Assembly (NCBI RefSeq): GCF_900120165.1
Contig: NZ_LT635475.1
Location: forward strand, 1,488,001-1,552,000
Length of the DNA: 64,000 nucleotides
From: Ezakiella massiliensis
GTDB lineage: Bacteria; Bacillota; Clostridia; Tissierellales; Peptoniphilaceae
Direction: 5' to 3'
Shown here: in pieces, positions 1 to 64,000 of the stretch
Numbering within the stretch: position 1 is the first letter of the stretch
Layout: every line of letters begins with the position of its first letter
The notes under the pieces: generated by a model
The model's input: the letters and a program-made list of their open reading frames with translations, nothing else
Databases searched by the model: none
What the model was told of the DNA's origin: nothing
Position numbers and translations under genes: made by a program

Positions 1-263
1 CTCTTGCCGCATGAATTGCATTTTAAAATAGCAAAGCCAGTATCAGCTTTTGTCCTCCTGTATCTTAGCTTGCCGTCAACATAAAAGCTGTTGACCTTGC
101 CAGCTTCTTTTAATTTTGCCAGCCGTCTATAAACTGTGGGCACGCTAACGGGCGTTCCCTTTGACTTTAAATATTCTACGATTTCATCGCAGGAAAAATC
201 CTTATCGGTAGATAAAATTTCATCAATCAATTGTTTTTGTTCAGTTCTATAAGCATTTGCCAT
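1..263 (-). CDS. Fur-family metalloregulator, N-terminal part (cut by window edge)
   Basis: The reverse strand reads from an ATG at 263 (ribosome site GGAGG just upstream) to the window edge without a stop, giving 87 residues. They form a Fur-type winged helix with the family's VPTVYRRLAKLKEAG recognition region and end at KCNSCGK, the first CxxC of the structural zinc site. Members repress iron, zinc or peroxide genes as metal-loaded dimers. A Fur-like palindrome lies between its promoter and start, so it probably represses itself. The dimerisation domain and regulatory metal ligands lie outside the window, so Fur, Zur and PerR cannot be separated from the protein; the DNA box looks most like Fur. 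Confidence 0.9.
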   Translation of the reverse strand, partial: MANAYRTEQKQLIDEILSTDKDFSCDEIVEYLKSKGTPVSVPTVYRRLAKLKEAGKVNSFYVDGKLRYRRTKADTGFAILKCNSCGK

Positions 264-284
264 TTTTAACCTCCAAATATAAAT

Positions 285-299
285 TGATAATCAATATCA
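285..299. promoter_or_regulatory. Fur-like operator of the Fur-family gene
   Basis: TGATAAT-C-AATATCA is a 7-1-7 inverted repeat differing from the classical Fur box TGATAATNATTATCA at two positions. It lies about 10 bp downstream of the -10 element of the minus-strand promoter and upstream of the ribosome site, a position suited to repression of its own gene. Confidence 0.65.
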
Positions 300-308
300 A
301 CTTTCTTA

Positions 309-337
309 ATTATAGGCAAGAAAAAAACTTTTGTCAA
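309..337 (-). promoter_or_regulatory. Sigma-A promoter of the Fur-family gene
   Basis: On the minus strand TTGACA (332-337) and TATAAT (309-314) are separated by exactly 17 bp, a full consensus vegetative promoter pointing at the ATG at 263. The rest of the gap up to 541 is AT-rich; I see no gene in it. Confidence 0.8.
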
Positions 338-541
338 TAGAAAAACAAAAAATAAAATAAAATTCATTGTGAAAGCTCAATAAATAATATCAAACAGCTT
401 TTGCCCTTGTTTATATTTCATTTTATCAGGGTAAATATATGGAGAAGTCTATATTAATATTAAGATTAATCTTTAAAATTTTTTTGATTTTAAAAAATTT
501 TAATACTAATAATCATCTTTATTTTAGAAAGAGGTGTTATT

Positions 542-1798
542 ATGGATGATAAACAAGATTTTGACGCCTGGAGGGAAGCTCGCAGGCGCGAACGCGATGA
601 GCGTTATGAATATAGGTTAAACAATAGAAATCTCGGCAGGGATGACTACGGTGGATACAATTATACGACGGATGATGACGAGCCCTATGTATATGTAGAG
701 GCTAAGCCTAAAAAGAAAAAGAAAGTTGGCAGGGTGATTTTATCTGGTCTGCTGTCGCTTCTTCTTGGTTTGGGAGGCGGCTATGCAGGTGCATCTTTGT
801 TTTATGAGAATAATCCCATTCAAAAAACTGTGGAGACTCAAAATGTTTCGATAAATACCACCGATGAGATGGGCACGGTTGAAGCTGTTGCCAAAAAAGC
901 TCTGCCGTCTGTTGTGGGCATCACGACAACTGGTAAGGTGAATACATTTTTTGGCGAGAGGGAAGTCCAAGGGGTTGGCAGTGGCGTAATTATAAATTCA
1001 AACGGCTATATACTTACCAACTCACACGTGGTTAGCGACGGCAACACATCTAGGATTCAAGTTATGCTCGAAGATGACAAGACTGTGGATGCAAAACTTT
1101 TGTGGAATGATCCTTATATGGATTTGGCCGTTATCAAAGTTAATGAAAGCAATTTGCCAGCAGCTGAGCTGGGCGATTCGGACAAGGTAAATATTGGTGA
1201 GCAAGCAATTGCAATTGGAAATCCATTGGGACTTGATTTCAATAGGTCGGTTACAGCTGGCTATGTTTCAGGGGTAGACAGGACCATTGAAACCCAAGAT
1301 GGCAAGATTATATCGGGTCTTATTCAAACTGACGCTGCCATCAACAACGGCAACTCAGGTGGGCCGCTCTTAAATAAAAAGGGCCAAGTAATTGGTATCA
1401 ACACTATCAAGATTGGTGGTACAGCCACAGAAGGACTTGGTTTTGCAATTCCAATCAACACTGCCAAGGAAATTGTAGACGCAATTATTTCTCGCGGAGA
1501 CAAGAGCCCATTGGTACTTGGGGTTAGAGTTGTAGACTATCAATATTTTAAGGCCAGAATGGGTATAGAAGATAATATCAAGAACGGTGCAATTATTCTT
1601 GAAATCGAAGAAGGAAGTCTAGCTGAAAAGTCGGGACTCACTAGAGGTGATATTATAATTGACATCGATGGAGAAGAGATAACCAATGCTTCTCAAATTA
1701 GGACAATCCTCTTTAAACACAAGGAGGGCGATGTGCTAAAGGTTAAGGTAAATCAAAACAACATGGAAAAGCTAATTGAAATTGAATTAGGTTATTAG
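542..1798 (+). CDS. htrA: HtrA/DegP-like membrane-anchored serine protease with PDZ domain
   Basis: A 418-residue protein with a charged cytoplasmic N-terminus (1-61), one membrane anchor (about 62-87), an extracytoplasmic trypsin-like protease domain and a C-terminal PDZ domain (about 325-415). The catalytic triad is visible: His162 in TNSHVV, Asp194 in MDLAVIKV and Ser272 in NGNSGGPL. HtrA proteases degrade or refold misfolded proteins at the cell envelope. The start is set by AGAGGTGTT just upstream. The long Arg/Asp/Tyr-rich cytoplasmic tail is typical of Gram-positive HtrA. It is followed after 8 bp by the zinc-ribbon gene, so the two are probably co-transcribed. Confidence 0.93.
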   Translation: MDDKQDFDAWREARRRERDERYEYRLNNRNLGRDDYGGYNYTTDDDEPYVYVEAKPKKKKKVGRVILSGLLSLLLGLGGGYAGASLFYENNPIQKTVETQNVSINTTDEMGTVEAVAKKALPSVVGITTTGKVNTFFGEREVQGVGSGVIINSNGYILTNSHVVSDGNTSRIQVMLEDDKTVDAKLLWNDPYMDLAVIKVNESNLPAAELGDSDKVNIGEQAIAIGNPLGLDFNRSVTAGYVSGVDRTIETQDGKIISGLIQTDAAINNGNSGGPLLNKKGQVIGINTIKIGGTATEGLGFAIPINTAKEIVDAIISRGDKSPLVLGVRVVDYQYFKARMGIEDNIKNGAIILEIEEGSLAEKSGLTRGDIIIDIDGEEITNASQIRTILFKHKEGDVLKVKVNQNNMEKLIEIELGY

Positions 1799-1806
1799 GA
1801 GGTAGT

Positions 1807-2313
1807 ATGAATTTTTTAAATGATCTAGGCATTAATTTTTCAAAAGAGCCAAAGGAAGTTCAAGAAATCAGAAAGATGATTGCTGAAAGCGAAAGCAAGA
1901 GAGAAGCTTTGATTCAAGCTCTTGTAGAAGAAGAAAATAGGATTCTAGGCAAAAACGCGGAAGAATTTAAAAAGATTGGTGAATACGTATTTAACAATTA
2001 CGAACACCTAAAGGAAAACGGCTTGGCAGACGCTTGCAAGGAAAGCTATGATCTTGTTAAAGCAAGCGAAGGCGAGCTCAAGGACATAGTCGAAAAGAAA
2101 GACGACATTGTAAAGAGATACGCACAAGAAATCGACATTCTTTCAAAGAGATTGGAGTCTTTTGTACCAGCTCAAGAAGAGGTTAACCCAAATGTTAATG
2201 ATCCAGCTGGTCCAGTAGCTCAAAACGGCCCTGTAACTTTCTGCCCAAATTGCGGAGCAAAAAATGCTGAAGGTGCAAAATTCTGTGGATCTTGCGGAGC
2301 AAAAATAAACTAA
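1807..2313 (+). CDS. Zinc-ribbon protein with helical N-terminal region
   Basis: 168 residues. The first 120 are charged and helical (Glu/Lys-rich, coiled-coil-like); a Pro/Asn linker follows; the C-terminus is a double CxxC zinc ribbon (Cys146, 149, 160, 163). Such zinc ribbons are common in bacterial proteins of unknown role and bind zinc as a fold module; no catalytic domain is visible. It starts 8 bp after htrA, with GGAGG overlapping the end of that gene, and ends at a strong terminator, so a link to envelope stress is possible by position only. Confidence 0.75.
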   Translation: MNFLNDLGINFSKEPKEVQEIRKMIAESESKREALIQALVEEENRILGKNAEEFKKIGEYVFNNYEHLKENGLADACKESYDLVKASEGELKDIVEKKDDIVKRYAQEIDILSKRLESFVPAQEEVNPNVNDPAGPVAQNGPVTFCPNCGAKNAEGAKFCGSCGAKIN

Positions 2314-2321
2314 TATTTATT

Positions 2322-2353
2322 CCCAGGTTTTTTACTGACCTGGGATTTTTATT
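2322..2353 (+). terminator. Terminator after htrA / zinc-ribbon operon
   Basis: Stem CCCAGGT/ACCTGGG with a 9-nt loop followed by a T-rich tail. Confidence 0.85.
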
Positions 2354-2457
2354 GTCATAAAAATGTCATTTAATAATTTTTTATAAAAAAAGTTCTATAA
2401 AAAAATAAAAAGTATATTGGACAACAGGATTTGAAGTGTTGAAAGTCATAGGAAAAG

Positions 2458-2486
2458 TTGACTTTATCGTAGAAATATGCTAGAAT
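2458..2486 (+). promoter_or_regulatory. Strong promoter of veg
   Basis: TTGACT (2458-2463), 17 bp, TAGAAT (2481-2486), with an extended -10 TG. This fits the very strong promoter known in front of veg in Bacillus. Confidence 0.8.
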
Positions 2487-2536
2487 GAATGTACGCGAGC
2501 AAATACATTTATACAATTTAAGAAAGCGAGGGTGTT

Positions 2537-2773
2537 ATGAGCAAAGTTGAAATCATTAAGGGCAACTTAAAAGGATTGGTTGGCAAGCCTGTCATGATCA
2601 AATCCGACCTAGGCAGAAATAAAACTTTAGAAACAGAGGGTGTGGTTACAAATACATATCCAGGAGTTTTTACTGTGGAGGTAAACTATAATCTCGATGT
2701 TACGGGGACGGTTTCCTTTTCCTATTCGGATGTCTTGTGCGACCGAGTTGTTATAACACCACTTGTAGGTTAA
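2537..2773 (+). CDS. veg: Veg family protein
   Basis: 78 residues matching the small Veg (DUF1021) family throughout: the start GNLKGLVGKPV, the central GRNKTLETEGVV and the C-terminal beta strands around FSYSDVL. In Bacillus Veg is abundant in growing cells and is reported to affect biofilm matrix genes; its biochemical role is unsettled. The gene has its own promoter and terminator and sits directly before ispE. In Bacillus subtilis veg also lies close to ispE (purR region), so the synteny supports the call. Confidence 0.9.
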   Translation: MSKVEIIKGNLKGLVGKPVMIKSDLGRNKTLETEGVVTNTYPGVFTVEVNYNLDVTGTVSFSYSDVLCDRVVITPLVG

Positions 2774-2793
2774 TCATAGATTAATTTGAATCT

Positions 2794-2826
2794 AAAGATC
2801 CTGTTTTATGACGGGATCTTTTTTAT
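2794..2826 (+). terminator. Terminator after veg
   Basis: Stem AAAGATCC/GGATCTTT (2794-2801 with 2814-2821) followed by TTTTT. Confidence 0.85.
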
Positions 2827-2893
2827 TGGATATTATATATTTTAATTGTAAAATCATATATCATTTGTTATAATATAGGAAACAGGTGATTAT

Positions 2894-3673
2894 ATGAATG
2901 AGTTTTTAGCCAAGGGAAAAATTAATTTAAATTTAAAGGTCCTTTCAAAAAGACCAGACGGCTACCACAATATAAAATCTGTGATGAGTGAACTGGATTT
3001 TGGGGATACTTTGCGTATAAAGGAATCCTCTTGCTGCGATAGCTTTACTTGCAATATCAAGAACCTATCAAGGGACAATTTAGTTTTAAAAGCCCTCAGC
3101 CTCTTGCGCGATTCTTATAGGCTGCCTCCCATGGAGATTGAGCTTATCAAAAACTTGCCTATAGCAAGCGGTATGGGTGGGGGTTCATCTGACGCTGTAT
3201 CTTTTATTATGGCTGCAAAAAAACTCTTTGACCTTCCCATGTCCAGGGCAGATATTTTTGATATTTGCAGGCAAATAGGCATGGACGTTAGCTTTTTTAT
3301 TGACGGCGGTTTGCAAGTTGCCAGCGAACGGGGAGATGTACTTAAAAAAATCACAGGGACAAAAAGGGATGTCCTGGTGGTTTTTGACGTGCCCAGCTAT
3401 TCTAAAAATGTTTACCAGCTGATGAGGCCAGAAGATTTTAATTCGGATTCTTATAATGACCTCTTGGCCCCAGTTTTGAGGGACAACCAAGATTTGAAAA
3501 AATTTTATGAATATATTTTGCAATTTGGCAATTTTAAAATGACAGGAGCAGGCGGGGCCTTTTATCTTATCGATAAAGTCGAAGCTTTAAGGGAAATTTC
3601 AGATAAAATCGAGGCCAGCTACAAAAAGATTGGCAGCCTACTTGTTCCAACGGGAGACGCTTATGATTATTAA
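2894..3673 (+). CDS. ispE: 4-diphosphocytidyl-2-C-methyl-D-erythritol kinase
   Basis: 259 residues of GHMP-kinase fold. It phosphorylates CDP-methylerythritol with ATP in the MEP pathway of isoprenoid synthesis. Visible signatures: the N-terminal AKGKINLNL substrate motif (Lys8), the glycine-rich ATP loop LPIASGMGGGSSDA (about 88-101), Asp131 in GMDVSFF as catalytic base, and the C-terminal MTGAGGAFY motif. Slightly shorter than the usual 280 residues, mostly at the C-terminus. First gene of a run with the membrane protein, decarboxylase and pta, with short overlaps; the next gene starts inside its last codons. Confidence 0.93.
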   Translation: MNEFLAKGKINLNLKVLSKRPDGYHNIKSVMSELDFGDTLRIKESSCCDSFTCNIKNLSRDNLVLKALSLLRDSYRLPPMEIELIKNLPIASGMGGGSSDAVSFIMAAKKLFDLPMSRADIFDICRQIGMDVSFFIDGGLQVASERGDVLKKITGTKRDVLVVFDVPSYSKNVYQLMRPEDFNSDSYNDLLAPVLRDNQDLKKFYEYILQFGNFKMTGAGGAFYLIDKVEALREISDKIEASYKKIGSLLVPTGDAYDY

Positions 3674-4346
3674 TATTATGAAGACAATTTTTGCCATAAT
3701 CTTTTTATCTACAATGGGATATATGGCTAGCTATATTTTTAAAAAGAGCTCATGGAGCAATTTTTACAAGCTCCTCGGAGTCTACTCAATTTTTGGCATA
3801 ATTATGATTGGCCAGGCCTATATTGTTAGAGCCTATGCTTATTTTGAAGTGAATTCTGCTTCCCTGCCCAGGGTTATGGGCATTAGCAGGTTGCTTTTGG
3901 CTCTCTTTTTTATCCTGCTGTCAGTTTTTTCGTATTACTTATATATTGTTAGATTTAAAAAGAAAAGATACCAACGCCAGCAAAATTTTATTTGGATACT
4001 GGCTTTGATCTCAATTGTTTTAGCAGTCTTACCACAAAATGAATACTTCAAGGAAAATCCTGGTCGACTGCTACCACAGATACGGACAATCCCATCTATC
4101 ATTTTGGGTTTTTATGTAAGCTTTGTCATGACCCTGGACGGCTATTACAAGAGGAGTGGGATCTTCCAACGCTTCGGTTTATATTTGGCCCTCATGCAAA
4201 TAGTTCAAATATTGTATGTCTACGTCTTTAAGGTTAGGGCCAAGGATGAGTACACCATATTAGTTTTTGCAAGTCTTATCTTTATGCTGATTAATTATTC
4301 TTTTTACCGAGAATTATCCAGCAAAAATGAATTGGATAAGTACTAA
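3663..4346 (+). CDS. Multi-pass membrane protein of unknown function
   Basis: 227 residues from the ATG at 3663, which overlaps the end of ispE by 11 bp and has GGGAG at the right spacing. A longer reading from 3630 is possible but would lie deep inside ispE and has no good ribosome site. About six or seven hydrophobic segments alternate with short basic loops such as RFKKKRYQRQQN. I recognise no family. Its stop overlaps the next start (TAATG), so it is translationally coupled to the decarboxylase. Confidence 0.7.
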   Translation: MIINIMKTIFAIIFLSTMGYMASYIFKKSSWSNFYKLLGVYSIFGIIMIGQAYIVRAYAYFEVNSASLPRVMGISRLLLALFFILLSVFSYYLYIVRFKKKRYQRQQNFIWILALISIVLAVLPQNEYFKENPGRLLPQIRTIPSIILGFYVSFVMTLDGYYKRSGIFQRFGLYLALMQIVQILYVYVFKVRAKDEYTILVFASLIFMLINYSFYRELSSKNELDKY

Positions 4347-5677
4347 TGAAAAGAGAATTATACGAGTCTTTAAGGGCAAATATAAAGAGGGAATCGGTTA
4401 AATTTTTGATGCCGGGCCACAAGCATAGGTTGGACCAGGTGATTGACCTGGATCCTTCTTTTGATTTTACGGAATCCTTTGGTACGGACAATTTAAATGA
4501 TCCTCAAAATGTAATCAAGAGAAGTCAGATGCGATGTGCAAATATCTTTGGATCCAAGGCGAGTTTTTACACTGTAAACGGGTCTTCGGGCGGGATAATT
4601 GCATCGACTTTTTATGCGACCAAGCCTGGTGACGATATACTTATAGCAAGGAATTGCCACATCTCGGTCATCAGGGCTGCCATTATAAATAGGCTTAAGG
4701 TCCACTATATAGAGACTTGTTTTTCAGAAGGCTTTGATAAAAATATTTCTGTTCAAGCTTTTGAAGACCAAGTTAAAAAAATAAGACCTAAGGCAATCGT
4801 GGTAACACATCCAAATTATTTTGGCTTTCCGGTAGATATAGAAAAAATCGTGGATATATCTAAGGATTATGAGTGCACGCTCATAGTTGACGAGGCCCAC
4901 GGTGGTCACTTACATTTTTCTAGCGACCTGCCCATGTCGGCAATAGATGCAGGGGCAGATATAATTATCCAGTCAGCCCACAAGATGCTAACAGGGCTCA
5001 ACCAAAGCGCTTATGTCCATGTGGCAAGTGAGAGAGTGGATGTCGATGAGCTCTTTAGGGCCATCAGGACTTTTCAAACGACCAGTCCCTCATATCCAAT
5101 AATTGCCTCATGTGAAGGGGCGGCTGCCTTTATGCAGGCCCAAGGTCGAAAGAGACTGGCTGAAAATATCGCCTGGGCAAAAAAATTGACAGATGATCTT
5201 AAGCAAATAGATAATGTCAGAGTTTTAGCTTACGAAAACCGCGATCCCTTAAAAATTGTCTTTAATGTCAGAGGCATGGATGGAGAAAGCCTTCACAAAA
5301 AACTTTACGAGGGCTATAATATAGAGGCTGAGATGAATGACGGAGTAAATGTATTACTTCTCGCGACATTGATGAACGAAGAAGGGGATTATGCCAAGGC
5401 CTTGGAAGCAATTAAAGATCTCGCAAAAAATGCAGACGGGGAATTTAAGATTAAGGAGAATTTTTTTAATATCCCTAAAAAGATTATGGAGCCCTATGAG
5501 GCTTACGCTTGCAAGAGGGTGGAAATTGACTCAGACCAGGCTGTAGGCAGGGTCAGTGCAGATTTTATTGCTCCATATCCTCCAGGCATACCGGTACTTG
5601 TGCCGGGCGAGCAGGTTGAGGATGGACTTTTAAAATATATAGGTAAGAAGATTTATGTAATTGATGAAAGGAGTTAA
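4346..5677 (+). CDS. PLP-dependent Orn/Lys/Arg decarboxylase family protein
   Basis: 443 residues of the fold-type I basic amino-acid decarboxylase family. The N-terminal LMPGHKH motif, the PLP-contacting DEAHGGH (Asp182, His185) and the lysine in SAHKMLTGL (Lys213) that should bind PLP are all present, as is the C-terminal PYPPGIPVLVPGE signature. Size matches the compact Gram-positive type (Bacillus SpeA/YaaO) rather than the roughly 700-residue enterobacterial enzymes. Expected to decarboxylate arginine, lysine or ornithine to a polyamine precursor; substrate cannot be told from sequence. Three base pairs separate it from pta. Confidence 0.88.
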   Translation: MKRELYESLRANIKRESVKFLMPGHKHRLDQVIDLDPSFDFTESFGTDNLNDPQNVIKRSQMRCANIFGSKASFYTVNGSSGGIIASTFYATKPGDDILIARNCHISVIRAAIINRLKVHYIETCFSEGFDKNISVQAFEDQVKKIRPKAIVVTHPNYFGFPVDIEKIVDISKDYECTLIVDEAHGGHLHFSSDLPMSAIDAGADIIIQSAHKMLTGLNQSAYVHVASERVDVDELFRAIRTFQTTSPSYPIIASCEGAAAFMQAQGRKRLAENIAWAKKLTDDLKQIDNVRVLAYENRDPLKIVFNVRGMDGESLHKKLYEGYNIEAEMNDGVNVLLLATLMNEEGDYAKALEAIKDLAKNADGEFKIKENFFNIPKKIMEPYEAYACKRVEIDSDQAVGRVSADFIAPYPPGIPVLVPGEQVEDGLLKYIGKKIYVIDERS

Positions 5678-5679
5678 GG

Positions 5680-6618
5680 ATGGATTTAATTCAAGAAGTA
5701 AAGGAAACTTTAAAGGGCAAGGACATTTCAATTGTTCTGCCAGAAGGTGAAGACGAAAGAGTTGTAGAAGCAGCAAAAATTTTAACCAAGGAAGGCATCG
5801 TTCGTCCAATCGTACTTACCAAAAATGAAGATATCGAAGGTTTGGAAGTCATCAAGACCGACCAAGTTGACACCACAAAGATGGTTGAAGCTTTTGTTGA
5901 ACGCAGAAAGGGCAAGATCGACGAAGAAGGCGCTAAAAAACTCGTTCATGAAGACGCCAACTATTTTGGCACAATGATGGTCTACATGAAAGAGGCTGAC
6001 GGATTAGTAAGTGGTGCAAATCACTCAACAGGAAACACCGTTCGCCCAGCACTTCAAATTATCAAGATGAAAGAACCTTACAAAAAAACCTCAGGCGTTT
6101 TTGTAATGATGAAGGGCAATGAAAGATATATTTTCTCGGACTGCGCTATTAATATCGCTCCAACTGCTGAAGACATTGCAGAAAATGCTTTGCTATCAAA
6201 CAAGACTGCAAAGACCTTTGGCATTAGCGATCCCAAAGTAGCCCTCCTTTCATTCTCAACCAAGGGCAGTGCTAATAGCGAGGAAACTGAAAGAGTTGCA
6301 AAGGCTTTTGAGCTTATCAAAGAATCGGGCGAAGACATTGTTGTGGACGGGGAAATGCAATTCGACGCAGCTTTTGTAGAATCAATTGGCAAGAAAAAAG
6401 CTCCTGGTTCAGAAGTTGCAGGTAAAGCCAATGTATTTGTCTTCCCATCACTTGAAGCAGGCAATATTGGTTACAAAATTGCCCAACGCATGGGCGGTTA
6501 TGAAGCCCTAGGCCCAATCCTCCAAGGATTAAAATCACCTGTAAACGACCTATCAAGAGGTTGCAGCGTAACAGATATTGTAAACCTAGTTTACCTAACA
6601 GCTGCTCAAGCCTTATAA
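5680..6618 (+). CDS. pta: Phosphate acetyltransferase
   Basis: 312 residues, a compact class I Pta. It converts acetyl-CoA and phosphate to acetyl-phosphate and CoA, feeding ATP synthesis through acetate kinase. The family pattern is clear: IVLPEGEDERVVEAA near the start, DGLVSGANHSTGNTVRPALQ in the middle, and the C-terminal MGGYEALGPILQG and PVNDLSRGCS motifs. Last gene of the ispE-decarboxylase-pta run, ending at a strong terminator. No ackA is seen in the window. Codon use is more biased than in the upstream genes, which suggests high expression. Confidence 0.94.
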   Translation: MDLIQEVKETLKGKDISIVLPEGEDERVVEAAKILTKEGIVRPIVLTKNEDIEGLEVIKTDQVDTTKMVEAFVERRKGKIDEEGAKKLVHEDANYFGTMMVYMKEADGLVSGANHSTGNTVRPALQIIKMKEPYKKTSGVFVMMKGNERYIFSDCAINIAPTAEDIAENALLSNKTAKTFGISDPKVALLSFSTKGSANSEETERVAKAFELIKESGEDIVVDGEMQFDAAFVESIGKKKAPGSEVAGKANVFVFPSLEAGNIGYKIAQRMGGYEALGPILQGLKSPVNDLSRGCSVTDIVNLVYLTAAQAL

Positions 6619-6629
6619 AAAGAAATTTT

Positions 6630-6661
6630 AAAGTTGTGGTTAAAAGCCACAACTTTTTTTG
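6630..6661 (+). terminator. Terminator after pta
   Basis: Perfect stem AAAGTTGTGG/CCACAACTTT with a 7-nt loop and a run of Ts. Confidence 0.92.
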
Positions 6662-6873
6662 TGGGCAAAAAGCCTTTTGATTTTTTAATTTTTTTGATCT
6701 TTAAGATCAAATTTATTATTCAAGATTGAAATGAAAAAATTAATGTCGGGAGGAATTTCTTTTTAAAAAATAATTAGAAAATTTTTATAAATGTGGGCTG
6801 AAATTTAAAAATATTTTTGCAGAAAAAACTTAAGGGACAAAGCTTGCATATATGAGTATTTAGCCATTTGTGT

Positions 6874-6902
6874 TTGACAAGGCTAGCTTTAAAGAGTATA
6901 AT
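6874..6902 (+). promoter_or_regulatory. Consensus promoter of the LtaS-like gene
   Basis: TTGACA, 17 bp, TATAAT: a perfect sigma-A match. The start codon lies only about 20 nt after the expected transcription start, with GAGGAGG between. The AT-rich stretch between the pta terminator and this promoter (6662-6873) holds nothing I recognise. Confidence 0.85.
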
Positions 6903-6928
6903 TATGGATAATTGAGGAGGCAATAGTA

Positions 6929-8725
6929 ATGCAAAAAGATAAGTTTAAAAATTTAATTTTAGATTTACTTCTACTTACAATCTTGGCCTTTGCCCTTACT
7001 CTGATAAGCTTTCTGTTTGTAGAGCCAGACATGGACCGAGAATTATTTATGAAATTTATCAATAACAAGGCCGTTTTTAAATACAACTTTTTGCCAATTT
7101 TGGCCTTTTTATACTTGCTATATTTTTTGACTGGGCGCTTTTGGCTAGCATTTTTTATTGGATCAACTGTCATTATCTTGATGGGTGTAACCAACGCTTC
7201 CAAGATTTTCTATAGGGAAGAGACTTTCAATATGCTGGACATGACTCTCATATATGAGGCTATGAATATGGTGGACCACGATTTTGTAATCCAATGGCCG
7301 AATTGGATCTGGTTTGCATCCGGTTTAATTTTATTTATTTCGATTTGTTATCTGCTAGCCCGCAATTTCAAAGTGAGAGGCTGGATGAGGTGGACTGGCT
7401 TGGCACTTTCGCTTGCCTTTGCCTTTTTTGTCTTTAAAGTTACTACGGACAATACAATTTATGCCCAGACCAAAGTCGAAGGCTTTAGTCCGTGGGTGGA
7501 TGTAGAGAATGAAAAGGCCAGGGGCATGGTCTATTCTTTTATGCATTCATATAACGCTATTAGCATTAGCAAACCAGATGGCTATGACGAGGACTTTGCA
7601 AAAGCGGCCTGGGAAAAGTATGAAGATGCCGACATTTCTGCTGATAAAAAGGTGAACATTATTGCCATTATGTTTGAGTCTTATAACGACTTTTCAAAAT
7701 TGGATGTGGACTTTAATAAATATCCTTACGAAGCTTATGATGAAATAAAGGACGCCAGCATTAGCGGCAGCCTCATCGTCCACGTCTTTGGCGGCGGCAC
7801 TATAAATACAGAGAGAACTTTTTTAACAGGTGTCTATGGTCAGCCAAGATACAATCGCAAGGTAAATTCATATGCTTGGTATCTTAGATCTCAAGGCTAC
7901 AACACTGTGTCCATGCATCCACATTTGGGTGTTTTTTACAATCGAAAAAATGTCAACAGATATCTGGGCTTTGATGATTTTCTCTATGATGAGAATTACT
8001 TTGATGAAGTCTGGGGGAAAAATTATTATATGCCAGATAAAGAGCTTTTTAAGTATGTCCTAAAAGATTATAAGGACAATAAAAAAACTGGCAAACCCTA
8101 TTTTAATATGACAATTACCATGCAAAACCATGGGCCTTATCACGCAGACTACAATGTGCCTGCATATATAAAGCCTGATTTTTCTGTAGATGAAAAGGCC
8201 TTAAAGGAAACCAATGTTTACTTTGATGGAATTAAAAGTTCTTCAGAAGCCTTTAGGGACTTGCTGGACAAGCTAAAAGACGATGACGATCCCGTAATGG
8301 TAATTGCCTTTGGAGACCACAATCCATTCTTGGGCCAAGACGACGTCGGTTTTGAGGCCATGGGCGTAGACGTAGATCCAAAGACCTGGCGGGGTTATGT
8401 AAATAGATACAGGACTCCTTATGTTATTTGGGCCAACGACAAGGCCAAGGAAGTGACTGGAAATGAATTTGTAGGCGAGGGACCAACATTGTCTCCCCAA
8501 TATCTCATGGGCTATGCCTTTGAACAGTTGGGACTTGAAGGGACCAAGACCATGCAAATTAAAAGGAATGAATTTCCTGATATAAGTGTATTTAATACAT
8601 CTTATACAAAAAAAGGCTCTGATCTAATTCCAAGTGCAAGTGATCAAATAAAGCCAACCATGCACAAACTGCTTTCGGTTGACTACTATACCAATACACA
8701 CTTTATGTACAAGGAGGACAAGTAA
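6929..8725 (+). CDS. LTA synthase-like sulfatase-fold membrane enzyme
   Basis: 598 residues: about five N-terminal membrane segments (within 1-170), then an extracytoplasmic alkaline-phosphatase/sulfatase-fold domain. Metal-site motifs are visible: Glu250 in IMFESYNDF, the likely nucleophile Thr291 in FGGGTINTERTF, the TMQNHGPYH motif and the FGDHNPF motif near residue 464. LtaS enzymes transfer glycerol-phosphate from phosphatidylglycerol to build lipoteichoic acid; related proteins modify other surface polymers. Single gene between its own promoter and a hairpin overlapping its stop codon. The catalytic part resembles LtaS-family proteins of Clostridia, so the exact polymer remains open. 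Confidence 0.85.
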   Translation: MQKDKFKNLILDLLLLTILAFALTLISFLFVEPDMDRELFMKFINNKAVFKYNFLPILAFLYLLYFLTGRFWLAFFIGSTVIILMGVTNASKIFYREETFNMLDMTLIYEAMNMVDHDFVIQWPNWIWFASGLILFISICYLLARNFKVRGWMRWTGLALSLAFAFFVFKVTTDNTIYAQTKVEGFSPWVDVENEKARGMVYSFMHSYNAISISKPDGYDEDFAKAAWEKYEDADISADKKVNIIAIMFESYNDFSKLDVDFNKYPYEAYDEIKDASISGSLIVHVFGGGTINTERTFLTGVYGQPRYNRKVNSYAWYLRSQGYNTVSMHPHLGVFYNRKNVNRYLGFDDFLYDENYFDEVWGKNYYMPDKELFKYVLKDYKDNKKTGKPYFNMTITMQNHGPYHADYNVPAYIKPDFSVDEKALKETNVYFDGIKSSSEAFRDLLDKLKDDDDPVMVIAFGDHNPFLGQDDVGFEAMGVDVDPKTWRGYVNRYRTPYVIWANDKAKEVTGNEFVGEGPTLSPQYLMGYAFEQLGLEGTKTMQIKRNEFPDISVFNTSYTKKGSDLIPSASDQIKPTMHKLLSVDYYTNTHFMYKEDK

Positions 8726-8743
8726 AATATATTTGTCCTCCTT
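8711..8743 (+). terminator. Hairpin overlapping the end of the LtaS-like gene
   Basis: An 11-bp stem AAGGAGGACAA/TTGTCCTCCTT includes the last codons and spans the stop codon; the tail is AT-rich with a modest T content. Probably the transcription end. Confidence 0.7.
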
Positions 8744-8802
8744 TATATATTATTTTAAATGTGCTAGACTAAAGTAAGCATAAAGTCTTGTGCAAAAATT
8801 TT

Positions 8803-9382
8803 TTTAGGAGGAATTATGAAAAGATTTATTTCATTAGCATTAGTATTTGTACTACTTGCTAGCAGTTTTGCTTTTGCAGCAGACGCAGAACCAGTTAAAG
8901 CTGAAGGCGCAAAAACCTTCCAAGAAGTTTACCTAGACGGTGGCAAAGTTGACCTAGGCGCATACCTAATCAACCAAAGAAACTATGTTAAACTCCGTGA
9001 CGTTGCAGCATTATTAACAGCAACAGATGCAAAATTTAACGTAGGATTTGAAAACAAAAAAGTTGTTATCACAACAGGTGAGACTTACGAAAAGCTAGAC
9101 ACAGACCTAGTTGAACTACCAGAAGGCAAAGTTGAAGCGCTTATGGGCGAACAAGCTTTCATCTTCAATGGCGAAGAAAAAATGGTAAAAACAGCTCTTA
9201 TCAACCAAAACAACTACCTACAACTAAGAGAACTCGGCGAATTAATCGGCTTTGGCGTTCACTACAACAAAGAAACAAGAAACATTGAACTTTCATCAAA
9301 GCTAGAAGAAAAAGCTGAAGAAGCTAAAGAAAATACTGAAGAAAAGAAAGACGAAAAAGCTGAAGAAAAGAAAGACGAAAAG
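8803..9382 (+). repeat. Direct repeat copy 1: 5' half of the stalk-like gene
   Basis: From the ribosome site (TTTAGGAGGAATTATG) through the AEEKKDEK linker, this stretch is nearly identical in DNA to 10312-10896, including most synonymous positions. Only small changes occur, such as one inserted codon after the signal peptide and one near residue 79. Similarity stops abruptly at the linker. Confidence 0.92.
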
Positions 9383-10090
9383 TTTTCCGAAGAAGATGAA
9401 AATATTTTCAAAAATATAATTACTCTTAATGAGTATAAGATTCAAAAATACAAATCTGATTTTATGCTTCCACTTCCTGAAGATGAAAATGAAAGATTTT
9501 TTACATCAATGGTAAATCTTTCTAAACTTTATGGTAGGAGACTATATACTGAAAATCCAGAAATGGAAAAAAGTATAATTGAAGAAGATGGTATGAAAAA
9601 GTATGTTGTTAACTTCAAATATGATACTGGTGCAGAAAATACTATTAAGGGATACTATGAGGGAGATAGTTTTCAAATTCAAGAAAGTCTTTCTGTTGGA
9701 GCAATTATTCCGTTTATAGATATGGACAAGGATATTGGTAAGCTAAGCTCTGAAGAATTGTTAAAGGGCTTCACTGAATTCCATGATGCAGTTGTTAGCG
9801 AAGACTACAAAAAGGCTGTTGAAGTTTTAAGATCTTTAAACTACGATGCTGACGAGGCAAAGGTCAAAGAAATTGTCGAAATCAGAAAAGCAGATGCCAA
9901 AAAAATAGGCAAAGAAATATTTAAAAAACCTTATTCAACTCAAGTTGATGTTTTAGAGTTTGGTGATTCAAACTATTTCTTCATTTACTTTAAATATGGC
10001 AATTCTGTTGCCTTGAGATTTGATGTATGCACACCTCAAATTAAAGGCTTGGGAAGTGTTGTTGTATTAACTAAATCAGCAAGCAAATAA
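8816..10090 (+). CDS. Secreted stalk-like protein, copper-amine-oxidase N-domain type (paralog 1)
   Basis: 424 residues with a signal peptide (1-21, cleavage after AFA). Residues 30-165 hold two copper amine oxidase N-terminal-like (stalk) repeats, as seen from the INQRNYVKLRDVAALL and INQNNYLQLRELGELIG motifs. A Glu/Lys linker follows (about 163-192), then a C-terminal region of about 230 residues that I do not recognise. The stalk domain is a surface module and does not imply amine oxidase activity. The C-terminal half uses more A/T-ending codons than the first half and has no counterpart in paralog 2, which suggests a mosaic gene. GGAGG ribosome site; own terminator. Confidence 0.82.
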   Translation: MKRFISLALVFVLLASSFAFAADAEPVKAEGAKTFQEVYLDGGKVDLGAYLINQRNYVKLRDVAALLTATDAKFNVGFENKKVVITTGETYEKLDTDLVELPEGKVEALMGEQAFIFNGEEKMVKTALINQNNYLQLRELGELIGFGVHYNKETRNIELSSKLEEKAEEAKENTEEKKDEKAEEKKDEKFSEEDENIFKNIITLNEYKIQKYKSDFMLPLPEDENERFFTSMVNLSKLYGRRLYTENPEMEKSIIEEDGMKKYVVNFKYDTGAENTIKGYYEGDSFQIQESLSVGAIIPFIDMDKDIGKLSSEELLKGFTEFHDAVVSEDYKKAVEVLRSLNYDADEAKVKEIVEIRKADAKKIGKEIFKKPYSTQVDVLEFGDSNYFFIYFKYGNSVALRFDVCTPQIKGLGSVVVLTKSASK

Positions 10091-10102
10091 CCTACAATAA
10101 AG

Positions 10103-10126
10103 AGCCTATCTTGGATAGGCTTTTTT
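10103..10126 (+). terminator. Terminator after stalk-like paralog 1
   Basis: Stem AGCCTATC/GATAGGCT with a 3-nt loop and six Ts. Confidence 0.9.
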
Positions 10127-10252
10127 ATTTGGGATATCGTTTGCACCTTTGGTGTATGAGATATTTTTAATGTTATTCATGCTTAAAAAATAATTAATCT
10201 ACGTTGTTAAAACAACATGGATTATCGAAGCTAGTATGGCACAGGGCTTATC

Positions 10253-10281
10253 TTGATAAAATTTTCGGATTGTGCTAAACT
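10253..10281 (+). promoter_or_regulatory. Promoter of stalk-like paralog 2
   Basis: TTGATA, 17 bp, TAAACT with an extended TGTGC before the -10. Paralog 1 has the same TGTGCTAGACT core at 8762-8770, so the -10 region belongs to the duplicated arrangement. Confidence 0.65.
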
Positions 10282-10311
10282 ATATAAAGCATGATTTCAT
10301 GCAAGAAAAAT

Positions 10312-10896
10312 TTTAGGAGGAATTATGAAAAGATTTATTTCATTAGCATTAGTATTTGTACTACTTGCTAGCAGTTTTGCTTTTGCAGCAGAAGCATCAG
10401 AACCAGTTAAAGCTGAAGGCGCAAAAACCTTCCAAGAAGTTTACCTAGACGGTGGCAAAGTTGACCTAGGCGCATACCTAATCAACCAAAGAAACTATGT
10501 AAAACTCCGTGACGTTGCAGCATTATTAACAGCAACAGATGCAAAATTTAACGTAGGATTTAACGAAGACAAAAAAGTTGTTATCACAACAGGCGAAGCC
10601 TACGAAAAACTAGACACAGACCTAGTTGAACTCCCAGAAGGTAAAGTTGAAGCTCTTATGGGCGAACAAGCTTTCGTTTTCAACGGCGAAGAAAAAATGG
10701 TAAAAACCGCTCTTATCAACCAAAACAACTACCTACAACTAAGAGAACTTGGCGAATTAATCGGCTTTGGTGTTCACTACAACGAAGAAACAAAGGCTAT
10801 CGAACTTTCATCAAAAGTAGAAGAAAAAGCTGAAGAAGCTAAAGAAAATACTGAAGAAAAGAAAGATGAAAAAGCTGAAGAAAAGAAAGACGAAAA
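10312..10896 (+). repeat. Direct repeat copy 2: 5' half of the stalk-like gene
   Basis: Counterpart of 8803-9382; see that entry. It ends inside a short run of 24-bp units encoding AEEKKDEK, three in this copy and two in the first. Confidence 0.92.
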
Positions 10897-11371
10897 AGCT
10901 GAAGAAAAGAAAGAAGAAGTTGAAGCTTTCACAAACGAAACAGGCGTTGAACTTAAAGAAGAAGCTATCGCAGGTCTAGTAGAAGCTCTAAAGGCTAAAG
11001 CAGCTGAAAAAGAACTTGGTGAAGTTAAAAACATCACTGTTACAAAAGCTAAAGAAAGCAAAGTTGAAGACAAGGTTGTTTTCGAATACGAAGGAACAAT
11101 CGCAACAGCTGAAAAGAAAGCAAAATTCGATGCTAAACTAGTAGACGGCAAATTTGAAATCGAACTTTCAGAACTAGATGAAAAGATAGAAGACATGAAA
11201 GAAAAAGTTGAAGAAAAAGCTAAAGAAAAAGAAGAAGCTGAAAAGAAGATCAAAGACATGAAAGAAAAAGTTGAAGAAAAAGCTAAAGAAAAAGAAGAAG
11301 CTGAAAAGAAGATCAAAGACATGAAAGAAAAAGTTGAAGCTGAAAAAAAGATCGAAGAAATTAAAAAATAG
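10325..11371 (+). CDS. Secreted stalk-like protein with coiled-coil tail (paralog 2)
   Basis: 348 residues. The signal peptide and stalk domains (to about residue 165) are almost the same as paralog 1. The linker then leads into a different C-terminus: a compact region of about 85 residues (ETGVELKEEAIAGLVEALKA onward) and a highly charged tail with two exact 21-residue repeats and a partial third (DMKEKVEE...EKKIK), predicted to be a long helix or coiled coil. Codon use is uniform and strongly biased, as in abundant proteins. A surface or wall-associated structural role is likely; no LPXTG motif or lipobox is seen. Own promoter and terminator. Confidence 0.82.
   Translation: MKRFISLALVFVLLASSFAFAAEASEPVKAEGAKTFQEVYLDGGKVDLGAYLINQRNYVKLRDVAALLTATDAKFNVGFNEDKKVVITTGEAYEKLDTDLVELPEGKVEALMGEQAFVFNGEEKMVKTALINQNNYLQLRELGELIGFGVHYNEETKAIELSSKVEEKAEEAKENTEEKKDEKAEEKKDEKAEEKKEEVEAFTNETGVELKEEAIAGLVEALKAKAAEKELGEVKNITVTKAKESKVEDKVVFEYEGTIATAEKKAKFDAKLVDGKFEIELSELDEKIEDMKEKVEEKAKEKEEAEKKIKDMKEKVEEKAKEKEEAEKKIKDMKEKVEAEKKIEEIKK
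11192..11338 (+). repeat. 63-bp tandem repeat in paralog 2
   Basis: Two exact 63-bp units (11192-11254, 11255-11317) and the first 21 bp of a third, encoding a charged 21-residue helical repeat. Copy number could vary between strains. Confidence 0.93.
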
Positions 11372-11392
11372 TTTTTAATTCTGACTTATAGG

Positions 11393-11419
11393 CAGGTCCC
11401 ATCTGGGGCCTGTTTTTTA
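11393..11419 (+). terminator. Terminator after stalk-like paralog 2
   Basis: CAGGTCCC/GGGGCCTG stem (one G-U pair), 4-nt loop and a T run. Confidence 0.88.
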
Positions 11420-11440
11420 TGGAGAAATTTACCACACAAA

Positions 11441-11468
11441 AAAACCAGGGCACTTAGGCCCTGGTTTT
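11441..11468 (-). terminator. Terminator for the aminopeptidase operon
   Basis: Stem AAAACCAGGGC/GCCCTGGTTTT, loop ACTTAG; the A run at its left edge is the U tail on the minus strand. It could also work on the plus strand. Confidence 0.88.
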
Positions 11469-11501
11469 AGGAAAGGAAAAAAAGAAAAATTTTTGATTGA
11501 T

Positions 11502-12836
11502 TTACGCGAGTGATCCCATTGGGTCCCATGGTTTTAGGACTACTGGGTCTTTGTCATAGGCTTTTTGCATGTCCTTTGACAAATATTTTTTGTTGACGAC
11601 TGCTTGGTAGACGTATTTGTCAAACCAGTCATCTGTCATGGTGTAGTGGCCCTTGTAGCCAAATTTATCTCCCCATGAGTTTTCAACTTTAAATCTGAGT
11701 GACTTGCCGTCTTTGACTTCCACTCCTGTGAAGGTCATGGCGTGAGTCATTTGTGATTGATAGTAATCAAGGGCGTCAGCCTTTGTTAATTGCAAGTCCA
11801 TGCCAAAGAGTTCGTCATAGTTGGTGACTTTCGTGTCGAGCATGGCTCTGCCGTCTTCGCTAAATGAATCTTTGCCAACGTCGCAACCAAACCAAACTGG
11901 CATGCCATCTTTTAATTGGGCGAGGACTGCTGCCTTTAAATCTTCGATGGCTAGGTTCAAGTGTTTTACTTTCTTGCCTTCGATGACATTGCCCAGGTAT
12001 TTTATGGTGTAGGTCTTGCCAAATGGTTTGTCTTCAGTTGGAGCGTTAATTAGCGATACATAATCGTCTATTTCCATTTCCACATATTTTTCAAAGAATT
12101 TTTGTGGGTTGAGATTTTTGTCTTCGATTAATTTGTTGTCTTTGTCATAAGCTATGAAGTCAAACTTTTCTGGTAGCCTGCCGAGGGTTGCAGTTAATAC
12201 ATTGTAAACGCCTTGGAGGGCTTCTTCTTTGATGGCAGAGACTTCTTTTTTGGTTTTGCCTTCGCCCACAGCTTTTCTTATATCAACTGTGTACTTGTGA
12301 AGGACCTTTACCAGGTATTTGTTGAGCTCTCTGGTATTGGATGAGCTTGTGCTTTCTGGATAAGCGTATTTTGGAACGAGTCCGTACTTTTTAACCAGGT
12401 TTACAAACATATCCCATTGGCCGCCGTCGCCTAGGACTTCGCCCATGAGGTATTGGAGCTCTCTATCATCGATTGGATCCTTGGCTTTTTGGGTCATGAC
12501 TTCCAAATAGTAGTTGGCCCTTTCGAGTTTGTCGCAGAATAAGGTGTAGGATTGTGAAAATTCAAAATTTTCTAGATTTAACTTCTTCATAACGATATTT
12601 CTCATGACATTCATGGAAGCAAACATCCAGCAGCGGCCGCTAGCCTTTTGGTTGGTGATTTCTCCATTTTTGATGTCATTGTTAAAGTTAAAGGGCTCGT
12701 CTTTTAGTCTGTTTATGTCCACTACGACTTTGTTTAGTGGATTGTATGAGCCGGCGTTCATGCGGACAAGATTGGACTTGTCTTTTAAAAACTCCGCTTC
12801 ATATTCATTTATTTTATCTATGCTTAATTGTTTCAT
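11502..12836 (-). CDS. pepC: Aminopeptidase C (C1B cysteine peptidase, bleomycin hydrolase family)
   Basis: 444 residues, the usual PepC length. PepC is a cytoplasmic hexameric cysteine aminopeptidase that trims peptides taken up as nutrients. The catalytic Cys lies in SGRCWMFASMN, the His in MTHAMTFTGV and the Asn in VENSWGDKFG. The C-terminus PWDPMGSLA matches the classical PepC tail, which reaches into the active site and restricts the enzyme to N-terminal cleavage. Second gene of a two-gene operon; its ribosome site TAGGAGG overlaps the stop of the upstream paralog. Confidence 0.95.
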   Translation of the reverse strand: MKQLSIDKINEYEAEFLKDKSNLVRMNAGSYNPLNKVVVDINRLKDEPFNFNNDIKNGEITNQKASGRCWMFASMNVMRNIVMKKLNLENFEFSQSYTLFCDKLERANYYLEVMTQKAKDPIDDRELQYLMGEVLGDGGQWDMFVNLVKKYGLVPKYAYPESTSSSNTRELNKYLVKVLHKYTVDIRKAVGEGKTKKEVSAIKEEALQGVYNVLTATLGRLPEKFDFIAYDKDNKLIEDKNLNPQKFFEKYVEMEIDDYVSLINAPTEDKPFGKTYTIKYLGNVIEGKKVKHLNLAIEDLKAAVLAQLKDGMPVWFGCDVGKDSFSEDGRAMLDTKVTNYDELFGMDLQLTKADALDYYQSQMTHAMTFTGVEVKDGKSLRFKVENSWGDKFGYKGHYTMTDDWFDKYVYQAVVNKKYLSKDMQKAYDKDPVVLKPWDPMGSLA

Positions 12837-12845
12837 ATAAACCTC

Positions 12846-14165
12846 CTACGATTCCCAAGGCATCAGTTTGACTGGGTCTTTTGTAAAGGCCTTTAGTTCT
12901 TCTTCCTTTAAAAATTCTTTCTTAGGAATGATCTCATAGGCGAAATTGTCAAACCATGCTTCATCCATAATCAAATAGCCGCCTATGCCAGCCTTTGTGC
13001 CCCATGAGTTTTCAACTTTAAACTTAAGACCATCAGCTGATTTGTCGTAGCCGACGATTACCATGGCGTGAGTGCCATATGATTCTATGGTCTCAAGTCT
13101 TTCGACCTTGGTGCATTCGGTGTCTATACCAAAAAGGGCATCTCTATTTAATAAATTGTAGACCATGTGGCCTGTGCCAAGTCCATCGCGTGAGATGAGG
13201 GAGTCTTTTCCAACGTCGCAGGCAAACCAAACTGGTTCGTCAGCATCGATCATGGCAATTATGATTTCCTTCATTCTTTCTATAGAAACGTTTACATATT
13301 GTAGGCTGCCACCAATTCTTTGTTGGATGAAGTCGCGTTCGTAAAGAACGTTTTCTTCTTTATTTTTGCCAGGATAGTTGCCAAGTTCAACGTATTTGTT
13401 GATGTCTTGAGCTACGAATTCGTTGAAAAATTCCTTTGGAGAAATATTCCTGCGTTCAATCAATTCTCCGTCCTTGTTTTTTAAAATCAAATCAAATCTC
13501 TTTGGCGGAAGGCCAAGGGAAATTGCTGTAATCTTGTAAACATCTTTTAGAGCCTCATCTTTAATCGCTTCGATTTTTTCTTCTTTGCCATCCTTGTAGG
13601 CGTTTCTAATGTCTTTGGCAGCAATTCTTAGACGCTTATCGAGGTTATTAATAATAAAGTTAGTGCATTCGACATTTTTTGTATCAGGATAAGCGTATTC
13701 AGGTACGATCCCGTACTTGTTAATCAGCCTTGAAAATGTAGTCCACCAAGCTCCATCATCTGCTGCCCATTGAAGGACTGCACGATTTAGCCTGTCGTCT
13801 AAATCTTTGTCTTTGAGACTGATGACGTCTTCTAAAAATTGGTTGGCCCTTTCAAGCTTGTCATAAAAATACAAGTACTTGTGTGAAAACTGAATGTCAG
13901 CAAGTTTCCACTTCTTCATCATTTCAACTCTAATTGTATTTAAACCTGCATACATCCAGCAGCGACCGGATTGTCTTTGGTTTGTCATTTTACCGATCTT
14001 AAGCTCTTTTGAGAATACATTCGGATTTTTTTGGAGCAATTGGCTGTCCACGGAAGCATCCATTATTCCAACAGTAGCTACCATGTTTTGTGCAGCCAGG
14101 CTAAAGTTTTCATCATAAGATTCTTGAAACTTCTTGAGCCTGCTCTTGGTAATTTCTTTTTCCAT
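12846..14165 (-). CDS. Second C1B cysteine peptidase (PepC paralog with shortened C-terminus)
   Basis: 439 residues from the ATG at 14165, chosen because AAGGAGG lies just upstream and family similarity begins there; the open frame runs on to 14351 but the extra part is low-complexity and overlaps the promoter. Cys in SGRCWMYAGLN, His in YGTHAMVIVGY and Asn in VENSWGTKAG are intact. The chain ends PWES, about five residues short of the tail of its neighbour. In this family the C-terminal arm blocks the cleft and enforces aminopeptidase action, so this copy may cleave differently. First gene of the operon. Confidence 0.92.
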   Translation of the reverse strand: MEKEITKSRLKKFQESYDENFSLAAQNMVATVGIMDASVDSQLLQKNPNVFSKELKIGKMTNQRQSGRCWMYAGLNTIRVEMMKKWKLADIQFSHKYLYFYDKLERANQFLEDVISLKDKDLDDRLNRAVLQWAADDGAWWTTFSRLINKYGIVPEYAYPDTKNVECTNFIINNLDKRLRIAAKDIRNAYKDGKEEKIEAIKDEALKDVYKITAISLGLPPKRFDLILKNKDGELIERRNISPKEFFNEFVAQDINKYVELGNYPGKNKEENVLYERDFIQQRIGGSLQYVNVSIERMKEIIIAMIDADEPVWFACDVGKDSLISRDGLGTGHMVYNLLNRDALFGIDTECTKVERLETIESYGTHAMVIVGYDKSADGLKFKVENSWGTKAGIGGYLIMDEAWFDNFAYEIIPKKEFLKEEELKAFTKDPVKLMPWES

Positions 14166-14211
14166 AAGGTCCTCCTTGTTAATATAATTGATAAATTTCA
14201 TCAACAAGTTC

Positions 14212-14240
14212 ATTATAGCACTATGAATTTCATAATACAA
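14212..14240 (-). promoter_or_regulatory. Promoter of the peptidase operon with palindromic spacer
   Basis: On the minus strand TTGTAT (14235-14240), 17 bp, TATAAT (14212-14217). A 6-1-6 inverted repeat TATGAA-T-TTCATA occupies 14222-14234, filling most of the spacer, where a repressor or activator could act. The remaining gap to 14480 is AT-rich with no gene seen. Confidence 0.65.
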
Positions 14241-14480
14241 GTGTTTCGACATTCGAAATACAAAAGAAAAAATAAAATTTATTTTAAATCTAAAGTTACA
14301 TTCGGCAAAGAATAAAAATAATTTTTTTAAACAAGAAAGCATAAGCGGCAAATATAAATATAAATTTTAATTTATAAAAAAACATAAGTGGCAAAGCTTA
14401 TAAAATACAAAAGATTAACAACCTTAATAGACGTTATAAAAAATATTCATCACTTTTTTGTAATTATTTTGTAAATCTTA

Positions 14481-14509
14481 TTGTTTTTTGTTTTGCACTG
14501 TGTTATGAT
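14481..14509 (+). promoter_or_regulatory. Promoter of the amino-acid symporter
   Basis: TTGTTT, 17 bp, TATGAT, about 40 bp before the start codon; moderate match. Confidence 0.55.
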
Positions 14510-14549
14510 AAAGATATAGAAGGAGATTTTTAAAAAAGGAGAGGAGACA

Positions 14550-15935
14550 ATGAATAATCTTTTTAATATTGTAAAGACTATTTCAAATTTTCTATGGGAC
14601 AATATTTTAGTCTACGCCCTGCTGGGAACAGGTCTATATTTTACAATTAGACTCGGCTTTCCACAGATAGTAAAATTTGGAAGAGCAATGAAAGAAGCTT
14701 TTGGTGGACTTTTTACCAAGAAAGCTGGCAAGAAAAAACCTGATGAAGCAGGTGAAGTTTCATCCTTTGCAGCACTTGCAACTGCAATCGCCGCCCAAGT
14801 TGGAACCGGTAACGTAGCCGGTGTTGCTACAGCGATTATGGCTGGGGGACCAGGAGCAGTATTTTGGATGTGGATGTCGGGGATACTCGGCATGGGTACG
14901 ATTTTTGCAGAAGCAGTACTCGCTCAAATCTACAGAGAAGAAAAAGATGGGAGCATATACGGTGGACCTTCATATTATATGTCCAAGGGAATCAAAAATA
15001 AAAAACTTGGTAAGGTCTTGGCGGCCTTGTTCTCAGTATTTATTATCTTGGCCCTGCCACTAGCAGGCAATATGGTTCAGTCCAATTCAATTTCAACTTC
15101 ACTGGAAACCGCCTTTAACATTCCACCTGTCGTGGTGGGTGCCGTACTTGGAGTACTTGTACTCCTTATTGTAGCAGGCGGTATAGAAAGAATTTCAAAA
15201 GTTGCAGAAACTGTCGTACCTATTATGGCCCTGATATTTATCATTGCAGGTTTTGCAATTATCTTTAAGTTTAGAGCAAATCTTGGCAATACTTTTAAAC
15301 AAATTTTTGACGGAGCCTTTGGTGTTCAGGCTGTGGCTGGTGGTATAATCGGTGCCACAATGAAGCAGGCCATGAGATTGGGTATTGCTCGTGGATTATT
15401 TTCCAATGAGGCAGGTATGGGTTCAACCCCACACGCTCACGCAGTTGCAGACGTACCTCATCCAGGCAACCAAGGTTTAGTAGCGATAGCTGGAGTTGTT
15501 GTAGATACACTTATTATTTGCACCATGACAGCTCTTATAATCTTGCTACCAGAAGCTCACATGGCTGCAGCAGCCGATGGATCTATCCACGGGGCAGCAG
15601 TTACACAACTCGGTTTTACTTTGGCCTATGGAAGGGCAGGAGAAATATTCTTAGCAGTTTCGCTTTTATTCTTCGCCTTTACAACAATTATTGGCTGGTA
15701 TTACTTTGGCGAATCCAACATTATGTATCTGTTCGGCAAAAAAGCCCTGACCCCATTTAGGATTTTGGTTGGTCTTGCGGTATTTGTAGGGACCCTAATC
15801 CCAGTAGCTACAGTTTGGGATCTATCGGACTTCTTTAACGCCCTGATGGTTCTGCCAAACGTAATTGCAGTTTTGTTACTTTCAAATGTAGTTGTTAAAT
15901 CTAAAAAAGAATTTGATTTGTTAGATAAGAAATAA
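14550..15935 (+). CDS. Sodium:alanine symporter family (AGCS) transporter
   Basis: 461 residues with 10-11 membrane segments. AGCS proteins take up alanine, glycine or related amino acids with Na+ or H+. Characteristic blocks are present: AAQVGTGNVAGVATAI, GGPGAVFWMWMSGILGMGTIFAEAVLA in the first half, and GIARGLFSNEAGMGSTPHAHA plus the FGESNIMYLFG segment in the second. Monocistronic, flanked by its own promoter and terminator, divergent from the peptidase operon; together they suggest peptide and amino-acid use as a carbon and energy source. Confidence 0.93.
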   Translation: MNNLFNIVKTISNFLWDNILVYALLGTGLYFTIRLGFPQIVKFGRAMKEAFGGLFTKKAGKKKPDEAGEVSSFAALATAIAAQVGTGNVAGVATAIMAGGPGAVFWMWMSGILGMGTIFAEAVLAQIYREEKDGSIYGGPSYYMSKGIKNKKLGKVLAALFSVFIILALPLAGNMVQSNSISTSLETAFNIPPVVVGAVLGVLVLLIVAGGIERISKVAETVVPIMALIFIIAGFAIIFKFRANLGNTFKQIFDGAFGVQAVAGGIIGATMKQAMRLGIARGLFSNEAGMGSTPHAHAVADVPHPGNQGLVAIAGVVVDTLIICTMTALIILLPEAHMAAAADGSIHGAAVTQLGFTLAYGRAGEIFLAVSLLFFAFTTIIGWYYFGESNIMYLFGKKALTPFRILVGLAVFVGTLIPVATVWDLSDFFNALMVLPNVIAVLLLSNVVVKSKKEFDLLDKK

Positions 15936-15956
15936 TTTTTCATAATTTTCTTAAAG

Positions 15957-15986
15957 TCGGGCCATGTATAAGGGTCCGATTTTTTT
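15957..15986 (+). terminator. Terminator after the symporter
   Basis: Stem TCGGGCC/GGTCCGA with one G-U pair, then seven Ts. Confidence 0.85.
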
Positions 15987-16062
15987 GTATATAAAATTGG
16001 GTATAAATATTATGAAAAGATTGAAAAATCTTTTTAAAATCTATCTTTTAAAGGAGGCTATG

Positions 16063-16581
16063 ATGAAAAACTTGAGAAAAGTTTTAGCATTTTTGCTGGC
16101 AGCTCTTTTAGTTTTACCAGCTTTTACAATTTACGCCGAGGGCGATAAGTCAGCAGAAAAAAATGAAGACAAGAAAGAATTTGTAGGAAAACCTATTGTA
16201 GGGGTTTTTACAATTGGAGAGATGGATTATAAAAACAATGAAGTAAATTATAGGATGGATGCGGCGGCCTACATGAAAGGTGAAGATTTAATGCTCCCAA
16301 TCAGATATATCGCCAAAGTTATTGGCTATGATGTTCAGTGGAACGCAAAGGCAAGGACCATTATAATTTCTGACAATGAAAATATAATTGAATTTTATGC
16401 AGACAGCAAAATCCTTAGAGTTAACAAGCAAAAGATAGATATTGAGCCTAACTTTGAAGTAAGGGGTGGCAGAACTTATGTATCTATTTCAAATATTAAA
16501 GACCTCCTAGAATTATCTGACAACAAAGAAATTCTTTGGGACGAAGAAGCAAAGACCATTAGTCTAATCCTAAAAAAATAA
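16063..16581 (+). CDS. Secreted protein with a single stalk (copper amine oxidase N-domain-like) module
   Basis: 172 residues from the second ATG of ATGATG; AAGGAGG sits 5 nt before it. The open frame upstream to 15964 lies in the preceding terminator and is not used. A signal peptide (1-25, ending IYA-EG) leads into one stalk-type module with PIRYIAKVIGYDVQWNAKARTIIIS and YVSISNIKDLLEL. The module is the same family as in the tandem paralogs at 8.8 and 10.3 kb, but sequence similarity is only distant. Probably a surface or secreted protein; no anchor is seen. Confidence 0.78.
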   Translation: MKNLRKVLAFLLAALLVLPAFTIYAEGDKSAEKNEDKKEFVGKPIVGVFTIGEMDYKNNEVNYRMDAAAYMKGEDLMLPIRYIAKVIGYDVQWNAKARTIIISDNENIIEFYADSKILRVNKQKIDIEPNFEVRGGRTYVSISNIKDLLELSDNKEILWDEEAKTISLILKK

Positions 16582-16596
16582 AAAAATAATTTTTTT

Positions 16597-16628
16597 ATCC
16601 GCAGTCTTAAGGGCTGCGGATTTTTCTT
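16597..16628 (+). terminator. Terminator after the 16-kb stalk-like gene
   Basis: Stem ATCCGCAG/CTGCGGAT and a T run. Confidence 0.9.
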
Positions 16629-16653
16629 TGCTAAAGGGTTTTCTAATTAGCAT

Positions 16654-16682
16654 TTGAATTTATATCTGACTTGTGCTATAGT
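16654..16682 (+). promoter_or_regulatory. Promoter of aspA
   Basis: TTGAAT, 17 bp, TATAGT with extended -10 TGC. A TATAAT at 16688-16693 is a second candidate but lacks a good -35. Confidence 0.55.
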
Positions 16683-16709
16683 TAGTTTATAATATTTTAG
16701 GAGGTATCC

Positions 16710-18134
16710 ATGGAAAAATTTCGTTTAGAATCTGACTCAGTTGGCGAAAAGCAAGTTCCAGCTGATGCTCTGTACGGCGTTCAAACATTAAGAGGTTATG
16801 AAAACTTTAGAATTACACATTCATCTTTGCACCCTGCAATGATCAAGGCTCTTGGCCAAGTTAAAAAGGCTTGTGCTATTTCAAACTTTGAAGCAGGCGT
16901 TATGGAAGAAAAGGTTAAGGATGCAATTGTAAAGGCTTCTGACCAAGTTATAGAAGGAAAATTTGATGATGAGTTTATTTGCGACCCTGTTCAAGGTGGT
17001 GCAGGTACAACTGCCAACATGAATGCAAATGAAGTCATTGCAAACCTTGCTGAACGTGAATTTGGCAATGAGCCAGGCAAATATGAGTTCGTACATCCAA
17101 ACGACCATGTAAATATGGGCCAATCAACCAATGACGTTTACCCAACAGCTGGTAAGCTAGGGGCAATTGCTCTTGCTGATAGCATGATCAATGAACTTGG
17201 ACTTTTAATTGAAAGTTTTGACCACAAGGCCAAAGAATTTGATCACATTGTAAAGATGGGCAGGACCCAACTTCAAGACGCAGTTCCAATTAGATTGGGC
17301 CAAGAATTTGCAGCCTACAGGGATGCCTTAAAACGCGATGTCGTTAGAATTTCAGATGCTATCGAAGCAATTAAAACTGTAAATATGGGCGCTTCTGCAA
17401 TCGGCACAGGAATTAATGTTGACACAGATTACCTAGAAAGAATCGTTCCAAACCTATCAAAGATCACAGGCTACGAACTTCACCAAGCTGAAGATTTGGT
17501 TGACGGTACACAAAACTTAGACGTGCTCTCAGCCTTATCAAGTGCTCTTAAAACTTTGGGTCTAAGTCTATCAAAGATTTCAAATGATTTAAGACTCATG
17601 AGCTCGGGACCACGCACAGGTATTGGAGAAATTAATTTACCACCAAAGCAAAATGGTTCATCTATTATGCCAGGCAAGGTAAATCCTGTTATCCCAGAAG
17701 TTGTTAGCCAAGCTGCATATTTGGTTGCAGGTAATGACACAACTGTTTCCATGTGTGTAGAGGCTGGTCAATTTGAATTAAATGCCTTTGAACCAGTTTT
17801 ATTTAAATCCCTCTACGAATCAATCGAAGCCCTCACAGGTGCTATGAATACTCTAAGAGTAAATTGCGTAGATGGAATTACAGCTAACGAAGACCGGATT
17901 GCAGAACTTCTTGGCAGATCAGTCGGTATGATCACAGCCCTTGTACCACACATCGGCTACAAACCATCTGCAGCTATCGCCAAGGAATCACTAAAGACAG
18001 GCGTTCCAGTTCGTGAAATTATCTTAAGGGATAATATTATGACAAGCGAAAACCTAGATGAAATTTTAGACGCAAAGGAATTGACGAAACCAGGCATAGC
18101 TGGCAAGCACTTGCTGGATGAAAAGAAAAATTAA
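16710..18134 (+). CDS. aspA: Aspartate ammonia-lyase
   Basis: 474 residues of the aspartase/fumarase superfamily. It interconverts aspartate with fumarate and ammonia. The superfamily loop GSSIMPGKVNP is at 316-326 and is followed by VIPEVVSQAA, the form typical of aspartases rather than fumarases (which read PTQCEA there). The N-terminal FRLESDSVGEKQVPADALYG and GTTANMNANEV blocks also fit. Single gene with its own promoter and terminator. In an amino-acid fermenter it would channel aspartate into the fumarate branch. Confidence 0.92.
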   Translation: MEKFRLESDSVGEKQVPADALYGVQTLRGYENFRITHSSLHPAMIKALGQVKKACAISNFEAGVMEEKVKDAIVKASDQVIEGKFDDEFICDPVQGGAGTTANMNANEVIANLAEREFGNEPGKYEFVHPNDHVNMGQSTNDVYPTAGKLGAIALADSMINELGLLIESFDHKAKEFDHIVKMGRTQLQDAVPIRLGQEFAAYRDALKRDVVRISDAIEAIKTVNMGASAIGTGINVDTDYLERIVPNLSKITGYELHQAEDLVDGTQNLDVLSALSSALKTLGLSLSKISNDLRLMSSGPRTGIGEINLPPKQNGSSIMPGKVNPVIPEVVSQAAYLVAGNDTTVSMCVEAGQFELNAFEPVLFKSLYESIEALTGAMNTLRVNCVDGITANEDRIAELLGRSVGMITALVPHIGYKPSAAIAKESLKTGVPVREIILRDNIMTSENLDEILDAKELTKPGIAGKHLLDEKKN

Positions 18135-18146
18135 TTTATAAATCTA

Positions 18147-18173
18147 ATTGCCTCCTCAGGGGGCAATTTTTTT
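18147..18173 (+). terminator. Terminator after aspA
   Basis: ATTGCCTCC/GGGGGCAAT stem (one G-U), loop TCA, seven Ts. Confidence 0.88.
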
Positions 18174-18208
18174 GTGATTTTATTCTTTAACCAAGATATC
18201 TCGCCTTG

Positions 18209-18237
18209 TTGTATTTTTATTTCTTCTATGGTAAAAT
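18209..18237 (+). promoter_or_regulatory. Promoter of murA
   Basis: TTGTAT, 17 bp, TAAAAT with an extended -10 TG; it lies inside the longest open reading of murA and so argues for the downstream start. Confidence 0.65.
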
Positions 18238-18260
18238 TAACTAGTAGAAAGGTGAAGATT

Positions 18261-19514
18261 TTGGAGAAGTATATTGTTAGGGGCACAGGCCCTTTGAGTG
18301 GTCAAGTTAGGGTGAGTGGAGCAAAAAACGCGGCCCTTCCTATCATGTGTGCCACAATTTTATGTGATGGCGAAGTCATCTTAGAGGACATGCCAAACTT
18401 AAAAGACGTTGAGATTTTATCAGAGGTGCTTAGAGGCCTGGGTCTAGTTATAGACAGGCTTGATGAGCATACCTATAAATTTGATGCAAGAAATATTACA
18501 AATACAACTACTGGCCCTGAGCTTATGAGCAAGATGAGGGCGAGTTTTTGTGTCATGGGACCTCTTCTTTCAAGGATGGGTCACACCGCAAATGCACTTC
18601 CAGGTGGTTGTGCAATCGGAACCAGACCAATCGATCTTCATTTGAAGGGCTTCAAAGCCCTGGGAGCAGATGTGGTAACCGAACACGGCATGGTTACAGC
18701 CGAATGCGAAAAGCTGGTTGGGACTGAAGTTTATCTGGACTTCCCAAGCGTTGGCGCCACACAAAATATAATGATGGCGGCTACTTTAGCAGAAGGCGAA
18801 ACCATTATAGATAACGCTGCTTGCGAACCTGAAATTGTAGACTTGGCAAACTTTTTAAATAAAATGGGTGCCGATGTCAGAGGGGCAGGCACATCCATTG
18901 TAAAGATTAAGGGTGTTGACAAACTCCATGGATGTAGGCACCAAATTATTCCCGACAGGATTGAAGCGGGAACCTTTATGATTGCGGCAGCAGCTGCAGG
19001 TGGCAATATCGTTGTAGAAAATGTAATTACCAGCCACATGCGTCCTGTAATTGCAAAGCTCAGAGAAGCTGGAGTTATCATCCATGAAAATGGAGATTCC
19101 ATAAATGTTATAGCAGATAAAAAAATATCTGCCTTTGATATAAAGACTTTGCCATATCCTGGTATGCCAACAGACATGCAGGCCCAGTTTATGGCTCTGG
19201 CCACAATATCAGAAGGCACGAGTGTTATTATAGAAACAGTTTTTGAAAATAGGTTTATGCACGTTGACGAGCTAAACCGCATGGGAGCAAATATTCGCAT
19301 TGATGGCAAGAATGCCATCGTCCAAGGTGTAAAGAAGCTCCGCCCAGCCAAGGTAAAGGCCACTGACCTCAGATGTGGGGCCGCACTTATTATAGCGGGC
19401 CTGACCGTTGATGGCGAGACAGAAATTTCCGATATTTATCATATTGATAGGGGCTACGAACACTTGGTAGAAAAGTTTAAAGGCATTGGCGCAGATATAA
19501 GGAGAGAGGGATAA
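18261..19514 (+). CDS. murA: UDP-N-acetylglucosamine 1-carboxyvinyltransferase
   Basis: 417 residues from a TTG start at 18261, 5 nt after AAAGGTGA; this gives the normal family length and starts at MEKYIVRGTGPLSG. MurA moves enolpyruvate from PEP to UDP-GlcNAc, the first committed peptidoglycan step. Lys22 (SGAKNAALP) and the active-site cysteine Cys117 in GGCAIGTRPIDLH are present, so it should be fosfomycin-sensitive (family knowledge). It is followed after 1 bp by mreB, pairing wall-precursor synthesis with the cell-shape filament, an arrangement like the murA/mbl neighbourhood of Bacilli. Confidence 0.94.
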   Translation: MEKYIVRGTGPLSGQVRVSGAKNAALPIMCATILCDGEVILEDMPNLKDVEILSEVLRGLGLVIDRLDEHTYKFDARNITNTTTGPELMSKMRASFCVMGPLLSRMGHTANALPGGCAIGTRPIDLHLKGFKALGADVVTEHGMVTAECEKLVGTEVYLDFPSVGATQNIMMAATLAEGETIIDNAACEPEIVDLANFLNKMGADVRGAGTSIVKIKGVDKLHGCRHQIIPDRIEAGTFMIAAAAAGGNIVVENVITSHMRPVIAKLREAGVIIHENGDSINVIADKKISAFDIKTLPYPGMPTDMQAQFMALATISEGTSVIIETVFENRFMHVDELNRMGANIRIDGKNAIVQGVKKLRPAKVKATDLRCGAALIIAGLTVDGETEISDIYHIDRGYEHLVEKFKGIGADIRREG

Positions 19515-19515
19515 G

Positions 19516-20550
19516 ATGGCGTTTTTTCTTAGAAATGATGTGGGTATAGACTTGGGCACAGCCAGTGTCTTGGTCTATGTAAAGGGAAAAGGCATAGTCT
19601 TGCAAGAACCATCGGTTGTTGCAATTGACCAATATACAAATAAATTTTTAGCAGTTGGCGAAGAAGCCAGAAAGATGCTGGGCAGGACCCCAGGCAACAT
19701 TGTAGCAATCCGTCCTTTGAAGGAAGGCGTAATTTCAGACTACAATGTAACCGAGCGTATGCTCAAATATTTTATTGGAAAATCTTTGGGAAGGACCTTG
19801 CTCAAGCCAAGACTCATCGTCTGTGTGCCATCAGGTTGCACAGAAGTTGAAAAGAGGGCTGTTATTGAAGCGGCTAACGAAGCAGGCGCTGTCAAAACCT
19901 ACTTAATTGAAGAACCAGTTGCAGCAGCAATTGGAGCGGGCCTCGACATCACCGCTCCAACAGGCAACATGGTCGTAGATATCGGCGGCGGCACAACTGA
20001 CGTAGCCGTAATTTCCTTGGGTGGCATCGTTGTCTCCAGGAGTATAAAAGTTGCTGGTGATAATTTTGACGAGGCCATCACCAGATTTGTAAAGAAAAAA
20101 CACAACATGATGATCGGTGAACGAACAGCCGAAGAACTTAAAGTAAAGATTGGTTGCGCTTACCCACTTGAAGAGGAAGAATTTTTGGAAATTAAGGGCA
20201 GAAATATGGTTTCAGGCCTGCCAATGAATGTGGTCGTATCTTCAAACGATATGCTTGAAGCTCTCAAAGAACCTGTTCAAGAAATCCTAGAAGCAGTTCA
20301 CTATGTCCTTGAAAGGACACCACCAGAATTGGCAGCGGATATTTCCAACCAAGGTATTATTATGACAGGGGGCGGAGCTCTACTTCGTGGCCTGCCAAAT
20401 ATTGTAGAAGAAAGAACAGGAATCCAAACTCGCGTTGCCGAAAATGCAGTTGAATGCGTTGCTATTGGTACGGGAAAGAGCTTGGAATGGATGGAAATTT
20501 TGGACAAGTCCAATGCAACAAAAGCCCAAGTTGGCAGATACAAGAAATAG
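19516..20550 (+). CDS. mreB: MreB/Mbl rod-shape actin homolog
   Basis: 344 residues, full length. Actin-fold ATPase that forms membrane filaments guiding lateral wall synthesis. Phosphate-1 motif VGIDLGTASVLVYVKGKG near the N-terminus, phosphate-2 VVDIGGGTTDVAVISLGG near the middle, and the adenosine motif IIMTGGGALLRGLP near the C-terminus are intact. It stands alone rather than with mreCD, in operon with murA, which suggests the Mbl-type paralog. Its presence suggests a rod-like or elongating cell. Confidence 0.93.
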   Translation: MAFFLRNDVGIDLGTASVLVYVKGKGIVLQEPSVVAIDQYTNKFLAVGEEARKMLGRTPGNIVAIRPLKEGVISDYNVTERMLKYFIGKSLGRTLLKPRLIVCVPSGCTEVEKRAVIEAANEAGAVKTYLIEEPVAAAIGAGLDITAPTGNMVVDIGGGTTDVAVISLGGIVVSRSIKVAGDNFDEAITRFVKKKHNMMIGERTAEELKVKIGCAYPLEEEEFLEIKGRNMVSGLPMNVVVSSNDMLEALKEPVQEILEAVHYVLERTPPELAADISNQGIIMTGGGALLRGLPNIVEERTGIQTRVAENAVECVAIGTGKSLEWMEILDKSNATKAQVGRYKK

Positions 20551-20561
20551 TTATAAAATTT

Positions 20562-20597
20562 ATCTATAAGGTGAGCTCACCTTATAGATTTTTTTTA
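20562..20597 (+). terminator. Terminator after murA-mreB
   Basis: A perfect palindrome (14 bp per arm, ATCTATAAGGTGAG and its complement) followed by eight Ts. Confidence 0.92.
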
Positions 20598-20633
20598 TTG
20601 GAATAAAAGCCTAAGCTTTGTTATTATTATTTT

Positions 20634-21230
20634 ATGAGAGAATTTATTTACCAAGCTGAATTAATTGAAAAAGTTAATAATAAAAAGAGGGTTGTCGAGA
20701 GGTTTTTGGGCTTTACCGACAGGCCAGCCCCAAAGGTTATCCAGAAAAAAATTGACCAAGAAATGGAAAATGTACCAGATCTTTTGGATGTATTTTATAA
20801 TTATGTGATAAGTGGCGATGAGATCAACATGATTTATTCTGTTGGACCAAAATTCGAAGATCGGATTGACCTCCTGGTTGAAGATGGCCAGGCCATGAAC
20901 GCCATGATTGTGGATAAGATCGGGGTAATCTGCCTGGATGTGATCAGGTCTTTTATAGTAAAAGAAGTTAAGGCCAAATACCACAAGACGCCATATAAGT
21001 ATTTTTATCCTGGCGGCAAGGACTATGGGATTGATTTGCAAGCTGAAATTTACCAGATGATGGATACGGGCTACATAAAGATAAATGATTATCATCAGCT
21101 CTATCCCGTAAAGTCGGTTGCCCTCAGGGCCAAGCTAAAAGATGCGGAAGCAGATGGCGAGGAGAAAGAGGGATCTCCTTGTGACGCCTGCGATTTTAAA
21201 TGCGATATGAGAGGAGCAATGGATGAATAA
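20634..21230 (+). CDS. MetH activation-domain-like protein of a corrinoid methyl-transfer operon
   Basis: 198 residues. The segment YFYPGGKDYGIDLQAEIYQM with KINDYHQLYPVKSV resembles the activation domain of cobalamin-dependent methionine synthase, which binds SAM and helps to re-reduce inactive cob(II)alamin. The C-terminus adds CDACDFKCDM, a small cysteine cluster that could carry a metal or Fe-S centre. It overlaps the corrinoid protein gene by 8 bp, supporting a role as its reactivation partner. The family call rests on motif recognition only; no catalytic proof is possible from sequence. Confidence 0.68.
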   Translation: MREFIYQAELIEKVNNKKRVVERFLGFTDRPAPKVIQKKIDQEMENVPDLLDVFYNYVISGDEINMIYSVGPKFEDRIDLLVEDGQAMNAMIVDKIGVICLDVIRSFIVKEVKAKYHKTPYKYFYPGGKDYGIDLQAEIYQMMDTGYIKINDYHQLYPVKSVALRAKLKDAEADGEEKEGSPCDACDFKCDMRGAMDE

Positions 21231-21852
21231 ATATTTAGAAGCTATCAAAAACGCCGTTGTAGACATGGACGAGGACAATATTATAGATTTGATCGACCAA
21301 GCTTTGGCTCATGGCGTAAGTGATGAAGAGATTTATAACGAGGGCTTGTCTGGCGGCATGCTTGCTGTTACCAAGCTTTTTGAAGACGAAAAATATTATG
21401 TATCAGAGGTTATAGTTTGCGCTGATACTTTGAACAAGGGCGTCAAGTACTTGCAAAAAAAGTTTAATCACGAAATGAAAAAAGACGGACCTAAGATTGT
21501 CATTGGCGTTGTGGAAGGCGACCTTCACGAAATTGGCAAAAATATCGTAAAGATTATGTTTCAAGCGGCCAATTTTGATGTCTACGATTTGGGCCTCAAT
21601 GTAAAGGCCGAAGACTTTGTCAAAAAAGCTGAGGAGGTTGGGGCAGATTTCATTGGCTTATCGACAATGATGACCACTACCATGCACAATATGGAAAAGG
21701 TGGTAAAATTAAATCAGGGCAAGACTCCACTTATTATAATTGGAGGCGGACCCATCAGCCAAAGCTTTGCCGATGAAATTGGCGCAGACGGTTACTCCAA
21801 AAACGCTGTCGAGGCTGTAGAACTCGTTAGGAGGCTGACCAATGGACTTTAG
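21223..21852 (+). CDS. Corrinoid (B12-binding) methyl carrier protein, MtaC/MtbC type
   Basis: 209 residues with a helical cap domain (about 1-85) and a Rossmann-like cobalamin-binding domain (90-209). The signature GDLHEIGKN (His102, the lower axial cobalt ligand) and the later GLSTMMTTTMHN and IIGGGPIS segments are typical of MtaC/MtbC/MttC and of the MetH B12 module. It carries a methyl group on cobalt between two methyltransferases. Overlaps the genes on both sides, so all three are translated together. Confidence 0.9.
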   Translation: MNKYLEAIKNAVVDMDEDNIIDLIDQALAHGVSDEEIYNEGLSGGMLAVTKLFEDEKYYVSEVIVCADTLNKGVKYLQKKFNHEMKKDGPKIVIGVVEGDLHEIGKNIVKIMFQAANFDVYDLGLNVKAEDFVKKAEEVGADFIGLSTMMTTTMHNMEKVVKLNQGKTPLIIIGGGPISQSFADEIGADGYSKNAVEAVELVRRLTNGL

Positions 21853-22843
21853 AAATATGACACTTATGGAATACATCACATCTGAGCCCAGGCGATTCTT
21901 CCTGACAGACTTGGGGACCAACGGATTAAAATTTGTAAATAAAAAAGTCTACGAGGTCTACGAAAACCCTGAAGTCCAATTTGAAATGGCAAAAATTTTG
22001 GACCAAGAGTTTCCTGGCGACTTTGTCTATCCCTTAAGCGATGGTAATATCATTAGCGAGACTCTGGGCGTTAAGCTTTTAAAACCCGATTACGATTTTC
22101 CAAGCCCACTTGAGCACAAGATTTTAACAGTTGAAGACGTGCGGGCCTTAAAAGTTCCTGACCCCCAAAAAGACGGTCGGATGCCGACCAATTTAAAATC
22201 GCAAAATTTAATTGCCACTGGGATCGACAAGCCCCTTTATGTATCGATATTTGGACCCTTTACCCTGGCCGTTCAACTGGCAGGTGCAACTCATCTTTTG
22301 AGAGAACTCATTAAAAACAAGGACTTTGTGGTTGAGCTCTTGGATTTTACTGCTCGATGCGTTCGCACTTATGCCAAGGCCGTTGTAGATGCTGGTGTTA
22401 AATATATGTCTATTGCTGAGCCGGCGTCAGTTACCCTTAGCCCAGAAAACTTCCGCGAGCTAGTTTTGCCGCGATTAAAATCCGTTTATGAATCGGTTGA
22501 CTGTTGGAAGCAGCTCCACATTTGTGGAGACACCAGAAAATTTTTGCCCCTTATGATTGAGTCGGGCCCAGATGCCATTAGCCTGGACCAAATTATGGAC
22601 CTAAAATCAGCTGTAAAAATTTTCCCTGACGACATGGTCCTCGTTGGCAACATTGACCCCATTGATATAATTGGCCGTGGAAGCGTAGAGGATGTTGAAA
22701 GGGTGACTTATAAACTCCTCGAAGACCTGGAGGCCTATCCAAACTACATGGTCGCCTTTGGTTGCAATGCACCAAATGATGCGCCTGATGAAAATATCAA
22801 GAGGGCCATTGATCTTACAAAATCCTATACAACAAAATTTTAA
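21842..22843 (+). CDS. Uroporphyrinogen decarboxylase-family corrinoid methyltransferase (MtaA/MtbA type)
   Basis: 333 residues of the URO-D fold. In MtaA/MtbA this fold binds zinc and moves methyl from a corrinoid protein to a thiol such as coenzyme M or a pterin. Likely zinc ligands are visible in LHICGDT (His and Cys) and in the C-terminal FGCNAPNDAP (Cys). True heme-pathway HemE lacks this context. The operon contains the activator-like protein and carrier but no substrate-specific MtxB partner, so the methyl donor is unknown. It ends at a strong terminator. Confidence 0.85.
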   Translation: MDFRNMTLMEYITSEPRRFFLTDLGTNGLKFVNKKVYEVYENPEVQFEMAKILDQEFPGDFVYPLSDGNIISETLGVKLLKPDYDFPSPLEHKILTVEDVRALKVPDPQKDGRMPTNLKSQNLIATGIDKPLYVSIFGPFTLAVQLAGATHLLRELIKNKDFVVELLDFTARCVRTYAKAVVDAGVKYMSIAEPASVTLSPENFRELVLPRLKSVYESVDCWKQLHICGDTRKFLPLMIESGPDAISLDQIMDLKSAVKIFPDDMVLVGNIDPIDIIGRGSVEDVERVTYKLLEDLEAYPNYMVAFGCNAPNDAPDENIKRAIDLTKSYTTKF

Positions 22844-22848
22844 TTACA

Positions 22849-22884
22849 TGCAGGTTGGAGAGGTCCAGCCTGCAATTTTTATTT
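22849..22884 (+). terminator. Terminator of the corrinoid operon
   Basis: An 11-bp stem TGCAGGTTGGA/TCCAGCCTGCA (one G-U), GAGG loop, T-rich tail. Confidence 0.92.
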
Positions 22885-22944
22885 GAAAAATTTCTGCCTA
22901 TAAGTTTTTAAACTTTTCTGCTATAATTAAAGCAAGGTGATAAT

Positions 22945-24126
22945 ATGGATTTAATTCAAACTCGGAGGTTCTTCCACACTTTTCCAGAAATTGACTTTGA
23001 AGAAGTGAGAACGACAAAAGAAATTATAAATATATTAAAAACATTCGACTGCAAGATTTTTTACGGGCGAAATTTGTATAGAGACCAAGGCTTTACAGAT
23101 GACAATAGGCTTTTGTCTCAAGATTTAGAAAATGGGATGACTGGTGCACTCGCTGTTATTGGCAAGGGACCCTATATTTTCATGCGGGTCGACATAGACG
23201 GACTACCAGTGACCGAATCAGAAGACGATGACCACTTGCCAGCCAAGGAGGGCTTTAGGGCGGAGAAAAATATGCACGCCTGCGGCCACGACGGTCATAT
23301 AACGCTGGGACTTGCCATGGCGGAGTATTTTGCACAGAACAATATTTCTGCAAAAATTCTCTTCCAGCCAGCAGAGGAAGGTGTCTTGGGATCGGCTAAG
23401 ATGGATTTGGATTTTATAATGGCAGAGACCACTTGTGCACTTGGCTTTCATATTGGCCTGGGTCAGCCCCAAGGGACAATCGGGGTCGGCAGTACAAATT
23501 TTGTGGCAGCCCAAAAACTAGATTTAATTTTTCATGGTCGCTCAGCCCACGCATGCAATAGTCCCCAGGACGGAGCATCTGCTTTTACAATGGCGGCAGC
23601 CTTTGCACAGATGGCGGCAGAACTTATAAACGACAGCCGCGGCCGCAAGGTTTTAAATATTGGCCAGGTCCACGGAGGCCAGGCCGATAATATTGTAATG
23701 AAAACTTGCAAACTAGGCATTGACTCACGGGCAGTCGAAAGCTATCTGCTGGATGAAATGCTGGTTAATATTGAAAAGATAGCTGCAGGCATCAGCCAGG
23801 CCAGAGACGGGTCCTATGAAATAATTTTTAAGGGTAGGTCCCAAAGCTATCACGAAGAAGATTTAGACTTGGTGGAAAAAATTTCAACAGCCCTGGAAGA
23901 AAAAAATATAAGGACGACCAAGCTTCCTGATTTTGGTGCCAGCGAAGATGTAACCAGGTATTTAAATTACGCCAAATCAAATGGCCACAAGGCAATGCAT
24001 TTGCTACTGGGCGCCAAACTCGCCGGCCCCCATCATTCCGACAAATTCGACTTCGACGACAGGGACTTAGAATTTTATTTTACGGCCCTAAAAATCGTGG
24101 CTGATCAAATGCTTGAGGAGGCATAA
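22945..24126 (+). CDS. M20-family amidohydrolase / peptidase
   Basis: 393 residues. M20D-type metal hydrolases cleave N-acyl or N-aminoacyl amino acids (hippurate hydrolase, N-acetyl-diaminopimelate deacetylase, aminobenzoyl-glutamate hydrolase). Metal-binding motifs: HACGHDGH near residue 110 and FQPAEEG near 137, with the dimerisation domain following and a late GPHHSD histidine motif. The start has GGTGAT as ribosome site and an extended -10 (TGCTATAAT) 18 bp upstream of the ATG. A monocistronic gene; substrate not determinable. Confidence 0.88.
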   Translation: MDLIQTRRFFHTFPEIDFEEVRTTKEIINILKTFDCKIFYGRNLYRDQGFTDDNRLLSQDLENGMTGALAVIGKGPYIFMRVDIDGLPVTESEDDDHLPAKEGFRAEKNMHACGHDGHITLGLAMAEYFAQNNISAKILFQPAEEGVLGSAKMDLDFIMAETTCALGFHIGLGQPQGTIGVGSTNFVAAQKLDLIFHGRSAHACNSPQDGASAFTMAAAFAQMAAELINDSRGRKVLNIGQVHGGQADNIVMKTCKLGIDSRAVESYLLDEMLVNIEKIAAGISQARDGSYEIIFKGRSQSYHEEDLDLVEKISTALEEKNIRTTKLPDFGASEDVTRYLNYAKSNGHKAMHLLLGAKLAGPHHSDKFDFDDRDLEFYFTALKIVADQMLEEA

Positions 24127-24221
24127 AATTAATTATGGAAGTATTAAAGGCAATAAAGGGTTAAAAGAGCGAGTAAAAATATAAGGATAATTATTAGTTT
24201 TTTGGTGGATGGAGGATTTGT

Positions 24222-24911
24222 ATGGATGATAGAAATATGTTTACTAGAAAAAATATAATAGATTTGATATTAATTTACTGGGGGGCAATGACAGGAGTAT
24301 ATATTGTTTTATATGTAAATCAAAATATAGTTTTGAAATGGCCCCTAATATATAGGATGCTAGGAGTAATAGCCTCTTATTGGATTATCGCTTTTGTACC
24401 TATACTTGTAATGGCTCGATCATCTGGCAAGCTTTCTGCATATGGATTTACGAAAACCTCTATAAGCAAACAGGTGCTTTTAGGAATATTTGCTGGGCTT
24501 ATCATGTCTTTTGCTTTAACCTTGCTTCCACATTTGATGGGCTTGGGAAAATATGTGGATAATGGTCGCCGCTATCAATATTTTTGGCAGTTTATGTATG
24601 AGTTTCTCTATTGTATATTTGCTGTAGGAGCGGTCGAAGAATTTGTTTTTCGAGGGCTTATCTATAGCAAGATAAGGGATATTTTTAGTGGAGAATGGCC
24701 AGCAATTATTTTATCATCAATACTGTTCGGCTTTGTTCATATTTTTTCAGGAAATTTGATTCAAGTAATTGCAACCAGCGTACTGGGACTTATATTTTGC
24801 TTAATTAGATTAAAAATTTCAGGAATTACAACCCTGTCATTAATATTTGCCCACGGGGTTTACAATGCCATGATTTCTGTCTGGGCATCAATATTTTTAA
24901 AAGGGATATAG
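24222..24911 (+). CDS. CPBP-family intramembrane metalloprotease
   Basis: 229 residues, about seven hydrophobic segments. Three conserved CPBP (Abi/CAAX) motifs are visible: EEFVFRG (the EExxxR motif), FVHIFSG with a histidine, and FAHGVYNAM with another. Bacterial members are often linked to bacteriocin self-immunity or membrane protein processing. It precedes a small glycine-rich membrane protein, but no bacteriocin precursor is recognisable. GGAGG ribosome site. Confidence 0.85.
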   Translation: MDDRNMFTRKNIIDLILIYWGAMTGVYIVLYVNQNIVLKWPLIYRMLGVIASYWIIAFVPILVMARSSGKLSAYGFTKTSISKQVLLGIFAGLIMSFALTLLPHLMGLGKYVDNGRRYQYFWQFMYEFLYCIFAVGAVEEFVFRGLIYSKIRDIFSGEWPAIILSSILFGFVHIFSGNLIQVIATSVLGLIFCLIRLKISGITTLSLIFAHGVYNAMISVWASIFLKGI

Positions 24912-24972
24912 ACATTATTAAATATAAAATATAGAGTCTTTTATGTTTTTAAATAGAAAAAAGGAGATATAA

Positions 24973-25239
24973 ATGGAAATATTAAAAGCAATCTTACCTG
25001 TAGTAATAGTATCTGTGCTTGTTGTTTACATTATATATAAGTTTAGGAAAAAATCGGCAAGTAAGGATAATGAAGAAAAACAAAAAGAAGAAAACCATAT
25101 GGCAGAGGGCATGGCCATTGGCATGTGCTTAGGGACAGCAGTGGGAGCAGCCATTGGAGATGACTATCTGCCAATCGGAATGTCAATAGGCATGCTCCTC
25201 GGCATGATAGTGGGCATGAACACCAAATCAAAAGCATAA
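24973..25239 (+). CDS. Small glycine-zipper membrane protein
   Basis: 88 residues: one N-terminal membrane segment, a charged linker rich in Lys/Glu, then two glycine/methionine-rich hydrophobic stretches (MAIGMCLGTAVGAAIG and MSIGMLLGMIVGM) resembling a glycine zipper. AAGGAG ribosome site. Function unknown; the preceding gene is a CPBP protease, so it might be a substrate or partner by position only. Confidence 0.6.
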   Translation: MEILKAILPVVIVSVLVVYIIYKFRKKSASKDNEEKQKEENHMAEGMAIGMCLGTAVGAAIGDDYLPIGMSIGMLLGMIVGMNTKSKA

Positions 25240-25395
25240 AAATTTTTATTAGGAATTAAGCAATTTATGGCAAAATAAAGACGGAATAACACAACAAACA
25301 CTCTAAAACAAATCACTAAATCAATGTAAGATTTAATGAAATCAATATTTATGCTATAATTAAATAAAACTAATGAAGAGAAAAAGAGGGATATT

Positions 25396-25614
25396 ATGGC
25401 ACTTAACTATAAACCATTATGGATACAGTTGGCAAAAAAAGGATTAAAGAAAACAGATGTAATAGCTATGGCAGGACTAACAACAAATGTTATGGCACAA
25501 ATGGGCAAAGATAAACCAATTACATTTAAGAATTTAGAAAGAATATGTAAGGCTCTATCTTGCACTCCTAATGATATTATTAGTTTTGAAGATGAATTTG
25601 AAAAAGAGATTTAA
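25396..25614 (+). CDS. Small XRE/Cro-type helix-turn-helix regulator
   Basis: 72 residues, essentially just a Cro/C1 helix-turn-helix: MAGLTTNVMAQMGKDKPITFKNLERICKALSCTPNDII is replaced here by its two key parts, TTNVMAQMGKD (recognition region) and LERICKALSCTPNDII (the family's C-terminal helix). This short form is common in mobile or accessory regions. An extended -10 TGCTATAAT lies at 25352-25360. Target genes unknown. Confidence 0.85.
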   Translation: MALNYKPLWIQLAKKGLKKTDVIAMAGLTTNVMAQMGKDKPITFKNLERICKALSCTPNDIISFEDEFEKEI

Positions 25615-26040
25615 ATTCTTATAGTTCTTTACACTTGATTTACAAGGGATCAAAGAAAATCTTAATAAGGGTTTCTAAAATTTTATTGAAATAATGTATA
25701 ATTTGTGATAGCTTACTTACAATTTTAGAATTGTAATCTTTATATAGGGTGTTTTTATATCTTGTCAATGATTTTGTAAATATCTTTTAGATTGGAATCC
25801 AAAGTTTTGTGAGTAATTTATTTGAGAATTTACAAAACTTCTTAATACATGACCTGTATGTGTATAATGGCATTGACAAGAAGACATCTGTGATTATAGA
25901 TTTTAAACAACTATATAAATTGTAAAAAAGTATAGCACTAATACTAGCAAGAAAATTTATACGAATTTAGTTGACACAACTAAGAAAAATTGCTCCCATT
26001 TACGAAATGGTTTATACTTCAAGAGAGGAGGTGATCTAAA
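25615..26040. other. 426-bp non-coding stretch
   Basis: Strongly AT-rich with stops in all frames. I see no RNA gene, terminator or repeat that I can support. It ends with AGGAGGTGATCT (26026-26037), a nearly full complement of the 16S 3' end, which serves the next gene. Confidence 0.5.
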
Positions 26041-26538
26041 TTGATGAAAACACTTGGTATGTTAACAATCATCTGCTTAACAGCATCAATTATGATGGTG
26101 AATTTTATACTTATTATACCGAAATTTGGCTCGAAGCATTTCGGCGCACCTGATGATATCAAAGTTATGATGAGTAAGTTGCCAGATAAACCGATTTGGG
26201 TCAATATAATCGGCGGACTTATCATGATACTTGGATTGCTAGCCATTGCAGCCGTTCTAGGCTGGGCAATTGTTGATACAGTAAAATTTAGTTTAACTTT
26301 TCAGCAAGCCTTTGTTAGATTTTTAATACTATTTGAAGGATATAAGCTTTTTGATATTATCTTTTTTGATTATCTCATGCTTACCAAGTTAAAATTGCCG
26401 ACTAAAGTTTACCCAGAGACGGTTGGTGCTAAGGGTTATGATAATTTTGGTTTTAATGGGAAAAGTCAGATTGCAAAAATTATAATCTTCTTTTTCGTGA
26501 GCCTAATTTTGGCATATTTACTGACCGTTTTGGTTTAA
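26041..26538 (+). CDS. Small multi-pass membrane protein of unknown function
   Basis: 165 residues with about four hydrophobic segments (near 8-28, 55-80, 92-110, 143-165) and a conserved-looking loop KVYPETVGAKGYDNFGFNGK. The start may be TTG at 26041 or ATG at 26044; the unusually complete Shine-Dalgarno sequence is 9 or 12 nt away. No family recognised. The next gene, a GNAT, begins 28 bp on. Confidence 0.65.
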   Translation: MMKTLGMLTIICLTASIMMVNFILIIPKFGSKHFGAPDDIKVMMSKLPDKPIWVNIIGGLIMILGLLAIAAVLGWAIVDTVKFSLTFQQAFVRFLILFEGYKLFDIIFFDYLMLTKLKLPTKVYPETVGAKGYDNFGFNGKSQIAKIIIFFFVSLILAYLLTVLV

Positions 26539-26566
26539 CTAAAAATTTATTGAAGAGGGTTAATAA

Positions 26567-26971
26567 ATGCAGATAAAAGAATACACAGAATTTAAATTTG
26601 ACGAGATAAAAAGGCTTTATACAGAGGTTGGATGGACTGCATATACAGATGATATGGGTGCCTTAGAAGAGGGTTATAAGAGGTCTTTGAAAATCTTGGC
26701 GGCATACGAGGCTGATGAATTATTAGGAATAATTCGTGCAGTTGGGGATGGATATACTATTGTTTTTATCCAGGATATTTTGATCTTCCCCGAACGACAA
26801 GGACAAGGAGTTGGCAGTGCACTCATTAAAGCCATGCTTGACTTATATCCCAATGTTAGACAAATTGAGCTGGCAACTGATAATACAGAAAAGACCCTTG
26901 CATTCTACAAATCAGTAGGTTTTACTGAGTATTCGGAAGTGGGATGCTGTGGATTTATGAGGCTAAAATAA
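26567..26971 (+). CDS. GNAT-family N-acetyltransferase
   Basis: 134 residues covering one GNAT domain. The acetyl-CoA-binding motif A is visible as ILIFPERQGQGVGSALIKAM, with the later LATDNTEKTLAFYKSVGF motif B. Transfers acetyl from acetyl-CoA to an amine; substrate unknown. It resembles the short YjhQ/PhnO-like GNATs of Firmicutes. Confidence 0.88.
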   Translation: MQIKEYTEFKFDEIKRLYTEVGWTAYTDDMGALEEGYKRSLKILAAYEADELLGIIRAVGDGYTIVFIQDILIFPERQGQGVGSALIKAMLDLYPNVRQIELATDNTEKTLAFYKSVGFTEYSEVGCCGFMRLK

Positions 26972-27058
26972 ATTTTATTTCTTATAATATGTAAGTATAT
27001 TTATGCGCATGCATTTGCAAGTGCTTTTATAATATAAATTTAATTTTCCCACACAAAA

Positions 27059-27092
27059 AGCGAGAGTTTTTGATTAACTCTCGCTATTTTTA
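27059..27092. terminator. Bidirectional terminator between GNAT and ABC-F genes
   Basis: Perfect 10-bp stem AGCGAGAGTT/AACTCTCGCT with A-rich and T-rich flanks, serving the convergent genes. Confidence 0.88.
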
Positions 27093-27095
27093 TAT

Positions 27096-28580
27096 TTATA
27101 TTTCCTTAAGGCCGTTGGGATTTAGCTCATAGATTTTGTCGCAGGCTTGGGTCAGGAAGGACCTGTCGTGGGAGATTGCAAATATTGCTCCTTTGAAGTC
27201 TGCGAAGACGGAGTTGAGTTCGTCAATTGACAGGGGAGAAAAATTTCGCGTGGGCTCGTCTAAGAGCAAGACATTGGCGCCGTCAAAATCCAGTTTGGTC
27301 AAAATTATTTTGGCTCTTTGTCCTGGACTTAAATCGCCCATCTTGCGACTTATTTCTTCTTTGGAAAATTTGACGCTGGACAGGTAGGTCATAATTTTTG
27401 TCCGCTCGTCCTTGGTCCCGTCTACTGACAAAAACTCGTAGGCTGATTGATTATAATCCAAAATTTCCCTGTAGTCCTGGGGCATAACGCCAAGCTTTAT
27501 ATCAGTCCGATTTTTTAATTCTTCGGTCAGCTTTCTAAAGAGGGTGGTCTTGCCAACCCCGTTTTTACCAACTATGCCAATCTTGTCTTGCCCGTAAAAA
27601 TCTAAATTGATATTTTTCGCCAAAATATTTTCATTGAGTTTCAATTCATAGTCGACCAGATTTATTATGGGCTTGCCTGCTGGAAGGGGCTGGTAATTGG
27701 AAAACTTAATTAAAATCCTATCCTCAGCTTCTGGAATTTCTAAAAAATTTTCTGCCTCCCTTTCAAAACGCCTCCGCGTAGACTTGACTGCGTGCATTTT
27801 CTTGGCCAGTAACCTGCCGCCAGCTGGGTCGGCCCGGCTGATGACCTTTTGCTCGTGGTCAACTCTTTGGTAGATTTGCTGGAGCCTCTCCATCCGCTTT
27901 TTATAATCGGCTCTCTGTTTGTTGGCGATCATGAGATCGGATGCGTACTTACGATTTCTCCTGTCGATAAAGTCTTCGTATGGTATTGGCACAAAGATCG
28001 AATTTTTGCCTAGATGGATAATGCCTTCAGCTGTAGCCTTTAAAAGTTCCGTGTCGTGGGAGATAAATAAAATCGCCAGGTCCGAATGCCTTATAAAATC
28101 CTCCAGCCAATAGACGGTTGCCAGATCCAAGTCATTGGACGGCTCGTCTAAGAGTAACAAATCAGGTTCAGCCATTAAAATTTTAACCAAGGCCAGTTTG
28201 ATCTTCTCGCCGCCAGACAGATTTTTTATCTGCGTCTCGCGATTTATAAAATCGTAGTCCAGTCCAAGTTCATCCAAGATTCCATAAATAATGGAGTGGT
28301 TGATCTCGCCCAAATATTCGCTCACAGATAAATCATAATAGGCGTCCAAATTTTGTGGCAAATATCCAGTCGCAAAGGAATTTTTAATTGATCCGTCCAC
28401 TTCTAAGTAATCTTGTATGGCCGGGTCCTTTAAAATGCATTTTAAAATTGAAGACTTGCCGGTTCCTTCTTCACCGATAATGGCAATCTTGTCGCCAGAG
28501 TTTACTACAAAGGACAAGTCTTTGACCAAGACTTTTAAATCCCTTAGGTTTCTTATAGATAAATTATTAACTTGTAACAT
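27096..28580 (-). CDS. ABC-F family ATPase, possibly ribosome-protection (antibiotic resistance) type
   Basis: 494 residues: two ATP-binding cassettes joined by a basic linker and no membrane domain, the ABC-F layout. First Walker A IGEEGTGKSS, signature LSGGEKIKLAL and Walker B LLLLDEPSNDLD; second Walker A VGKNGVGKTT, signature LSPGQRAKI and Walker B LLLDEPTRNFSPLS. The linker region (KKMHAVKSTRRR) is positively charged, as needed to contact tRNA or rRNA. Members displace drugs from the ribosome (Lsa/Vga/Msr types) or tune translation (EttA-like). The TRNFSPLS variant resembles Lsa-type proteins, but that is only an impression. A long structured leader precedes it. Confidence 0.85.
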   Translation of the reverse strand: MLQVNNLSIRNLRDLKVLVKDLSFVVNSGDKIAIIGEEGTGKSSILKCILKDPAIQDYLEVDGSIKNSFATGYLPQNLDAYYDLSVSEYLGEINHSIIYGILDELGLDYDFINRETQIKNLSGGEKIKLALVKILMAEPDLLLLDEPSNDLDLATVYWLEDFIRHSDLAILFISHDTELLKATAEGIIHLGKNSIFVPIPYEDFIDRRNRKYASDLMIANKQRADYKKRMERLQQIYQRVDHEQKVISRADPAGGRLLAKKMHAVKSTRRRFEREAENFLEIPEAEDRILIKFSNYQPLPAGKPIINLVDYELKLNENILAKNINLDFYGQDKIGIVGKNGVGKTTLFRKLTEELKNRTDIKLGVMPQDYREILDYNQSAYEFLSVDGTKDERTKIMTYLSSVKFSKEEISRKMGDLSPGQRAKIILTKLDFDGANVLLLDEPTRNFSPLSIDELNSVFADFKGAIFAISHDRSFLTQACDKIYELNPNGLKEI

Positions 28581-28606
28581 ATTTCCTCCTTATTATTTTT
28601 ATAAGG

Positions 28607-28632
28607 CGGATTTGTTGGACACAAATTCCGCA
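28607..28632 (-). promoter_or_regulatory. Leader hairpin upstream of the ABC-F gene
   Basis: In the roughly 130-nt leader the minus strand can pair GCGGAATTTGT with ACAAATCCGC (one bulged A, 5-nt loop), just before the AAGGAGG ribosome site. A short open frame (MRAQIKNTCG...) also runs through it on the minus strand from an ATG near 28655. Possible translational control; unproven. Confidence 0.4.
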
Positions 28633-28716
28633 TGTGTTTTTGATCTGTGCCCTCATTTGAAGGCTCTTAAGCCATAATTGTCATCTTGACACTTCCTTTC
28701 TATAAATGATAACTTT

Positions 28717-28745
28717 ATTATAGCACTCTAAAAGACCTTTTACAA
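28717..28745 (-). promoter_or_regulatory. Promoter of the ABC-F gene
   Basis: Minus strand TTGTAA (28740-28745), 17 bp, TATAAT (28717-28722) with extended TGC. Confidence 0.7.
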
Positions 28746-28758
28746 ATACAAATTCTAT

Positions 28759-28787
28759 TTGACAAATTTTTAAAAATCATTTATAAT
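28759..28787 (+). promoter_or_regulatory. Consensus promoter of tRNA-Ser / SRP RNA
   Basis: TTGACA, 17 bp, TATAAT, 10 bp before the tRNA 5' end. It is back to back with the ABC-F promoter. Confidence 0.85.
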
Positions 28788-28797
28788 AATAGCTCAT

Positions 28798-28887
28798 GGA
28801 GAGATGGCCGAGCGGTTGAAGGCGCCCGCCTGGAAAGCGAGTATACGCTTAAACGTATCGAGGGTTCGAATCCCTCTCTCTCCGCCA
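28798..28887 (+). tRNA. tRNA-Ser (anticodon GGA)
   Basis: 90 nt with CCA encoded. The acceptor stem GGAGAGA/TCTCTCC, the D-arm GGCCGAGCGGTTGAAGGC, the anticodon loop CTGGAAA (anticodon GGA, reads UCC and UCU), a long class II variable arm, and the T-arm GAGGGTTCGAATCCCTC are all clear. Long variable arm and discriminator G fit serine. Confidence 0.97.
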
Positions 28888-28888
28888 T

Positions 28889-29156
28889 GGTGCAAGACGG
28901 GGGGCTAGCGGTTCCTTGTAATCTGCAATCCGCTGTAGCAGAGTCTGACTTTTTTGAGGGCTTTTTGTGGTCGGATGCTATTGTGGCATCTTGGTGTTGA
29001 TACATTGGACCTATATGCAACGATAAGTGCGCCGAACCTCGTCAGGTCGGGAACGAAGCAGCGATACGCGTTTCTTTCGTGTGACATATAGCCATCCGTG
29101 AGGAGCCAAGTGCCATGGTGGGCACGGTTGCAAATGTTCGATTCTAAGTCCGCACC
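28889..29156 (+). ncRNA. ffs: Signal recognition particle RNA, large bacterial type
   Basis: About 268 nt. The S domain has the SRP hallmark GTCAGGTCGGGAACGAAGCAGC (split here as GTCAGGTCGGGAA and CGAAGCAGC), and the 5' part GGCTAGCGGTTCC...TGTAATCTGCAATCCGCT is the Alu-like domain seen in Clostridia and Bacilli. The ends pair as GGTGC (28889-28893) with GCACC (29152-29156). It scaffolds Ffh for co-translational membrane targeting. Only one base separates it from the tRNA-Ser CCA, so both probably come from one transcript. Precise ends are inferred from pairing. Confidence 0.93.
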
Positions 29157-29166
29157 TTACATATTT

Positions 29167-29188
29167 AAGAGCGAAAGCTCTTTTTTTA
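29167..29188 (+). terminator. Terminator after SRP RNA
   Basis: AAGAGC-GAAA-GCTCTT with a GNRA tetraloop and seven or more Ts. Confidence 0.92.
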
Positions 29189-29235
29189 TTGGTTTTTTTG
29201 AATATTATTATTTCAAGGCCTGAGGATTATTTTTA

Positions 29236-29287
29236 TAAAATACAATTTGCAAATATATATGAAAAGCCTTTCATTTTCGAAAAAATT
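29236..29287 (+). repeat. Direct repeat copy 1 (about 52 bp)
   Basis: Nearly the same as 29380-29431: both contain CAATTTGCAAATATATATGA followed by AA(A/G)GCCTTTCA and an A/T-rich end. They lie about 145 bp apart in the gap after SRP RNA. Confidence 0.8.
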
Positions 29288-29379
29288 CTTAATTTCAATT
29301 TATTTTCTCTTTGCATTTGCAATTTTTATTTAAGCTTTTCCAGGTCTTTAAACTTTTGAGGGCAGAGAATTGTATTTTT

Positions 29380-29431
29380 AAAATGCAATTTGCAAATATA
29401 TATGAAAGGCCTTTCACTTTGGGAAAAATTT
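29380..29431 (+). repeat. Direct repeat copy 2 (about 52 bp)
   Basis: Second copy of the 29236-29287 unit with a handful of changes. The two copies and the spacer between fill most of the 410-bp gap between SRP RNA and the rhodanese gene; no gene seen there. Confidence 0.8.
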
Positions 29432-29447
29432 AGCACTTTGCATTATA

Positions 29448-29486
29448 AATTTCATCTATAGGTCGGCTTTTCTTATAGATGAAATT
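29448..29486. repeat. 13-bp inverted repeat before the rhodanese promoter
   Basis: AATTTCATCTATA (29448-29460) and its exact complement (29474-29486) with a 13-nt loop. It sits just upstream of the -35 region; either an old terminator (T run follows at 29494) or a regulatory site. Confidence 0.75.
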
Positions 29487-29488
29487 AA

Positions 29489-29541
29489 TTGGATTTTTTT
29501 CTCAATAAATGCTACAATAAGCAGTGTGGATATTTTCCACA
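29489..29541 (+). promoter_or_regulatory. Promoter and possible operator of the rhodanese lipoprotein gene
   Basis: TTGGAT (29489-29494), 18 bp, TACAAT (29513-29518) with extended TGC. At the expected transcription start lies TGTGGA-TATTT-TCCACA (29525-29541), a 6-5-6 inverted repeat suited to a repressor or a 5'-end hairpin. Confidence 0.55.
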
Positions 29542-29566
29542 TGATAATTTAATTTAGGAGGAAATT

Positions 29567-30283
29567 ATGAAAAAACAAAATATTTTTTTAGTTTGCATCC
29601 TTGCTTTATTATTAGCTTTTGCTGGATGTAAATCAAATGATGCACCAGCAAAGACTGATTCAACAGCAAGCGCTGATGGTACAATCTCAGGTGCAGACCT
29701 AGACAAGATTGAAGAAGACAACAAGGAAAAAGAAAACTACCTTGTAATCGACGTTAGAGGTCCTGAACAATATAACGAAGGACACGTAAAACACGCTATC
29801 AATATTCCACTTGATACACTTGAAAGCAGACTTTCAGAAATCGAATCATTCAAAGATAAGAATGTTATCACAGTTTGCAATACAGGTAAAAAGAGTGGCG
29901 AAGCTCAAAAAATTCTTCAAGACAATGGCTTTACAAAAGTTTTAAATGCTGAAGGCGTAAAAGACTTCGCATACACAACAATGACAAAGGCTAAATCAGT
30001 TCTTGGACCAGAATTTGCTGAACTAATCAAAGGTGACGTTACAATTCTTGACTTCAGAGAAGAAAAAGACTTCAACGAAGGTCACATTGCAGGCGCTATC
30101 AACACAACAGCTGATGACGTTTTAAATATCCTAGATCAAATTCCAAAGGATAAGCCAGTTCTAACCTACTGCTATTCAGGAAACAGATCATTTGGCGGAG
30201 CTCACAAGCTTGCTGAAGAAGGATATGACGTTACAAACGCTATCGACGGAACTAAGGAATACGAATACGAATTAGTAAAATAA
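29567..30283 (+). CDS. Lipoprotein with two rhodanese domains
   Basis: 238 residues. A lipoprotein signal peptide ends in the lipobox LAFAGC (Cys21), so the protein is tethered outside the cell. Two rhodanese-like domains follow: the first has its active-site loop CNTGKKSG, the second CYSGNRSFGG; both keep the catalytic cysteine. They could move sulfane sulfur or act in thiol redox or arsenic/selenium chemistry at the surface. First gene before the ArsS-type cluster, though separated from it by a long hairpin. Confidence 0.88.
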   Translation: MKKQNIFLVCILALLLAFAGCKSNDAPAKTDSTASADGTISGADLDKIEEDNKEKENYLVIDVRGPEQYNEGHVKHAINIPLDTLESRLSEIESFKDKNVITVCNTGKKSGEAQKILQDNGFTKVLNAEGVKDFAYTTMTKAKSVLGPEFAELIKGDVTILDFREEKDFNEGHIAGAINTTADDVLNILDQIPKDKPVLTYCYSGNRSFGGAHKLAEEGYDVTNAIDGTKEYEYELVK

Positions 30284-30300
30284 TTTAAATAAAAATATGA

Positions 30301-30355
30301 AAGGGAGATTTTCTACAATTCAAGATTAACTGTAGGCGAATCTCCCTTGTTTTTT
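30301..30355 (+). terminator. Extended hairpin terminator after rhodanese gene
   Basis: Outer stem AAGGGAGATT/AATCTCCCTT with an inner CTACA/TGTAG helix, then a T run. May be leaky, as the next gene begins 14 bp later without an obvious promoter. Confidence 0.75.
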
Positions 30356-30368
30356 AAAGGAAGAGCAT

Positions 30369-31817
30369 ATGATTATATTTTTCACAAAAGCACCTGAGCT
30401 TGGCTTTTGCAAATCACGTTTAAGGGAATTTATAGATGACGAAAAAGTTTTGGCCATTTGTCGAAAGCTAATAAAGGATACTTTTGTATCCATAAATCAC
30501 TTTCCTTGCACTATTTATTATGCTGGAGCTTATGAAAAATTGGATTTTTTAAATGTCGACCTGACAAAAGTTCCCCATAATCCCCAGGTCAAAGGCAGCT
30601 TGGGCAGGCGGATGAAGGATGCCATTTACAATGAGCTCAAGTTGAGCGACAAGGTGATTTTAATTGGCTCGGACTTGGTTGGCATAGATGATGCCTTGAT
30701 ACAGTCTGCCTATGAGGCGCTTGATGATTATGATATAGTCATTGCTCCTGTAGCTGACGGCGGCTACGGACTGGTGGGAATGAATAGGGAATGCGATATT
30801 TTTACTGGTATAGAATATTCGACGCCCCACGTTTTAAAAGATACGATTGATTTGGCAGAAGAAAAAGGCTACCGGGTCAAAGTTTTAAAAGAAATTTTGG
30901 ACATAGATGAGTTTGACGACCTGGTCCGAGCAGAGACGGGAGTTTTTGATATCGACCTGATTGGTCGGGGCGAATACAATGTCAACTACAAGGTAGGCGA
31001 TTATGTTTTTCGCATTAACTTTGCCAGCCAAATGGGACTGGGAGAGGACCAAATCGCCTATGAGTATCAGGCTTTAAAAGAGCTGGAGACATCGGGAGTA
31101 ACCCCCAAGGCCTATGAGTGCAAAAAATCTGGCAACTATATTCCCTATGGTTTTTTGACCATGGAATATTTGCAAGGTCGGCCCCTTGACTATGACAAGG
31201 ACATGGCGACTGCAGCTAGACTTTTGTCAACCGTCCACAATATGGATGCCAGCCATTCAAAACTAATCAGGGCAGATAGGCCCTTCAAGATGATGTACGA
31301 GGAATTTTTGTCCATGTACTCCCACTACAAATCTTGGGAAGACCGGGACAGGGAGGCCGAGAAAATTATCGATGAACTCATGGAAATCGCAGGATCTTAT
31401 GACTTGGACGCTCAAATGAAAAGACCGTCTATAATAAATACAGAGTTAAACAATCGCAATTTTATTATTAATAATAATTCTTATATTATAGATTGGGAGA
31501 AGCCCATTATTGGCGACTGCGAGCAGGACTTGGCCCACTTTCTGGTGCCGACTACGACCAATTGGAAGACCGATAAGATTTTGTCTGACGCAGAAATCGA
31601 AAACTTTTTAAGTGAATACGAAAAGTACCGACCAGTAAACCGCGTATTATTAAAACAATTTATGACCTTCAACACCCTAAGGGGAGTCACCTGGTGCTCC
31701 ATGGCTAAGCGGGAGTACTCCAGCGACCGGGCCATAAAAAATGAAGATACAGAGAAGAAGATAGATAAATTTTTGAGCTTAGATTTCTTAAAAATGTTAA
31801 AGGAAAGATTTTATTAG
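30369..31817 (+). CDS. Fusion of TIGR04282-type transferase (DUF2064) with a choline/APH-kinase-like domain
   Basis: 482 residues. The N-terminal 200 match the DUF2064/TIGR04282 nucleotidyltransferase-like glycosyltransferases found beside ArsS-type radical SAM genes (starting IIFFTKAPELGFCKSRL, with GSDLVGID and PVADGGYGLVGM). From about 200 the chain becomes an APH/choline-kinase fold with a GRGEYNVNYKV nucleotide loop and IDWEKP metal motif. The catalytic loop normally reading HGDLHPGN is here NTELNNRN, so the catalytic Asp is Glu and the His is lost; activity of the kinase half is doubtful or altered. Followed by the TVP38 genes in close order. Confidence 0.82.
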   Translation: MIIFFTKAPELGFCKSRLREFIDDEKVLAICRKLIKDTFVSINHFPCTIYYAGAYEKLDFLNVDLTKVPHNPQVKGSLGRRMKDAIYNELKLSDKVILIGSDLVGIDDALIQSAYEALDDYDIVIAPVADGGYGLVGMNRECDIFTGIEYSTPHVLKDTIDLAEEKGYRVKVLKEILDIDEFDDLVRAETGVFDIDLIGRGEYNVNYKVGDYVFRINFASQMGLGEDQIAYEYQALKELETSGVTPKAYECKKSGNYIPYGFLTMEYLQGRPLDYDKDMATAARLLSTVHNMDASHSKLIRADRPFKMMYEEFLSMYSHYKSWEDRDREAEKIIDELMEIAGSYDLDAQMKRPSIINTELNNRNFIINNNSYIIDWEKPIIGDCEQDLAHFLVPTTTNWKTDKILSDAEIENFLSEYEKYRPVNRVLLKQFMTFNTLRGVTWCSMAKREYSSDRAIKNEDTEKKIDKFLSLDFLKMLKERFY

Positions 31818-31826
31818 AGGTGAATT

Positions 31827-32570
31827 ATGAGTAAACATGAATTAACTCCACAAGAACAAAAAAAGGCCAATACCAGACGGATAATTCTCTTAGCCGTTAT
31901 TGGTATCTGCCTCTTGGTATATTTCTTTGTACCAAGTGTAAACACAAAGATTAATACAGCAGTTTCAACAGTATTTACAACTGACATTCATAAAGTGGTT
32001 GAATACATCAGAGGCTTCGGCGGATATGCAGTTGCAGTTTCATTTTTATTGATGATCCTGCAAGCAATTATCGCACCTGTCCCAGCCTTTGTTATAACCC
32101 TATCAAACGCAGTTATCTGGGGCTGGTGGAGAGGCGCCATACTTTCATGGACCTCATCTATGGTTGCAGCAGGTATTTGCTTCTACATTGCTCGCATTTT
32201 AGGCCGTGACGTTGTTGAGAAATTAAATGCAAAATCAGGTATAGCAAAGATTGAACAATTCTTTGAAAGATATGGGACTAATACTATTATCATTGCTAGA
32301 CTTTTACCATTTGTTCCATTTGACCCAGTTTCATACGTTGCAGGACTTACATCTATGGGCTTTTGGGAATTCTTCTGGGCAACAGGTATTGGCCAATTAC
32401 CAGCTACAGTTATTTACTCATACGCAGGTGGCAATCTAACTGGCGGAGCACAAAAGATGTTTATCGGTCTCTTAATCTTATTTGGCGGTTCAGCTATTGT
32501 AACAATGGCTAAGAAGATGTACGATGAAAAATACAAAGACGAAGAAACAAAAAATCCAGGAAATAATTAA
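31827..32570 (+). CDS. TVP38/TMEM64-family membrane protein (first copy)
   Basis: 247 residues with a DedA-like (VTT/SNARE-associated) core of about five membrane segments. The family motif appears as FYIARILGRDVVEKL and RLLPFVPFDPVSYVAGLTSMGF. Such proteins scramble lipids or act in membrane homeostasis and regularly accompany ArsS-type clusters in bacterial genomes (established association, TVP38/TMEM64 with TIGR04282/04283 transferases). AGGTGAATT ribosome site 9 bp after the previous stop; overlaps the next gene by 47 bp. Confidence 0.87.
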   Translation: MSKHELTPQEQKKANTRRIILLAVIGICLLVYFFVPSVNTKINTAVSTVFTTDIHKVVEYIRGFGGYAVAVSFLLMILQAIIAPVPAFVITLSNAVIWGWWRGAILSWTSSMVAAGICFYIARILGRDVVEKLNAKSGIAKIEQFFERYGTNTIIIARLLPFVPFDPVSYVAGLTSMGFWEFFWATGIGQLPATVIYSYAGGNLTGGAQKMFIGLLILFGGSAIVTMAKKMYDEKYKDEETKNPGNN

Positions 32571-33228
32571 AATAATAATCGCCCTAACCATCGTAGCCGG
32601 GTCAATTTACTTGGCCAGGTATGCAAAGTTTGAGCACATCCGCGACTTTGTTCAAAGCTACGGGGTTTGGGGCGAGGTAATTTATGTGCTTTGCTGGGTG
32701 GTCCTGCCCATATTTATGTTTCCAGTCCCAGTCATCGCCTTTGCAGGCGGAGTAATGTACGGGATTGGCAAGGGCAGCCTGCTCACTATACTTGGAGCCA
32801 TGTTAAATGTTATAGTGGTTTATTTTTTATCCAGGTATGTAGCCAAGGACTTTGTAGAAAAAATTATTTTAAACAGAGTCAGTGGTAAACTCAGGGAAAA
32901 ACTTTTAACCGAAGATCAAAAATCCCTCTTTGTAGTTCTAACTGTAATGAGGATCATGCCCATTGTATCCTTTAGCCTTTCAAATTATTTGGCTGGGATT
33001 ACAAATGTCAAGTTCTGGGTCCACATGCTCTCGTCGGTTATAGGGATTATTCCAGGCACGTTAATATTTTTAAACTTTGGCGATAAGATGCTGGAGCCGG
33101 GCTCAGCTTCATTTATAATTGCTGCAGTCCTCTTGGCTCTGATAATAATTGTGCCAATATTTTTTACAAGAAAGTATTTTGGTGATTTAGTTGTCAAAAA
33201 AAGTGACGATAATTCTTCCGACTTATAA
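32524..33228 (+). CDS. TVP38/TMEM64-family membrane protein (second copy)
   Basis: 234 residues, a paralog of its upstream neighbour with YFLSRYVAKDFVEKI and RIMPIVSFSLSNYLAGITNVKF in place of the same motifs. The only in-frame ATG is at 32524, inside the end of the first copy, with a weak ribosome site; true start may be slightly later with an alternative codon. Base composition is more GC-rich in the first copy. Its end overlaps the TTG start of the glycosyltransferase by 38 bp. Confidence 0.83.
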   Translation: MKNTKTKKQKIQEIIKIIIALTIVAGSIYLARYAKFEHIRDFVQSYGVWGEVIYVLCWVVLPIFMFPVPVIAFAGGVMYGIGKGSLLTILGAMLNVIVVYFLSRYVAKDFVEKIILNRVSGKLREKLLTEDQKSLFVVLTVMRIMPIVSFSLSNYLAGITNVKFWVHMLSSVIGIIPGTLIFLNFGDKMLEPGSASFIIAAVLLALIIIVPIFFTRKYFGDLVVKKSDDNSSDL

Positions 33229-33865
33229 TGAGGAAGAAAATATAGCAAAAATTGAAAATCAGCTAAGGAAATTGGAGGGTGACTTTGATGTCATCTTCTC
33301 CGATGGCTTTAGCACGGATAAAACCTATGAGCTAATTACTTATCCAAAAATTCAAGAGGCCAAGTATCGGGCCTTTCAGATGAACGCTGCGGCCAAGTAT
33401 GCCAAGACCGAATACCTGTGGTTTGTCCACGTGGATTCCATTCTCCATCCAAAGTCAGTCCTCGCCATTGAAGATTCTGGCTACGAGATTGGGTGCTTTA
33501 GGCTGAAATTTGACAAGGATACCTTTGCCCTTAGATTAAATTCATATTTTACAACTGCCTTTAGGCTGAGACTACAAAAACTTGCTTTTGGCGACCAGGG
33601 AATTTTTATCAGGAGGGACCTCTTTAAATCCATGGGCGGTTACAAGGAAATTCCGCTGATGGAAGACTATCAATTATCTGTTGATATTAATAAAATGGGC
33701 AAGAAGATTGAACTCATTGACCTGCCTATAATTACATCGGCCAGACGCTTTGAAAAGGGAGCCTTTAGGACTTATCTTAAAATGCAAAAACTCCAATGGA
33801 AGTACAGGCACGGCAGGGATATATTTGATATACATAAGGAGTACGAAAGTTATGACGGTAAGTGA
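33191..33865 (+). CDS. TIGR04283-type family 2 glycosyltransferase
   Basis: 224 residues from a TTG start preceded by GGTGAT. The GT-A fold is visible in VTIILPTYNEEENI, the VHVDS DxD-like metal motif and GDQGIFIRRDLFKSMGGYKEIPLMEDY, which is typical of TIGR04283 (arsenosugar or rSAM/selenodomain-associated transferase 2). It likely moves a sugar unit onto the small product made by this cluster. Overlaps neighbours on both sides, showing tight operon packing. Confidence 0.88.
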   Translation: MSKKVTIILPTYNEEENIAKIENQLRKLEGDFDVIFSDGFSTDKTYELITYPKIQEAKYRAFQMNAAAKYAKTEYLWFVHVDSILHPKSVLAIEDSGYEIGCFRLKFDKDTFALRLNSYFTTAFRLRLQKLAFGDQGIFIRRDLFKSMGGYKEIPLMEDYQLSVDINKMGKKIELIDLPIITSARRFEKGAFRTYLKMQKLQWKYRHGRDIFDIHKEYESYDGK

Positions 33866-34808
33866 AATTGAAAGAACTAGAAAAGACTGTATCAAGTGTG
33901 GGGCTTGCACAAAAAACTGTAAATTTTTAGAAAAATACTCTATGAATCTGCTGGACTTTTGCGACCGCGAAGACCTCCGCTATTCATGTTTTATGTGTGA
34001 CAGGTGCAAGGAAGTCTGTCCCAAAGATTTATCGGGCAGGCAAATCGCCCTTGAACACAGGCAAAAGGATCCAAAGGGCCTGGGCTCTGTGGAATTTATG
34101 AAAAATAATTACAAGCTGAGAAACAATAGCAAAAAGCCATCGGAAACTCTTTTATTTTTGGGCTGCAATTATCCAGGATTTTTGCCCCAGACTTCTGAAC
34201 GCATGATCGAAATCTGCGCTGAGCATGGAGTGGATTTTTCCGTTGACTGCTGCAAGAAGCCAGTAGCAGAAATGGGTGGCGACCCCAAGATGAAATATAT
34301 AGATAAGGTCTTTAGGGACAAGGGCGTCAAGCGACTCATTTGCTGCTGCCCCAACTGCTATCACTTTTTGAAAAATCGCTACGATGACATAGAAATCATT
34401 GACCCATACGAATATTTATTGGAAATCGGAGAGGGTAAGACCATTGAGGAAGAGGCTCATGTATTTTTCCCTTGCTCAGAGCGTTTTGATTCGCCTATCT
34501 TTGAAAACATTAAAAAATTCGCCCCTAATGTCAAGACAAGGACTTATAAAAAAATAAATTGCTGCGGCATGGGCGGCGGCGCATCCAAAACCGAGGGTCA
34601 AATCAAGACCGACTGGCACCAAGACATTAAGGACATTGATGCAGACAATATTTATAACTACTGCTCAACTTGCGCCGGAGTTTTCGAGGCCAGTGGCATT
34701 AAAAATGTAAAGGTATTTTTGTCGGAGATTCTAGGAGTGGACGAAAGACCAAGCCAATCTTATGGGAAAAATGTTTTAAAAATAAAATTTAGAAATCACA
34801 AGATGTAA
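33852..34808 (+). CDS. Ferredoxin-like Fe-S protein with CCG (HdrB-like) domain
   Basis: 318 residues from the ATG at 33852 (upstream AAGGAG); the open frame to 33750 lies inside the previous gene. The N-terminal part holds two 4Fe-4S motifs, CIKCGACTKNC and CFMCDRCKEVCP. The rest carries CCG-type cysteine clusters (CCKKP, CCPNC, INCCGMGGGAS, CSTCAG) like the HdrB/GlpC heterodisulfide-reductase domain. Probably an electron carrier or thiol/disulfide reductase acting with the radical SAM enzyme in this cluster. Overlaps the glycosyltransferase by 14 bp. Confidence 0.87.
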   Translation: MTVSEIERTRKDCIKCGACTKNCKFLEKYSMNLLDFCDREDLRYSCFMCDRCKEVCPKDLSGRQIALEHRQKDPKGLGSVEFMKNNYKLRNNSKKPSETLLFLGCNYPGFLPQTSERMIEICAEHGVDFSVDCCKKPVAEMGGDPKMKYIDKVFRDKGVKRLICCCPNCYHFLKNRYDDIEIIDPYEYLLEIGEGKTIEEEAHVFFPCSERFDSPIFENIKKFAPNVKTRTYKKINCCGMGGGASKTEGQIKTDWHQDIKDIDADNIYNYCSTCAGVFEASGIKNVKVFLSEILGVDERPSQSYGKNVLKIKFRNHKM

Positions 34809-34833
34809 ATTATAAATTGATAAGGAGAAACAT

Positions 34834-35271
34834 ATGAAAGATAATGAAAGAGAGCAAATTCTAGCCTGGATGGGCGAAGGCTACAACTGCTCGCAAGTAG
34901 TACTTATGCACTTTGCAGACAAAAAAGCAATTGATTTGGATATGGAAACAGCCCAAAAAATTGCCCAGACCTTTGAGCTTGGCCACTACACAGGGGAGAC
35001 CTGCGGGGGCTTAAGCGGAGGACTCATGGTAATCGGCCTTATGAAAGGGGCCATGGACGACGAGGGAAAGGTTGAACTAATCAAAGCTTCACATAAGTTT
35101 GTGACTGGCTTTAAAGAAAAAATGGGATCAAATATGTGCAAGGATTTACTAGCCACAAATGTCAACGAAGGAGACAATTTATCAAAGGCCTTTGAAGATG
35201 GGACTATTGCAAGGGTTTGTCCTAGTGCAATCTTTACAGCCATTGAACTGGTAGAAGAAATTTGCAGATAA
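34834..35271 (+). CDS. C_GCAxxG_C_C family redox protein
   Basis: 145 residues with the cysteine spacing of the C_GCAxxG_C_C family: CSQVV near residue 16, ETCGGLSGG near 53, CKDLL near 104 and a late CPSAIF. The family is often encoded beside Fe-S and redox proteins and is assumed to bind a metal or take part in thiol chemistry; no activity is proven. AAGGAG ribosome site. Its place between the CCG protein and the CMD-like protein suits a redox function in the cluster. Confidence 0.85.
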   Translation: MKDNEREQILAWMGEGYNCSQVVLMHFADKKAIDLDMETAQKIAQTFELGHYTGETCGGLSGGLMVIGLMKGAMDDEGKVELIKASHKFVTGFKEKMGSNMCKDLLATNVNEGDNLSKAFEDGTIARVCPSAIFTAIELVEEICR

Positions 35272-35319
35272 AATTCGCAAGGGATTTAATAATAAAAACA
35301 AAAATTAGGGAGGTATACT

Positions 35320-35658
35320 ATGAGTGAATACTATGAAAGAAAAGACCTACAAGCTTTCGGCAAGGGAGAACTGGGAGAATTAGACAAAGAACTTTGGAAT
35401 AAATTTATGGCCTATTATGGGGACGTATTTGCAGAAGGCGCTCTTACAACAAGAGAAAAAAATCTGATCGCCCTTGCTGTGGCCCACGCTGTTCACTGCC
35501 CATACTGCATTGAAGCTTACACAGAAGCCAGCCTCCAATCAGGCTGCGACAACAAAGAACTTATGGAAGCTGTCCATGTTGCAACTGCTATCACAGGCGG
35601 TGCAGTTCTAGCCCATGGCACACAAATGAAAAAATTAATTGACGAGTTGGAATTCTAA
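35320..35658 (+). CDS. Arsenosugar cluster-associated CMD/AhpD-like protein
   Basis: 112 residues of the carboxymuconolactone-decarboxylase fold. The CxxC pair in VHCPYCIEAYTEA and the following histidine motif EAVHVATAITGGA resemble alkylhydroperoxidase AhpD; the family is known as the peroxidase-like partner of ArsS. In some genomes the first cysteine is selenocysteine; here both are plain TGC codons. GGGAGG ribosome site. Its stop codon overlaps the ATG of the radical SAM gene. Confidence 0.88.
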   Translation: MSEYYERKDLQAFGKGELGELDKELWNKFMAYYGDVFAEGALTTREKNLIALAVAHAVHCPYCIEAYTEASLQSGCDNKELMEAVHVATAITGGAVLAHGTQMKKLIDELEF

Positions 35659-36617
35659 TGGAAAAGAAATTAAATATTCCAGATTTTGAAAGCCATTTAG
35701 AAGACGGCTTTCTTTGGTCCAAAGACAAGCTTGCAACCATGCAAGTAAACATTACCAAGACTTGCAATCTCGCCTGTAAGCACTGCCACGTTGAGTCAAG
35801 TCCTTCGCGGACAGAAGACATGACCAGGGAAACTGCGGACAAGGTAATTGAACTCTTTAAAAAAGAAGGATTTCAAATCCTAGACATCACTGGCGGGGCT
35901 CCAGAAATGTCCAAGCAATATAAATATTTAATTGAAAACCTGGCTCCATATGCCAAAAAAATTATGACCAGGACAAACCTGACCATCCATCTTGAACCAG
36001 AATACGAAGGTTACTTGGAATTTATGAAAGACCACAAGGTTGAAATCGTCGCCTCACTTCCTTTCTATGAAAAGGACAAGACCGACCGCCAACGCGGAAT
36101 GGGCGTTTACGATGAATCAATCGAAGTCCTACAAAAATTAACCAAGATGGGCTACGGAGTTGAACACGATTTAATTTTGGACTTGGTCTACAATCCAAAC
36201 GGGGCAATTTTGCCTGGTGACCAAGTGGAACTTGAAGATATTTACAGGGCCAAGCTGGATGAGTATGGCATTAAATTCAACCAACTTTTTACCATCACCA
36301 ACAATCCATCCGGCAGATTTTACAATTGGCTAGAACGCTCTGGCAATCTTGAACGCTACATGGACAAACTCTTGGCAGCCTTTAACCCGGCAACAATTGA
36401 CGACGTCATGTGCAGGGACATGGTAAGCGTTAACGATGACGGAACACTTTACGACTGCGACTTCAACCTGGCCATTAAACTCGGTATGGTTGATGAGCCA
36501 ATGACTCTTGACCAAGCACTGGAAATGGGACTGGGCAAGAGAAAAATTGCCACAGCCAACCACTGCTACGGATGTACAGCCGGATCCGGAAGCTCCTGCG
36601 GCGGCGCCTTGGAATAA
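35658..36617 (+). CDS. arsS: ArsS-type radical SAM protein (TIGR04167 family)
   Basis: 319 residues. The radical SAM cluster motif CNLACKHCHVE is near residue 36, and GGAPEMS follows as the SAM-binding glycine region. The C-terminus holds the family's Cys-rich tail, NHCYGCTAGSGSSCGGAL, which probably binds a second Fe-S cluster. ArsS in arsenosugar synthesis joins a 5'-deoxyadenosyl group to methylated arsenic; homologs occur in clusters whose true substrate is unknown. Translationally coupled to the CMD gene. No ArsM arsenic methyltransferase is in the window, so the arsenic role is not established here. Confidence 0.88.
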   Translation: MEKKLNIPDFESHLEDGFLWSKDKLATMQVNITKTCNLACKHCHVESSPSRTEDMTRETADKVIELFKKEGFQILDITGGAPEMSKQYKYLIENLAPYAKKIMTRTNLTIHLEPEYEGYLEFMKDHKVEIVASLPFYEKDKTDRQRGMGVYDESIEVLQKLTKMGYGVEHDLILDLVYNPNGAILPGDQVELEDIYRAKLDEYGIKFNQLFTITNNPSGRFYNWLERSGNLERYMDKLLAAFNPATIDDVMCRDMVSVNDDGTLYDCDFNLAIKLGMVDEPMTLDQALEMGLGKRKIATANHCYGCTAGSGSSCGGALE

Positions 36618-36630
36618 ATATGTAGACTAT

Positions 36631-36660
36631 AAGCACCTGGAGAAAACTGGGTGCTTTTTG
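36631..36660 (+). terminator. Terminator of the ArsS-type cluster
   Basis: Stem AAGCACC/GGTGCTT with a 12-nt loop and five Ts. Confidence 0.82.
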
Positions 36661-36675
36661 CTTGCTCAAAATTTT

Positions 36676-36884
36676 TCAATAAAATTTTTTGCCCGAAATT
36701 CTCCTCAGATTGTTGACCCAATCAAACAAAATTTTTTGTCCGAAATAAATCGGACGCTACCTAAAATTTTGTTTTCGTGAACAAGAGCTTGCGTGAGTGA
36801 GCGTATGCCAATCGGTCAATTTTTACACGAGGCGGTGGTTACCATAAAGGTAACCTCTACAATTTCCGCCTCGTTTTTTATTGA
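36676..36884. ncRNA. Structured repeat element, copy 1 (opposite orientation to copy 2)
   Basis: About 209 bp, closed by TCAATAAAA/TTTTATTGA (36676-36684 with 36876-36884). Inside: a nested hairpin CAAAATTT...GTCCGA/TCGGAC...AAATTTTG (36727-36771) and a second one ACGAGGCGG/CCGCCTCGT enclosing GGTTACC/GGTAACC (36827-36874), whose plus-strand end runs into Ts. Read on the minus strand it shares ACTCACGCAA-N-CTCTTGTTCA and TCTGAGGAGAAT exactly, in the same order, with the element at 57795-57973. It lies between convergent genes and has no open reading frame of note. A mobile-element remnant or an RNA gene. Confidence 0.55.
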
Positions 36885-36963
36885 CCTCTTGGGAGTGGTT
36901 GCAATTGGACACTACAGAAATTTTGCAAAATAAAATTTGTCGAAAATAAAAATCAAAAACTCC

Positions 36964-36996
36964 AATAAAAAACGCCGAATAAAATCGGCGAAAAAA
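36964..36996. terminator. Tandem terminator, distal copy, for the YitT operon
   Basis: Stem CGCCGA/TCGGCG with A runs on the left and right; on the minus strand it ends in TTTTTT. Confidence 0.8.
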
Positions 36997-37008
36997 CACA
37001 AATTAATT

Positions 37009-37039
37009 CCAATAAAAAACTTGCACGCGTGTGCAAGTT
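37009..37039 (-). terminator. Tandem terminator, proximal copy, for the YitT operon
   Basis: Perfect 9-bp stem AACTTGCAC/GTGCAAGTT with a 4-nt loop; T run on the minus strand. Confidence 0.88.
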
Positions 37040-37050
37040 AAAATTTTTAT

Positions 37051-37974
37051 TTAAGCATCTAGGCTGTCCATCCTAAAGCCACGGCCGCGGACTTCTGTGA
37101 GTTCGCTGATGCCGATGAAGGCGCCTTCGTCAATTTTATTCACAATGTCTTTGAGGATTGTGATCTCACGATTGGAGATAACCAGGTAGATGACCTTGGT
37201 GTCCTGCTTGGACCAACCGCCCTCGGCCTTCAAAAATGTAACGCCCCGACTCATTTGTTGGTTGATGGCGTTGGCTATTTTCTCTGGCTTAGCCGTTATA
37301 ACATTGACGGCCTTGAGGTCGCCCTTGCCCGTTTGAATCTTGTCGAGCATTGTGTAGGAAACGTACATGGCAATAATGGTGTAGGCTGCTGGCTGAATGC
37401 CAAATAGATAAGCGCCTGTGCCAATTACAACCGCGTTTAACAATAATAGGGCAGAGCCGATTTGCATATTGTATTTCTTTTTCATAACGGCAGCCACTAT
37501 GTCAAAACCACCTTGGCAGCAACCATTTTTAAATAAAATCCCCATGGCAGTCCCGTTTACCACGCCCCCCACGATCGCAGACAAAAGCGGATCGGTAAAG
37601 GATATATATTGGGACACGCCCCTAAAGATAATCATGGTAAAGGATTGGACGATGGTACTTATAAAAGTGTAGACTAAAAACTTTTTGCTAAGAGTCCTCA
37701 GACCGAACAAAAAGAGTGGCAGGTTCAAAACAAAGACAGTAATACCTGCAGAAATATCGGTCAGGTACTGAATCATAATTGAAATACCGCCGATGCCCCC
37801 GCTCAAAAACATATGTGGTGTATAAAAAGCGTTGACCCCAAAGGCAAAGATTAAATTGCCGATGATAATGGCCATGAGCTTGGATTTAATCTCGTACCTA
37901 GATCCAAAAAGCTCTAGCATTTTTGGATTTGGGCAGTAAATTTTTACCTTATTTTCCATAATCTTTAACTCCAT
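37051..37974 (-). CDS. YitT-family membrane protein with DUF2179 domain
   Basis: 307 residues: five or six membrane segments (about 35-200, GGIGGISIMIQYLT and NGCCQGGFDIVA are typical) followed by a cytoplasmic DUF2179 domain (about 220-300) with FLKAEGGWSKQDTKVIYLV. Function of the family is unknown; transport is usually supposed. The start is either ATG at 37974 (overlapping the upstream gene by 26 bp) or the ATG five codons later. Last of three minus-strand genes (ung, hydrolase, yitT) in close order, ending in tandem terminators. Confidence 0.9.
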   Translation of the reverse strand: MELKIMENKVKIYCPNPKMLELFGSRYEIKSKLMAIIIGNLIFAFGVNAFYTPHMFLSGGIGGISIMIQYLTDISAGITVFVLNLPLFLFGLRTLSKKFLVYTFISTIVQSFTMIIFRGVSQYISFTDPLLSAIVGGVVNGTAMGILFKNGCCQGGFDIVAAVMKKKYNMQIGSALLLLNAVVIGTGAYLFGIQPAAYTIIAMYVSYTMLDKIQTGKGDLKAVNVITAKPEKIANAINQQMSRGVTFLKAEGGWSKQDTKVIYLVISNREITILKDIVNKIDEGAFIGISELTEVRGRGFRMDSLDA

Positions 37975-38719
37975 CTGATTCTAAAAACATCTCCGTAAAT
38001 TCCATAGCCTTGACCGTCATTTGGTGTTTGGCATCGTCCAGGACAATGTGTTTGAAGAGGCTTTTCTTTTTATAAAAAGGCTTTAATGCTGAGGCCGTTT
38101 CAATATTAAACTTGGGCGGCACGATTTCGTCGAGTGCACCGTCTACCAAGATGATGGGACGATTTTCCAGGCGAGATAAATTTTCCGCCGGACTGTAATA
38201 GCGGAGCTCATTTTTTATTGGCTTGTAGACGTCTTCGCTAATATTTTCTTCTCTTGCAATCCAATCTGCAAAGGCCAGGTAATCGAGGACGCCGTTGTAG
38301 CAAATGAGTTTGCCCACAGGATTTTTTACAAAGGCACCCGCAGCTGCCATGGCACCCATAGAGTGGCCAGCAAAGATAATATCGTTTGGATTATAGCCCT
38401 TCTTTTCAGCCACATAATTTACAATGCTGGGGCTCTCGGTAATTGTATTTATCAAAACCTTTGGCAAAGCCTCCGCATCTGACACAGCATTAATATTAAA
38501 TTCGCTCTTCCTGGACCCGTGGCCCAACTGTTCGACCACAAAAACATCGTAGCCCATGCTTGCCAAAATCTGGCACCTAAACATGGACCGGGCCCTTGAA
38601 GAAGTGTAGCCGTGGTAATAAATAATTGCCCCAAGAGGCTTGTAGCTCATGGGCGTAATCTCTGTAACATCAATCCCATTAATGTTGATGTCCATTTCCA
38701 AATAACCATTAAAACTCAT
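37949..38719 (-). CDS. Alpha/beta hydrolase (serine esterase type)
   Basis: 256 residues. Oxyanion-hole strand YYHGYTSSRARSM, nucleophile elbow AGHSMGAMAAAG, acid in VDGALDEIVPPKF and histidine in LDDAKHQM give a full Ser-Asp-His triad. Resembles the YitV/dienelactone-hydrolase class of esterases or peptidases (family guess). Follows ung by 3 bp, with AGGTGAATT as ribosome site, and overlaps yitT, so all three are likely one operon. Confidence 0.87.
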   Translation of the reverse strand: MSFNGYLEMDININGIDVTEITPMSYKPLGAIIYYHGYTSSRARSMFRCQILASMGYDVFVVEQLGHGSRKSEFNINAVSDAEALPKVLINTITESPSIVNYVAEKKGYNPNDIIFAGHSMGAMAAAGAFVKNPVGKLICYNGVLDYLAFADWIAREENISEDVYKPIKNELRYYSPAENLSRLENRPIILVDGALDEIVPPKFNIETASALKPFYKKKSLFKHIVLDDAKHQMTVKAMEFTEMFLESDGVKDYGK

Positions 38720-38722
38720 AAT

Positions 38723-39382
38723 TCACCTCGTTTTAAAATCAATCGGCTGGTAGCCAAAATTTATCAAAGCCTCATTTATTTTTGCAAAAACACCCGATCC
38801 AAAAAAACCGCGATAGGCTGAAAGCGGAGACGGATGGGCAGATTTTATAATAGCGTGACGATCGTCGATATTTTTCTCCAAAGCCTGGGCCTCCTTGCCC
38901 CATAAAACAAAAACCAGTGGGGAAGGATGGTCGTTTAACTTCTCTAGAACAAAATCAGTAAAGACCTTCCAATTTAAAAAATCATGGCTCAAAGGCTGAC
39001 CAGAGCGAACAGAAAAAGTCCTGTTCAAAAGTAAAACTCCCTGCTGGGCCCAGGATGACAAATCACCAGACGAGTTTTTGATTCCCAAATCATCCTCTAA
39101 CTCCTTAAAAATATTTCTAAGAGATGGCGGCAACTTGTCGGCCCTAGTTGAAAAAGCTAAACCATCTGCAACCCCCGGCGTGTGATAAGGATCTTGACCC
39201 ACAATAACCACGCGTGTCTCCTTGTAAGCAGTCAGATTAAAGGCCCGAAAAACATCCTTCTCCCCAGGAAAAATATCGTATGACTTCCGCTCGTCGGCCA
39301 ACTTCTCCATCAAGTCCACAAAATACTCGCTATTAATAATGGGAGATAAAACCTCCCCCCAATCATTGGTAAATAATTCCAT
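38723..39382 (-). CDS. ung: Uracil-DNA glycosylase
   Basis: 219 residues from the ATG at 39382, where Ung family similarity begins (MELFTNDWGEVLSP). The open frame extends to 39490 but the extra 36 residues are low-complexity and overlap a divergent promoter. Excises uracil from DNA. Water-activating loop VVIVGQDPYHTPGVADGLAFS contains the catalytic Asp, and HPSPLSAYRGFFGS the catalytic His. No good Shine-Dalgarno is visible before 39382, so the start rests on family alignment. Confidence 0.94.
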   Translation of the reverse strand: MELFTNDWGEVLSPIINSEYFVDLMEKLADERKSYDIFPGEKDVFRAFNLTAYKETRVVIVGQDPYHTPGVADGLAFSTRADKLPPSLRNIFKELEDDLGIKNSSGDLSSWAQQGVLLLNRTFSVRSGQPLSHDFLNWKVFTDFVLEKLNDHPSPLVFVLWGKEAQALEKNIDDRHAIIKSAHPSPLSAYRGFFGSGVFAKINEALINFGYQPIDFKTR

Positions 39383-39463
39383 AAACCAATAATACCACAA
39401 GCCCCGCCCCTTATCAAGGAGAAAAAAATAAAATAAAATGTAAACAAAAAATAAAAATTGTGC

Positions 39464-39489
39464 TATAATATAGATGATAATAATTATCA
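39464..39489 (+). promoter_or_regulatory. Promoter with a perfect Fur box, upstream of the methyltransferase operon
   Basis: Extended -10 TGCTATAAT ends at 39469. At 39475-39489 lies TGATAAT-A-ATTATCA, an exact match to the classical 7-1-7 Fur box, covering the expected transcription start. Iron-dependent repression of the downstream three genes is the simplest reading. Confidence 0.8.
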
Positions 39490-39502
39490 TTAGGAGGCCT
39501 AA

Positions 39503-40111
39503 ATGTTTAAGAAATTTTTAGAAAATTTTAGAAAGCCAAAAGACAATTTTGGCGGCAGATTCATGTTAAAGAGCATGAATAAAGGGCATGAAAAATTAGC
39601 AAGTTGGGGTAGGTCTTACTTAGAAATAAAAAAAGAATATAAAGTCCTAGATTTGGGGTGTGGCGGTGGACGCAATATTGAATACTTTTTAACCAAGGCT
39701 AACAAAGTATATGGGATTGACCACTCAGAGACGAGTGTAAAAATGGCAAGCGATATAAATAAAGAAGCAATTGAGTCCGGCAGATGTCAAATTTCAGTGG
39801 GAGATGTAAGGAGCCTTCCTTTTGAAAATGAATCCATAGATATCATCACAGCTTTTGAAACTATTTATTTTTGGGATGACATAGAGGAATGCTTTAAAGA
39901 AATTTATCGCCTTTTGAAAAATGGCGGACAGTTTTTAATCTGTAATGAAGTCTCATCTATGGACAGAAGAGATGTTAGAATTTTAGCGCATAAGATAGAA
40001 ATGCAAGTATACACGCCAGACGATTTGACAAAAATGCTTACGAATATCGGTTTTTGCTGCGACTATCATTTAGATGGGAAAAAACAACTAGCATTTATTG
40101 GGAAAAAATAA
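39503..40111 (+). CDS. Class I SAM-dependent methyltransferase
   Basis: 202 residues of the UbiE/Methyltransf_11 type. SAM-binding motif I is VLDLGCGGGRNIEYF (about 50-64), the acidic loop IDHSE follows, and motif IV SIDIITAFETIYFWDD is in the middle. Substrate unknown. First gene of a three-gene operon under a perfect Fur box, so it is probably made when iron is scarce. Confidence 0.87.
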   Translation: MFKKFLENFRKPKDNFGGRFMLKSMNKGHEKLASWGRSYLEIKKEYKVLDLGCGGGRNIEYFLTKANKVYGIDHSETSVKMASDINKEAIESGRCQISVGDVRSLPFENESIDIITAFETIYFWDDIEECFKEIYRLLKNGGQFLICNEVSSMDRRDVRILAHKIEMQVYTPDDLTKMLTNIGFCCDYHLDGKKQLAFIGKK

Positions 40112-40134
40112 ATTTTTTAAATGAGGTAAATAAA

Positions 40135-41070
40135 ATGAGCTTAACTTATAAAATTGCATCGTCAATAGTCAGACTGGTCGGAGTCAAAAAAATGTTTTTA
40201 AAAGACAAAGACGAGATGCTTGAGTACGCAAGGGGAGAAAATGAAAAAAAGGTCTTTGATTTAAAGAAGGCAAGAAAAAGGGCAGAGAGAAAAAATTATT
40301 ATCTCTTCGACAGAGATGTCATGGGCTACAGATTGGTCTCTTATCAAAAAAACCAAAGTCCTGCCTCTGGTGCAGTCCTTTATTTTTTCGGCGGAGGCAT
40401 GATTACAGGACCTGATAAGTTAGATTTTTCTTTGGCGGAAAGAATAATGGAAAAAACAAATAAAGACGTATGGTTTTTGTTTTATCCCCTTTGCTCGGAG
40501 GATGTAAAGGTGGATAAGACATACCAAGTCTCATTTGAGACCTATAGACTGATGACCCAAACTTACAATCCAGAAAATATAAGCGTGTTGGGATTTTCCT
40601 CAGGAGCCTGCTTGGCCCTTGGAATATTTTTGCACAACAATGCAATGGGTAGGCCGCTTAAAATGCCTGGCCAAATCATTTCAGTTTCACCCGGCGGTAT
40701 ACCTGATGTAAATCTTGATGAAAATAAAGAGATTTGGGAAAAATTAAATGCACTTAATCACAAAGACATAATAATTGATCCAACCTATTTTATAACTGCA
40801 AGGGAAATTACAAAAGGCGATGAAGACATACCCGAATATATGCTTGACGGAAGAGTGGGAGATTTTACCGACTTTCCGAAAACATATTTTTATTACGGTG
40901 AAAATGAATGCCTCTATGCCTTTGCTGACGAATTTAAAAAGGCCATGGAAAAATACCAGGCCCCATACGAAATCGTTGTTGGAAAGGGCATGTGCCACTG
41001 CTATCCGCTTTTAAGATTTTTTAGAGAGGGCAGAGAGGCCCAAGACAAAATTATTGAATTGTTAAAATAA
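40135..41070 (+). CDS. Alpha/beta hydrolase (acetyl-esterase/lipase-like)
   Basis: 311 residues from the ATG at 40135; the frame upstream to 40054 overlaps the previous gene and lacks a ribosome site. The oxyanion motif reads YFFGGGMITG in place of the usual HGGG, the nucleophile is in GFSSGACLAL and the histidine probably in KGMCHCYPLL, as in family IV (HSL-like) esterases. The Asp member may be in YYGENECLYA, which is unusual (Glu). Second gene of the Fur-box operon. Confidence 0.82.
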   Translation: MSLTYKIASSIVRLVGVKKMFLKDKDEMLEYARGENEKKVFDLKKARKRAERKNYYLFDRDVMGYRLVSYQKNQSPASGAVLYFFGGGMITGPDKLDFSLAERIMEKTNKDVWFLFYPLCSEDVKVDKTYQVSFETYRLMTQTYNPENISVLGFSSGACLALGIFLHNNAMGRPLKMPGQIISVSPGGIPDVNLDENKEIWEKLNALNHKDIIIDPTYFITAREITKGDEDIPEYMLDGRVGDFTDFPKTYFYYGENECLYAFADEFKKAMEKYQAPYEIVVGKGMCHCYPLLRFFREGREAQDKIIELLK

Positions 41071-41083
41071 ATCGAGGACAGAA

Positions 41084-41575
41084 ATGAAAACGCAAACAAA
41101 TAAAATGCCAACTTTTGGAGTTGGACCCATTTATGTAATTACCTGCCTGGGACTAACAATCATCGGTCTGATCTTATCCAATTATGGATATTTAAAAGCT
41201 GGGCAAATCGACCAAGGGGAAATTTATTTCAATATACTTGGAGGGCTTTCAATTTTGTTCGGCATAAACCTATGGATAAGGGCAGTCCTAATACAAAAAA
41301 TAAATGCAAAAGTAAAAGAAAACAAACTAATCACAGACGGAGTCTACGCCATCGTCAGAAACCCAGTCTACTCAGCCTTTATATTTTTATTTACAGGCCT
41401 GCTTATAATGGCCCACAACTATCTGCTCTTAATATTACCTCTAATATACTGGGCCTTCCTAACCATACTCATTAAAAACACAGAAGAAAAATGGTTGCGC
41501 GAAAAATTCGGACAAGAATACATCGAATACTGTAAAAATGTAAATAGGATAATCCCGTGGAAAAGGAGAAAATGA
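41084..41575 (+). CDS. Isoprenylcysteine carboxyl methyltransferase (ICMT)-like membrane protein
   Basis: 163 residues with four or five membrane segments. The C-terminal half carries the ICMT/PEMT core: TDGVYAIVRNPVYSAF and NTEEKWLREKFGQEYIEYCKNVNRIIPW, which bind SAM in this family. Bacterial members methylate unknown substrates. Third gene of the Fur-box operon after a 13-bp gap, ending at a strong terminator. Confidence 0.86.
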   Translation: MKTQTNKMPTFGVGPIYVITCLGLTIIGLILSNYGYLKAGQIDQGEIYFNILGGLSILFGINLWIRAVLIQKINAKVKENKLITDGVYAIVRNPVYSAFIFLFTGLLIMAHNYLLLILPLIYWAFLTILIKNTEEKWLREKFGQEYIEYCKNVNRIIPWKRRK

Positions 41576-41580
41576 AAATA

Positions 41581-41609
41581 AAAAAGCGGTGGCTGAACCA
41601 CCGCTTTTT
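41581..41609. terminator. Bidirectional terminator
   Basis: A 12-bp stem AAAAAGCGGTGG/CCACCGCTTTTT with loop CTGAA serves the ICMT-like gene and the convergent small gene. Confidence 0.92.
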
Positions 41610-41620
41610 GCTTGGGAAAA

Positions 41621-41866
41621 TTATTCCATATAGATTGAAAAGTCAGGAAAATGGTCGACAACTTGGATTTTTACATCTGGGAAATGTTCAACGAATTTCA
41701 CTTTAATCGTATCCTTAATAAAGGACCTGCTCTTTAAGACCTGGACTTTGTAGTCAGGGAAGTGCTCAACGACTTGAACAGAAATGTCTTCGCCCGACTT
41801 TACCTCTTTGAAGGCAACATTCTTGCCCTTGAGAGTTTGAAAATAGGATTTGTTTAGCTTGCTCAT
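41621..41866 (-). CDS. Small protein with F-P-D repeats (septoil-knot-like)
   Basis: 81 residues with three spaced copies of a V-x-x-F-P-D unit: VVEHFPDYKVQV, FVEHFPDVKIQV and VVDHFPDFSI. Strand-like segments alternate with HFPD turns. This pattern resembles the widespread bacterial proteins with repeated SFPD turns described as 7(1) septoil knot domains, but this protein has fewer clear repeats; that is an inference. GGAGAG ribosome site and AAGGAG-like spacing upstream. Cytoplasmic, no signal peptide. Function unknown. Confidence 0.72.
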   Translation of the reverse strand: MSKLNKSYFQTLKGKNVAFKEVKSGEDISVQVVEHFPDYKVQVLKSRSFIKDTIKVKFVEHFPDVKIQVVDHFPDFSIYME

Positions 41867-41939
41867 AACAGCTCTCCTTTCAGAATAAAAATTTTATTTT
41901 ATAATTAGCTTATTTATACAAACTAATCGTAAGACCAGA

Positions 41940-43205
41940 TTAATCTACAATTATATGGATAAAGTTCTCGACTTCCTTTGTAATTTTTTTAATTAGATCA
42001 TCAAGTCTATCGTAATCCATTAGAATATTGACAAGGTCAGGATCCATATTGAAAAAATCGTATTTTTTATCATTAAACATAAGATATTTCCAGGTAAACC
42101 ATCCGGTTGATGATTTATAATCATGAGATTCAAGTTTCTTTTTTAGATCACCATCTGTTTCCAACTTATCTATATTGACTCCTGGAGCTTGTTTGGTTAT
42201 CCCATAAAACAAAGATTCTCCTTTGTTGTACTCAATCTTAAAACACAAATCGCCCAAGTCATCCCTATTGTATAAGTAATACATTACTCCATAACATGAG
42301 GAGTTTCTCATGTTGTTGTAGTAATTTTTTATTATTGTTTCCGAATACCAAGGATTAACTGGTCCAATGTCTTCGTCTCGGTCGGTTTTTCTATAATTGA
42401 GGCCAGAGAAATTTCTAAACATCTCGTCTAGAGACTCTTCAAGTTTTTTCCAAAACCTCATCTGTAGATCTGTCTTGGCATCGATGATAGCTGGCTGTAT
42501 GCTGTTTGCCATATTAAAATTTTCAGGGGATTCCAATAAAAAGTTCATAACATCCATAGTATAATCTACATCCTTTCCAGTTATTTTTTCTAACAAGTCT
42601 GCATACTGAATAAGCACTTCCCTAAGGGCGGGCTCTCTGGCAGAAATTTTGATACAATTTTCAATCCAATTTAAAATTTCATTGTTATAGGAAATCAAAT
42701 TCACCCGGTCTAAATTACTTGCACTATCTTCAGATGGAGCATGGCCCATAAGAGTCAGATAAAAAACTTTTTTGACATCGGCTTGGTACTCGTCAGCGAA
42801 TTTTATATACCTGTCTATCTGTTCGTATTGATCGCCAGCAAAGATTTTATTTTCAATGATGATTGCATACTTTTTGTCCTTGACATTTTTATCCTTGACA
42901 TTGCAAGAAAAAAACAAGTCCATTCGTCCATCGGGAAAAGCCTTCTCCCTCTCAACATCTATAATTTTAAGATCATTAGGACCTACATCCTCAGCTGATA
43001 TAACGCCTGTGGTCTTTAAAAAGTTAAACATAAATTCTTTTTTAAACTTGCAATCGTTCAAAATCGAATAAATAAGTTTAGAGTGGAGATTAACCTCGTC
43101 ATAGGGATTTAAAAGCTGGGAGAAAATATTAAAATCAGACTTCATACTATCCAAGAGCTTGTACTTGTTGTATATTAATTTAAGCTCGTAAAAAAATTTT
43201 TCCAT
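41940..43205 (-). CDS. PD-(D/E)XK nuclease superfamily protein
   Basis: 421 residues. The N-terminal half fits the PDDEXK_4 family: EVNLHSKLIYSIL (an N-terminal conserved Glu/His helix), Asp96 in PDGRMDLFF, and Glu118-x-Lys120 in AIIIENKIFAGDQYEQ with the family's gln-rich helix. The C-terminal half (about 220-421) is not recognised. Members are DNA nucleases or toxins, often in defence islands. It is divergent from a type III restriction-modification operon, under its own consensus promoter and a perfect 24-bp palindrome, so it seems tightly regulated. Confidence 0.82.
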   Translation of the reverse strand: MEKFFYELKLIYNKYKLLDSMKSDFNIFSQLLNPYDEVNLHSKLIYSILNDCKFKKEFMFNFLKTTGVISAEDVGPNDLKIIDVEREKAFPDGRMDLFFSCNVKDKNVKDKKYAIIIENKIFAGDQYEQIDRYIKFADEYQADVKKVFYLTLMGHAPSEDSASNLDRVNLISYNNEILNWIENCIKISAREPALREVLIQYADLLEKITGKDVDYTMDVMNFLLESPENFNMANSIQPAIIDAKTDLQMRFWKKLEESLDEMFRNFSGLNYRKTDRDEDIGPVNPWYSETIIKNYYNNMRNSSCYGVMYYLYNRDDLGDLCFKIEYNKGESLFYGITKQAPGVNIDKLETDGDLKKKLESHDYKSSTGWFTWKYLMFNDKKYDFFNMDPDLVNILMDYDRLDDLIKKITKEVENFIHIIVD

Positions 43206-43243
43206 AAAAAACCTCTTTAAAATATTTAGAACTGGATCTCAGT

Positions 43244-43267
43244 TATGATTTAATTAATTAAATCATA
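43244..43267. promoter_or_regulatory. 24-bp perfect palindrome, candidate operator
   Basis: An uninterrupted palindrome whose left arm is TATGATTTAATT. It begins about 9 bp after the -10 of the minus-strand nuclease promoter, over the transcription start, the classic place for a repressor. It may also affect the divergent mod promoter about 110 bp away. Confidence 0.7.
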
Positions 43268-43275
43268 TTGGTATA

Positions 43276-43304
43276 ATTATAGACTTTAATTTAGGAAAAG
43301 TCAA
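43276..43304 (-). promoter_or_regulatory. Promoter of the nuclease gene
   Basis: Minus strand TTGACT (43299-43304), 17 bp, TATAAT (43276-43281). Confidence 0.8.
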
Positions 43305-43378
43305 TTGATATTTTAAGTAAATCTTTTTGCATAATATAATAAAATGTTTATTTTAACATATTTAGCCAAGTCCTTTGG

Positions 43379-43407
43379 TTGAATTTAAAGACCCCTTCTT
43401 GTATAAT
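43379..43407 (+). promoter_or_regulatory. Promoter of the type III RM operon
   Basis: TTGAAT, 17 bp, TATAAT, 30 bp before the mod start. Confidence 0.75.
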
Positions 43408-43436
43408 GAAGTTAACTATACATAAGGGGGATGGGT

Positions 43437-45473
43437 ATGAGATTTTTAGACGAGTTAAAAGATGTTCTTAGCAAAGATGAACGTTTTATTGGAGAGGACA
43501 ATCAAATTATCAAAACTAAAGTTTCTGATGCTGCGAGAGATAATGATGAGAAATTATTAAAAGCGCTCTTGATTAATGAGTTTTTAAAAGAAAGTCTATT
43601 TAAAAAGATAGATGATATCTATGTATTTGATATTAACAAATTCATCTGGATTGTAGAGTCAAAAGAATTTTTACCTGATTCATATACAATGTATAAAAAT
43701 AAAATAGGATTGGTTGATAGAAATAATAATTTGATTAGTCAAAAAGAAGACGTTTCTCTAGTTTGGCCATATAAAGATTGCGTCTTGGAAGGTGGACAAA
43801 CCAAAGAAGATCAAAAGAGAGATGAAATATTTTATAATGAAATCCTTGCTCCCGATCAAGTTAACAGACTCCTTGCTCCAAAAGTTTTAAGTAACGCAAA
43901 AAGGTATACGAAAGATGGGTTTGAGGAAAATATAGAATTTAATGAAGATGATAATTTGATTATTAAAGGAAATAATTTAATTGCACTTTCTAGTCTTTTA
44001 AAAAGGTATGGAGACAAAGTAAAATGTATTTATATTGATCCACCTTATTACTTTGACGAAAAAAAAGAAGAAGACACTTTTCTTTATAATAGTAATTTTA
44101 AATTATCAACTTGGCTTAATTTCATGAAAAATAGACTAGAGGTAGCTCTTAAGTTTTTGAAAGATGACGGCTTTATATTTGTTCAAATAGGCGATGATGG
44201 TTATGCGTATTTAAAAGTCATTATGGATGAAATATTTGGAAACAACAAGTATATAAACACAATAATTGTAAAATCTAAAGCTTCTTCTGGAGCTAGTGGA
44301 GGAGGGGAAGATAAAAAGTTAAAGAAAAATGTTGAATATATATTAATCTATGGAAATGAAAATTCAATATTGAAAACTCAATATATAAAAACACCACTTA
44401 ACAAATATATATCTGAAAGAGAAGAAGAAGGAAAAAGTTTTGCGTATACTAATGTTATGCTAGATATGGGCGAAGAGCATTATATTGGAGAAACAGTTGA
44501 TGGATTTGGGGATATTATAAAACTTTATGAAATGAAGAATTATAAATCTATAAGTGTAAAAAAGTTAGCTGAGCAAGAAAATTGTTCAGAAGAAGAGATA
44601 TATAGAAGATATATTGACAAAATATATACAACAGAAAATGCCCAAACTTCTATTAGGGATAGAGTAAGAGAGAATGTTTCCAATGATGTTGACTTAGTTA
44701 TTGCTAGATATGTTCCAGTATCTGGTAAAAACAAAGGAAAATTAGTTGATGTTGGCTTTATTGGCAATACAAAAAGGTTAGTTAGCTATTTAAAAGAAAC
44801 AGTGTTAATTGAGGGGGATTATATATATAAAACGGAAAAGGCTGGTACTTTATGGGATGATATATCTTGGAGCTCTGTAAAATTAGAAGGCAATGTTGAT
44901 TTTGGTGCTGGAAAAAAACCTGAAAAATTAATGAAAAGAATTATTGAATCTTCCACATCTGAAGGAGACATCGTGATGGATTATCATATTGGATCAGGAA
45001 CTACTGCTGCTACTGCTCATAAATTAGGTAGAAAATATATTGGTATAGATCAAATGAATTACATTGAAGACATGGCAATTAAAAGATTAAACAATGTAAT
45101 AAAAGGAGATTCATCAGGAATATCAAAAGAAACTAAATGGCTAGGGGGAGGCTCTTTTGTTTACTGTGAACTTTTAGAAGATAACGAAAGTCTAGTCAAA
45201 GAGCTTGAAGATTCAAAAACATCAGAAGAAATTAAAGATGTTCTAAACAAAGCGATTGATTATGGAAAGTTGATTCCTTCTGTGCTTCCAAAGGATTTAA
45301 AGGATACTGAAGAAGATTTCAAAAAATTAAGTCTTGATGAGCAAAAAAATCTTGTAATGGAACTTTTAAATAAGAACAAACTTTATATAAATTTATCAGA
45401 TATTGATGATGAAGATTATAACGTAAATGAATCTGATAAAAAGTTTACCAGAAGTTTTTATGGTAAGGAGTGA
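43437..45473 (+). CDS. mod: Type III restriction-modification methyltransferase (Mod)
   Basis: 678 residues from the second ATG (43437), since GGGGG directly abuts the first. It is an N6-adenine methylase of the beta class: the catalytic DPPY in IYIDPPYYFD (near 200) comes before the SAM-binding region VMDYHIGSGTTAATAHKLGRKYIGID (near 515-540). The central 240-480 region, with no shared motifs, is the target-recognition domain. Mod alone protects DNA and supplies specificity to Res. Followed by res after 4 bp. Codon use is more A/T-rich than in the housekeeping genes nearby, consistent with acquisition. Confidence 0.93.
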   Translation: MRFLDELKDVLSKDERFIGEDNQIIKTKVSDAARDNDEKLLKALLINEFLKESLFKKIDDIYVFDINKFIWIVESKEFLPDSYTMYKNKIGLVDRNNNLISQKEDVSLVWPYKDCVLEGGQTKEDQKRDEIFYNEILAPDQVNRLLAPKVLSNAKRYTKDGFEENIEFNEDDNLIIKGNNLIALSSLLKRYGDKVKCIYIDPPYYFDEKKEEDTFLYNSNFKLSTWLNFMKNRLEVALKFLKDDGFIFVQIGDDGYAYLKVIMDEIFGNNKYINTIIVKSKASSGASGGGEDKKLKKNVEYILIYGNENSILKTQYIKTPLNKYISEREEEGKSFAYTNVMLDMGEEHYIGETVDGFGDIIKLYEMKNYKSISVKKLAEQENCSEEEIYRRYIDKIYTTENAQTSIRDRVRENVSNDVDLVIARYVPVSGKNKGKLVDVGFIGNTKRLVSYLKETVLIEGDYIYKTEKAGTLWDDISWSSVKLEGNVDFGAGKKPEKLMKRIIESSTSEGDIVMDYHIGSGTTAATAHKLGRKYIGIDQMNYIEDMAIKRLNNVIKGDSSGISKETKWLGGGSFVYCELLEDNESLVKELEDSKTSEEIKDVLNKAIDYGKLIPSVLPKDLKDTEEDFKKLSLDEQKNLVMELLNKNKLYINLSDIDDEDYNVNESDKKFTRSFYGKE

Positions 45474-45477
45474 TTTT

Positions 45478-48078
45478 ATGACTGACCAATATTTATATCA
45501 AAAGCTAGATGCCTTGAAGCAATTTGTCGGCTTAAAAGAGCTACCAGACTATATAATGGCTAATTTGAATGATAATATTGTTTTGAGAGACTACCAGGAA
45601 GAAGCCTTCAGGTATTTTATAACCTATGCAGAAAGTGATTTAATAAAAGACAAGCGTATTCACAATCTTTTCCATATGGCTACGGGATCTGGAAAGACTG
45701 TTATAATGGCAGGACTTATTCTTTATTTATATACAAGAGGTTATAGAAAATTTTTATTTTTTGTTAACCAAAATAACATTATAGAAAAAACTAGGGAGAA
45801 TTTTTTAAACAACAATTCTATTAAATATCTTTTTGCTAATAACATTGAACTAATGGGAGAGCAAGTTCAGATAAAAGAAGTAGGAAACTTTGCTTTTTAT
45901 GATAAAAATGCCATTAATATTTGTTTTACTTCTACGCAACAACTCCATTTAGATATGTGGTATCCGAAAGAAAACGCTCCTACTTTTGAAGACTTTGAAA
46001 ATGATAAAATTGTTTTGATTTCTGATGAGTCTCACCATATAAATACTCTTACTAAGGGTTTAACAAAAACTGAAAAAACAAATATTGAAAAGAATGCTGA
46101 AAGTTGGGAAAATACTATTCAGAGTATTTTTGAGGCCAATAATAACAATATTTTATTAGAATTTACTGCAACTGCTGACTTGAAAGATCCTAATGTAGAA
46201 AGAAAATATAAGGATAAAATTATATATGACTATACTCTGTCTAAATTTAGAGAAAGCGGATATACTAAAGATTTTAGAAATATGCAGGGGGATTATGATA
46301 GGTGGACAAGGACTTTACTTGCTCTGATTATTAGCGAATATAGAAGACACCTGTTTGGGGATAGTGGCCAAAATATAAAACCGGTCATTCTTTTAAAATC
46401 TAAGAGCATTAAAGAGTCTAAAGAACATTATGAAGAATTTTATAAAAAATTAAATAGCCTAGAATTTGATGACATAATGAAATTTAAAAACTCTGAAAAC
46501 GAGTACCTAAGAAATGCTATGGAGTATTTTCTCAAAAAGGATCCAAGCCTAAATTCTTTGCTTGCAGATTTAAAAAGAGGCTTTGCAGCAGAAAATTCTT
46601 TAATACTTAATTCTAAGAACGATTCTGAGGAAAGAGAAAAACAAATTTATGTAAACTCGCTTGAAGCTGAAGATAACCCTTATAGGATCATTTTTACAGT
46701 AGATATGTTAAATGAGGGTTGGGATGTTCTCAATCTATTTGATATTGTAAGACTTTATGAAACTAGGGATGGTAAAGGTGGAAAGCCGGGAAAAACAACC
46801 ATATCCGAGGCTCAATTAATAGGTCGGGGAGCTAGATATTGTCCTTTTAAAATTGAAGATGATCAGCCTAGAAACAAGCGTAAATATGATAATGATATAA
46901 CAAATGAGAATAGAATTTTAGAGACATTGCTATATCACTCAATGCAGGATTCAAGGTATATAAGTGAGTTAAGATATGCTCTAAAACAAACAGGCTTGTT
47001 AGATGCACCAATTGAAATAGAGTATAAATTAAAAGATGAATTTAAAAACACAGATTTCTTTAGGTACGCTTATGTATTTTCGAATAGAAGAGTAGAAAAG
47101 TCTAGAGAGTCCGTTTGTGAGATTGACGAAAAAATTCAAAACAGATTTTATCAACATAAAGTTTATACGGGAAGCTCAGTTTTATACGGGCTATTTGATG
47201 AAGGCCAAGCAAGAGACAACACTAAATTTGAAACATTTAGATTTAAATTTAAAGATATTCCATTAAATATATCTGAAGGTGCAATGGATAATTTTAATAT
47301 ACTTAAGTTTAATACGCTTAAGTCATATTTTCCTAATTTAAAATCTAAAAAAGAATTTTTGCAAGCAGATAACTACTTGGGTAATATTACCCTAATCATA
47401 GAATCGCCTTATGATAGTGTTAAGGCAAAAGATTTGTATGAAGGTTGTATGAAAATTCTCACCGATATAGCAACATATATTCAAAGAATACAAACAGAGT
47501 ATGAGGGCACAAGAGAATTTTATGCAAATAATGTTCGTGATGTAATAAGAGATAAGACAATTTATGTAGATAATCCTCATGGGGATGGAGTTGGTGTCTC
47601 TCAATTATGTATGTTTGGAGAAGATCAACTAGATTTGGAAGCAGAACCATGGTATGTCTATAATGATAATTATGGAACTACTGAAGAAAAGAAGTTTGTC
47701 AGTTATTTTAAAGGCATATTAAACGACCTCAAGAAAAACTATGATGAAATCTATTTGGTTAGGAACGAAAGAATAGCAGCCCTTGCTATATATGAATTTG
47801 ACACCGGAGAAAGATTTGAACCAGACTATTTACTATTCTTAAGAAAAAATGGGGCAGACGGGTATACCCAAGAGCAGATTTATATAGAACCTAAAGGGGG
47901 ACATCTTTTAGATACAGATAAGTGGAAAGAAGATTTCTTATTAAAAATAGAAGGACAAGGAATACCAACAAAAATTTATGCAGATGACAATAAGTATAAA
48001 ATAGTAGGCCTTCCATTCTTTAATAAAGAAGAGAGAATGAAAGAGTTTGAAGAGGCGATAGATAAGTATATAAAATAG
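45478..48078 (+). CDS. res: Type III restriction enzyme (Res) helicase-nuclease
   Basis: 866 residues from the ATG at 45478, with AAGGAG upstream; the longer frame to 45427 overlaps mod. SF2 helicase motifs: Walker A MATGSGKTVIMA (near 67), DESH box ISDESHHIN (near 182), FTATAD (motif III) and LIGRGARYCPF (motif VI, near 447). The C-terminus has the PD-(D/E)XK nuclease: EPDYLL (near 780) and IEPKGG (near 803). ATP-driven sensing of unmodified sites leads to cleavage. Forms an operon with mod. Confidence 0.93.
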   Translation: MTDQYLYQKLDALKQFVGLKELPDYIMANLNDNIVLRDYQEEAFRYFITYAESDLIKDKRIHNLFHMATGSGKTVIMAGLILYLYTRGYRKFLFFVNQNNIIEKTRENFLNNNSIKYLFANNIELMGEQVQIKEVGNFAFYDKNAINICFTSTQQLHLDMWYPKENAPTFEDFENDKIVLISDESHHINTLTKGLTKTEKTNIEKNAESWENTIQSIFEANNNNILLEFTATADLKDPNVERKYKDKIIYDYTLSKFRESGYTKDFRNMQGDYDRWTRTLLALIISEYRRHLFGDSGQNIKPVILLKSKSIKESKEHYEEFYKKLNSLEFDDIMKFKNSENEYLRNAMEYFLKKDPSLNSLLADLKRGFAAENSLILNSKNDSEEREKQIYVNSLEAEDNPYRIIFTVDMLNEGWDVLNLFDIVRLYETRDGKGGKPGKTTISEAQLIGRGARYCPFKIEDDQPRNKRKYDNDITNENRILETLLYHSMQDSRYISELRYALKQTGLLDAPIEIEYKLKDEFKNTDFFRYAYVFSNRRVEKSRESVCEIDEKIQNRFYQHKVYTGSSVLYGLFDEGQARDNTKFETFRFKFKDIPLNISEGAMDNFNILKFNTLKSYFPNLKSKKEFLQADNYLGNITLIIESPYDSVKAKDLYEGCMKILTDIATYIQRIQTEYEGTREFYANNVRDVIRDKTIYVDNPHGDGVGVSQLCMFGEDQLDLEAEPWYVYNDNYGTTEEKKFVSYFKGILNDLKKNYDEIYLVRNERIAALAIYEFDTGERFEPDYLLFLRKNGADGYTQEQIYIEPKGGHLLDTDKWKEDFLLKIEGQGIPTKIYADDNKYKIVGLPFFNKEERMKEFEEAIDKYIK

Positions 48079-48089
48079 GAGTTGATTAA

Positions 48090-49820
48090 ATGAGATATTT
48101 AGCTGATGAACTATATATAAAAAAATTTAGAAAACTAAAGGATATTGACATTGAACTGGGCAAAAAAATGACAGTTTTCTCTGGTATTAATGGTGTTGGG
48201 AAGTCAAATATCATGTCGTTAATTGCTATGGCTTTTGGTAGCTCAGGGACAAGAGTTGCAGGAGGTAAATTTTTTCCACATTTTGATGAATATTTTGTAA
48301 TTACAAAAGAGGAGTATGAGAATCAAAGAAATGATTCATATTCATCTTATTTGAAAATAAAAGCTGGAGACGGTTTCATTCAAAAAAGGTTAGGTTTAAA
48401 AGATGACTCTGATCAAGGACGGGGCATAAGAGTAATACCTAGAGTTACAAGTTTTTTCACAGAGGGAAAAACAGTTGAGGAAGTGGATAAGGAAACTAAA
48501 AAACTCTACAATATTGGTCACTCTGGACGAGTCCCTGTTCCGACGATATTTATATCATTGTCAAGATTGTATCCTATGGGAGAAACAGAATTAAAAGAAA
48601 ATAATATTATGGACAGTAACGAGATTGTAAAAGATGGTGCAATAAAAAAGTATATAGAGTGGTATAATAGAGTTTTGCCCGATTCTATTAATGTGGATAT
48701 GTATAAAATGAGTAAAATAAAAAAAGTAGTCAACACTAATGGAAGAATACATGTAAAATTAGAAGACTCAGATGCTAGGACTCAATCTATTGGTGAGGAT
48801 AATTTAGGTACGATCATATCAGCATTAGTGGATTTTTATTATTTGAAACAAAAGCAGGGAGATATGTATTTAGGAGGTATTATATGTATTGATGAAGTTG
48901 ATGCATCTCTACATCCTAGTGCGCAAATAAGATTATTTGAGTTACTTGAAGATTTAACTGATGATTTACAACTTCAAGTATTAATGACAACTCACTCCAT
49001 GACAATGCTAGAAAAAATTATAAAAAAACAAAATAGAAACAATGAAGATTATAAACTAATATACTTGTTGGATCCAAGATTACCAAGAATCAAAAAAAAC
49101 GTAAATTCGATTGAAGATATTAAAGCTGATATGTTTGATGAAAGAAGTTTTTATAAACCTATTATTAAAGTTTATTGTGAAGACTTTGAAACCAAATTTA
49201 TATTTGATGAATTAATAAAAACTATAGAAAGAGCTGATAAAAATAAATCAGAAAAATTAAGTTTGCCAGAGTATAAAGTTTTTCCGATGTCTTTAGGCCA
49301 CAAACAATTAGAGGGGTTGAGAAATTTTGATAAGTATTTTGAGTCAGTTGTTATACTAGTAGATGGAGATTCTAAAAAAGATTCAGATAGAAACTTTTTG
49401 AACGATTATTTAAATAATGATATAGAAGGTTTTCAAAAACGTGATTTAAAGGAAAACATTATAGCATTACCAACATTTTTGGCACCAGAATCGTATTATT
49501 ATTATATTTTAAAACAAATATTATTTGAAGATAGATTTTGGAAGAAATTAGAAGATATGGATTTAGAAAATGATTATACATCTTATAAACTAAAAAGGTT
49601 CCTTGATTCAGCAAAATTTGAAGATAAAAATAACATAAAAAATGATGAGCTAAAGAAATTATTTGATAAAGAAAATTTAGCATACATTAAAAATTTTATT
49701 TCTAAGACTCAGTTATTATCATATTATTATGAGAAAAATCCAGAAGAACTTTTGACTTTTAAAGATGAAGTTCAGAGGGTATTTAATATAGTAGAAAATA
49801 AAGTTAAAGCAAATATGTAG
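48090..49820 (+). CDS. OLD-like ATPase with TOPRIM nuclease domain
   Basis: 576 residues. N-terminal ABC/SMC-like ATPase: Walker A SGINGVGKSN (31-40) and Walker B GIICIDEVDASLHPS (near 266), with the HSMTML switch. The C-terminal half has TOPRIM-type acidic motifs, VYCEDFETKFIF (near 360) and VILVDGDSKKDSD (near 422). This layout matches OLD-family nucleases (class 1 OLD, GajA, PARIS-like). It is encoded 11 bp after res and 13 bp before a Dam-type methylase, so it belongs to the same operon. A phage-defence role is likely but unproven. Confidence 0.85.
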   Translation: MRYLADELYIKKFRKLKDIDIELGKKMTVFSGINGVGKSNIMSLIAMAFGSSGTRVAGGKFFPHFDEYFVITKEEYENQRNDSYSSYLKIKAGDGFIQKRLGLKDDSDQGRGIRVIPRVTSFFTEGKTVEEVDKETKKLYNIGHSGRVPVPTIFISLSRLYPMGETELKENNIMDSNEIVKDGAIKKYIEWYNRVLPDSINVDMYKMSKIKKVVNTNGRIHVKLEDSDARTQSIGEDNLGTIISALVDFYYLKQKQGDMYLGGIICIDEVDASLHPSAQIRLFELLEDLTDDLQLQVLMTTHSMTMLEKIIKKQNRNNEDYKLIYLLDPRLPRIKKNVNSIEDIKADMFDERSFYKPIIKVYCEDFETKFIFDELIKTIERADKNKSEKLSLPEYKVFPMSLGHKQLEGLRNFDKYFESVVILVDGDSKKDSDRNFLNDYLNNDIEGFQKRDLKENIIALPTFLAPESYYYYILKQILFEDRFWKKLEDMDLENDYTSYKLKRFLDSAKFEDKNNIKNDELKKLFDKENLAYIKNFISKTQLLSYYYEKNPEELLTFKDEVQRVFNIVENKVKANM

Positions 49821-49833
49821 AGAGGACGTTAAT

Positions 49834-50709
49834 ATGGCAAGAACAAATTCCCCTTTAAGATATCCTGGTGGGAAGACGCAACTATCACAATTCTTATCGG
49901 AATTATTGAATCATAATAAATTGAATAACGTTGTATATGCCGAACCTTTTTCAGGAGGATTTGGGGCTGGTCTAGAATTACTGTATAAAGATAGAGTTAG
50001 TACTGTTATAATAAATGATTATGATGTAGGTATTTACTCAGTTTGGTATGCACTATTAAACGAGAACGAGAAATTTATTGAAGATATAAAAAAAGTTGAT
50101 ATCAATATAGAAGAATGGAATAAACAAAAGGCCATATACAATAAATTGATAAAAAAAGGGGAATATTCATACAATCTAGCTTTTGCTACTTATTTTTTGA
50201 ATAGGACTAATAGATCTGGAATTATTACTGGAGGACCAATAGGGGGCAAGAATCAGGATAGTAAATATAAACTAGATTGTAGGTTTAATAAAAAAACTGT
50301 TATTCAAAAGTTTTTAAAGATATATCAATATAAGGATAGAATTAAGCTGTATAATTTAGAAGCGAATAAATTGATTCAAGAAATAATACTAAATTATAAT
50401 GAAGAAGATATCTTTATATTTTTTGACCCTCCATATTATGAGCAAGGTAAAAACTTATATACAAACTTTTTCGAACATGATAATCATATAGAGTTAAAAA
50501 ATAAAATTAGCTTATTAGATAATTATTACTGGATTTTGACGTATGATAACAAGCAAGAAATTGCAGAGATTTATAAAGATTATAAAAAATATTATTATAG
50601 TATTAATTACTATGCTGGTAAGGTAAGAGAAGCAAAAGAAATATTAATTCCTAGTAGAAGAACAATAGTAAAAAACTGTGAAAATATTAAAATCGAATGT
50701 ATAAGCTAG
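49834..50709 (+). CDS. D12-class N6-adenine DNA methyltransferase (Dam type)
   Basis: 291 residues. Alpha-class order: motif X PLRYPGGKTQL near the N-terminus, motif I AEPFSGGFGAGLELL (SAM binding), motif IV FFDPPYYEQGKNLY (catalytic DPPY). Typical targets are GATC-like sites. No partner restriction enzyme of type II kind is next to it; the nearest potential effector is the OLD-like protein 13 bp upstream. AGAGGACG ribosome site. Very A/T-rich codons, like the rest of the island. Confidence 0.92.
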   Translation: MARTNSPLRYPGGKTQLSQFLSELLNHNKLNNVVYAEPFSGGFGAGLELLYKDRVSTVIINDYDVGIYSVWYALLNENEKFIEDIKKVDINIEEWNKQKAIYNKLIKKGEYSYNLAFATYFLNRTNRSGIITGGPIGGKNQDSKYKLDCRFNKKTVIQKFLKIYQYKDRIKLYNLEANKLIQEIILNYNEEDIFIFFDPPYYEQGKNLYTNFFEHDNHIELKNKISLLDNYYWILTYDNKQEIAEIYKDYKKYYYSINYYAGKVREAKEILIPSRRTIVKNCENIKIECIS

Positions 50710-50782
50710 CTATCATATTAATATTTTGCAATGTAATAAGGGTATGTTAAAAAACATATAAACATACAAATTAATTAAAAAA

Positions 50783-50809
50783 ACAGCTGGTGCACTGTGT
50801 ACCAGCTGT
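50783..50809. terminator. Hairpin after the defence operon
   Basis: Stem ACAGCTGGT/ACCAGCTGT. The U tract is on the minus-strand side, so its strength as a plus-strand terminator is uncertain. Confidence 0.5.
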
Positions 50810-50838
50810 AAATTTATAACAACAAAAGGAGTTATTAT

Positions 50839-51462
50839 ATGCAAGAGTTTTTAGCGACGATAATTGGTGAAAAAGCGGCGGGTTTAATCGCGAGTGAACT
50901 TAAGGGTAATTACACAAACCTATATCGCAAAGAAAAAGAAGAGTTGATGGAGATTGAGGGGATAGATGAAGCGACTGCTGAGAAGGTTCGGGCAATCGTA
51001 GAATTTTCTGAAGATCTTTATACTAGGCAGGCCGAAGAGGATTTGATTACTATTAATGATGAGGAGAGCATGATTAAGTATGTAAATGCAAAGCTTTCTC
51101 ACAAGCAGGAGGAGTTTTTTATGGTTTTAATCTTGGATAGCGGCTATCATTTTATTGGTGATGATGTTATTTCCAAGGGTGGAACGACTGGCACAACTTG
51201 CGCTCCCAAAGATGTTTTTAGGAAGGCTATAAAAATTGGCGGGAAAAATATTATACTTGTCCACAATCATCCAACTGGCGACCTTACTCCGTCTAAGGAC
51301 GATGTCCTTGTGACTAGGAGGCTGGCAAAGTTAGGGTTATTCTTAGGAGTAGAAATTGCAGACCACTTGATAATTGGAAGAAATAAACACTATTCTATGA
51401 CTTATAATGGGCATTTGAATATTCAAGATATTTTAAAAGCGACAGAGGATATAACTTTTTAA
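50839..51462 (+). CDS. radC: RadC-family JAB-domain protein
   Basis: 207 residues. An N-terminal HhH-like part (about 1-65, MEIEGIDEATAEKVRA) and the C-terminal RadC JAMM-like domain with LVHNHPTGDLTPSKDDVLVTRRL, which holds the His-x-His and Asp metal ligands. The family has no proven repair function and is often found in mobile or defence regions. AAAGGAG ribosome site. It borders the defence island on its right and has its own terminator. Confidence 0.9.
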   Translation: MQEFLATIIGEKAAGLIASELKGNYTNLYRKEKEELMEIEGIDEATAEKVRAIVEFSEDLYTRQAEEDLITINDEESMIKYVNAKLSHKQEEFFMVLILDSGYHFIGDDVISKGGTTGTTCAPKDVFRKAIKIGGKNIILVHNHPTGDLTPSKDDVLVTRRLAKLGLFLGVEIADHLIIGRNKHYSMTYNGHLNIQDILKATEDITF

Positions 51463-51485
51463 ATTTAATAAGAAGATTAAAAAAT

Positions 51486-51517
51486 AAGAGTCGGTGTGTG
51501 AGCCGGCTCTTTTAATT
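51486..51517 (+). terminator. Terminator after radC
   Basis: AAGAGTCGG/CCGGCTCTT stem (one G-U) then TTTT-rich tail. Confidence 0.82.
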
Positions 51518-51568
51518 TGCGTTTGTGATATTGTTTGTGCGAGATTGCGTTTGTGTAGTTTTATCCTT

Positions 51569-52054
51569 TTATCTGAAATGACTGCTTATGTAGTCTAGGA
51601 GATAGGAGTCTTTTCTCATATAGATATTTGCATTTTTAAAATAGGCGATGAGGGAGAATTCTAAGATATATATTGCAAAGGGGGCCACTATTATGGGGTG
51701 GGTGATTGGTGCTTGTTCCATTAGTCGAAAAGGAGAAAAGATATATTGACCCATGTATATTGTAAAGGCGTGCAAGATGTAAGCGTCTCTGCTTATAAAA
51801 GTCCTGTGATACAAGAAGATTAAGAGAAACATGTCCAAGATACCTGGTAGATAGAGGAGAATTTGGACCAGAAAAACATATCCTGCTATGCCTTCATAGC
51901 CATCAAAAATCATGTTGATCTCTCTGTTATAGGGATTAAAGGTTAATTCACACAAGTAGTCTAGGTAATAAAAGGTGTAGTGGTTTAAAAATATAAAGGT
52001 CAGTGACCTTACGAGATTTGCATTTTCACTTAACTTTTTCTTCAAATTTTTCAT
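51569..52054 (-). CDS. Membrane protein of unknown function
   Basis: 161 residues with a basic N-terminus and about four hydrophobic segments rich in Tyr and Phe (LTFIFLNHYTFYYLDYL, AGYVFLVQILLYLPGILDMFLLIFLY as two halves, and a last one near IYILEFSLIAYF). No family recognised. AAGGAGAG ribosome site. Isolated, minus strand. Confidence 0.62.
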   Translation of the reverse strand: MKNLKKKLSENANLVRSLTFIFLNHYTFYYLDYLCELTFNPYNREINMIFDGYEGIAGYVFLVQILLYLPGILDMFLLIFLYHRTFISRDAYILHAFTIYMGQYIFSPFRLMEQAPITHPIIVAPFAIYILEFSLIAYFKNANIYMRKDSYLLDYISSHFR

Positions 52055-52248
52055 AATTTCTATCTCTCCTTAAAGATATTATAGCATCTGCCTTTAATTT
52101 TTCAAATAAGATTGGCGACTAATATAAAAGTTAAAGACGGTTGCGAGTTTGTAAAAAAACAATTATGGCTTTAGCTTGAAAAAGAATCTTATAGGAGTAT
52201 AATTAATATGTTAGGTAAAACAATTTGATTTTGACTTAGGAGGTTATT

Positions 52249-52452
52249 ATGGCAAGATATGAATTTGTGGATGTCCCAGTAAAGGGTGGAGTCAAGGCAG
52301 GAAAGACAGACACTTTTGAAGAATGCAAGGAAATTGTTGCAAAGAAAGCTGAAGAAGGATGGGAATTGGTGCAAATTCTCCCAGTTGGAAATGAAAAGAC
52401 TGGCGTGGGTTCATTAGTTCATTATACAATTATTTTCAGAGTCGAAAAATAA
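52249..52452 (+). CDS. DUF4177-family small protein
   Basis: 67 residues matching the DUF4177 fold: YEFVDVPV, then the conserved segment KKAEEGWELVQI and a final strand YTIIFRVEK. Function unknown; cytosolic, widely present in Firmicutes. TTAGGAGG ribosome site; monocistronic. Confidence 0.8.
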   Translation: MARYEFVDVPVKGGVKAGKTDTFEECKEIVAKKAEEGWELVQILPVGNEKTGVGSLVHYTIIFRVEK

Positions 52453-52481
52453 TTTACTTAAAAATATAATCTTAATTTTAA

Positions 52482-52508
52482 CCCTTCAAACTCGAGGGGC
52501 TTTTTATT
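52482..52508 (+). terminator. Weak terminator after the DUF4177 gene
   Basis: Short CCCTT/GAGGG stem followed by TTTTTATT. Confidence 0.5.
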
Positions 52509-52544
52509 GGAGTTTGCAAAGTTTTGGAAAAACAATAGCAAACA

Positions 52545-52580
52545 AAAAAAGCTGTTAGATTTTTTCTAACAGCTTTTTTC
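52545..52580. terminator. Bidirectional terminator
   Basis: Perfect 14-bp stem AAAAAGCTGTTAGA/TCTAACAGCTTTTT between convergent genes. Confidence 0.92.
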
Positions 52581-52589
52581 TTTTGTATT

Positions 52590-53312
52590 TTAATAATAAT
52601 AATTATTATAAGTCAATTCCTTATTAATTCCTCTGTTTAAGAAAAATGATAGGATAGTGGCTACTGCGACGGAAATTAGTATATAGCCCATTATTCCCCA
52701 AATTGGTCTGCTTCCTATACCTAGCAAGGTGGCTACGCCTGCGATAATAAATAAAAAGGCGTTTAAGGTGAGGACTTTTTTCATATTTTTTGGATTGCCC
52801 AGACTAGATATTGAGTAGATTGATAGGGCAATTAATAGGGCAGAAAAGAGATAGGCAAGAAATCCTGCATATCTATATTCTTTGGAATCTATCAATATGT
52901 CTGCAATTTCTTGGGCACCTATGCCTAGGGATTTATCGATTAGGCCGGCTGCACTTTCTATAAGTTCATCATCAATTAGATTTAGTTCAGGAGCTAATAT
53001 AGAAGCGGCTCCTTTTATTTGACGAATGGATTCAGCTTGTTTGTTTATGTTAAAGCTCATCCTGCCAAGCTGTATGAAATATAGGCTGGCAATAATTAAT
53101 AGGACGGAGAACACCCTATAAGCAAAAGCATAATTTCTTGCTTTTAAAAAGTTGCCTTGCCCTCTTTGTCTTTGGTATGTTGTTTGATCATATCCTTGAT
53201 TATAGCTTTGGTTGTAGCTTTGATTATATGCTTGGCTTTCTACACGACAGCCACATTTTACGCAGAAATTTTGTCCTTCCTGTAATTGGTTTCCACAATT
53301 TTTACAATACAT
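52590..53312 (-). CDS. Zinc-ribbon membrane protein
   Basis: 240 residues. N-terminal double CxxC zinc ribbon (YCKNCG and FCVKCGCRV), then a low-complexity spacer with four SYNQ/GYDQ-type repeats, and about four membrane segments: near 65-85, 150-170, 180-195 and 205-230. Zinc ribbon plus membrane domain is common in Firmicutes small membrane proteins; role unknown. AGGAGGTATCTT ribosome site. Single gene. Confidence 0.78.
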   Translation of the reverse strand: MYCKNCGNQLQEGQNFCVKCGCRVESQAYNQSYNQSYNQGYDQTTYQRQRGQGNFLKARNYAFAYRVFSVLLIIASLYFIQLGRMSFNINKQAESIRQIKGAASILAPELNLIDDELIESAAGLIDKSLGIGAQEIADILIDSKEYRYAGFLAYLFSALLIALSIYSISSLGNPKNMKKVLTLNAFLFIIAGVATLLGIGSRPIWGIMGYILISVAVATILSFFLNRGINKELTYNNYYY

Positions 53313-53426
53313 AAGATACCTCCTATTTAATATGTTAATACAATTATAGCATATTTATGTATAAAATCAATGTAAATAATGCAAAAGATGTTAACAATAA
53401 TTGGATATTTTTTACTTGTCTTTGTT

Positions 53427-53455
53427 TTGCCAAATTTTATTTTTTGAGGTATAAT
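53427..53455 (+). promoter_or_regulatory. Promoter of the DUF2254 gene
   Basis: TTGCCA, 17 bp, TATAAT, ending at 53455; it excludes translation from the longest open frame, which would begin at the -10. Confidence 0.75.
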
Positions 53456-53487
53456 TGTTTTATAGAAAAATTTTAAAGAGGTTTATT

Positions 53488-54789
53488 ATGTTTACAAAAC
53501 TTAAAATGAAGATTGCAAAGAATAGGAATATGCTAAATATTACTATTTTTACTTTTATATCGTTTTTACTCTTGGTTGTGTCGTATTTTATCGACTACCG
53601 GGGTTTTGAATTTAGGCAGTTTGTGCCCGACCAGCTCATGCTATCCAAGGATGTGTCGACGACATTTCTAACGACTTTGGCTGGTGTATTTTTGACGGTT
53701 ACGACTTTTACTTTGACGACGATCCTGAGTATTTTAAATCAGTACGCCAATTCCTTTACGCCCAGGGCCATGCAAAAGTTTATCGACAAGCCCTATGTGC
53801 TTAGCCTTTTTGGAATATTCATTGGAGGATTTTTCTATTCGATTTTTTCTCTCTTGATGATTCAAAATGTGCCGGACAAGGTCAAGGTTATATCAGGCAG
53901 CATTGGGATTTTGTACGCCATGGCGTCGATGATTTATTTTATATTGTTTGTAAAGACGGTTTTAAAATCGATCAAGGCCAGGGATGTTATAGAGGATATT
54001 TATGACCGGGCTTTGAAGTGCGTTAAGGATGATGCGTCTTTGGATGAGACTGTTTCAACAGATTTTTCTCTGGAGGAATACGACCAGGACATTACGAGAA
54101 TTTACGCCAAGGACTCTGGCTACTTGTATGCAATTGATGATGACAAGCTTGCCAAGATTTTAAAGGAAGGCCAGCTGTCGCTGATAATCAACTACAAGGT
54201 GGGAGATTATCTGGTCCGCGGTATGAATGTGGCCAATTTAAATATTGATATTAGAGAGGCCGAGTATGATAAGGCGGACGATCTTGCAGAGAAGATTTCA
54301 TCTTGCTTTATTTACAGTGAGTCGCCAAATGACACCGACGATTACAGGCACGAGGTCAAAAACCTGGTTGAAATTGCTCTGAGGGCTATTAGTCCTGGCA
54401 TCAACGATCCCAACACTGCCATTATATGTATTAGAAAAATTTCTATGCTTTTGTCGGTTCTTTTTTCCCACAAGTCCAATTACAAGGTCAAGATCTTGGA
54501 TGACTCTTCCAAGATTATCTACAAGGAATTTACCGTTCATGATGAGCTTTACTTTAATTTTTATCAGCTCATTCATTACGGCAAGGAGGACCCCAGCGTT
54601 GCTAGGAATATTTTAAATGGCCTCAATCTGATCTTTATGCATTCAAGTCAAAATTCAGCCCAAGAGGTCAAGAAGTTTTACGATGAAGCCTATGAGATTT
54701 TTATGGACTCAATGGCAAGCGATATGGATAAAAATCACTTGAAATCTTTGAAGGAAAATTTTTACCAGCTGACTGATAATTTGGATTGA
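53488..54789 (+). CDS. DUF2254-family membrane protein
   Basis: 433 residues from the ATG at 53488 (AAAGAGG upstream, promoter just before). Four membrane segments in the first 165 residues, with the family's hallmark LAGVFLTVTTFTLTTIL and SPRAM-like FTPRAMQKFI. The rest is cytoplasmic and holds the ISPGINDPNTA motif typical of the family. Function unknown. Monocistronic, own terminator. Confidence 0.9.
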   Translation: MFTKLKMKIAKNRNMLNITIFTFISFLLLVVSYFIDYRGFEFRQFVPDQLMLSKDVSTTFLTTLAGVFLTVTTFTLTTILSILNQYANSFTPRAMQKFIDKPYVLSLFGIFIGGFFYSIFSLLMIQNVPDKVKVISGSIGILYAMASMIYFILFVKTVLKSIKARDVIEDIYDRALKCVKDDASLDETVSTDFSLEEYDQDITRIYAKDSGYLYAIDDDKLAKILKEGQLSLIINYKVGDYLVRGMNVANLNIDIREAEYDKADDLAEKISSCFIYSESPNDTDDYRHEVKNLVEIALRAISPGINDPNTAIICIRKISMLLSVLFSHKSNYKVKILDDSSKIIYKEFTVHDELYFNFYQLIHYGKEDPSVARNILNGLNLIFMHSSQNSAQEVKKFYDEAYEIFMDSMASDMDKNHLKSLKENFYQLTDNLD

Positions 54790-54800
54790 TTTGTATTTGT

Positions 54801-54832
54801 AAGGCTTCAGTTTTGTGAAGCCTTTTATTTTT
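54801..54832 (+). terminator. Terminator after the DUF2254 gene
   Basis: AAGGCTTC/GAAGCCTT stem and T-rich tail. Confidence 0.85.
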
Positions 54833-54843
54833 GAGGAGGGCCT

Positions 54844-55287
54844 ATGAAAATACGGATTGTGGATGAGGATATTAGGCTGATTCCATATTATAAGAATAAT
54901 GACGTGGCAATAAGATGGTACCAGGACAAGGACGTCTGCAAGCAGGTAGACGACATTGATTTTGTCTACGACCTTGACCGATTAAATAAAATGTATGATT
55001 ATTTATCCAGCCACGGGGAGGTCTATTATATTGAATACAAGTCGGTACTTGTGGGTGATGTGTCCTTGAAAGATGACGGGGAGATTGCAATTGTTATTTC
55101 AAAAGAAAATCAGAACAAGGGCATAGGCAGGCGGGTTATTAAAAATATTTTGGACCTGGCCAAGGCCAAGGGCATGGGTGAGGTGCGGGCCTCTATTTAT
55201 CCTTTTAACAAGCAAAGCCAGAGGGTTTTTACCCTTGTGGGCTTTGAAAAAATTGGCGAGGAAGATTATATTTATAAATTTGATTGA
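54844..55287 (+). CDS. GNAT-family N-acetyltransferase
   Basis: 147 residues of RimJ/RimL-like type. Motif A ISKENQNKGIGRRVIKNIL and motif B ASIYPFNKQSQRVFTLVGF are visible. Substrate unknown. GGAGG ribosome site just after the preceding terminator; the hairpin ends 12 bp before its start. Confidence 0.87.
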   Translation: MKIRIVDEDIRLIPYYKNNDVAIRWYQDKDVCKQVDDIDFVYDLDRLNKMYDYLSSHGEVYYIEYKSVLVGDVSLKDDGEIAIVISKENQNKGIGRRVIKNILDLAKAKGMGEVRASIYPFNKQSQRVFTLVGFEKIGEEDYIYKFD

Positions 55288-55293
55288 CGGCAA

Positions 55294-55330
55294 AAAAAGA
55301 AGCGTGAGATTTTTTTCTCACGCTTTTCTT
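55294..55330. terminator. Bidirectional terminator after GNAT gene
   Basis: 10-bp stem AAGCGTGAGA/TCTCACGCTT with an all-T loop and flanking A and T runs. Confidence 0.9.
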
Positions 55331-55354
55331 GTATGATTTTGTTTTTGCAAACTG

Positions 55355-55459
55355 TTTTTAAAATGCTCTTGCACTTGATATTGTAAGAGCTTTTGTAAAT
55401 TATTTTTAAAATTATCTTACGAATGATATTGCAAGAGATTTTAAAACTCTTTTTAAAAT
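55355..55459. repeat. Imperfect tandem repeat, about 48 bp period
   Basis: Each unit begins TTTTTAAAAT (55355, 55403, 55450) and contains an imperfect hairpin around GATATTG with CTCTT(G/A)C and GCAAGAG-type arms. Two full units and a partial third, between the antiporter end and the GNAT terminator. Confidence 0.75.
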
Positions 55460-55464
55460 AAATT

Positions 55465-56643
55465 TTATTTGTCGCTTGCAATGCAGCCAGATTTTTTGAG
55501 GGCGTATTTTGCAACGAGGGGTCCTGTGAGCTCGTAAATAATTGTTGCACCCAAAACTACTGTACGGATTTGTGCGCCGTGGGGGTCTGGGATTATTTGC
55601 GATGCGATCAGGCTAAGACCGATTGCAACACCTGCTTGTGGAGCAAGGGTGAGACCAAGGTATTTGGATACGTGGCCTGGGAAGCCTGTGGCCTTGGTTG
55701 AAAAATATGCACCTGAAATCTTACCAATAAGCCTTGCTATTACATAGGCAATTCCGAGCACACCAACTGTCTTGAGGTCGGCGAGATTAAGATCGGCGCC
55801 GCTCAAAACGAAAAAGGCAACAAAGATTGGTGGGGTAACTGTGTTTATAAGTTCCAGATATTTTCTGTTGACCCTGCCAAAGTTTGAAATTATGATGCCC
55901 ATGGTCATAAGTGTCAAAAGTGACGATAGATTTAGGGCAAAGGCCGCTGCTGTTATACCAAAGATCATGGCAAGAGTAAAGGTTAGATTTTCTTCATTGT
56001 TTCTAACTTTTTTGCTGAGGAGTATATAGACGATACCACCTGCAAGGCCGATTATAATTGCAAGGGCAATTTCCATTAGTGGTTTTAAGAGCATGGTATT
56101 CATGCTAAGGGCGCCACCTGATAGCATAGCTGTTGCGATTGATGATGCAACGCCAAAGGCCATGATGCAAACTGCGTCGTCAAGGGCTACAACCGGGATC
56201 AAAACATCTACCAAATCGCCTTTGGCTTGGTATTGTCTGATGACCATAAGTGTAGCTGCAGGTGCTGTTGCAGAAGCGATACTACCGAGGGTAATGGCAA
56301 AGGCCACATCTGTTTTAAAGATCAAGAGCATGGCTAGAGTTACAACCAGCATGCCGCCCAAGGCTTCACAAAAAGTGACCAAGATAATTTTTGATCCGAT
56401 TTTTCTGATTTGTTTTAGATTCATTTCGCTGCCGACTGAAAAGGCAATGAAGCTAAGGGCGACTTGGCTGACGATTTCCATTTGCTTGACGCCATCTGCT
56501 GGAATAAGTCCGATAACAGATGGGCCTATGAGTATGCCTGCGATTAAGTAACCAGTTACATCTGGGAATTTTAATTTGCCCAAAAGACGGGCGACAATTA
56601 ATCCTGCCAAGAGTAAGATTGATAAATAAAGTATTGGTTCCAT
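55465..56643 (-). CDS. CPA2-family cation:proton antiporter
   Basis: 392 residues with 12-13 membrane segments, the KefB/NapA-type transporter core. The motifs VVALDDAVCIMAF (Asp pair of the ion site) and GSIASATAPAATLMVI are typical. It has no C-terminal TrkA-N domain, unlike KefB/C. The adjacent upstream gene (12 bp) encodes a PII-like protein, so gating may come from that partner. Start codon has TAGGTGGCA as ribosome site. Confidence 0.9.
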   Translation of the reverse strand: MEPILYLSILLLAGLIVARLLGKLKFPDVTGYLIAGILIGPSVIGLIPADGVKQMEIVSQVALSFIAFSVGSEMNLKQIRKIGSKIILVTFCEALGGMLVVTLAMLLIFKTDVAFAITLGSIASATAPAATLMVIRQYQAKGDLVDVLIPVVALDDAVCIMAFGVASSIATAMLSGGALSMNTMLLKPLMEIALAIIIGLAGGIVYILLSKKVRNNEENLTFTLAMIFGITAAAFALNLSSLLTLMTMGIIISNFGRVNRKYLELINTVTPPIFVAFFVLSGADLNLADLKTVGVLGIAYVIARLIGKISGAYFSTKATGFPGHVSKYLGLTLAPQAGVAIGLSLIASQIIPDPHGAQIRTVVLGATIIYELTGPLVAKYALKKSGCIASDK

Positions 56644-56654
56644 CTATTTGCCAC

Positions 56655-56990
56655 CTACTTAGTCAAGCCTTCAAAGGAGTCTACATCCACGGTAAACATG
56701 ATGCCGACATTTTCCTTGCCTAGGTTGCCGACGACTTTTCTAACACAGTTCTTGGCGTCTTCAAGATGTTGTCCTTCTGCAATTAAAAAGATGGTCTTGT
56801 TGTATGGCCTGCCTTGGTTTAAAAAGAGCCTAAAATAATTCATGCCAAGCTCAGGTGCTTGTTCAGCTTGAGAGGCTGCAAGTCCTTCGCTTTCAAGGAT
56901 GGTTCCTCCAGTTACGCCTGCCGAGGCAAATTCTTTTAAAAGTTCGTTAAAGTGTTCTTCGTGATTAATAACTATAAATAATGCTTTCAC
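56655..56990 (-). CDS. PII-like signalling protein
   Basis: 111 residues with the ferredoxin-like fold length of PII proteins. Strand-helix-strand elements: KALFIVINHEEHFNELLKEFASAGVTGGTI (as two halves), a T-loop-like variable segment, then RPYNKTIFLIAEGQ and GIMFTVDVDSFEG at the end. The classical PII tyrosine loop and BC-loop signatures are absent. Precedes an antiporter by 12 bp in the same operon, as PII-like proteins often accompany transporters. Ligand unknown. Confidence 0.72.
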   Translation of the reverse strand: MKALFIVINHEEHFNELLKEFASAGVTGGTILESEGLAASQAEQAPELGMNYFRLFLNQGRPYNKTIFLIAEGQHLEDAKNCVRKVVGNLGKENVGIMFTVDVDSFEGLTK

Positions 56991-57140
56991 TGTTCATTTC
57001 CTCCTGGATAATAATATACTCCTATTGTTTGATTTTTGCAAGTTTTTTGGCCAAGGGAATTTGTTTTGGCCAGATTATATTTTTGTAAAATATTTAAAAA
57101 TAAAAAATTGTGGTATATATGTATTAAGAGGTGAATTAAA

Positions 57141-57461
57141 ATGATTATTACAACAACACAAAGTATAGAAGGTAGAGAAATTTCTGAATACATGGGCATT
57201 GTCTTTGGCGAAGTAGTTAGTGGCGTCAACTTTTTAAGGGACCTGGGTGCAGGCCTAAGAGATTTTTTTGGTGGACGGAGCTCTGGTTATGAAAATGAAC
57301 TTATGCGGGCTAGAGAAGAAGCCTTGGAAGAAATTGAAGAAAGAGCAAGAAGGCTCGGAGCAGATGCAGTTGTAGGATGCAAGATGGACTACGAAGTCTT
57401 GGGCCAAGGTGGGTCAATGCTAATGGTCACAGTTTCTGGAACCGCAGTAAGATTAAGATAA
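57141..57461 (+). CDS. YbjQ/UPF0145-family protein
   Basis: 106 residues matching the YbjQ (UPF0145) family: [42 protein letters not shown] (seen here as [12 protein letters not shown] and [10 protein letters not shown]) and [13 protein letters not shown]. The family forms pentamers and has been called heavy-metal binding, without firm proof. AGAGGTGAA ribosome site. Single gene with a strong terminator. Confidence 0.93.
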
Positions 57462-57473
57462 TATTTAAAGATG

Positions 57474-57499
57474 AGGCGAGCGATGGCTCGCCTTTTTTT
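57474..57499 (+). terminator. Terminator after the YbjQ gene
   Basis: AGGCGAGC/GCTCGCCT with GATG loop and seven Ts. Confidence 0.93.
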
Positions 57500-57545
57500 A
57501 TGTAAAATTTCGCGCGAGATTTGTGGTTAATTTTGCGATATTCTC

Positions 57546-57611
57546 GTGAAAAAATTTTTTAGTCCTCGATGTACACTTGAGTACACCTGCGTCCTAAAAA
57601 ATTTATTTCAC
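57546..57611. repeat. Long imperfect hairpin
   Basis: Arms CGTGAAAAAATTTTTTAG and CTAAAAAATTTATTTCAC are nearly complementary over 17 bp and enclose TGTAC/GTACA. It opens the repeat-rich tract (57500-58039), which holds no convincing gene; short open frames across it are broken by the repeats. Confidence 0.6.
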
Positions 57612-57624
57612 TTCGAAGCCCTAG

Positions 57625-57660
57625 CCCAAGAGACAAGTCCGCAAGGACGCTGTCGATTGG
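57625..57660 (+). repeat. 36-bp direct repeat, copy A
   Basis: 34 of 36 bp equal to 57839-57874. Both contain GTCC-GCNA-GGAC, a hairpin with a GNRA tetraloop (GCAA here, GCGA in copy B). Confidence 0.85.
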
Positions 57661-57794
57661 CTAGCAGGTCTCGTGTCAGAAATTCCCAAGAGAACGAGTG
57701 TAACGATGTTCGATTGGTGAATTTTACGGCCCTCATCGAAATTCCCTCACAAATCGTGCAATAAATTAAGTGACTGCAAACTTCTTTCTCCAAT

Positions 57795-57973
57795 AAGGAA
57801 AAATTTAGTGAAGCGTGTAGGGTCCACTTGCAGCCCTGCCCAAGAGACAAGTCCGCGAGGACGCCGTCGATTGGTATGCAGTGACTCACGCAACCTCTTG
57901 TTCAATCGTTGGACCGAAGGGAAGAACGATTGAGGACAAGAGTCTGAGGAGAATGTGGACCGAATTTTTCCTT
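57795..57973 (+). ncRNA. Structured repeat element, copy 2 (candidate RNA)
   Basis: About 179 nt, closed by an 11-bp helix AAGGAAAAATT/AATTTTTCCTT (57795-57805 with 57963-57973) and a second helix GGTCCAC/GTGGACC (57821-57827 with 57955-57961). Inside are a GNRA hairpin GTCC-GCGA-GGAC (57851-57862) and a long hairpin of 7+9 bp with a 2-nt bulge (57895-57910 with 57925-57942). GC content is clearly above the surroundings. It shares two exact sequence blocks with the reverse complement of 36676-36884. Strand is assigned from the GNRA hairpin only and is a guess. Confidence 0.55.
57839..57874 (+). repeat. 36-bp direct repeat, copy B
   Basis: Second copy, inside the structured element at 57795-57973; differs from copy A at two positions, one of which keeps the GNRA loop. 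Confidence 0.85.
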
Positions 57974-57992
57974 TATATAACAAACCAATGCA

Positions 57993-58018
57993 CAAAAAAA
58001 GTGACCGTGTGGCCACTT
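57993..58018 (-). terminator. Terminator after mnmA
   Basis: AAGTGGCC/GGTCACTT on the minus strand with one mismatch and a T run. Confidence 0.78.
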
Positions 58019-58039
58019 AATTTTTTAAATTACTATTTT

Positions 58040-60189
<2,150 letters not shown>

Positions 60190-60257
60190 AGGTTAATTAT
60201 AACATAAAATGCAAAAAACGTTAAGACTTGTAAGATTTGGGTAGCTATTAAAATAGG

Positions 60258-60287
60258 TTGAAAAACTCATATATTTTGTGATATACT
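60258..60287 (+). promoter_or_regulatory. Promoter of the tig-clpP-clpX operon
   Basis: TTGAAA, 18 bp, TATACT with an extended TG. A second TATAAT at 60291-60296 lacks a good -35. Confidence 0.6.
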
Positions 60288-60313
60288 ACTTATAATATTG
60301 AAAGGAGATAGCT

Positions 60314-61855
60314 ATGAGTGTAAAAGTTATTGAAAAGAAAGATAATAAGGTAGTTTTTGAATGGCAACTACCATGGGATGAATTTAAACAATACGAACAA
60401 AAAGCATACTTAAAAGATAGAGGACACTTTAAAGTTGACGGCTTTAGAAAGGGCAAAGCACCTAAGCACATGATCGAAAACTATTATGGCAAGGGAATTT
60501 TTGCTGAAGAAGCTATCAACATGGCAATTAACGAAAATTATGAATCTGTTGTTAAAGAATTAGACATCAATGCAATTGGTTATCCAGACATTGACATTGA
60601 AAAATTAGAAGACGGCAAGGCTGTTGTAATGAAAGTTGAAACAGAAGTTATGCCTGAAATCGAATTTGAAGAATTCAAAAAGCTTGAAATTCCACTGATC
60701 GAAGAAGAAGTCACAGACGAAACTGTTGACGCTTACCTAGAAGACGAAAGAAACAAAAACCAAAGAGAAATCATCGTTGACAACAGGGCAGCCAAAAAAG
60801 GCGACCAAGTTATCATCGATTTCAAGGGTTTCTTGGGCGACGAAGCTTTCCCAGGTGGCGAAGGCGAAGATACAGAACTCGTTTTGGGCAGCGGCCAATT
60901 TATTCCTGGCTTTGAAGATCAAATTGTTGGCAAGAAAATCGACGAAGAATTTGATGTTGTAGTTACTTTCCCTGAAAATTATCACGCAAGTGAACTCGCA
61001 GGCAAGGAAGCTACATTTAAGACCAAGCTAAAGGGCATTTCAGAATTTGAATTACCTGAACTAAACGACGACTTTGCAAGCGAAATTTCAGAATTCGATA
61101 CACTTGATGAATTCAAGGCTGATATCAGAAAGAATTTGGAAGAACAACTCAAGGAAGCAATTGCAATTAGAGAAGAAAACGCAGCAGTAGATGCCTTGGT
61201 AGAAAAGGCTGACTTTGTTGTGCCAGAAGCAATTATCCACGATCAACAACACAAGGAACTTGACGAATACAAGTACAGGCTCCAACAACAAGGCCTTGAT
61301 TTCAATATGTTCCTCCAATACACAGGACAAAAAGAAGAAGACATCTTCAACCAATTAAAAGAAGTTGCAGAAAGACGTGCAAGGGCAAATATGACTCTGG
61401 CTGCTTATGCAAAGAAATTGGGCTACGAAGTTACAGATGAAGATCGTGAAACAGCTATCAAGGAAGCAGCTTCAGGCTTTGGCATGGAACCAGATAAGTT
61501 CTACGAAATGGCCAAGTCACACGACATTACCTTTATGGACCAAGGAATTACCAACAAAAAAGTTGTTGAACACTTGATGACAATCGTTGACAGGGTCAAA
61601 GTTGAAGAAGAAAAAGAAGAAAAGAAAGAAAAGAAAGCTCCTAAGAAAGCTACAAAAAAATCCGAAGATAAGGATGAAAAGAAAGAAGCTAAAAAAGCTC
61701 CAGCTAAGAAGGAAGCTAAAAAAGACAAAGAAGAAGCTGAAGATAAAAAAGCAAAGAAAGCTCCAGCAAAAAAAGAAGATAAAAAAGACGAAGATAAAAA
61801 AGCTAAAGCTAAAAAGGAAAGCAAAAAAGCTAAAGAAGAAGGAGACGATAAATAG
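60314..61855 (+). CDS. tig: Trigger factor with long lysine/glutamate-rich C-terminal tail
   Basis: 513 residues, about 80 longer than usual. The ribosome-docking motif GFRKGKAP (43-50), the FKBP-type PPIase domain (about 150-235, with DQVIIDFKGFLG) and the chaperone arms are normal. From about residue 430 it changes to a Lys/Glu/Ala/Asp tail with repeated KKAPAKKE-like units. Ribosome-bound chaperone that folds nascent chains. Strong codon bias; AAGGAG ribosome site. The stop TAG abuts the clpP ATG. Confidence 0.94.
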   Translation: MSVKVIEKKDNKVVFEWQLPWDEFKQYEQKAYLKDRGHFKVDGFRKGKAPKHMIENYYGKGIFAEEAINMAINENYESVVKELDINAIGYPDIDIEKLEDGKAVVMKVETEVMPEIEFEEFKKLEIPLIEEEVTDETVDAYLEDERNKNQREIIVDNRAAKKGDQVIIDFKGFLGDEAFPGGEGEDTELVLGSGQFIPGFEDQIVGKKIDEEFDVVVTFPENYHASELAGKEATFKTKLKGISEFELPELNDDFASEISEFDTLDEFKADIRKNLEEQLKEAIAIREENAAVDALVEKADFVVPEAIIHDQQHKELDEYKYRLQQQGLDFNMFLQYTGQKEEDIFNQLKEVAERRARANMTLAAYAKKLGYEVTDEDRETAIKEAASGFGMEPDKFYEMAKSHDITFMDQGITNKKVVEHLMTIVDRVKVEEEKEEKKEKKAPKKATKKSEDKDEKKEAKKAPAKKEAKKDKEEAEDKKAKKAPAKKEDKKDEDKKAKAKKESKKAKEEGDDK

Positions 61856-62452
61856 ATGGCTCTAGTTCCTATGGTTATAGAAAACACGGGCAGGGGCGAA
61901 AGGTCTTACGATATTTTTTCTAGACTTTTGAAGGAAAGAATTGTATTCGTAACAGGTGAGGTCAACGATGTAATGGCTGACCTAGTAGTTGCTCAGCTCT
62001 TGTTTTTGGAAGCAGAAGATCCAAGCAAAGACATTCAATTATATATAAATTCACCTGGCGGGCAGGTTACAAGTGGAATGGCGATTTTGGATACCATGCG
62101 CCATATCAAGCCAGATGTAAGCACAATTTGCATGGGCATGGCTGCAAGTATGGGAGCACTTTTACTCACCGCTGGCACCAAGGGAAAGAGATATGCCCTG
62201 CCAAATGCAGACGTGATGATCCACCAACCACTTGGTGGTAGCCAAGGCCAAGCTGAAGATATTAGAATTCAAGCAGAAAAAATTCTCGAGACAAGGGAAA
62301 GAATTAACAATATCTTGGTTGAATGCACAGGTCAAGACATGGAAACAATCCAACGTGACACTGACAGAGACAAGTATATGACTGCTGAAGAAGCTAAAGA
62401 ATACGGACTTATAGACAAGGTTTTATATCCAGAGGTAAAAGGTGGCAAATAA
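61856..62452 (+). CDS. clpP: ATP-dependent Clp protease proteolytic subunit
   Basis: 198 residues, full length. Tetradecameric serine protease chamber. Catalytic triad Ser98 ([10 protein letters not shown]), His123 (VMIHQPLG) and Asp172 (DTDRDKYM). The start directly follows the tig stop without a gap, and the ribosome site AAGAAGGAGACG lies in the last tig codons. Works with ClpX encoded next. Confidence 0.96.
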
Positions 62453-63665
62453 AGAACACTGTTCATTTTGCGGCAGGACTCCTGATGAAGTAAATTTTTT
62501 CATAAATGGCATTGACGGATCTATTTGTGATGACTGCATCAGATACTGCCAAGATATGATCGATAGCGAAAGAAATTTCTATAAGGGAATAAAAAACGAT
62601 CCAATTTTACTGACACCAAAGCAAATCAAGGAGCGGTTGGATGAGTATGTAATTGGCCAAGAGGAAGCTAAAAAAGTTTTGTCAGTGGCAATGTACAACC
62701 ACTACAAGCGCGTCTTTAGGCAAGTGGAATCAGATGTTGAACTGGACAAGAGCAATGTGCTTTTGCTGGGACCAACAGGTTCTGGTAAGACTTTACTTGC
62801 CAAGGCCATTGCAACTATACTTGAAGTGCCATTTGCAATTGCGGATGCGACAACATTAACTGAGGCTGGCTATGTTGGAGAAGACGTCGAAAATGTAATT
62901 TTAAAACTTCTCCAAGCGGCAGATTTTAATATAGAAGCTGCAGAGCGGGGGATAATTTACATCGATGAAATCGACAAGATCGCTCGTAAGAGTGAAAATG
63001 TAAGCATAACTCGTGACGTAAGTGGTGAGGGAGTCCAACAAGCTCTTTTAAAAATAGTTGAAGGCAATGTTTGCTCAGTCCCCATGCAAGGCGGCCGCAA
63101 GCATCCACAACAAGAGATGATTCAAGTGGATACAACAAATATCCTCTTTATAGTTGGTGGGGCCTTTGATGGATTGGAATCCATTATTGAAAAGCGTTTG
63201 GGCAAAAATGTGATCGGTTTTAACCAAGAACATGAGGCCAAAAAAGATAGGAAGACTGGCGAGCTCTTTGAACTCATGGAAGCCCATGACCTGGTTAAGT
63301 TTGGTTTGATACCAGAACTTGTTGGCAGGCTGCCAGTTCACGTTTCTTTAAATGACTTGGACGAGGCGTCTTTAATTAGGATTTTAACTGAACCAAAGAA
63401 CGCTCTTGTCAGCCAATACCAAGAGCTCTTTAGACTGGACGGCTGCGATTTGGAATTTACCGAACGCGCCCTAAAAGCCATTGCCAAAGAAGCCATTGCT
63501 CGCGAAACTGGAGCAAGGGGTCTGAGGTCTATTATGGAAAAGGTAATGCTGCCATATATGTACGACCTGCCGGATAAAGAAAATGTAAAGCATTTATTAA
63601 TTGACTACAAGAATAAAAAATTCGTAGAATCCATAAACGATTCTACTGATACAGATGAAAAATAA
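62442..63665 (+). CDS. clpX: ATP-dependent Clp protease ATP-binding subunit ClpX
   Basis: 407 residues from a GTG at 62442, overlapping clpP by 11 bp, with AGAGGT upstream. N-terminal zinc-binding domain [11 protein letters not shown]...CDDC, Walker [16 protein letters not shown], pore loop GYVGEDVEN, Walker [13 protein letters not shown] and the C-terminal [10 protein letters not shown] sensor-2 region. It unfolds tagged proteins and feeds them to ClpP. Third gene of the operon; ends at a terminator. Confidence 0.96.
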
Positions 63666-63669
63666 AATT

Positions 63670-63699
63670 AAGCTCCGGCTTCAACCTGGAGCTTTTTTC
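63670..63699 (+). terminator. Terminator after clpX
   Basis: AAGCTCC/GGAGCTT with six Ts. Confidence 0.88.
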
Positions 63700-63854
63700 T
63701 TTGAAAAATATTTGTTGGGTAGTAAAACACTAAGAGGTATTGTACTGCCTCTTCTATTTGCAAATTATTTGCGAGAATTTTTCTGCAAAAATATTTTTGA
63801 TTATATCTGATAAAATATTTACAAGAAAATTTTGAATTTTTAATTTAGCCTGCA

Positions 63855-63887
63855 CTTGTTATTATTAATTCTAATAATAAGCACAAG
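63855..63887. repeat. A/T-rich inverted repeat after clpX
   Basis: CTTG-TTATTATTA, loop ATTC, TAATAATAA-GCA-CAAG: a 9-bp stem extended by 4 bp across a 3-nt bulge. In the 278-bp gap between clpX and the next gene; nothing else recognised there. Confidence 0.6.
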
Positions 63888-63902
63888 ATAATTTTTCCAA
63901 TA

Positions 63903-63938
63903 AAAAATCCCAAGCCTGGATGACGATTGGCTTGGGAT
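63903..63938 (-). terminator. Terminator of the convergent right-edge gene
   Basis: Minus-strand stem ATCCCAAGCC/GGCTTGGGAT followed by TTTTTT. Confidence 0.88.
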
Positions 63939-63943
63939 AAAAT

Positions 63944-64000
63944 TTAAACTTCTTCTCTTGTTTCTTTTACTTTTGTAAAATCGATTTGTGTTTCCACAAC
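63944..64000 (-). CDS. C-terminal end of a minus-strand protein (cut by window edge)
   Basis: The last 18 residues (VETQIDFTKVKETREEV after the first Val) and a TAA stop, followed at once by a terminator on the same strand. Too short to identify; other frames hit stops early or run through the terminator. Confidence 0.55.
   Translation of the reverse strand, partial: VVETQIDFTKVKETREEV

Follow-up and report, generated by a model that had tools for sequence, protein, structure and literature searches.

What is the structured segment at positions 57795-57973, and does its structure belong to RNA or to DNA? Positions here are those of the window, that is, the whole stretch of 64,000 nucleotides that was analysed. 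A preliminary description made from the letters alone had proposed a new RNA or mobile-element family, with a second copy near 36.7 kb. We find that the segment is a composite of two repeat families, a REP hairpin and a 127-nt two-hairpin insert lying in the REP loop. Our preferred reading, to which we give a probability of roughly two in three, is that 57795-57973 is a filled REP, in which a GTAG hairpin of the type that RAYTs (Y1 HUH transposases) act on as single-stranded DNA carries an order-wide two-hairpin DNA element in its TTTAT loop.

Architecture of the composite element

Folded as single-stranded DNA, the + strand of 57795-57973 gives a z-score of -5.14, and the closing arms, 7-bp inner helix, GNRA-type (GCGA) hairpin and long bulged hairpin described beforehand are all present in this fold. 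Folded as RNA it gives a z-score of -4.66, with a minimum-energy fold in which the 7-bp helix is opened and P1 differs from the DNA fold; in either case 0 of 200 shuffles were equally low. The extent of the whole unit, which comprises outer arms, GTAG REP hairpin and loop insert on the + strand, follows from the DNA fold, the BLAST copies and the model match. Its outermost parts are a 5′ arm (57795-57806) and a 3′ arm (57962-57973) that pair with each other in the DNA fold. Inside them stands the tetranucleotide GTAG (57817-57820), the 5′ foot of the REP hairpin, identified by sequence and by a genome-wide pattern with its control and unpaired in the DNA fold. The REP stem is formed by GGTCCAC (57821-57827) and GTGGACC (57955-57961), as indicated by the DNA fold, by permutations of cognate pairing (0/10000, see below) and by an empty counterpart (L025) that reads GGTCCAC-TTTAT-GTGGACC and whose 24-nt flanks show 88% and 62% identity.

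The insert (57828-57954) was assigned to its order-wide family by models R1 and R2 and by covariation. It contains helix P1 (57836-57881; CTGCCCAA / TTGG..GCAG), with a tandem GA step, the GCGA-capped hairpin and a position for variable content, slot X, as supported by the DNA fold and covariation; a conserved junction block ACTCACGCAAC (57884-57894), invariant in 19/19 rows of alignment A5; helix P2 (57895-57942), the long bulged hairpin with slot Y; and a conserved 3′ block TCTGAGGAGAAT (57943-57954), invariant in A5 save for one G/A position. In the same alignment two pairs of P1 and five of P2 are altered on both sides. The ortholog of the composite in the sister species is a REP with an empty loop, in a locus that is otherwise rearranged, so that the two sites differ in more than the insert.

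Model R1, whose source copies include 57795-57973 itself, finds three members in the window: 57817-57961 (+, E 4.7e-37), 36691-36915 (-, E 1.5e-7) and 57613-57725 (+, E 3.9e-7). The last, which is the 5′ neighbour of the composite, has a variant junction GTCTCGTGTCAGA and a row in alignment A6, and had not been described before. The second copy near 36.7 kb is thus real, and the blocks it was said to share, ACTCACGCAA-N-CTCTTGTTCA and TCTGAGGAGAAT, are found in its reverse complement, although its span of 36676-36884 is superseded by that of the R1 match. That its closing helix differs also holds, but the helix had been misidentified: by homology it is the REP stem TGTCCAA/TTCGGGC and not TCAATAAAA/TTTTATTGA. 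This stem is decayed, and an intact TGTCCGA/TCGGACA stands at the same site in the sister-species ortholog. Further REP hairpins are nested in both slots of this second member, an empty REP GTAGCGTCCGATTTATTTCGGAC in slot Y at 36738-36760 (-; pattern match G000:C1:1524738-1524760) and an empty REP GTAGAGGTTACCTTTATGGTAACC in slot X at 36837-36860 (-; REP scan), and the slot content of the site differs between the two species. Both copies lie between convergent genes, as had been noted: YbjQ/MnmA, and a radical SAM-DUF3641 protein/YitT. Elsewhere in the window a large SRP RNA (28888-29157) adjoins a tRNA (28798-28884).

GTAG REPs in the genome and its relatives

REPs of this kind are short hairpins with GTAG (GTAC in a subset) at the 5′ foot, a 7-bp stem and a loop that is usually TTTAT. 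A strict pattern for them matched 40 times in this genome (G000) and 49 times in the sister species (G001), whereas four further genomes of the genus (G002-G005), G007 and G009 had no match; the reversed pattern, used as a control, had no match in any of the eight genomes. Scanning the collected loci for TTTAT-loop hairpins yielded 131 distinct empty REPs (60 from G000, 71 from G001). Another 22 REP hairpins (22/153 in total) are filled, with a stem of at least 5 bp around 102-209 nt; the filled scan returned 23 calls, one of which (L217) lacks GTAG and does not count as a REP. The sister species are 90-97% identical over most orthologous stretches.

In the 1.74 Mb genome, BLAST at E<=1 with a 211-base stretch gave at least 58 partial matches, and 40 of 52 first-look candidates were scored. 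A 181-base core at E<=0.001 had 24 matches in G000 and 29 in G001, and none in the remaining 39 of 41 genomes. A lack of further copies in relatives had been named beforehand as grounds for rejecting a family, but such copies do exist. Plasmids and phages gave no match at E 1e-5.

In its account of REP searching, PMC6006769 asks for GTAG or GTGG at 0-2 nt from a fully paired 7-20-nt stem with a loop of 2-5 nt. Against this rule, the GTAG foot is borne out by the genome-wide pattern (40 and 49 matches versus 0 in the controls), and empty REPs of the GGTCCAC class fit with 7 bp and a 5-nt loop. Empty REPs of the GTCCGA class have 6 bp and a 6-nt loop, and filled REPs exceed the loop size. REPs occur in many copies in both species, and their intergenic position was checked for the two window loci.

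Other repeated sequences lie close to these elements. IS-like ends (TGGGGTGTTCCCAAAAAGTTGGACA and TGTCCTGTTCCCCGAAAATTGGACA) abut the REP 3′ foot at L191, L196, L045, L156, L199, L225, L221, L026 and L216; REPs may thus be target sites for insertion sequences, as they are for IS1397 in E. coli. Often a hairpin whose loop resembles that of a tRNA T-arm (GGGTTCGATGCCC) stands 3′ of REPs (L160/L062 and many REP 3′ flanks), and from a REP plus this hairpin ARAGORN builds a false tRNA-Phe(gaa). A repeated stretch of ~1-1.6 kb near insert copies (L029, L145, L148) is 95-96% identical between the sister species.

A RAYT-type transposase gene beside REPs

Both REP-bearing genomes have one match each to Y1_Tnp (Pfam PF01797) above the Pfam cut-off, and there is none in the four same-genus genomes without the REP pattern (one of which, G003, is 71% complete). 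The gene also matches the NCBIfam model REP_Tyr_transpos (NF047646, REP-associated tyrosine transposase; E 6.7e-19), with scores of 68.2 and 71.3 bits that lie under the curated cut-off of 80, and for this reason we call it 'RAYT-type'. REPs stand on both sides of it in G000 and G001. In another genus, g55 (G144, G145), RAYT-type genes lie between GTAGGGGCGA[CT] hairpins, whose loops in some cases hold the start of the insert, and the reading frame of G145 has one internal stop; the REP-RAYT link rests on one sister-species pair and genus g55. Among 130 genomes of the family, the close form of the gene occurs in G000 and G001 only, and 11 genomes including these two have a relative at E<=1e-10.

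Residues H77, H79, W124, Q125, R134, Y145, N149 and P150 are invariant in the 15 sequences of alignment A1, in which the HUH, catalytic Tyr, WQ and NP motifs of RAYT / TnpA_REP are present. In a phmmer alignment with E. coli TnpA_REP 4er8, which is a weak match (E 0.053), W124, Q125, R134, Y145 and N149 fall opposite W94, Q95, R104, Y115 and N119, with positions counted from the printed alignment. PMC6006769 regards the W94-R104 region as the part that reads GTAG, with the role of W94 itself given as unclear, and N119 as a metal ligand about four residues past the catalytic Tyr. Through this gene and the GTAG REPs, the connection with the IS200/IS605 superfamily suspected beforehand is retained. 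Genome G043 has filled GTAG hairpins and no Y1_Tnp match.

Empty and filled REPs, their junctions and nesting

Of the 23 filled calls, 19 have an empty REP relative with at least 60% match over 24 nt on both flanks; L217 belongs to the remaining four. These relatives are paralogous only; L159, considered as an orthologous empty site for L017, was dropped as its position and orientation differ. Letter-shuffled flanks, allowed the same shifts as the real ones, gave a mean of 0.025 of 23, and flanks re-paired among filled copies gave 9.4 (range 7-13), a figure as high as this because REP flanks fall into few recurrent types. Part of the empty/filled matching stems from these recurrent types. In the best pairs, L019/L179 and L017/L008, each of the two flanks matches at 92-100%.

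The REP stem across the insert is real: in the 32 of 46 distinct copies that have both ends, the heptamers flanking the insert form more pairs with each other (mean 5.56 of 7) than with those of other copies (4.46), with 0/10000 permutations as good. The orientation of the insert relative to GTAG is 42:0 in distinct cases, and TT precedes it at 42/42 REP-context 5′ junctions. Four of 46 distinct 5′ junctions have no GTA[GC] within 22 nt, and three of these four have CT for TT. At the 3′ end, AAT follows in 48 of 61 distinct cases, REP context or not. Filled GTAG hairpins were also found in other genera, in G145 (GTAGGGGCGAC..GTCGCCC) and G043 (GTAGGGGCGAGC..GCTCGCCC).

Nesting runs in the other direction as well, in that the slots in P1 and P2 are occupied either by a short hairpin or by another REP, which brings arms of its own. 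At one orthologous site, G000 has a nested REP in slot X where G001 has a simple hairpin. Since slot contents differ at orthologous sites, modules have been exchanged among copies and between sister species; recombination between copies is a sufficient explanation for this exchange, and we take the mosaics to have arisen in that way. By eye, nesting appears to go one level deeper in L009.

RAYTs cut and join single-stranded REP hairpins beside the GTAG foot. Applied to this genome, the RAYT-type protein would read GTAG and the hairpin foot on single-stranded DNA and so move REPs. Filled REPs would spread with the REP, the loop being a tolerated site, or via recombination between copies, and recombination at the conserved blocks would reshuffle the slots. 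Judged from sequence, REP mobility by the RAYT is likely and carriage of the insert by RAYT-moved REPs is possible. How a filled loop would be received by the enzyme is informed by PMC8266576, in whose account group-3 RAYTs read the REP loop, the Marinomonas enzyme needing T12, T13 and A15 with position 14 free (loop TTNA), and the loop of the E. coli REP has an unspecific, structural role only. Because group-3 RAYTs read the loop, filling it could block recognition. By analogy, insertion at the one unread loop position would fit the TT that is kept before the insert and the AAT that follows it; alternatively, the TT would belong to the insert itself. Filled and empty versions of similar REPs offer a natural test of which REP parts are required by a RAYT and of the way in which REPs spread, a process that is poorly understood according to the abstract of PMC8266576.

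An insert family across the order

A variable closing stem surrounds the helices P1 and P2 of the insert and the conserved blocks that separate them. A search with model R1 detects the insert in 13 of 130 family genomes, and one with model R2, built from 19 diverse members, in 133 of 249 genomes of the order and 52 of 92 genera (E<=0.01 for both). In 398 genomes drawn from the phylum the insert occurs in 9 (E<=0.001), seven of which are outside the order. The E-values of the models are rough, with a short calibration, and the copies per genome in searches of more than 40 genomes are lower bounds (best 24, 13 or 8 candidates per genome).

In A7, an alignment of 81 members of which 76 distinct rows were used, 88.5% of cells pair against 65.2% when shuffled, and 30/33 pairs change on both sides; slid controls for the 81 members pair at <45%. 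In A6 (MAFFT, 19 members, hand-drawn structure) the pairing is 85.3% against 70.3%, with 20/33 pairs changing on both sides. These counts lean towards structure, because A7 was fitted to the model and the hand-drawn A6 structure derives from the very sequences that were counted. Compensatory change is strong, so that absence of covariation, the second ground for rejection named in the preliminary description, does not apply. Pairing extends to the closing stem outside the core: in 69 members (from 74 flanked, after removal of equal 5′ flanks) cognate flanks pair at a mean of -8.8 versus -6.5 kcal/mol, with 0/10000 permutations as good, and the changed but still paired closing helix first described from two copies is kept order-wide. 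In G043 and G145 this stem is a GTAG hairpin; elsewhere it is another palindrome, or none is evident. Together with the copies in G000 and G001 and the empty and filled REPs, the covariation upholds the idea of a structurally conserved multi-copy family with mobile-element character.

The family extends beyond the REPs. G002 and G005, of the same genus, have four insert matches each and neither the REP pattern nor Y1_Tnp, and over the 249 genomes insert and Y1_Tnp occur independently (odds ratio 1.11, p 0.79). The insert family is therefore independent of Y1 transposases in general, and a RAYT as the driver of the whole family is ruled out.

No Rfam family reaches its gathering score on the element, either in the window or in the loci of 20 relatives. 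In 57500-58050, at E up to 5, there are four sub-threshold matches far below their gathering scores; SNORD109A, which falls over the element at 16.1 bits versus 35 needed, was taken as chance. No description of the insert family was found in Rfam or in literature searches on REP/RAYT in Firmicutes/Clostridia and on repeats in the order. The alignments thus define a large covarying repeat family beyond the reach of the Rfam models used here.

Insert members at gene ends

Some members touch the end of a gene. In 9 of 78 distinct members there is a match to a loose RlmD-type C-terminal motif that runs into the element, about seven of them convincing (the matches of L303 and L318 look like chance), and in four a second copy start directly follows. 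The motif reads into the first codons of the insert in L264, L277, L279, L302, L310 and L322, and by eye in L321; in L277, L310 and L321 a second copy start that follows directly suggests repeated insertion at one spot. L264 encodes a complete protein of the tRNA_U5-meth_tr family, and its end lies inside the element; it is after the protein family that such genes are here called rlmD-type (23S rRNA m5U methyltransferase). The printed 260-nt centre of L270, L271, L272 and L274 is identical in four genera (G018, G126, G041, G052), and three of these loci are 97-100% equal over 3.1 kb; recent horizontal transfer of this copy is probable. In L271 its neighbours are genes for a large serine recombinase and for a protein with a nucleotidyltransferase domain.

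These cases bear on the best surviving alternative, which is nonetheless unlikely in our estimate: that the insert is a target or attachment hairpin which integrates at hairpin loops and at rlmD-type 3′ ends, supplies the gene's last codons and owes its movement to some recombinase that is not the RAYT. The motif-bearing members, the second copies directly after some of them, the protein of L264 that ends inside the element and the copy shared by four genera, with its neighbouring recombinase in L271, are all compatible with such an element, and rumA is mentioned in parts of the literature on streptococcal ICEs. Most members examined, however, are not at an rlmD-type gene, no att core or site duplication is defined, and no recombinase is demonstrated as common to the carriers.

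Structure in DNA or in RNA

Wobble pairs allow DNA-level and RNA-level structure to be told apart. Over the 25 pairs with a Watson-Crick share of 75% or more, we counted 30 G.U cells, 25 A.C cells and 61 other mismatches, whereas fixed stem positions of 53 tRNAs from the same loci gave 59 G.U and 4 A.C (Fisher p 9e-7 versus the insert); related sequences are not independent in this comparison, some mismatches are alignment error and the tRNA-finding program favours G.U. The RNA-type excess of G.U over A.C is not found in the insert helices. Since a transcript under selection should tolerate G.U, the pairing appears to be conserved in DNA, as single strands, as cruciforms or through a mutational process. 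The count is a simple means of separating the two levels of structure in other covarying intergenic families.

A mutational process acting by itself would be the next alternative, somewhat less probable than the attachment hairpin. Template switching at quasi-palindromes, together with gene conversion, would perfect helices with no selection on a folded molecule. The lack of a G.U excess and the exchange of modules between copies and sister species agree with it, as does a deletion-like chimera that seems, by eye, to join two copies. It is at odds with the 30/33 compensating pairs and with a helix plan and single-stranded junction blocks that are kept in 52/92 genera despite diverged helix sequences.

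Lower still we place a structured regulatory RNA, or a 3′-UTR/terminator-like element at convergent or 3′ gene ends, and with it the RNA family of the preliminary description. The low z-score of the RNA fold (-4.66), the strong covariation, the convergent genes around two window copies and the gene 3′ ends overlapped by some insert members are what it would lead one to expect. The G.U to A.C ratio of 30 to 25, against 59 to 4 in tRNAs of the same loci, argues against it, as do the high copy number, the nesting, the pairs of empty and filled REPs and the absence of an Rfam match at threshold. A relic of HEARO/omega-RNA or of IS605 ends, also suggested beforehand, is very improbable, for a Y1 transposase relative is present but no HEARO match was found at gathering score in the window or in the loci of 20 relatives, or at E up to 5 in 57500-58050.

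Returning to the filled REP, the results can be drawn together in a broader and more tentative picture, which we hold to be somewhat less probable than its negation, of mobile DNA that nests within itself. An order-wide single-stranded-DNA element would land in the loops of RAYT-driven REPs in a Firmicute and would itself offer slots to REPs, and every layer would keep the foot read by the transposase (GTAG and the TT..AT loop remnants). If this holds, hairpins pile up inside hairpins, each layer retaining its transposase-read foot.

Comparison with known systems

Imperfectly palindromic, multi-copy intergenic elements of ~100-150 bp are familiar from ERIC, BOX and similar repeats, which the insert resembles. 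It differs from them in its junction plan with conserved single-stranded blocks, its order-wide occurrence and its tie to REPs in some genera. With REPINs and BIMEs the present elements share composite, mosaic REP arrangements, but the copies compared here are concentric nests and not two inverted REPs around a spacer.

The closest likeness is to the REPtrons of E. coli, Stenotrophomonas and Marinomonas, which have the same GTAG foot, short palindrome, many copies and REP-flanked RAYT gene, and the same HUH motif, single Tyr, and WQ and NP motifs in the protein. The host here, in contrast, is a Firmicute, and a structured element of 102-209 nt fills the loops in 22 of 153 REP hairpins. The named protein neighbours of its MnmA come from Tissierellia, Lagierella, Helcococcus, Anaerococcus and Finegoldia, from which we take the host to be of Peptoniphilaceae type. 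The 2013 catalogue (PMC3733652) gives GTAG repeats in Proteobacteria, Cyanobacteria, Chloroflexi and PVC, and its main text contains neither 'Firmicutes' nor 'Clostridi'. PMC6006769, where it treats classification, has Clostridia under subclass 1.1 and other phyla under REP-type subclasses. Our results point to a REPtron, RAYT plus GTAG REPs, in the Firmicutes, a group absent from the main-text account of PMC3733652. The catalogue does describe REPs nested in palindromes, namely A. variabilis GTAG-15 and T. roseum GTAG-23. The likeness lies in REPs nested within palindromic sequences; there, however, the REP is in the palindrome, whereas here a multi-helix, order-wide guest is also inside the REP loop, and REPs are again inside the guest. 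GTAG REPs, RAYTs and palindromes that harbour REPs are thus already known from PMC3733652. To judge by the literature and Rfam searches, a Firmicute REPtron, the order-wide insert family and the concentric nesting of the two are new.
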